DNA from: a bacterium
GTDB lineage: Bacteria; CAIJMQ01; JAADFP01
Reading direction: 5' to 3'
Length of the DNA stretch: 22,274 bases
Assembly: GCA_027021085.1 (NCBI GenBank)
Contig: JALUVB010000162.1
Span: 1-22,274, forward strand
Both the position numbers and the translations under genes were made by a program. Of this stretch, positions 1 through 22,274 are shown in pieces (position 1 is the stretch's first letter; each line of letters begins with the position of its first letter). The notes under the pieces were generated by a model. The model searched no databases and was not told the origin of the DNA. It saw only the letters and a program-made list of their open reading frames with translations.

Positions 1-2
1 TT

Positions 3-173
3 GATGTGAAGGACAAGGTAATTGACCTTAAGATTGATGCTGAAAAGTTAGGTATGAAGAGGATTGCAAGCGTCAGTATGCTTTATCCTGAAAATAGTGT
101 CAATTTTTCCGGAGGTATAATCAGGGGAGCAAGGATACCCGCAAAGAATTTCCGGCTCTATCTTTTGCAATAA
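3..173 (+). CDS. 3' end of an unrecognised protein gene (partial)
   Basis: An open frame enters from the left edge and ends at TAA 171-173, giving the last 56 residues of a protein whose start lies outside the window. The tail reads ...GGIIRGARIPAKNFRLYLLQ. I see no motif, membrane segment or cysteine pair that identifies a family. The frame looks coding because it is open to the edge and has ordinary codon choice. The following gene is more than 500 bases away, so this gene is probably the end of its own transcription unit. Confidence 0.5.
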   Translation, partial: DVKDKVIDLKIDAEKLGMKRIASVSMLYPENSVNFSGGIIRGARIPAKNFRLYLLQ

Positions 174-286
174 GTCCGACTATTTGTCCTGGCAGAGAAG
201 CACAAATTGCATCTAAGTTTCAGGTTCATGCTGGAGGCTGCGCCTGCCTGGCTTTACCGGGAATACGGTTGTGAACGAGTCACCCC

Positions 287-306
287 CCCCCGATATAAAT
301 CGGGGG
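287..306. repeat. 8-bp-stem/4-nt-loop palindrome
   Basis: CCCCCGAT, loop ATAA, ATCGGGGG is a perfect inverted repeat in a run of C and G. It has the same architecture (7-8 bp arms, 4-nt loop) as palindromes at 8823-8840, 21612-21631, 21675-21694 and 21861-21880. It lies 110 bases after the stop of the partial gene. It has no T run directly after it, so I call it a dispersed palindrome and not an intrinsic terminator. Confidence 0.55.
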
Positions 307-488
307 CGGGAGGGGGCAGGGCATTTTCTGGACAGTCAACATTACTTAAAAGTTGCACAAGGGGTTAAGTAATAGAATAAATTAAAGCAAATATCTTGTG
401 TTTTCTTCCCTGTTTTTGTTGCTATCTTATTTTCGGTTCTTTTTATATATTTGATGTCAAATCTGTATAATATCCTTGGGCTCATTTA

Positions 489-518
489 CTCCCTATTATT
501 GACAGGGAGCGAGTTTTT
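489..518 (+). terminator. Terminator-like hairpin in the leader region
   Basis: CTCCCT (489-494), a 9-nt loop and AGGGAG (504-509) form a 6-bp stem. Four bases later comes TTTTT (514-518). The spacer before the T run is longer than ideal and the stem is short, so termination would be weak. It could end read-through from the left, or act as an attenuator if transcription starts near the TATAAT at 466-471. Confidence 0.3.
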
Positions 519-540
519 CTGATATTCTGGTATTCTGTTA

Positions 541-671
541 ATTGGCAGCATCATTTGGTAGCACCATTAACTTACCGCTTGCCAATCTTGGCTGATTTAT
601 GAGGCAATTTGTCTCGACGGTTAAGAAAATTACGGGTTTGCCCCGAAGGTATGGGGGAACCGGCATCCCGT
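541..671 (+). ncRNA. Candidate structured leader RNA upstream of the GatZ-like gene
   Basis: Two separate folds are visible. First, ATTGGCAGC (541-549) pairs with GCT-T-GCCAAT (577-586) with one bulged base. It encloses a small TGGT/ACCA hairpin at 556-566. Second, ACGGG (632-636) pairs with CCCGT (667-671) around an inner CCCC/GGGG stem (641-644 with 653-656). The inner segment, with GAAGGTAT in the loop and GGGGGAACCG after it, resembles the first conserved hairpin of ydaO-type (cyclic di-AMP) riboswitches. The remaining conserved blocks of that class are not evident and there is little room for them before the start codon. It could be a truncated or different RNA, or chance. Confidence 0.25.
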
Positions 672-713
672 GCAGCTTCTTATTTTCTGTATACCTATAA
701 TTAGGAGGATGTT

Positions 714-1991
714 ATGGCACTGAGCAAAGATATATCACTTAATGAGCTTGTAGAGGGAACCTACAGGCTATACGAAAAGGGAGAGAGGATGACGCATTTG
801 GGCATCTGTCCCATGTCCGAGGAGTTGATAAAAGCTCCCATTGAATTGGCGATGCAGTATGGTTTTCCCCTGCTCTTTGTAGCCAGCAGGAATCAGGTAA
901 GCGAGGATAAGGGAGGGGGATATGTGATGGGGTTAGACCAGGAAAGTTTTCTGGGAAAGATAGAAAGCATGGAAGAGTTTTGCCGGGTAACCCTGGGGTT
1001 AAAACGTCCCTATCTTCGCTTTGTAAGCGTGGACCATTGTGGCCCCTGGTACAAGGAACGGGAGAAATCGCTGGCTAAGGAAGAGGCCATAGAGTCGGTT
1101 AAGCGCACCCTGACTGCCTGTATAAGTGCTGGTTATGCAGGAATTCATGTTGATTGTTCGTTTGAGCCTCCTCCCCACGTAAGGATAGATGAGGAGGAAG
1201 TTATAAGGTTGACAGCGGACCTGGTAGAGTTTGCGGAAGAAGAAAGGGTGCGTTTGGGTAAACCGTCCTTGAGTTATGAGATAGGTACAGAGGAAAGTGC
1301 GGGTGCAGGTGTTTCAGCTGCTCGTTTCAGAGAGTCAATTGATAAGATGCTGGCGGAATTCAGGAGAAGGAGATTGCCTGACCTGGCTTTTGTGGTAGGG
1401 AAGACCGGTGCCAAGGTTAAAATGCTGGAGAACGTGGGGGGTTTTGACTACACTGCTGCCAGCTCTCTTCCCCGCGTGGCAAAAGAATACAGGATGGGCT
1501 TTAAGGAGCATAACGCAGACTATCTGAGCACCCCAATACTCTCGCTACATCCGGTGTACGGGATTACCTGTGCGAATGTCGGCCCGGATTTTGCTGCTGC
1601 CCAGACAGGGGCTCTGCTGGAGCTGGCAGATTTGGAAGAGAAAAGTCTGGGTAAAGGTAGTTCTAATTTGTATAATATCATGAGCAATGCTGTTTTGCAG
1701 AAAGCACCTTTTAAGAAATGGCTGAGAGAAGCTGAGAAATGGAGTGCAGATGAATTGAGGAGTATGCCGGCCGAGTTAAGGGCAGTAACTCTTACAGCAG
1801 GTCATTATGTTTACTATGATGGGAAAGTCAGGGAAGCTATTCTCAGGTTATACTCTAATTTAAAGAAGCATGCAATTGTGAATGAGCCGGAAGGTTATGT
1901 TGTCTCAGCAGTTAAGAAGGCTATTATGAGATACGTGGATGCTTTCAATCTGCGGGGTAGCACCGCGAAAATATTAAAGATTCTGGGATAA
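714..1991 (+). CDS. Class II tagatose-bisphosphate aldolase, GatZ/KbaZ-family subunit
   Basis: This 425-residue protein matches the GatZ/KbaZ family, the so-called non-catalytic partners of class II tagatose-1,6-bisphosphate aldolases in galactitol and N-acetylgalactosamine breakdown. Recognisable blocks include HLGIC (28-32), ASRNQV with a nearby GGGY (57-70), VDHCGPW (106-112, equivalent to the metal-site Asp-His of class II aldolases), IHVD (144-147), SYEIGTEE (187-194) and EHNADYLS. The length is typical. The start is set by AGGAGG 5 bases upstream. No GatY/KbaY catalytic subunit, kinase or sugar transporter is nearby, so the substrate is uncertain. Stand-alone members of this family occur, and some databases mislabel them as tagatose-6-phosphate kinase. 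uvrA follows after 16 bases and may be cotranscribed. Confidence 0.8.
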
Positions 1992-2007
1992 AAGTTTTAT
2001 TACAAAT

Positions 2008-4884
2008 ATGGAAAAAATCGTTATCCGCGGAGCCAGGGAACATAATCTTAAAGATATAAACCTGGATATACCCCGTAATAAGCTGGTGGTGATAACCGGA
2101 CTTTCCGGTTCCGGCAAGTCCTCCCTTGCTTTTGATACTATCTATGCAGAGGGACAGAGAAGATATGTGGAGAGCCTATCAGCCTATGCGCGGCAGTTCC
2201 TGGAGCAGATGGAGAAGCCGGAGGTGGATTATCTCGAAGGTCTCTCTCCTGCTATTGCTATTGAGCAAAAAGCTCCTCCCCGTAATCCACGCTCCACGGT
2301 GGGGACGGTTACTGAAATATATGACTATTTAAGAATTCTTTTTGCCAGTGTGGGGAAAGTTTATTGCTTCCGGTGCGGAAAGAGAATCGAGAAACAATCT
2401 GCGGAACAAATAGTGGATTTGATTCTCTCTCTTCCTGCCGGAGAGAGGATGCAAATTCTTGCTCCCGTGGTGCGGGGAAGAAAAGGTGAGTACCAGAAAC
2501 TGCTGGAGGAGATTAGGAGGGAGGGATTTGTACGGGTAAGAATTGATGGGGCAATGTATGACCTGGAGGAGGAAATAGAATTAGCCAGATACAAACGCCA
2601 TGATATTGATGTGGTGGTGGATAGGGTAAAGATTGAAGAGAAGGAGAGGTCAAGAATAACCGAGGCAGTAGAGCTGGCCCTGAAGATTTCCCGCGGGCTG
2701 GTAAAGGTTTTGCTGAAGGGAGAGAAGGGAGAAGAGGAGAAAGTGTTTTCAGAAAAATTAGCCTGCCCTGTCTGTGGCATTTCTTACAGTGAGCTTACTC
2801 CCCGCATGTTTTCCTTTAACTCTCCCTATGGTGCCTGCTCACTGTGCAGTGGACTGGGGGAAAAGATGGAAGTTGACCCGCGCCTGGTAATTCCCGATGA
2901 AAATCTCTCACTGGAGGAAGGTGCGGTTGAACCCTGGAATAATCCTATCACTACCCGAAGGCATCGCTGGAAGTGGTCAACTGCTCGTTACTTCAGAAGT
3001 ATCCTGAAATCTATATCACGCCATTATAATTTTTCTCTCGCCGTTCCTTTCAAAGAGTTGCCGGAAGAGATAAAAAATGTCATCCTCTACGGTAGCGAAG
3101 AAGAGATAGAGTTCGAGGTGGAAAGAAGCGGGCATATTCACCGCTACCGGGATACTTTTGAGGGGGTAGTAAAAAATTTAGAGAGAAGGTACAAGGAGAC
3201 GGATTCAAACTTCGTAAGAGAAGAGATATTTAAGCGCTACATAAGGATGGGAGTTTGCCCCGAGTGTTCGGGCAGGCGGCTGAAAAAGGAGAGCCTTGCG
3301 GTTAGAGTGGGCGGGAAAAATATTGCTGAGATAACGGAGATGTCGGTTAAGAACTCCCTTAAGTTTTTCCAGGAACTTACCCTCAACGAGAAGGAAACCA
3401 GGATTGCTGGCCAGGTGGTAAAAGAAATAATTTCCCGGCTTAGTTTCCTGAAAAATGTTGGACTTGACTACTTGACGCTGGATAGGAAGGCTGAAACCCT
3501 GTCAGGGGGGGAGGCGGAAAGAATCCGCCTGGCTACCCAGATTGGCTCAAAGCTTGTAGGGGTGCTTTATATCTTGGATGAGCCTACCATCGGTTTACAC
3601 CAGAGGGATAATCTCAGGTTGCTGGAGACACTGAAGAACTTAAGAGACATAGGCAACACGGTAATCCTGGTAGAGCACGATGAAAATACGATAAGAAGTG
3701 CTGATTTTATAGTTGACCTGGGCCCCGGAGCTGGAGAACATGGCGGGAATGTGGTGGCAGCAGGGAGCTTAGAGGAGATTATGAATGCCCCCGACTCTCT
3801 TACCGGGAAATATCTTAAGGGAGAGTTGAAGATTCCCGTGCCGGTGAGTAGAAGGACAGGCCAGGGTAAATTTCTTGAGATTGTAGGAGCCAGGGAACAT
3901 AACCTGAAAAACATCCATGTGAAGCTGCCTTTGGGTCTTTTCATCTGCGTTACCGGTGTCAGTGGTTCGGGAAAGAGTACCCTGGTGGAAGAAATTATTT
4001 ACCGGGCACTGGCAAAAATCATATACACTTCCCGGGAGGAACCGGGTAATTTTTCGGAGATTAAAGGAGTTGAACATGTTGACAAAGTTATTCATATTAC
4101 GCAGGAACCCATAGGAAGAACCCCGCGCTCTAATCCTGCTACCTATTCTGATACCTTCACTCCCATACGTAAATTATTTTCCCAGACTCCCGAGGCAAAG
4201 ATAAGAGGCTACACTCCGGGAAGATTCTCCTTTAATGTCAAGGGAGGAAGGTGCGAAACCTGCGGAGGGGAAGGGATGCTCAAAATAGAGATGCATTTTC
4301 TGCCCGATGTGTACGTCACCTGCGATGCCTGCAAGGGTAAGCGCTATAATAAAGAGACCCTGGAAGTAAAGTACAAGGGAAAAAATATAGCAGATGTGCT
4401 GGAAATGAGCGTGGAGGAGGCTTTAAGCTTTTTCCGCCATGTCCCTCTGCTTAAAAGAAAACTTGCCACCCTTTATGATGTGGGTTTAGGTTATATAAAA
4501 CTGGGGCAACCCGCCACCACGTTATCTGGGGGAGAGGCACAGAGAGTAAAACTGGCCAGGGAACTCAGTAAGGTAGCTACTGGCAGGACACTTTATATCC
4601 TGGATGAGCCCACTACAGGCCTTCACTTTGCGGATGTGGAGAAACTCCTCCAGGTGCTGAACCGCCTGGTGGATAAGGGAAATACCGTGCTTGTGATTGA
4701 ACATAACCTGGAAGTGATAAAAAATGCCGATTACATAATAGACCTGGGGCCTGAAGGGGGAGAGGAAGGAGGATGGATTGTGGCTGAGGGTGCACCAGAG
4801 GATGTGGCGAAGAATCCTCGTTCCTACACTGGCAAGTATTTACGGAAAATATTACCAAACCAGAAGATGAGATTATGCCTGTAG
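2008..4884 (+). CDS. uvrA: Excinuclease ABC subunit A (UvrA)
   Basis: UvrA is the damage-recognition ATPase of nucleotide excision repair. It scans DNA as a dimer and loads UvrB. The 958-residue protein has two ABC modules: Walker [10 protein letters not shown] at 31-39 and GVSGSGKST at about 650-658, each later followed by an LSGGEA signature and an ILDEPT Walker B. Zinc-module cysteines are present (CPVCG...CSLC in the first half; CETCGGEG...CDAC in the second). No strong Shine-Dalgarno precedes the ATG. uvrB and uvrC are not in the window. The usual UvrA end is close to SYTGKYL. Here the frame continues with a foreign-looking tail, [10 protein letters not shown], that overlaps a URO-D fragment in another frame, which suggests the native stop was lost at a deletion junction near 4850. 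All catalytic motifs lie upstream, so the protein is probably functional. Confidence 0.97.
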
Positions 4885-5114
4885 CCGAATTTAAAAAGAA
4901 GTACGGCAAGAGAGTGGCTGTTTTAGGCGGAGTGGATGTGGATAAGTTGACCCGGTTGAAAGAGGAAGACTTAAGAGAGTATGTGAGAAAGATACTATCT
5001 GATTGTATGCCGGAAGGAGGATATGCTCTGGGCTCGGGCAATTCCATTGCTAACTATGTTCCGGTGGAAAATTTTCTTATTATGCTGGAGGAAGGCTTAA
5101 AGTGGAGGGGGTGA
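4875..5114 (+). pseudogene. C-terminal remnant of a uroporphyrinogen decarboxylase (URO-D)/MtaA-family gene
   Basis: The 79 codons from the ATG at 4875 match only the last quarter of URO-D-superfamily proteins (about 340 residues). The pattern is a KYGKRVAVLGGVDVDKL strand with the 'G-(G/N)-(I/V)-D' turn, then GGYALGSGNSIANYVP and ENFLIMLEEG at the end. The frame stays open upstream of the ATG into uvrA. There it reads about [19 protein letters not shown], whose last residues still look like the family, so homology probably begins before the formal start codon. The N-terminal barrel and active site are missing. It overlaps the uvrA end by 10 bases. I infer a deletion that fused the 3' part of this gene onto uvrA. 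A functional small protein is unlikely. Confidence 0.7.
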
Positions 5115-5179
5115 TTTATCCCGATAGTTGCATTGCAGAGCAGGGGGCTGTCTGCGGGTATTCATTGATTTATCCCGAT
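5112..5179. repeat. Direct repeat pair TGATTTATCCCGAT
   Basis: The 14-mer TGATTTATCCCGAT occurs at 5112-5125, where its TGA is the stop codon of the URO-D remnant, and again at 5166-5179. Its 3' part resembles the arm of the CCCGAT palindrome at 287-306. The pair lies just left of the insertion sequence. It may be a trace of rearrangement. No other function is visible. Confidence 0.5.
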
Positions 5180-5256
5180 GCAATCTGGTATAAATGGATA
5201 TGACTGAGCTTTCTTCGGAGGTGATTAAGTGGGATTTCCCGGGAGAAAGCGTAATT

Positions 5257-5284
5257 TCCTATATTCCTCACATCTTAGGCATTA
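5257..5284 (+). repeat. Left terminal inverted repeat of the insertion sequence
   Basis: It begins TCCTATATTCC and ends TTAGGCATTA. It aligns without gaps to the reverse complement of 6769-6796 with about six mismatches over 28 bases. Its inner core TTAGGCATTA is repeated twice more, as an inverted pair, at the transposase promoter. Confidence 0.75.
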
Positions 5285-5325
5285 GAAAGTAATAAAGAGG
5301 GAGAAACCTTTCAATCATAAAGGAG

Positions 5326-5355
5326 TTGACATTGGGGTATTATTTTTGTTATAAT
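5326..5355 (+). promoter_or_regulatory. Sigma-70-type promoter of the transposase gene
   Basis: TTGACA (5326-5331) and TATAAT (5350-5355) are perfect consensus hexamers 18 bases apart. A start of transcription about 7 bases after the -10 box would fall near 5362, only about 8 bases before the ATG at 5370. There is then no space for a ribosome-binding site, so the message would be nearly leaderless. Confidence 0.8.
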
Positions 5356-5370
5356 GCCTAATAGGCATTA
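5352..5370. promoter_or_regulatory. Inverted repeat over the -10 box and start codon (candidate operator/RNA hairpin)
   Basis: TAATGCCTAATAGGCATTA has 7-bp arms TAATGCC/GGCATTA. The left arm plus the following bases is the exact reverse complement of the terminal-repeat core TTAGGCATTA (5275-5284), and the right arm matches it at 9 of 10 positions. It covers most of the TATAAT and touches the ATG. It could be a transposase-binding operator. In RNA arriving from outside the element it could fold and hide the start codon. Confidence 0.6.
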
Positions 5371-6794
5371 TGAGCTTTATAAGATACAAGAAAATTGGCA
5401 ATAAGGAGTATGCATATGAGGTGAATGCCTACTGGGACTCATCCAGTAAAAAACCGAGGCAGAGAACCCGATATCTTGGTGTTGTTATTGACAGGGAGAA
5501 GAAGATATTTAAAAGAGCGAGAGAGAGGCCACAGGAGAGATTGATTCTTGATTTTGGAGACGGATACTTGATTTATGAATTTCTGAAGCAGATAGGGATG
5601 GATGAACTGTTGAGGGAGATATTTGGTGGCAGTGCTGAGGAGTTAGAGGTGATGATAGCCTACAGGCTCACTGAAGGCTCAGCGATGAGGCATCTCCCTC
5701 TGTGGTATGAAGGTAATGTATTGAGTCTTTTATCAAGGTCAAAGGGATTAAGTTCTCAGAGGATGAGCAGGTTACTGAAGGTTTTTGGCAGGGAGGGTAA
5801 GCAGAGGGAATTTTTCAGGAAATACATCCAGATGTACTTCAAAGACACAGAAGGGATAGTGATAGATACAACTGCACTGCCCAATGAGATAGGCCTGGGG
5901 TTAACGAGGTGGGGTTATAGTAATTTAAGCATAGATATGCAGATAAGGCTGATATGCGTAGTAGATAAAGAGAGTGGTATGCCTGTTTATTATCGTTATG
6001 TAGGGGGTAGTATTGTTGATGTCAGTGTATTTGGTATGACAATAGAAGAATTGAGACGTACAGGATTAAGAAGTAGTTTTGTGCTACTTGATGCTGGATT
6101 TTTTAGTGAGACTAATCTAAGACAACTAAACAGTGAAGAGATAGAGTATCTTATCAGGATACCCTCAGGTAGGAGGGTATACAAGGAGTTAATAAGCCAG
6201 TACAGCACTCAGACTCAGATTGAGAAAGCAAGCAATGCAGTTCGGTACGGTCAAAGGGTTTTGTTTATACAGCAGGCTGAGGTTGAATTATATGGTAAGA
6301 GGGGATATGCCCACATAGTGCTTGACCCTGAACGTAGGGGTAGAGAGATAAGAAAGTTAATGATTGAGAGTATTGAGGATAGAAGGGAAAGAGACGAAGC
6401 TCTGGAGTATGAACTTTCAAAGAAGGGAATAATGATACTTTTTTCCTCTTTCCCGATAGAAAAGGATAAGGTGGTACCGATGTATTATATGAGGGTGAAG
6501 ATTGAGCAGGTGTTCGGATTTTCAAAGGATGATTTAAACCTTCTGCCTTTAAGAGTTCATAAAGAAGAGACACTGAGAGGATATCTATTTCTGATGTTTT
6601 TAACCCTCGTTGTTTTTATGTTTTTAAGAAATGAACTGAAAAATAAATATATAGTGGAAGAGGCATTAATGAGTATGAGGAATTTGAAATGTAAGGTCTA
6701 TGATAACGAAATCTTAATTCCTGAACAAACTAAACAGCAAAAAGAAATTTTATCTCTGCTGAATATCATAGTGCCTAAAAAATGCGGAATTTAG
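5370..6794 (+). CDS. IS4-superfamily (IS1634-like) DDE transposase
   Basis: This 474-residue transposase cuts and rejoins the element's ends through a DDE active site. The acidic triad is Asp166 (VIDTTAL), Asp241 (LLDAGFF) and Glu379. Glu379 sits in a perfect IS4 signature Y372-x2-R375-x3-E379-x6-K386 (within YYMRVKIEQVFGFSKD). The N-terminus (FIRYKKIGNKEYAYEV ... RQRTRYLGVV) is typical of IS1634-type enzymes and supports the start at 5370 despite the lack of a ribosome-binding site. A hydrophobic stretch near 418-434 follows the catalytic Glu, as in relatives. There are no frameshifts or internal stops. The gene ends inside the right terminal repeat. Confidence 0.93.
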   Translation: MSFIRYKKIGNKEYAYEVNAYWDSSSKKPRQRTRYLGVVIDREKKIFKRARERPQERLILDFGDGYLIYEFLKQIGMDELLREIFGGSAEELEVMIAYRLTEGSAMRHLPLWYEGNVLSLLSRSKGLSSQRMSRLLKVFGREGKQREFFRKYIQMYFKDTEGIVIDTTALPNEIGLGLTRWGYSNLSIDMQIRLICVVDKESGMPVYYRYVGGSIVDVSVFGMTIEELRRTGLRSSFVLLDAGFFSETNLRQLNSEEIEYLIRIPSGRRVYKELISQYSTQTQIEKASNAVRYGQRVLFIQQAEVELYGKRGYAHIVLDPERRGREIRKLMIESIEDRRERDEALEYELSKKGIMILFSSFPIEKDKVVPMYYMRVKIEQVFGFSKDDLNLLPLRVHKEETLRGYLFLMFLTLVVFMFLRNELKNKYIVEEALMSMRNLKCKVYDNEILIPEQTKQQKEILSLLNIIVPKKCGI

Positions 6795-6796
6795 GA
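6769..6796 (-). repeat. Right terminal inverted repeat of the insertion sequence
   Basis: Read on the minus strand it begins TCCTAAATTCC and runs to TTAGGCACTA, matching the left terminal repeat at about 22 of 28 positions. The transposase stop codon TAG (6792-6794) lies inside it, which is common in compact insertion sequences. Confidence 0.75.
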
Positions 6797-6942
6797 AATT
6801 CTCTTTTAAGCGGTGAAACAGCCCTGAGAAGAAATGCATTTTCCCTTCTTACCGGGTATTCCTTGCGCCGGAAAAGTAATACACTCTCCATTTTCAGGCA
6901 TATTATGGGATTATAATGCGTAAAACAAAGATTTTGCCTTGG
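6797..6942. other. Short gap right of the insertion sequence
   Basis: A frame open from the element's edge to a TAA at 6917 would read ...SGETALRRNAFSLLTGYSL... I do not recognise it. It could be the remnant of a gene cut by the insertion or chance. No terminator for the leftward isomerase-like gene is evident. Confidence 0.3.
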
Positions 6943-7797
6943 TTATCCCTTCCCCTTTAGCATTTCCCGGAGCCTGATGACACTTTCCCGGGACCGTTGC
7001 AAAGCTTCTTTTAAAGAGGCTTCTTTTCGCTCTCTTATTTCCAGGAGAAGGGCTCCCGAATAATCTATCCTTCTTAGTTGTAGCATAATTTCCTCCCAAG
7101 GCAGCTCCCCCTCCCCCGGAATCAGGTGGGCATCTTTAGCAAAAAAGGTATCCTGGAGATGCAGGTGCCTTACTCTTGCTCCCAGAGTCTTAAATATTGC
7201 AGCGAGAACCCCCGTATTGTATGCATGACCGGTGTCTATACAAAATCCTATCTCTTCCGGCAAGAAATCGCGCAGTTTTTCCATGTGTTCCAGCTTGTCT
7301 CCTATAACTCCCGGGATACTGTTCTCTACCACCAGCTGTATGCCTTTCGGATAGGAGAACTCAAGCAGTCTCAACAAGGAATTCATCGTTTTTTCCAGCT
7401 GCAGGTCTTCATTTTCATTTTGGTAGGGCCCGCCTGCATGGATGACGGCAATCTGAACGTGCAGGGGGGAGACACATTCAATGCATTCCTTGATTTCTCT
7501 TAGAGCTAAGAAGCGAAGCTCCTCGTCCGGGTCAGAAATAGACCAGCCTGGGTGGATAGGGGTATGAATGGCATAGGGGACCAGTTGATGTTTTTCCATC
7601 AGGGAGGCAAATTTCTTTATGTATCTTCTGTTCTTGTAAGGAAAATGCAGGGGATTGCCAAAGGCAGGAATACCCCACAGCTCCAGGCACCTGAACCCGG
7701 ATGCGGAAAAATCTTCCAGGCAGGTCAGCAGTCTTTCTCCGTAGCAGATGAAAGATGCAATACCTATTTCTGGCTCAAAATTTATTGCAGGCGGCAT
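6943..7797 (-). CDS. Sugar phosphate isomerase/epimerase-like TIM-barrel protein
   Basis: This 284-residue protein belongs to the xylose isomerase-like TIM-barrel family (AP endonuclease 2 fold), which includes metal-dependent sugar isomerases, epimerases and endonuclease IV. The metal-binding pattern is visible: Glu158 in LVVENS, Asp188 and His191 in CIDTGH, His211/His213 and Asp216 in HLHLQD, and Glu253 in LLEIRE. HTPIHPG (78-84) is also typical. The substrate cannot be told from the sequence. The start is an ATG with GAGGAG 9 bases upstream, and it overlaps the 3' end of the D-Ala-D-Ala ligase gene by 23 bases, which implies translational coupling. The insertion sequence lies about 150 bases beyond its stop. 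Confidence 0.85.
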   Translation of the reverse strand: MPPAINFEPEIGIASFICYGERLLTCLEDFSASGFRCLELWGIPAFGNPLHFPYKNRRYIKKFASLMEKHQLVPYAIHTPIHPGWSISDPDEELRFLALREIKECIECVSPLHVQIAVIHAGGPYQNENEDLQLEKTMNSLLRLLEFSYPKGIQLVVENSIPGVIGDKLEHMEKLRDFLPEEIGFCIDTGHAYNTGVLAAIFKTLGARVRHLHLQDTFFAKDAHLIPGEGELPWEEIMLQLRRIDYSGALLLEIRERKEASLKEALQRSRESVIRLREMLKGKG

Positions 7798-8710
7798 AGG
7801 AAAGTATCTCCTCTATTAAATCATTATAACTTATTCCTGCTGCTTCTGCCTGGGCAGGCAGGTCTGAAATATCGGTGAGTCCCGGCACCGTGTTCAAATC
7901 GTGCACGTATGGTATATCTTTTCTTACTATAATATCCACGCGGGAGAAAGAACGGCAGGATAGAATTTTATGTGCTTTTATGGCTATTTCCTGGCTTATG
8001 CGGTAAGTTTCTGCCGGGAGGTCTGCAGGAATGATAAATTCGGTCATACCAGGAGTATACTTGGCCTGGTAATCGTAAAAATTTCCCTGGGGAGCAAGCT
8101 CCAGCACCGGTAAGGCGCGCAGAGTATTTCCCTCTCCCAGGAGCCCCACGGTAATTTCTTTTCCCTTGATATATTCCTCCAGGAATACTTCTCCGAATTC
8201 TTCACTTATCCTTTGCACGGCGGGAAGAACCTGCTCCTCTTTCTCTACCATCTCCACGCCCAGGCTTGAACCTTCCGCCACCGGTTTTACTACCAGGGGA
8301 AGCCCTAACTTTTTTATGCCCTTTTTTACATCTTCCAGGAAGTGGTCTTTTTTTATTTCCTGGTATAGCGGGGTGGGGATGTTTTCTTTTTCCCAGAGTT
8401 TCTTGCAGAATATTTTATTCATGGAGAGGGCAGAGGCAAGCACGCCACTTCCCGTGTAGGGAATGCCCATTATTTCCAGCAGCCCCTGGAGCTTCCCATC
8501 TTCCCCGCCTTTCCCGTGTACAGCAATAAAAACTGCTTCCACTCTTGCCTTTCTCAAATCAAAGGGCAATTCCGGGGTTAATTCTATTTCTACTACCTCG
8601 TGTCCCCGGGCCCGAAGTGCATTGCTTACTCTTTTCCCGGAACGGGAAGAAACCTCCCTTTCCCGGGAAGGGCCTCCCCAGATAACCGCTACCCTATGAA
8701 ATGTAGGCAT
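7775..8710 (-). CDS. ddl: D-alanine--D-alanine ligase
   Basis: This cytoplasmic ATP-grasp enzyme makes the D-Ala-D-Ala dipeptide for peptidoglycan. The 311-residue length is normal. Family motifs in order are WGGPSREREVS (11-21), HGKGGEDG (65-72), GSGVLASALSMNK (87-99), KPVAEGSSLGV (142-152, ATP-binding loop), EEYIKGKE (178-185), RVD with Asp259, and DLNTVPGLT (271-279). In well-studied enzymes the last motif is ExNxxPG, with Glu as a magnesium ligand. Here that position is Asp271, a conservative change. The ATG at 8710 has no clear Shine-Dalgarno. The gene is not in a classical mur/fts cluster. It is followed by an overlapping sugar isomerase-like gene and preceded by a repeat-rich gap. Confidence 0.95.
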   Translation of the reverse strand: MPTFHRVAVIWGGPSREREVSSRSGKRVSNALRARGHEVVEIELTPELPFDLRKARVEAVFIAVHGKGGEDGKLQGLLEIMGIPYTGSGVLASALSMNKIFCKKLWEKENIPTPLYQEIKKDHFLEDVKKGIKKLGLPLVVKPVAEGSSLGVEMVEKEEQVLPAVQRISEEFGEVFLEEYIKGKEITVGLLGEGNTLRALPVLELAPQGNFYDYQAKYTPGMTEFIIPADLPAETYRISQEIAIKAHKILSCRSFSRVDIIVRKDIPYVHDLNTVPGLTDISDLPAQAEAAGISYNDLIEEILSYAACNKF

Positions 8711-8860
8711 ATGGCAGTTTAGTCATTAGTCTTAACTTAGTGAGCTATGGGTCATGCCGGCCTCCGCACAAATTCCAATGCACTCGCTTACCCGCCTCTC
8801 CCCGTCTATAGTCTAAAGTCTATCCCGACTTCTGTCGGGAGCCTTCCTCTCACTACTTTC
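8711..8860. other. Repeat-bearing gap between the kinase-like gene and ddl
   Basis: This gap holds heptamer arrays and a palindrome (see separate entries). About 90 bases next to ddl, containing degenerate AGTCATTAGTC-type repeats, show no recognisable promoter. It probably carries the ddl promoter, but I cannot locate it. Confidence 0.45.
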
Positions 8861-8884
8861 TCACTGCTTACTGTTCACTATTTT
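8803..8884 (-). repeat. Heptamer repeat module behind the kinase-like gene
   Basis: Read on the minus strand, AGTRAAY-type 7-mers (about 8884 down to 8850) come first, then the palindrome at 8840-8823, then GACTTTA/GACTATA-type 7-mers (about 8823 down to 8803). These are the same unit classes as in the array after 21499. The first units lie inside the last codons of the kinase-like gene and supply its TGA. Confidence 0.7.
8823..8840. repeat. 7-bp-stem/4-nt-loop palindrome
   Basis: TCCCGAC, loop TTCT, GTCGGGA. It has the same design as the palindromes in the right-end repeat block. It sits between two heptamer arrays and could act as a bidirectional RNA hairpin, but it lacks a T run. Confidence 0.6.
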
Positions 8885-10027
8885 CCTGTCTTTCGCCAGG
8901 TATTCCTGCACCAGCTTTTTCATCTGGGTGCCTTCCACATCGATTATTTTCATCTCCCGGCGGGCAGATTTTACCGAATCAGAGGCATGCACCCCGTTGC
9001 GCATTATGTCATGCCCGTATTCTCTCCTTATGGTTCCCGGCTCTGCTTCCAGGGGGTCAGTTGCTCCTACTTTTCTACGAATGCGGGACACGGCAAAGGG
9101 GCCTTGATAGACCAGGGCAAGAGATTGATGCTCTCTTCCACCGGGTCGGTCCTTGAGGACGGGGTCATCTACCTGGTAGGGGTTATGCCCGGTCATGAAT
9201 TCAATCAGCCTGGCAAATTCTTCTTTCCCCTTTTCTTCCCCCAGTTTTTCCTGCAGTTTTCGCTCTATCGGGGCATAGAATTTCATTGCCTGGTTGATGG
9301 ACATGTTTACTGCCTTGGCGCCTATGAGTTTTAATCCGGGGCCGGAGAGGGCGTTGATTATTTCCCCCACTCTGCGGGACTTGGTATAGATGTTGTCCGG
9401 TTTTATCAGTACCATGGTAGTCTCAATATTGTTGAGTAAGTCTTCCTTGGATACGCAGAGTCCTTCCCGGTACCTCAAGGCTTCCAGCTCGTGGTGATCC
9501 CAGCGTTCGATAAGTTTTTCCCATTTCACAATATTTTTCAGCAGTCCGCCGTCTTTTTCGCTGTATTCAGCCCACAGGGTAATTACCTCCTTTGCCACGC
9601 GTGGCTTGGGAATAATAATTACCGCGGGGTCAATGAATCTTACTATGTTTCCATCCTCGTCTTCTTCAAACTCTGCGAAAGAGTTTCTTATCGTGCCGTC
9701 AATTCGATGAGATATTGGCCCTACCACTCCCCTGATTTGGGAAATGGCCTCTTCCCCCCGCAGAAGTAGAAGCATCATTCTTTTTTTTATCGGGCCTTTG
9801 TTTTTTGCTATGTATTCCCGGTAGAGGTATTCTCTGAAAGAGTCCTGTATTATCAGTTCTATGTATTTCCTGATTAGCCCCTGGCTGGGGGCAAACATCC
9901 TTACCTCTATGAGTTCCAGGGGTTTAACTCCGCCAGAAAATATCTCTTTTATTATAGAACCGGTAAGAGATTTCTCCAGGGATTTCTCGGTAATGAGGAC
10001 TAAAGCAAGTTCTTCTTTTATGCCCAT
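8861..10027 (-). CDS. Tandem nucleoside diphosphate kinase-domain protein
   Basis: Nucleoside diphosphate kinase moves the gamma-phosphate between nucleotides via a phosphohistidine. The 388 residues contain two copies of the fold. The C-terminal copy (about 203-362) is well conserved: TMVLIKPD with Lys209, RKVGATDP, EPGTIRREY and the active-site motif NGVHASDS with His347. It carries an extra ~40-residue charged insert (about 255-300) compared with the usual ~140-residue enzyme. The N-terminal copy (about 6-140) keeps the opening strand ALVLITEKS and a GPISHRIDGTIRNSF stretch that resembles the VGAT...GTIR region, but it has no catalytic His. It therefore looks like a degenerate, perhaps regulatory or dimerising, copy. 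The gene overlaps the preceding membrane-protein gene by 10 bases. Its last codons, IVNSKQ-stop, are made of repeat DNA. Confidence 0.85.
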   Translation of the reverse strand: MGIKEELALVLITEKSLEKSLTGSIIKEIFSGGVKPLELIEVRMFAPSQGLIRKYIELIIQDSFREYLYREYIAKNKGPIKKRMMLLLLRGEEAISQIRGVVGPISHRIDGTIRNSFAEFEEDEDGNIVRFIDPAVIIIPKPRVAKEVITLWAEYSEKDGGLLKNIVKWEKLIERWDHHELEALRYREGLCVSKEDLLNNIETTMVLIKPDNIYTKSRRVGEIINALSGPGLKLIGAKAVNMSINQAMKFYAPIERKLQEKLGEEKGKEEFARLIEFMTGHNPYQVDDPVLKDRPGGREHQSLALVYQGPFAVSRIRRKVGATDPLEAEPGTIRREYGHDIMRNGVHASDSVKSARREMKIIDVEGTQMKKLVQEYLAKDRKIVNSKQ

Positions 10028-11103
10028 TTTGTCATGTGTGTGATATTTTTAAAGAGGGGGAGTATTTTTGCAAACCCTATAACAATCAAGAGAGCCATAA
10101 GCCCCAGGAGAATGACCACGGGAAGGAGTGCGAGAAGTATTTCCTTCTTGCTTGTTACATACCTTGCTTCTGCAAATTCGCCGCTTTTTACGCCGTTATA
10201 AAGAGTCGCCAGAGCAAGAAAGGTAACCGGGAAGGTGAATAGTATTCCTATCCCTAAGGCAAGTAATCCCAGTATATTAATCAACCCGCCCAGGACAAAT
10301 ATAGCCAGTATCTTCCATCTCAGCCCCTGGGTAAGGTCAAAACTTTCCCTGAGGGCTTCCACCGGTTCACTCTGCCTTTCGCTCACTATGAAAAACGAAA
10401 ATGAGAGTGCCACTGTAAAGAATATCCCCGGGATAAGAAAGAACATGTTGCCTACGGCAACGATAATGCCATAGAGCGCTACCACCACCAATGTGGGGAC
10501 AAAAAAGGAGAAAGGAGTAAATAACGTGTTTACATTGCTTTCTTCCCCTTTAGCCTTTTTTAAACACACCGTATAGAATCCCACGGTAAGTACGGGCCCA
10601 ATGGCTATCTGCATAAGCCATCCAAGAATGGGAAGTTGTTGGGTGAAGCCGTTGACGAGAAAGTATAGGAAGGTTATGCCTGCCAGGTTCCATGGATTGC
10701 TCTTGAGGATACGCAAAGCTTCCTTTATGCAGAGTACCGATATCAAGGAGGGTGGGGAATCTCCCTGCACAAGCGGAGAAATTATGCTATTAATCTGCTT
10801 ACCGCTTTTCAAGTTGGTGCCGCAGTTGGTACACAGGACAGTGTCAGTGTCCCATTTCTTGCCGCACTTGGGACAGATTATTTCTTCTTTTTCTTCTTCC
10901 TTTATCACTTCTCCCGGGATGGAGGGAGCGAATATTTCTTTAAAAGGTGGGGTATCTACTGCTCTTCCCCACCTGTTTTCTCCCGCGGGGCTGATCAAAT
11001 CATCGGCCAGAACTCTCTTTTCCTCAATCCATTGGATGAGTGTACTTGTATCTACCGGGCCGTAGATTTTCCCGTCCGTTTTCTTTATTTCCCACTTATC
11101 CAT
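10018..11103 (-). CDS. GYF_2-domain, zinc-ribbon, multi-pass membrane protein
   Basis: This 361-residue protein has three parts. Residues 1-52 resemble the GYF_2 (DUF4339) domain: W4, DGKIYGPV, LIQWIEEKRVLADDLI and W45. Residues 77-94 form a zinc ribbon (CPKC...CTNC; Cys77, 80, 91, 94). From about 130 there are roughly seven hydrophobic segments, arranged like DUF975/YciC-type membrane domains. GYF_2 domains are thought to bind other proteins, so this is probably an inner-membrane adaptor with a cytosolic N-terminus. Its role is unknown. Its ATG shares one base with the stop of the upstream lipoprotein gene (TAATG), and its stop overlaps the start of the kinase-like gene. The three genes are therefore clearly one operon. 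Confidence 0.75.
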   Translation of the reverse strand: MDKWEIKKTDGKIYGPVDTSTLIQWIEEKRVLADDLISPAGENRWGRAVDTPPFKEIFAPSIPGEVIKEEEKEEIICPKCGKKWDTDTVLCTNCGTNLKSGKQINSIISPLVQGDSPPSLISVLCIKEALRILKSNPWNLAGITFLYFLVNGFTQQLPILGWLMQIAIGPVLTVGFYTVCLKKAKGEESNVNTLFTPFSFFVPTLVVVALYGIIVAVGNMFFLIPGIFFTVALSFSFFIVSERQSEPVEALRESFDLTQGLRWKILAIFVLGGLINILGLLALGIGILFTFPVTFLALATLYNGVKSGEFAEARYVTSKKEILLALLPVVILLGLMALLIVIGFAKILPLFKNITHMTKWA

Positions 11104-11684
11104 TATTTAAGTGATTCTTCCATGTATTCCTGCAAAAGTTTTATAGTGGCATCGTCTGCTTTACCGGTTACCGGCAGGCCATTTTCTTTCTGGAATTCCT
11201 GTAATGCGTTCCGGGTAAGAGGCCCAATTTTTCCGTCAATGGGACCGGGATCGTAGCCGGCTCTTTTCAGGGCTTCCTGTATCTGCTTTACCTTTTCCCG
11301 TGCCTGGCTTACCTTGGCGCGGGGCTTGGGTTTAGGGGTTGGCTTGGGACGGCGTTTCACGGTGGCCTGTTTCTTCTTTTGCTCCTGGATAGTCTTGCTT
11401 AACTGCTGGATTTGTGTTCGCAGCCTTTCCCTCTCCTTTTTCTCTGCCTGGAGAGCCTGCTGGAACATCTGGGATATACTGCGCAGTTCCTTGTACAGCT
11501 GGTCTCGTTCCTTCTGCAGCTGGATATTTTGCTGTGAGAGCTTCTTCACGTTTTCCTGAAGCGCCTGAATCTCTTCTCCCATGCGCCTGGTTTCCTGGCT
11601 GGGGCCGATAAAGGTAGCACAGCCAGAAAGGATTAAACCAAGAGATACCACTGTTCCTCCCAAAAGAAGCTTCGTTCTCCTCAT
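11103..11684 (-). CDS. Lipoprotein with coiled coil and peptidoglycan-binding domain
   Basis: This 193-residue envelope lipoprotein begins with a basic, hydrophobic signal and a lipobox LSGC (19-22; lipidated Cys22). A heptad-rich coiled coil of about 75 residues (30-105) follows, then a Pro/Lys-rich linker (about 111-124, PKPTPKPKPRAK). A C-terminal peptidoglycan-binding domain of the PG_binding_1 type (about 128-188) has IQEALKRAGYDPGPIDGKIG and ALQEFQKENGL. It probably ties a membrane to the cell wall. I chose the ATG at 11684 because AAGGAGGG lies just upstream. A longer frame from a TTG at 11702 would place that ribosome-binding site inside the gene. It is the first gene of the operon with the GYF/zinc-ribbon membrane protein and the kinase-like protein. 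Confidence 0.85.
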   Translation of the reverse strand: MRRTKLLLGGTVVSLGLILSGCATFIGPSQETRRMGEEIQALQENVKKLSQQNIQLQKERDQLYKELRSISQMFQQALQAEKKERERLRTQIQQLSKTIQEQKKKQATVKRRPKPTPKPKPRAKVSQAREKVKQIQEALKRAGYDPGPIDGKIGPLTRNALQEFQKENGLPVTGKADDATIKLLQEYMEESLK

Positions 11685-11825
11685 TGCACCCTCCTTTTGC
11701 AAAAAAGCAAACTCAAAATCCTAAAATCTCCCGGGCAACCCAGGAAATCCTCCGGAGATAATATTGAAAATTGCGAATTTGCATTTTAACATTTCTCTAA
11801 TGCTTTCTCTCATAGATTAGCTTAA

Positions 11826-13649
11826 TTATAAATTATTTTCAACCCTTTGTTTTAATATTATTTTTCCCAGGATGATATCCCTGGCTATCTTCTCTCTTTT
11901 CCTTAAATCAAGGAATTGCAGGGAAAGGCGGGAAACCGGGTAATAACTTCTTATAGATAAAGGTTTGATTGTATAACCTTTTTCCCTCAGGTTTTGCATC
12001 TCTTCAGAGGGAAAGATAATGACAAATTCTTTCCCGGGATTTTTCTCCAGTAATCTTTCCAGTTCCCCTCCGTTGAGTTTAGTTATCTTCTTTTTGAAGT
12101 AGAAGACTAAAGAGGCGTTGGGGAAGAATTTGTAAGTGTAGATAGGGGAATCTTCCGGCAGATTCCTGGCGAAATACTGGGAAGGCTGGTATTTAAGCAG
12201 CGAGGGGTCAACGTGAAAATTCAGGGAGAAATTGAGCATACCCATGGCCAGGACTATGGTAGAGATGAGTAAAATTAGGCTCTTTAGGCGCAGGGCAAGT
12301 ACTCCGGCGACAGAGAGGGAAACAAGGAGAAAGAAAGCAAACCAGAAAGGAAGAGAGGAGAGAAAGGGAAAGAAGATAAAATTCAGGACTAAGAAGAGTG
12401 AAAGTATCACTGCAAGAACGAGAAACTGGGAAACAAGGAGAGGGAGAGAAGTCTCCTTCTCCCTGGTAATTTCCCACAGGTAATTCCCGGTTAACAGGGA
12501 AGCTGCGGGTAAAATGGGGAATATGTAGTGGGGTAGCTTGGAGCTGGAAAAAGACATGAGAATAAAAGGAATAAAGAACCAGAGAAGGGGAATCAGGTAA
12601 ACATCACCCATGCCATTGTTTTTCCTGCACTCCCTGAAAGCGGAGCGGAGTGAAGCAAGAAAGGGAAAGAGAAAGGGCAGGAAAGCCCAGGCAAATGTAT
12701 GGAGGTAGTAGAGAGGCGAGTAGGATTCCGTGTAATGGGTGGTAAAAAAGCGTTTAAAATTTTGTTCGAAGATAATACGTTTGAGAAAGAATAGCCCCTG
12801 CGTTTTGTACATATAGTAATACCAGGGGAATATTACTGCCCCAATCAAAAAGATACCCCAGATTAGGGAAGTTTTAGGCAGGTAAATTTCCTTTCTCCTG
12901 ATGTACCAGTGAATAGAAATGGGAATAAAGGGGAATACAATCCCTACCGGTCCCTTGGTAAGAAACCCTAACCCCAGGGAAAGGTAAAAAAGCATAAGGT
13001 AGAGTACCGTGTGCCTGCCTGTATGGCTTCTCTCCTGAGCATATTCTTGCCGCTCGGATCCTTCTCCTTTTCTTCTTGTTCCTGCCTGGAAAGATAGTTT
13101 AGTTTCAGGGTAAACCTTTTGTTCTATTGCCTTGCTGTAGGCATAAAAGGCGAGGGTTACGAAAAAGAGGAGCACCATGTCTAACTTTGCATCTCTTACC
13201 ATCAGCTGGTAAGCCGGCGAGGCGAGCAAGGAGAGGGAAGACAGCAAACCTGCCGTAGATGAGGAAGTAAACCTTTTCTCCATGGAATATACTAAAATGG
13301 CCGAGAGTAGAGCGAGCAGTATGGAAGGGAAACGCGCGGCAAAGGGGGTTATTCCCCATACCCGGTAGCTCAAAGCAATTAACCACATGGTTAAGGGCGG
13401 ATGCTGGAACCAGGGCTTATAGTTAAGGGTAGTGTTAAAGTAATTTCCTGATTCCACCATTTCCCGTGCTACTTCGGCATAAATTGCCTCGTCCTTGTCT
13501 TTTATAGCGGGAATATTGATGCCTATAAAATAGGGAAGAAAACTGAAGACCAACAAGATGACCAGGAGGGGAACTGTCTTGCACTCTTTGCCCCGGGGAA
13601 AGCAGGTTTTCCCGCTGGTTCCCGGGAGGTAAGCGCCCGTATTACTCAT
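11826..13649 (-). CDS. ArnT/PMT-like membrane glycosyltransferase
   Basis: This 607-residue integral membrane protein is of the GT-C class (ArnT/PMT, GT83-like). Such enzymes use polyprenyl-phosphate sugars to modify lipid A, proteins or other envelope molecules on the outer side of the inner membrane. After a ~25-residue polar N-terminus, the first membrane helix is followed by DKDEAIYAEVAREM (51-64), the acidic motif of the first periplasmic loop that contains the catalytic Asp/Glu. KPWFQHPPLTMWL (78-90) matches the family's KPPL..WL. About 11-13 hydrophobic segments follow, then a soluble C-terminal domain from about 490. The sugar and acceptor are unknown. The ATG at 13649 has only a weak GA-rich ribosome-binding site. 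The gene follows the sialidase-like gene on the same strand after about 140 bases, but repeat DNA between them may separate their expression. Confidence 0.85.
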   Translation of the reverse strand: MSNTGAYLPGTSGKTCFPRGKECKTVPLLVILLVFSFLPYFIGINIPAIKDKDEAIYAEVAREMVESGNYFNTTLNYKPWFQHPPLTMWLIALSYRVWGITPFAARFPSILLALLSAILVYSMEKRFTSSSTAGLLSSLSLLASPAYQLMVRDAKLDMVLLFFVTLAFYAYSKAIEQKVYPETKLSFQAGTRRKGEGSERQEYAQERSHTGRHTVLYLMLFYLSLGLGFLTKGPVGIVFPFIPISIHWYIRRKEIYLPKTSLIWGIFLIGAVIFPWYYYMYKTQGLFFLKRIIFEQNFKRFFTTHYTESYSPLYYLHTFAWAFLPFLFPFLASLRSAFRECRKNNGMGDVYLIPLLWFFIPFILMSFSSSKLPHYIFPILPAASLLTGNYLWEITREKETSLPLLVSQFLVLAVILSLFLVLNFIFFPFLSSLPFWFAFFLLVSLSVAGVLALRLKSLILLISTIVLAMGMLNFSLNFHVDPSLLKYQPSQYFARNLPEDSPIYTYKFFPNASLVFYFKKKITKLNGGELERLLEKNPGKEFVIIFPSEEMQNLREKGYTIKPLSIRSYYPVSRLSLQFLDLRKREKIARDIILGKIILKQRVENNL

Positions 13650-13790
13650 TACTTCTTATCTCTCTCTTCATAGAACTGGTTTTATCCTGCCTTATATTTT
13701 ACACTTCGTTTCCCTGACAGGAAAACCCTAAACTATAAATAAATTCTTCCGAACTTTTCGGTACACCAGGATCCGTTCACTGTTTACTGC
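13650..13790. other. Gap between the sialidase-like and glycosyltransferase genes
   Basis: The left part is AT-rich. Read on the minus strand it contains TAAAAT and ATATAAG stretches that could include a -10 box, but I see no matching -35 box. A short CCGAA-CTT-TTCGG hairpin lies at 13749-13761 with no clean T run. The right end is heptamer repeat. Confidence 0.4.
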
Positions 13791-13807
13791 TCACCTAAAG
13801 TCTATGC
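13774..13807 (-). repeat. Short heptamer array at the end of the sialidase-like gene
   Basis: On the minus strand the sequence runs ATAGACTTTAGG, then TGAGCAGTAAACAGTGAAC. This is one class-A unit (GACTTTA type) followed by three class-B units (AGTRAAY type). The array starts inside the coding region and its TGA (13791-13793) is the stop codon. Confidence 0.65.
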
Positions 13808-14846
13808 TTTTCCCCTTCCTTCCCAGAAGCTCTTTTTCCCTCAGCACAACATGCCTGATTTCCTTCTTGTTCACAGTGTAAACGATATGGATTTTTCCCC
13901 TGGCATCCTGTATTACCGAGGGGTAAAGAAATTTTCTCTTTTTGTCTTCTTCTATAACCTTTTTCAGGGAGAAACTTTTTCCCTCGTCCTCTGAAATGCT
14001 AATAGCAAGAGAGTGAGTATTCTCAGGATTATTGTGGAATACCAGTATTATCCTTCCGGAAGATAAACGCAGCGTATCGAATCCGGAATTGGGCTGGGGC
14101 AGGTCCCTCCTCTTTACCGGGGTGCTCCATGTTTTCCCCTGGTCCCGGGAAATTGCCTCCCAGAGGTAGCCTCCCCGGGCTGAACGCATAAACATTAGCC
14201 AGGATGTCCGGAGGGGAATTATTACTGGCTGCAAATTCCCGGGACTGGTTTTCAAATAGGGAGAACGCCATGCTACTCTCCCTTTCCTGATTAAATACAG
14301 GTAGGAAGAGTAGCCGAATAATTCCTGGTAAAGAGGAAGGAAAAATGATTCCCCCTTTGAATCCACTGGCTTTCCCCGTACCAGCTCTCCTGTCTTGTAA
14401 AAGGGGGATATACGGCGGGGAGGACTCCAGGAAAGGTCATTTTCCCCGGGTGCTACCGGCGATTTTACGTAAAAAATGCGTGCAGTACTCCATCCCGTTC
14501 CCCAGAGCACGGAATAAAAGCAATATATTGCATTATCCTTGAAGAAGAGAACAGGGTTTCCGTCTGCCCGGGAGGGAGTATCCACAAGCACCCTGGGAGA
14601 ACTCCACTTTTGTCTGCCTGCTTTTTTAAAGCTAAAAAAGATGGCCGTATTTTTGTTCTTTTCTTTGCTTCCCGAGTACCAGGCTACAAGTAATCCCTGC
14701 CCGGGGACTTCTATTATACTGGGAGCATGGTTAAATGCCCTGTCGGGAGGGGTGGGTATGGTCTCTTTCTCCAGGCTGAAGATGACACTGTTCCAGGAAA
14801 ACAAAAGGAGAAATGACAGGAGCCCTGGACTTATTTTAATTTTCAC
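13791..14846 (-). CDS. Secreted BNR/Asp-box sialidase-like protein
   Basis: This 351-residue exported protein has a signal peptide (about 1-24) and a six-bladed-propeller pattern of the BNR_2 'sialidase family' type. Motifs are NHAPSIIEVPGQGLLVAWYSGS (39-60), Asp boxes SRDQGKTW (233-240) and SEDEGKSF (285-292), PNSGFDTLRLSSGRI (252-266), YPSVIQDARGKIHIVYT and IRHVVL. It lacks the FRIP arginine motif of classical neuraminidases, so true sialidase activity is not shown. It may act on another glycan. The start is GTG, the first possible start after an in-frame TAA, with AGGAGG 13 bases upstream (14860-14865), a slightly long spacer. The neighbouring ArnT-like glycosyltransferase supports a role in envelope sugars. 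The last codons, SIDFR-stop, are repeat sequence. Confidence 0.8.
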   Translation of the reverse strand: MKIKISPGLLSFLLLFSWNSVIFSLEKETIPTPPDRAFNHAPSIIEVPGQGLLVAWYSGSKEKNKNTAIFFSFKKAGRQKWSSPRVLVDTPSRADGNPVLFFKDNAIYCFYSVLWGTGWSTARIFYVKSPVAPGENDLSWSPPRRISPFYKTGELVRGKPVDSKGESFFLPLYQELFGYSSYLYLIRKGRVAWRSPYLKTSPGNLQPVIIPLRTSWLMFMRSARGGYLWEAISRDQGKTWSTPVKRRDLPQPNSGFDTLRLSSGRIILVFHNNPENTHSLAISISEDEGKSFSLKKVIEEDKKRKFLYPSVIQDARGKIHIVYTVNKKEIRHVVLREKELLGRKGKSIDFR

Positions 14847-14888
14847 TTATGAAACACTGCCTCCTGCGACTAACTTATTCACTTCCAA

Positions 14889-15833
14889 TCAAATATGAAA
14901 CTCCAGGACATCTCCGTCTTCAAGCACGTACTTTCTCTCCACCCTCAGTCCTTTAATCCCCTTTAAATTCCACAACCGGGCGTACTTCATCCTCAGGAAA
15001 TCTTTGTGCACTTCCTCGGCCACGTCAATAACCCGGCTGCCCTTTTTCATTATGATAGGCTTGTTTAAGTTGGGCGGAGAGCCGGGGGTTTTTGTGTAAA
15101 CCCTGATTATTTGCAGAGTGTCAAACATAATTCTTGCCAGGTTATTGAACTGCTGGTTTTTGATGCTTATGGGAATTACCGGCAGGCTTTTATACTGCGC
15201 CTTGATTAGCTGAAGCTGCTTTTCGCTCCCGGGAGTATCCATTTTATTAAGAGTTAATATTGCCTTCTTATTCTCTCCTATGATGATATTCTTTTCTTTA
15301 AGGCGTTTGTTTACCTCTTCCAGTGCCTCGGCGGCTTTCTCGTTGCTCCCATCTCCTATCACAAGCAGGAGGTCTGCCTGGTAGAGAAGCTGGGTGATTC
15401 CCCTGTCCATAAATTCAGCAGTAATGGGAGGAGTATCAATCAGTTGGAACTGGATATTTTCAAAAGCCATCATGCCTACTACGGGTTTGAGGGTGGAGAA
15501 GGGATACGGTGCGCTGTTGGCGTGGGCGTGGGTAAGGGTGGAAAGGAAAAGGGATTTACCGCTGTTTGGCGGCCCGATGAGGACAACCTGGGCTGCTCCC
15601 TCCCTGGGAATGTCATAGGGAGAGAGGGTTTTTCTCTTTTTCTTCTCCGCCTCTTTCAGTTTATTGAGTTTTTTTATCTTTGTGCGGAGTTCTGCCTGGA
15701 GTTTGTCCGTGCCCTTATGCTTGGGCATTATGGAAAGAAGTTCTTTCAGTATGGATATTTTCTCATCCGGAGTTTTTGCCTTTCTCAGTTCCCGTTCTTT
15801 CTCGTAGTATTCGGGTGGTAAGTTCGCAGGCAT
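14889..15833 (-). CDS. DRG/Obg-like GTPase with C-terminal TGS domain
   Basis: This 314-residue cytoplasmic GTPase resembles the DRG branch of the Obg superfamily, whose members act on ribosomes. Residues 1-75 form a charged helical region. The G domain has the P-loop GPPNSGKS (87-94), a switch I region around PYPFSTLKP (109-117), Walker B IDTPP (132-136) and the base-recognition motif NKMD (196-199). The Walker B differs from canonical DxxG (DLPG in DRG proteins) because Pro replaces the Gly. A TGS domain fills the C-terminus (about 243-314, ending LEDGDVLEFHI). Its ATG lies one base past the stop of the outer-membrane-barrel gene, so translation is probably coupled. A GTPase of this type in an envelope operon is unexpected. 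Confidence 0.85.
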   Translation of the reverse strand: MPANLPPEYYEKERELRKAKTPDEKISILKELLSIMPKHKGTDKLQAELRTKIKKLNKLKEAEKKKRKTLSPYDIPREGAAQVVLIGPPNSGKSLFLSTLTHAHANSAPYPFSTLKPVVGMMAFENIQFQLIDTPPITAEFMDRGITQLLYQADLLLVIGDGSNEKAAEALEEVNKRLKEKNIIIGENKKAILTLNKMDTPGSEKQLQLIKAQYKSLPVIPISIKNQQFNNLARIMFDTLQIIRVYTKTPGSPPNLNKPIIMKKGSRVIDVAEEVHKDFLRMKYARLWNLKGIKGLRVERKYVLEDGDVLEFHI

Positions 15834-15834
15834 T

Positions 15835-17292
15835 TTACCAGTTTAACTTAATGGAAACGAAGTACTCCCAGGGAGCGACCGGGTAGCCCTTGAAAATTTC
15901 TGTCTCGCCGTCCGGAATGTATGAAAGGTAAGATGATATAGTCAGGCGGGGTGAAATTTTCCAGGCAAGATTCAGATTTATCTTGGTGAATGCTTTTAAC
16001 TGCCTTTTGCTGTCTCGTTCAAAATACCGGGGACCGTTGTATTGCAAGGAGATTTCTTCCTTGATTCTGGGACTTTCCCGTAAAAGAGAAGTCTCCGCGC
16101 TGGAATAAATAAAGTAAGGCACGTTTTTCTCCCGGAGTTCCTGCCGGTATATTGCCTTTCCTTCCCAGGTGAAGTTTTCGCTTATTTTGTGCTGGAATTT
16201 TCCTTCCCAGCCCATAAAACTGGCGGAAGAAACAAGCGTGGGTTGCCATAGTATGTCTTCTCTTTTCCAGGAAAGAATGGACTCCATCCTCTGGTAAAAG
16301 AGCGAGGTAGAGTAGGGGAAGGCAGAATCCCCCTCAATGCCTGCATTTAACTCCCAGTATTTTTCTGAGCCCAGGAATCTCTTCCTGATACCTGTCCCGG
16401 ATAACTTGTACAGGGACAATAAGTCAGGTTTATCCCATCCTCCTCCCAGTGAGAGATGCAGGGAGGTTTTAGTGGATAACGGCCGGAGGTAAGAGTACTG
16501 GGGGAAAAGAGCTACTCCTTTTTCTCTTCCCAGGATTTTTATCCCCCAGGAAGAGGAGAGAGAATTGTACGAGAATTCCCCTTCTCCCTTGTCGTAGTAA
16601 TCCCGGAGGAATTCTTCTCTTACGGCAAAGAGGAAGGAACTATCAGCCCCGTTCCGGGAAAATTTTACACTGCTCTCTCCGCCTGAAAACCTGTCTTTTT
16701 CTTCTCTGATAAAGAAATTTTTCCCTTTGATATCCCATCCCGGTTCTTCTCCCCCGAACCTCGTTCTTATGCTCGCAGTGTATATACGCCTTCTTCCTAT
16801 CTTTCCCTCTCCCAGAGGGCCTAATAGGTTCAGCTTGGCCTGTTCCTGGGAGCCGCTTATTTTCCCTCCCGGGAAAATAAGAGTCAGGGTACTTCTGCTG
16901 CTTTCTTCCCGGCCTTCTTCCCGGTAACCCTGTGTGCCCTCTTTCAGGTACTGGAAAATGAGAGAATTGCTTTTACCTTTTACTATGCCTAAGATTTTTC
17001 CCTGGTAACTTCCATAACTTCCTGCTCCCCCTTCTATTTCCGCGTATCCTTCCCGCCCCTTCCAGAGTTTTCCTTTTATTCGCAGCGGGAAGAATTTTTC
17101 CCGGGGGATTTCTTTCCCTTCTCTTTCTTTTCTCAGCAGTCCGGGGGAAAGGGAGAGGGGCGATGAGGGAAAAGTGGAGATATCTTTTCCCTTTATGATT
17201 AAAGGAGAAAGCTCTATATCCTCCGTTGCCAAAGCAACCGAGAATAAGAGCAATACCAGGTAAATAACCGCAAGGTATTTGTATCTATACAT
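15835..17292 (-). CDS. Outer-membrane beta-barrel protein (TonB-receptor-like, no clear plug)
   Basis: This 485-residue exported protein has a signal peptide ending near ALA (about residue 22). The mature start, EDIELSPLIIKGKDIS, resembles the short N-terminal extension of TonB-dependent receptors. The rest is an alternating series of amphipathic strands with many aromatic and charged residues, short turns and a C-terminal Trp (FVSIKLNW), as expected for a beta-barrel. A full plug domain is not evident and the protein is short for a TonB receptor. The start ATG has only a weak GGAAT upstream. It lies 32 bases after the large TPR gene and 1 base before the GTPase gene. Transport substrate and partners are unknown, but a complex with the TPR protein is likely. 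Confidence 0.7.
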   Translation of the reverse strand: MYRYKYLAVIYLVLLLFSVALATEDIELSPLIIKGKDISTFPSSPLSLSPGLLRKEREGKEIPREKFFPLRIKGKLWKGREGYAEIEGGAGSYGSYQGKILGIVKGKSNSLIFQYLKEGTQGYREEGREESSRSTLTLIFPGGKISGSQEQAKLNLLGPLGEGKIGRRRIYTASIRTRFGGEEPGWDIKGKNFFIREEKDRFSGGESSVKFSRNGADSSFLFAVREEFLRDYYDKGEGEFSYNSLSSSWGIKILGREKGVALFPQYSYLRPLSTKTSLHLSLGGGWDKPDLLSLYKLSGTGIRKRFLGSEKYWELNAGIEGDSAFPYSTSLFYQRMESILSWKREDILWQPTLVSSASFMGWEGKFQHKISENFTWEGKAIYRQELREKNVPYFIYSSAETSLLRESPRIKEEISLQYNGPRYFERDSKRQLKAFTKINLNLAWKISPRLTISSYLSYIPDGETEIFKGYPVAPWEYFVSIKLNW

Positions 17293-17324
17293 ATTCCAAT
17301 TCCAAAAACCCTATTCTTTCCACT

Positions 17325-20246
17325 TCACTTAACTCCTTCTTCCTTTTTCTCCTCAGCTTTCCCGCTCTTTTTCTTCAATTCTTCTATTTTCTGCAGGATT
17401 TTCTCTCTGTCTTCTCCGTAGCTTAACAGTTTCTTGTATACCTGCACTGCCTCGGAATATTTCCCTGCCTCTTCCAGGAGCCGGGCGGATTTTTGCAGGG
17501 ATTCTTTCACCCTTTTCCCGAATGCAGGGAAAAGATAGGTTAGTTTTAAATATTCAAAAGCCGCTTTTTCTTTTTCCCCTCTTTGTTCTAAAATCTGGGC
17601 AATGGAGTATTCTGCTTCAATCTTTATCTTCTGGGAAGCCTGGGAAGCCATTATTTTCCTGAAAATCGTTAAAGCCTTGTCTCCCTGCTTGAGATGCAGG
17701 TAAATCTTGCCCTGATTCAGCCAGGCACGCGGGAGAAAAGGAGAATCCGGGAATAATTTCTCAAAATCAGAGTAAAGACGCAAAGCCTGTTCCTGGTTTC
17801 CTTCCTGGTAATACATGTTGGCTACTTCCAGCATGGCTTCTTCCTTCCAGGGATTGTCTTTCCCGGAGGTGTAAAGGGGGCGGAAGTTTTCCTCTGCTTT
17901 CCGGAATTCTTTCATGTCCCGGTACATCCTTCCCAGCCAATAATAACTATCCGGGAGAAGATGACTCTTGGGAAACTCCTTCTTTAACTTTTCCAGGAGT
18001 GCTGTTGCCCGTGGATAATCTTCCTTCCTCATGTAATAAAGAGCAAGCTGAAGCAGGGAATAATCTGCGAATTCTCCCTGGGGCTTCTCCTCTATGTATT
18101 TTTTCAGGAAGCCAATCGCGGTATCCATTTCTTCTGTCTGGACATAAGTGTTGTAAAGAGAAATCAAGGCAACAGAAGATTCCTTTGCTTCCGGGTATTT
18201 ATCCACTAACTTTTGGTACCAATCTTTTGCTTTAACAAAGTTGCCCTGGTTGTAGTAGGAATCACCCATGCCTAATATGCTGCGGGGGACGACGGAAGAG
18301 GCAGGGAATTTAGCCAGTACCTCCTGGAATTTTTCTCTTGCCTTTTCGTAGTCGCCTTTTCGGAAGTAGCTCCATCCAGCCAGGTAATAGGCATCGGGGA
18401 TAAGGGAAGATTTGGGATACTTGTCACCCAGGGAGTTGAACAAGGAAGCAGCCTGCAGAAGTTTGCCTTCCCGGTAAAAAGTGTAGGCGAGATTGTAATA
18501 AGCCTGGGGGGCAAGTGAATCCCGGGGGAAAGTCTGCAGTATTTTCTGGTAGGTTTTTCTGGCCTCGGAGAAGTCCCCTTTCTTGGCGTAAAGGTCTCCC
18601 ATTTTAATCAGGGCCTGGGGAACAAGCTTGCTGTTTAGCTTGGTGATTTCTTTCAGGGTGTTTATGGCATTGTCCAGGTTCCCCATCTTTTCGTAAACGA
18701 GTGCCTTAATGAGGAAACTCTCGGCATACAGGGACGAATTGGGAAATTTCTTCTCGAATTCTTCCAGGAATCCCAGTGCGCGGGAGAAATAGCCCATTTC
18801 CAGGTAGCAGCGAGCCAGCCAGTAAAGAGAATCGGAAACCAGGCTGCTCCGGGGAAAATCTTTCCTCAAGCTTTCAAAGTTGCGGGCGGATTCGAAGTAA
18901 TTCCCCTGATTAAAATGTAATACTCCCAGGTTATATAGCACGGTGGGCATCCCGGCGAAATCGGGGAAACGCGCCTTAATCTTTTCGTAAATTGCTATTG
19001 ACTTATCCGGAGAATCTTTTGAGAGCCAGAGAGAAAGCTGGTAGAGGGCCTCCGGGGTAAGAGAGCTTCCGGGAAATTTTTCTGAAAATTTCCCCAGGAA
19101 TTCTATTGCTTCCTTGCTTTTCCCTTCTTCTTTCATCAATTTGGCCAGGGATATATAGGCTCGCTGAGCCCATATACCTTTCCCTTCGGATAGAAGCAGG
19201 GCAAAGTATTTCCGTGCTTTTGGGTAATTCTTTTTATTTTTAAATATTTTCCCCAGGTAGAAAAGGGAACTCTGGCGGTACGTACTTGCAGGATAGGTAT
19301 CCAGCAAGCGGGAGAAATATTTGAGTGCGGAATCCTGCTTCCCTTCTTCATAATCCATCCACCCCAGGTAAAAGAGAGCACTGCCGCCCGTGGAAGGGTT
19401 CTTGTACCGGAGTACCTTGTGAAAATATTCCCGTGCCCGGGTAAAGTCCTCGTTTTTGCGATATACTTCCCCTATCCAGAAGTTTGCCTCTTCTGCAAAA
19501 CTTGTTTTGGCCAGCTCTTCCAGTAAAGAGAGAGCAGAAGGGAAATCTTTCTTTGCAATATAAATTCTTGCCTTAAGAATTTTAGCTTTTCCTTCCAGGT
19601 CCGGGTCAGCAAATGTCTTCTCTATCTCTTCTACCTCTTTCAGTGCCTGCTCAAACTCCTTCTCCTGGAAAAGAGCATAACCCAGTGAATAATGGGCGTA
19701 TTTCACAAAATCGCTCCCGGGATAAAGGAGTATAAGCCGGTGGAAGTACTCTTCCGCTTTCTTGTAGTTGTTCTCTGCCAGGTAGGTTTCTCCAATCCAG
19801 TAAAATGATTCAGGTACGAGGGAAGAGAAGGGAAATTCCCGGGAAATCCTTAAAAAATACTTCCTGGCCGCATCAAACTTACCCTCTTCCATGTAAAGCT
19901 TTCCTATCCTGTCCAGGGCTAAATCTTTATCAGGAAAATAAGAGAGGGAAAGTGCTTTCTGATAATAGGATAAAGCATTGACCTTCTTGTTTCTTTTGCG
20001 GTATATGTCGCCCATCAGGATGAGGGCTTCACCTTTACGGAAAGAATTAGGATTAATAGAGAGGAATTTCCTTGCCTCCTCCATGGAGGCATTATAGAAT
20101 CCATCCTGGTACAGCTTCTTTGCCAGGTCTAAATCCTGGGCAAACAGGGGAATGGTGGTCATAAGAAGCACCAGCAGGAAAAATTTCCTGAGGGTTTTGC
20201 GGCTCTTCTCTGTAATGTTGCCTCTTTTGAAATTTCTATATTTCAT
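17325..20246 (-). CDS. Large exported tetratricopeptide-repeat protein
   Basis: This 973-residue protein has a signal peptide (about 1-36, ending PLFAQ) and then roughly 25 tandem TPR units of about 34-37 residues. Each contains patterns such as FPxSSLxPxAYYxLAxxYYxxG and YxKAxxxFxxxL. The C-terminus is highly charged (KKKSGKAEEKKEEG). TPR arrays of this BamD/YbgF/gliding-type class act as periplasmic scaffolds. No enzyme domain is visible. It is the first gene of the leftward operon with the beta-barrel (32-base gap) and the GTPase. The ATG follows GAGAA, a weak ribosome-binding site. The divergent thioesterase gene starts about 150 bases away, so 20247-20392 should hold both promoters. Confidence 0.88.
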   Translation of the reverse strand: MKYRNFKRGNITEKSRKTLRKFFLLVLLMTTIPLFAQDLDLAKKLYQDGFYNASMEEARKFLSINPNSFRKGEALILMGDIYRKRNKKVNALSYYQKALSLSYFPDKDLALDRIGKLYMEEGKFDAARKYFLRISREFPFSSLVPESFYWIGETYLAENNYKKAEEYFHRLILLYPGSDFVKYAHYSLGYALFQEKEFEQALKEVEEIEKTFADPDLEGKAKILKARIYIAKKDFPSALSLLEELAKTSFAEEANFWIGEVYRKNEDFTRAREYFHKVLRYKNPSTGGSALFYLGWMDYEEGKQDSALKYFSRLLDTYPASTYRQSSLFYLGKIFKNKKNYPKARKYFALLLSEGKGIWAQRAYISLAKLMKEEGKSKEAIEFLGKFSEKFPGSSLTPEALYQLSLWLSKDSPDKSIAIYEKIKARFPDFAGMPTVLYNLGVLHFNQGNYFESARNFESLRKDFPRSSLVSDSLYWLARCYLEMGYFSRALGFLEEFEKKFPNSSLYAESFLIKALVYEKMGNLDNAINTLKEITKLNSKLVPQALIKMGDLYAKKGDFSEARKTYQKILQTFPRDSLAPQAYYNLAYTFYREGKLLQAASLFNSLGDKYPKSSLIPDAYYLAGWSYFRKGDYEKAREKFQEVLAKFPASSVVPRSILGMGDSYYNQGNFVKAKDWYQKLVDKYPEAKESSVALISLYNTYVQTEEMDTAIGFLKKYIEEKPQGEFADYSLLQLALYYMRKEDYPRATALLEKLKKEFPKSHLLPDSYYWLGRMYRDMKEFRKAEENFRPLYTSGKDNPWKEEAMLEVANMYYQEGNQEQALRLYSDFEKLFPDSPFLPRAWLNQGKIYLHLKQGDKALTIFRKIMASQASQKIKIEAEYSIAQILEQRGEKEKAAFEYLKLTYLFPAFGKRVKESLQKSARLLEEAGKYSEAVQVYKKLLSYGEDREKILQKIEELKKKSGKAEEKKEEGVK

Positions 20247-20392
20247 TTCTCAGGCTCTATTTTATCATTTTTCGCCTACTTTGATTAAACCACTGGTTTC
20301 CCAACAATTAGGTATTTCAATTAAGGGTAAAAATTTGGTAAAGTCTATATAAGTATTTGCTCAATTATTGTTTCTTGCAAGGGGTGGATAAA
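20247..20392. other. Divergent promoter region
   Basis: This AT-rich gap separates the leftward TPR operon from the rightward thioesterase/response-regulator pair. On the + strand TATATAAG (about 20346-20353) could be a -10 element, but its -35 region is poor. On the minus strand no clear promoter stands out. I see no RNA gene or strong hairpin. Confidence 0.4.
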
Positions 20393-20827
20393 TTGGAGAA
20401 TAAAAATAGCGGGAAAGACAGGAATTTGAAAAGGATGGAATACTGTTTTGCCTGCGGAAAGAAAAATCCGCATGGGCTGAAACTATCCTTTACTTTTGAT
20501 GGTAAATTTGCAGAATCCTTTTTTGTTCCCCATGCTTACCACCAGGGATGGAGCAAAATTCTGCACGGAGGATTGATAGCTACTCTCCTGGACGAAGCCA
20601 TGGTTTATGCAGCCTACTTCTCCGGCATAAAAGCAGTTACCGGAGAGCTCAAAGTTAGGTTCCACCGGGAGGCAGCAGTGGGAGGAAAGCTAAAGATCAG
20701 GGGCTGGATAGAAGATTCCCGCCTTGGACTCTTCTTCACCCGGGCAAATATCTTTAATGAAGAGGGTGAATTGGTGGCAGAAGGCGAAGGGAAGTTAGTG
20801 GGGGAAAAGGGGTCTTGTATTAAATGA
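20393..20827 (+). CDS. PaaI-type hotdog thioesterase
   Basis: This is an acyl-CoA thioesterase-like protein of about 144 residues. It has the 4HBT motif HGGLIATLLDEAMVYAA and the N-terminal CFACGKKNPHGLKL block found in many PaaI-type enzymes (CxxCG..NP.GL.L). The frame is open from a TTG at 20357, but the best ribosome-binding site, AAGGGG (20379-20384), points to the TTG at 20393. The GTG at 20384 and the ATG at 20435 are alternatives. The exact substrate is unknown. Its stop overlaps the response-regulator start (ATGA), so the two are translationally coupled. That pairing is unusual, since a sensor kinase is more common. Confidence 0.8.
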   Translation: MENKNSGKDRNLKRMEYCFACGKKNPHGLKLSFTFDGKFAESFFVPHAYHQGWSKILHGGLIATLLDEAMVYAAYFSGIKAVTGELKVRFHREAAVGGKLKIRGWIEDSRLGLFFTRANIFNEEGELVAEGEGKLVGEKGSCIK

Positions 20828-21513
20828 ATGAATTGATATTTGTGGTGGATGATGAACCGGATATCCTGGAACTTGTGTCTCTCCATCTTAAAAAATCCGG
20901 TTTTAAAGTTGCAGAGTTCCAGGATGGCAAAGCATTTCTTTCTGCTATTGAACACCGGGTCCCGGACCTGGTAATCCTGGATTTGATGCTGCCTGATGCA
21001 GATGGCTTGGAAGTCTGCAAGTACCTAAGAAAAAGAGAAGAGTTTTCCTACCTGCCCATTATCATGCTCACGGCTAAGGTAGAAGAAACAGATAAGGTGC
21101 TGGGACTGGAGCTGGGAGCAGATGATTATGTGACCAAGCCTTTTTCTCCCAGGGAATTAATAGCACGGGTAAAAGCAGTGCTGAGAAGAAGGGAAAGAAA
21201 GGGAAATGGTGCACAGGTTAAGATAGGTGGTATTCTTACCCTGGATATGCAAAAGTACCAGGTTGGCGTGGAAGGGAGAAGGGTGGAACTGACATCCACG
21301 GAATTCAGGATTTTGAAACTTCTCTCTTCCAAGAAAGGATGGGTTTTCACCCGGGACCAGATACTGGATTATCTCTGGGGAGATGAGAAGGTCGTTTTAG
21401 ATAGGACCATAGACGTGCATATAAAAAATATAAGAGAAAAATTGGGCAAAGCAGGGAAATTCATCAAAAATATCCGGGGCGTGGGATATAAGTTGGAAGA
21501 CTATAGACCGTAG
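20824..21513 (+). CDS. OmpR/PhoB-family response regulator
   Basis: This 229-residue two-component regulator has an N-terminal receiver with Asp9/Asp10, phospho-acceptor Asp53 (VILDLMLP), Thr83 and Lys105 (TKPF). A C-terminal winged-helix DNA-binding domain (about 130-226) follows, with LTSTEFRILKLL, RDQILDYLWG, RTIDVHIKNIREKLG and IRGVGYKLE. All phosphorylation residues are intact. It overlaps the thioesterase gene by 4 bases. No histidine kinase follows within the remaining 760 bases, so its partner must lie elsewhere. The final residues DYRP and the stop TAG are encoded by the first units of the repeat array, which appears to have moved into the gene's end without harming the domain. Confidence 0.93.
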   Translation: MNELIFVVDDEPDILELVSLHLKKSGFKVAEFQDGKAFLSAIEHRVPDLVILDLMLPDADGLEVCKYLRKREEFSYLPIIMLTAKVEETDKVLGLELGADDYVTKPFSPRELIARVKAVLRRRERKGNGAQVKIGGILTLDMQKYQVGVEGRRVELTSTEFRILKLLSSKKGWVFTRDQILDYLWGDEKVVLDRTIDVHIKNIREKLGKAGKFIKNIRGVGYKLEDYRP

Positions 21514-21611
21514 ACTTTAGACTATAGACTGGGGAAATAGTAAACAGTAAATAGTGAACAGTAAGTAGTGAGAAAGTAGTGAGTAGCGAGTAGATAGTAG
21601 TGAGGGGATGG

Positions 21612-21631
21612 ATTCCCGCTTTCGCGGGAAT
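21612..21631. repeat. Palindrome, 8-bp stem and 4-nt loop
   Basis: ATTCCCGC, loop TTTC, GCGGGAAT, followed by GACA. It belongs to the widespread 'ATTCCCGC...GCGGGAATGAC' type of dispersed palindrome whose translation gives the spurious peptide VIPAKAGI. Confidence 0.7.
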
Positions 21632-21674
21632 GACAAAAGAGAAGCAGGAAAGATAAGCAACCAGCCCGCGTGTC

Positions 21675-21694
21675 ATGCCTGCGAAAGCAGGCAT
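21675..21694. repeat. Palindrome, 8-bp stem and 4-nt loop
   Basis: ATGCCTGC, loop GAAA, GCAGGCAT, preceded by GTC and followed by CCAGGA. It is the opposite orientation of the palindrome type at 21612 and 21861. Together with 21612-21631 it brackets about 40 bases. Confidence 0.65.
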
Positions 21695-21860
21695 CCAGGA
21701 TTTTAGACCATAGACTTTAGACTGTAGACTGGAAGTATAGTGAGCAGTAGTTAGTAGTGAGGAAAGATAATAAACAGTGAACAGTGAATAGTGACTTGGT
21801 ATCATAGTTTCCTGGTAATCCTGGTTTCCTGGTTTCTTAGTTTCTTGGAGAAGAGTATAG

Positions 21861-21880
21861 ATTCCTGCTTTTGCAGGAAT
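21861..21880. repeat. Palindrome, 8-bp stem and 4-nt loop
   Basis: ATTCCTGC, loop TTTT, GCAGGAAT, followed by GACA. Compared with 21612-21631 it carries matched changes in both arms (C to T at one position paired with G to A), so the pairing is preserved although the sequence has diverged. Confidence 0.7.
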
Positions 21881-22077
21881 GACAAGAGAGAAGCAAAACG
21901 GGGGAAAAACCAGCCCACCTGAGACTATAGACTGGGAGAATAGTGAATGGCAACGAGTAACGAGGAAAGATAGTAAATAGTGAACAGTAAATAGTGAGTT
22001 GGTCCCCCGTATCATGTGTCTTTCCCGTCTAATGTCTATAGTCTGATGTCTATAGTCTAACATGGAGGCATAGGCGC

Positions 22078-22093
22078 CCCGGCATGCGCCGGG
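22078..22093. repeat. Palindrome, 6-bp GC stem and 4-nt loop
   Basis: CCCGGC, loop ATGC, GCCGGG. It lies between the inverted class-A array and the class-C array. It is shorter than the others but has the same loop length. Confidence 0.5.
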
Positions 22094-22200
22094 ACAGGGA
22101 ACTAACAACTCATAACTCACAACTCTTGGACTTTAGACTGGGGAAGCAGTAAACAGTAAATAGTGAACAGTGACTTGGTATCCTGGTTTCTTGGTTTAGG

Positions 22201-22274
22201 AATTGAAGCCTGACTGTGTCGTTAATCTCCGGGAATTTCATGGTTTAATGCCGGGATTCACTCAGACATGCTCT
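22201..22274. other. Unassigned right edge
   Basis: These last 74 bases lack the heptamer units and contain two CCGGGAATT/CCGGGATTC-like words. I see no start codon with a ribosome-binding site and no coding signal. Confidence 0.3.

Follow-up and report, generated by a model that had tools for sequence, protein, structure and literature searches.

A composite block of heptamer arrays, REP-type palindromes and a conserved core as one member of a dispersed, polar family of intergenic repeats at bacterial gene 3' ends

The window considered here, i.e., the whole stretch of 22,274 nucleotides that was analysed, is the entire contig C162 of a draft genome (G000; 1.93 Mb, 307 contigs). Its 3' part harbors a gene for an OmpR/PhoB-type response regulator, the end of which runs into a block of short tandem arrays, palindromes and a conserved core, and a second, smaller block is found at the 3' end of a gene with an NDK domain (Table 1). 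A DDE transposase gene (DDE_Tnp_1, 5370-6794) is also present in the window.

Table 1. Features of the repeat blocks and of the adjoining genes in the window
Feature	Position	Strand	Evidence
OmpR/PhoB-type response regulator gene	20824-21513	+	Pfam Response_reg 1.2e-32, Trans_reg_C 4.6e-25
Module A1, GACYNTA heptamer array, ~4.7 units	21498-21531	+	TRF period 7; lag-7 run 21498-21599
Module B1, AGTRAAY heptamer array	21535-21573	+	TRF, lag-7 run
Module C1, GTAGYGA heptamer array	21565-21604	+	TRF, lag-7 run
Palindrome P (GGATTCCCGCTTTCGCGGGAATGAC), holds ATTCCC-N8-GGGAAT, the dRS3 form	21610-21634	+	dRS3 pattern (PMC3898611)
Palindrome Q (GTCATGCCTGCGAAAGCAGGCATCC), P family, inverse orientation, 37 bp after P	21672-21696	+	pattern match
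Module A2	21702-21730	+	TRF, lag-7 run
Modules B2/C2 (C unit 21754-21761, B units 21773-21794)	21739-21794	+	TRF, lag-7 run
Module D1, octamer array TTTCYTGG / TATCCTGG	21797-21848	+	TRF period 8; lag-8 run 21819-21845
Palindrome P, degenerate	21859-21883	+	pattern match
Short A3, then B3 units (21942-21999)	21926-21999	+	lag run
Core E/M: conserved, reverse A units, terminal hairpin CCCCGGCATGCGCCGGG	22002-22095	+	16 copies in 275 kb of G000
Module H, AACTCAYA heptamer array	22100-22125	+	TRF, lag run
A4 (single unit), then B4 array	22132-22172	+	TRF, lag run
Module D2, octamer array (lag-8 run 22176-22196)	22174-22197	+	TRF, lag run
Second, smaller block (B, palindrome, A) at 3' end of NDK-domain gene 8861-10027	8804-8883	-	repeat + Pfam + junction comparison

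The original prediction had described the block as built from 7-nt and 8-nt units. Over 21499-22200, identity at lag 7 amounts to 0.473, while 300 dinucleotide shuffles give 0.262 ± 0.015 (z 13.9), the excess recurring at lag 14 (z 7.2) and lag 21 (z 3.7), and the period of 7 is thus upheld by these shuffles as well as by a tandem-repeat search (TRF). The period of 8 is real but local; it is exhibited by the two short octamer arrays, while lag 8 over the whole block does not rise above dinucleotide shuffles (z 1.0). The heptamer units named beforehand are found in the block as GACYNTA, AGTRAAY/AGTRAGY and AACTCAYA, to which a fourth type, GTAGYGA, and the 94-nt core have to be added. The succession A-B, in part followed by D, recurs three to four times in the block, where about four had been counted.

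The block belongs to a family of composite intergenic repeats that is scattered over the genome. It has 109 matches in G000, and the 275 kb made up of the window and of 20 stretches around such matches, a sample that is thus match-selected, contains 58 lag-7 arrays against 0 in a shuffle, other periods being sparse except for multiples of 7. Neither of the outcomes that had been named as speaking against a period of 7 (no excess over shuffled sequence, units absent elsewhere in the genome) occurred. In the nearest relative, a genome from the same genus (G001), for which contigs were picked irrespective of matches, 30 lag-7 arrays are found in 461 kb. Palindrome Q has 69 exact-pattern copies in G000.

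The modules of this family are arranged in an order and a direction of their own. When modules are tokenised, the neighbor order in G000 is A before B (27:1), B before D (15:0), Q before A (13:0) and B before core E (11:0), and that in G001 is A-C-B-D (A before C 28:3, C before B 22:0, B before D 24:0); permuting the tokens within loci leaves far fewer such neighbors. The fixed order that had been claimed from a single block is therefore real in this genome, and both species have A before B and B before D; the order is not absolute, however, since module C precedes B in one of them and usually follows it in the other. The B units counted share a single direction at every one of 40 loci. G000 and G001 are both draft genomes in many fragments, assemblies break at repeats, many blocks lie at contig ends (that of the window among them) and single block structures may hold assembly errors, but blocks that lie inside contigs show the ordered pattern too, as does the relative with its separate genome. 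A role of replication direction in setting block orientation is unsupported, several contigs having blocks both ways. Additional short-word modules absent from the window can be found in G001 (L205, L194), namely GATACAG, AGGCACAGAGGCACAAAG, AAATCACAAATCCC, GGGTTTAGGATTTAG and the octamer AAGTGAGT.

Conserved junctions between modules indicate how this order came about. The distance between the last A and the first B unit amounts to exactly 14 nt at 24 of the 40 junctions, with an 8-nt linker of consensus TAGACTATAGACTGGGAGAATAGTGAAC, the A arrays display a position-specific pattern of units, counted from the linker, that is common to loci, and matches between loci of G000 extend over 100-200 bp at 80-95% identity. 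Junctions conserved in both sequence and spacing mean that the blocks derive from an ancestral composite by copying and are not independent arrays. Judging from these comparisons, module order appears to be inherited from that composite rather than generated by step size. Regarding the step itself, 16 copies of core E were found in the 275 kb of G000, and the B array adjoining it, measured between the fixed ends GAAGATAG and GTTGG, is 23, 30, 37 or 44 nt long in ten of them; among the remaining B arrays, two read 43 nt because their prefix differs by one base, and another is composite. Such length steps of 7 beside a core in which spacing is near-constant indicate that the arrays change by whole 7-nt units, which would fit slippage and unequal exchange alike. 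Of the single copying or slippage mechanism with a set step that had been proposed, the 7-nt steps in copy number can thus be retained, whereas module order is not a product of step size.

It can be asked whether the arrays were instead born independently in place by heptamer-biased slippage, the similarity between loci being convergence. Unselected DNA from 33 unrelated genomes (469 kb) also has lag 7 as its most frequent array period (15 arrays vs 6 for lag 8), most of these arrays being in a few genomes that use words of their own, and permuted units are about as frequent in viral contigs as B itself. That lag 7 is commonest in unrelated genomes too implies that the heptamer bias is general; it is also already known, since heptanucleotide repeats have been reported as the most frequent long-unit class in bacteria and polymerase step size has been proposed as the cause (PMC4679880, PMC4692102). 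The linker, the 14-nt spacing, the unit-by-unit A pattern shared by loci and the long matches between them all stand against independent birth, which is disfavored and which we regard as very improbable.

With regard to location, 39 of the 105 blocks of G000 and G001 have a co-oriented gene 3' end inside the block start or at most 50 bp from it, compared with 8 for anti-oriented ends (p 5.5e-6), and the stop codon falls within an array at 27 of the 64 listed junctions. The last codons of the response regulator gene and its stop TAG (21511-21513) are supplied by the first A array, the protein ending in DYRP, and the B array at the NDK-domain gene encodes the C-terminus IVNSKQ together with the stop codon. 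Two genes of G001 (L054:5063, L203) close with a string (GGGATATAAGTTAGACTATAGACCTTAG) almost identical to that of the window's response regulator gene, as if gene ends had been copied along with the A array. In forward orientation, three successive units of an A, B, or C array suffice to place a stop codon in all frames; in reversed B there are none. Since genes were called as greedy ORFs and stops in forward arrays help to create ORF ends there, part of the gene-end bias is expected from ORF calling. The bias nonetheless persists for genes that stop before the array (22 vs 3, p 1.6e-4); taken by themselves, blocks between tandem genes show a weak direction bias (8:6 in G000 and 17:7 in G001). 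In a set of 118 stretches that were picked for the B pattern and span many phyla, arrays between tandem genes run along the gene in 33 cases and against it in 17 (p 0.03), and 33 of 55 co-oriented stops fall between -12 and +14 bp relative to the array. Polarity may result from translational selection, i.e., selection against reverse copies that extend proteins, and arrays arising near stop codons could contribute to the gene-end bias.

Polarity and stop-codon anchoring, and the occurrence of TRA/TAG in every forward B and A unit, would also suit a functional 3' untranslated element, with fail-safe stops in all frames and/or signals for RNA processing, stability or termination maintained by selection. 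Modules are nevertheless exchanged wholesale between species at the same gene, and the blocks extend far past any useful stop. A structured RNA is not supported for core E, whose fold is no better than chance when compared with shuffles (z -1.27); an Rfam search gave no family above gathering score, only a sub-threshold mir-676 match located outside the block. A functional 3' element is accordingly judged improbable. No sign of a specific cellular function was found for the block. Among the options listed by the original prediction, a selfish or mosaic repeat fits best, and for a target of DNA-binding proteins or a boundary element no evidence was found.

The palindromes belong to a known type. 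P and Q follow ATTCCC-N8-GGGAAT, the dRS3 pattern (PMC3898611), either as such or as a compensated variant, and dRS3 corresponds to CGTC-1 in the REP scheme of PMC3733652, according to which CGTC REPs occur without associated transposase genes. The copies in the window read TGTC/GACA at their ends and not CGTC; some copies in G001 and in other genomes do end in CGTC. In G001, an ORF of 96 aa with a GIY-YIG domain is located between Q and P (L232:1083-1612, on contig C133). With this protein as query against 290 genomes, inverted repeats across the GIY-YIG ORF exceeding the 99% shuffle level were found at 25 of 42 loci compared with 1 of 37 control positions, and 19 of these 25 loci carry GTCAT in the arm. 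When only genomes that had not been chosen via the palindrome are counted, the palindrome pattern is present in 8 of 9 with a close homologue of the nuclease and in 0 of 19 without one (p 2.9e-6). Solo GIY-YIG ORFs of about 96 aa flanked by palindromes can be found in many distant lineages (L322, L321, L315, L320, L238, L237, L313 and others). A truncated GIY-YIG start (MGKYYVYF...) lies beside a Q palindrome in G001 (L055:3886-3960, contig C10), apparently the remnant of an element.

It can tentatively be hypothesized, in a proposal that may well prove wrong, that the palindromes of the block are TGTCAT/CGTC REPs, a large group described as having no mobility enzyme of its own, and that the solo endonuclease of about 96 aa encoded between inverted palindromes is their candidate mobility enzyme. 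If so, cutting by the GIY-YIG nuclease at palindromes would seed recombination between blocks and thereby drive the mosaic and its concerted evolution. No earlier report of an association between GIY-YIG genes and such palindromes was found in the part of the literature that was searched. The enzyme of CGTC-type REPs is an open question in the literature, on which the palindromes point to a candidate, and this lead is possibly of greater interest than the mosaic. The nuclease as cause of the heptamers is unsupported, one heptamer-rich genome (G022) being devoid of it.

The blocks could even be non-autonomous mobile elements spread by transposition, in which Q...P would be the ends for a nuclease or transposase and the heptamers passenger DNA. 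While Q before A (13:0) and C before P (3:0) in G000, the solo GIY-YIG gene flanked by the same palindromes in the sister genome and elsewhere, and the distribution of palindromes among genomes with and without the nuclease agree with this, many A-B blocks are palindrome-free (e.g., L027:17919 and L030:6509), blocks often start at a gene end rather than at a palindrome, and the nuclease-free G022 is rich in heptamers all the same. Inverted Q/P pairs frame only some blocks, and no clean empty site at which a target duplication could be seen came out of the comparison between the sister species. Transposition of entire blocks is in our opinion unlikely.

G000 and G001 are syntenic, with most matches at about 83-88% identity, which makes turnover visible at orthologous sites, although in draft assemblies and at few sites. 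An A array is kept in both species at five orthologous gene ends (response regulator, L032, L039, L043 and L046:7567). The module following A is B at all five in G000; in G001 it is C at three, an octamer at one and B at one. The NDK-domain gene has a different gene end in the relative, followed by A. A block is missing or minimal in G001 at L046:6745, probably also at L036:9264, and a synteny breakpoint coincides with one block (L033:6026-6108). On the sequences compared, this species-wide replacement of modules after A would point to concerted evolution through exchange between dispersed copies.

The reading that we prefer, and hold to be probable, is that of a composite intergenic mosaic repeat, dispersed and polar, which has the block as one of its copies and which spread and turned over as follows. 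An ancestral string, consisting of an A array, the 8-nt linker, a B array, C, D or core E, and palindromes, would have been copied to many gene 3' ends, presumably by gene conversion. Within each copy, the heptamer arrays would lengthen or shorten by full 7-nt units, be it by replication slippage, which we favor as the source of the steps, or by unequal exchange. Copies within one genome would overwrite one another by recombination between homologous modules, which would keep order and direction intact and let the vocabulary drift in each species. The best chance of survival would fall to copies that directly follow a stop codon and run in gene direction, owing to the stops that forward A, B, and C arrays offer in all frames and that reversed B arrays lack. 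Heptamer arrays, usually viewed as isolated slippage products, are here part of a directional, ordered composite at stop codons that is apparently homogenized genome-wide. Such a system lends itself to measuring the 7-nt step, in paralogues that differ by one unit, and concerted evolution, in sister species with different grammars.

Heptamer arrays are known in bacteria, and the polar, ordered mosaic of heptamer arrays, REP-type palindromes and a core at gene 3' ends is a variant on them. The tandem 7-nt excess over chance and the many dispersed intergenic loci place the arrays with the long heptanucleotide SSRs, such as the cyanobacterial STRR, the TAACTGA repeats of Beggiatoaceae and the GGGNATC repeats of Xanthomonas and Nostoc, which are likewise short, mostly intergenic 7-nt arrays at many loci; the comparison with STRR made by the original prediction is fair at this class level. 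Unlike in these SSRs, several heptamer types are combined here with an octamer and a core, in fixed order and direction, with conserved junctions and a start at the gene 3' end, whereas the TAACTGA arrays of the Orange Guaymas genome lie mostly before start codons. NIME of Neisseria are intergenic, rearrangement-linked arrays of 200-2700 bp made of dRS3 (20-bp ATTCCC-N8-GGGAAT) and other units (PMC3898611), and the dRS3 repeat inside the first P is likewise accompanied by other repeat units. These units are heptamer arrays, those of NIME being RS repeats of 30-160 bp; heptamer and octamer arrays with a grammar lie between the palindromes here, many blocks are palindrome-free and the genome is unrelated. 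CGTC-tagged REPs (PMC3733652) share the palindrome type and the dimeric arrangement; they differ from the TGTC copies of the window in their tag, and a neighboring solo GIY-YIG gene is not mentioned in the passages of that study that were consulted. BIME and REPtrons (REP with RAYT) likewise alternate inverted palindromes in mosaics and flank a small mobility-type gene (PMC2817692, PMC3733652), but a GIY-YIG nuclease here replaces the HUH tyrosine transposase and heptamer arrays act as filler.

Concerning the words themselves, AGTRAAY arrays are found in at least 118 stretches of the species collection, in many phyla. A special, universal status of this word is not supported, permuted units occurring in 18, 74, and 1 stretches of viral contigs against 49 for B. 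Neither is a single ACTNNNN superfamily, as ACT is present in 51 of 58 units of G000 but in 2 of 15 arrays from unselected DNA of other lineages, no more than chance. Dense short-word arrays with vocabularies of their own can be found elsewhere, e.g., AAGGCGG heptamers in G022 (L262) and ACTTTCYA octamers in G024 (L280). In several unrelated bacteria (L079, L070, L086, L089, L099), an inverted heptamer array follows the B array at about 100 bp or less, and the pair could form a hairpin.
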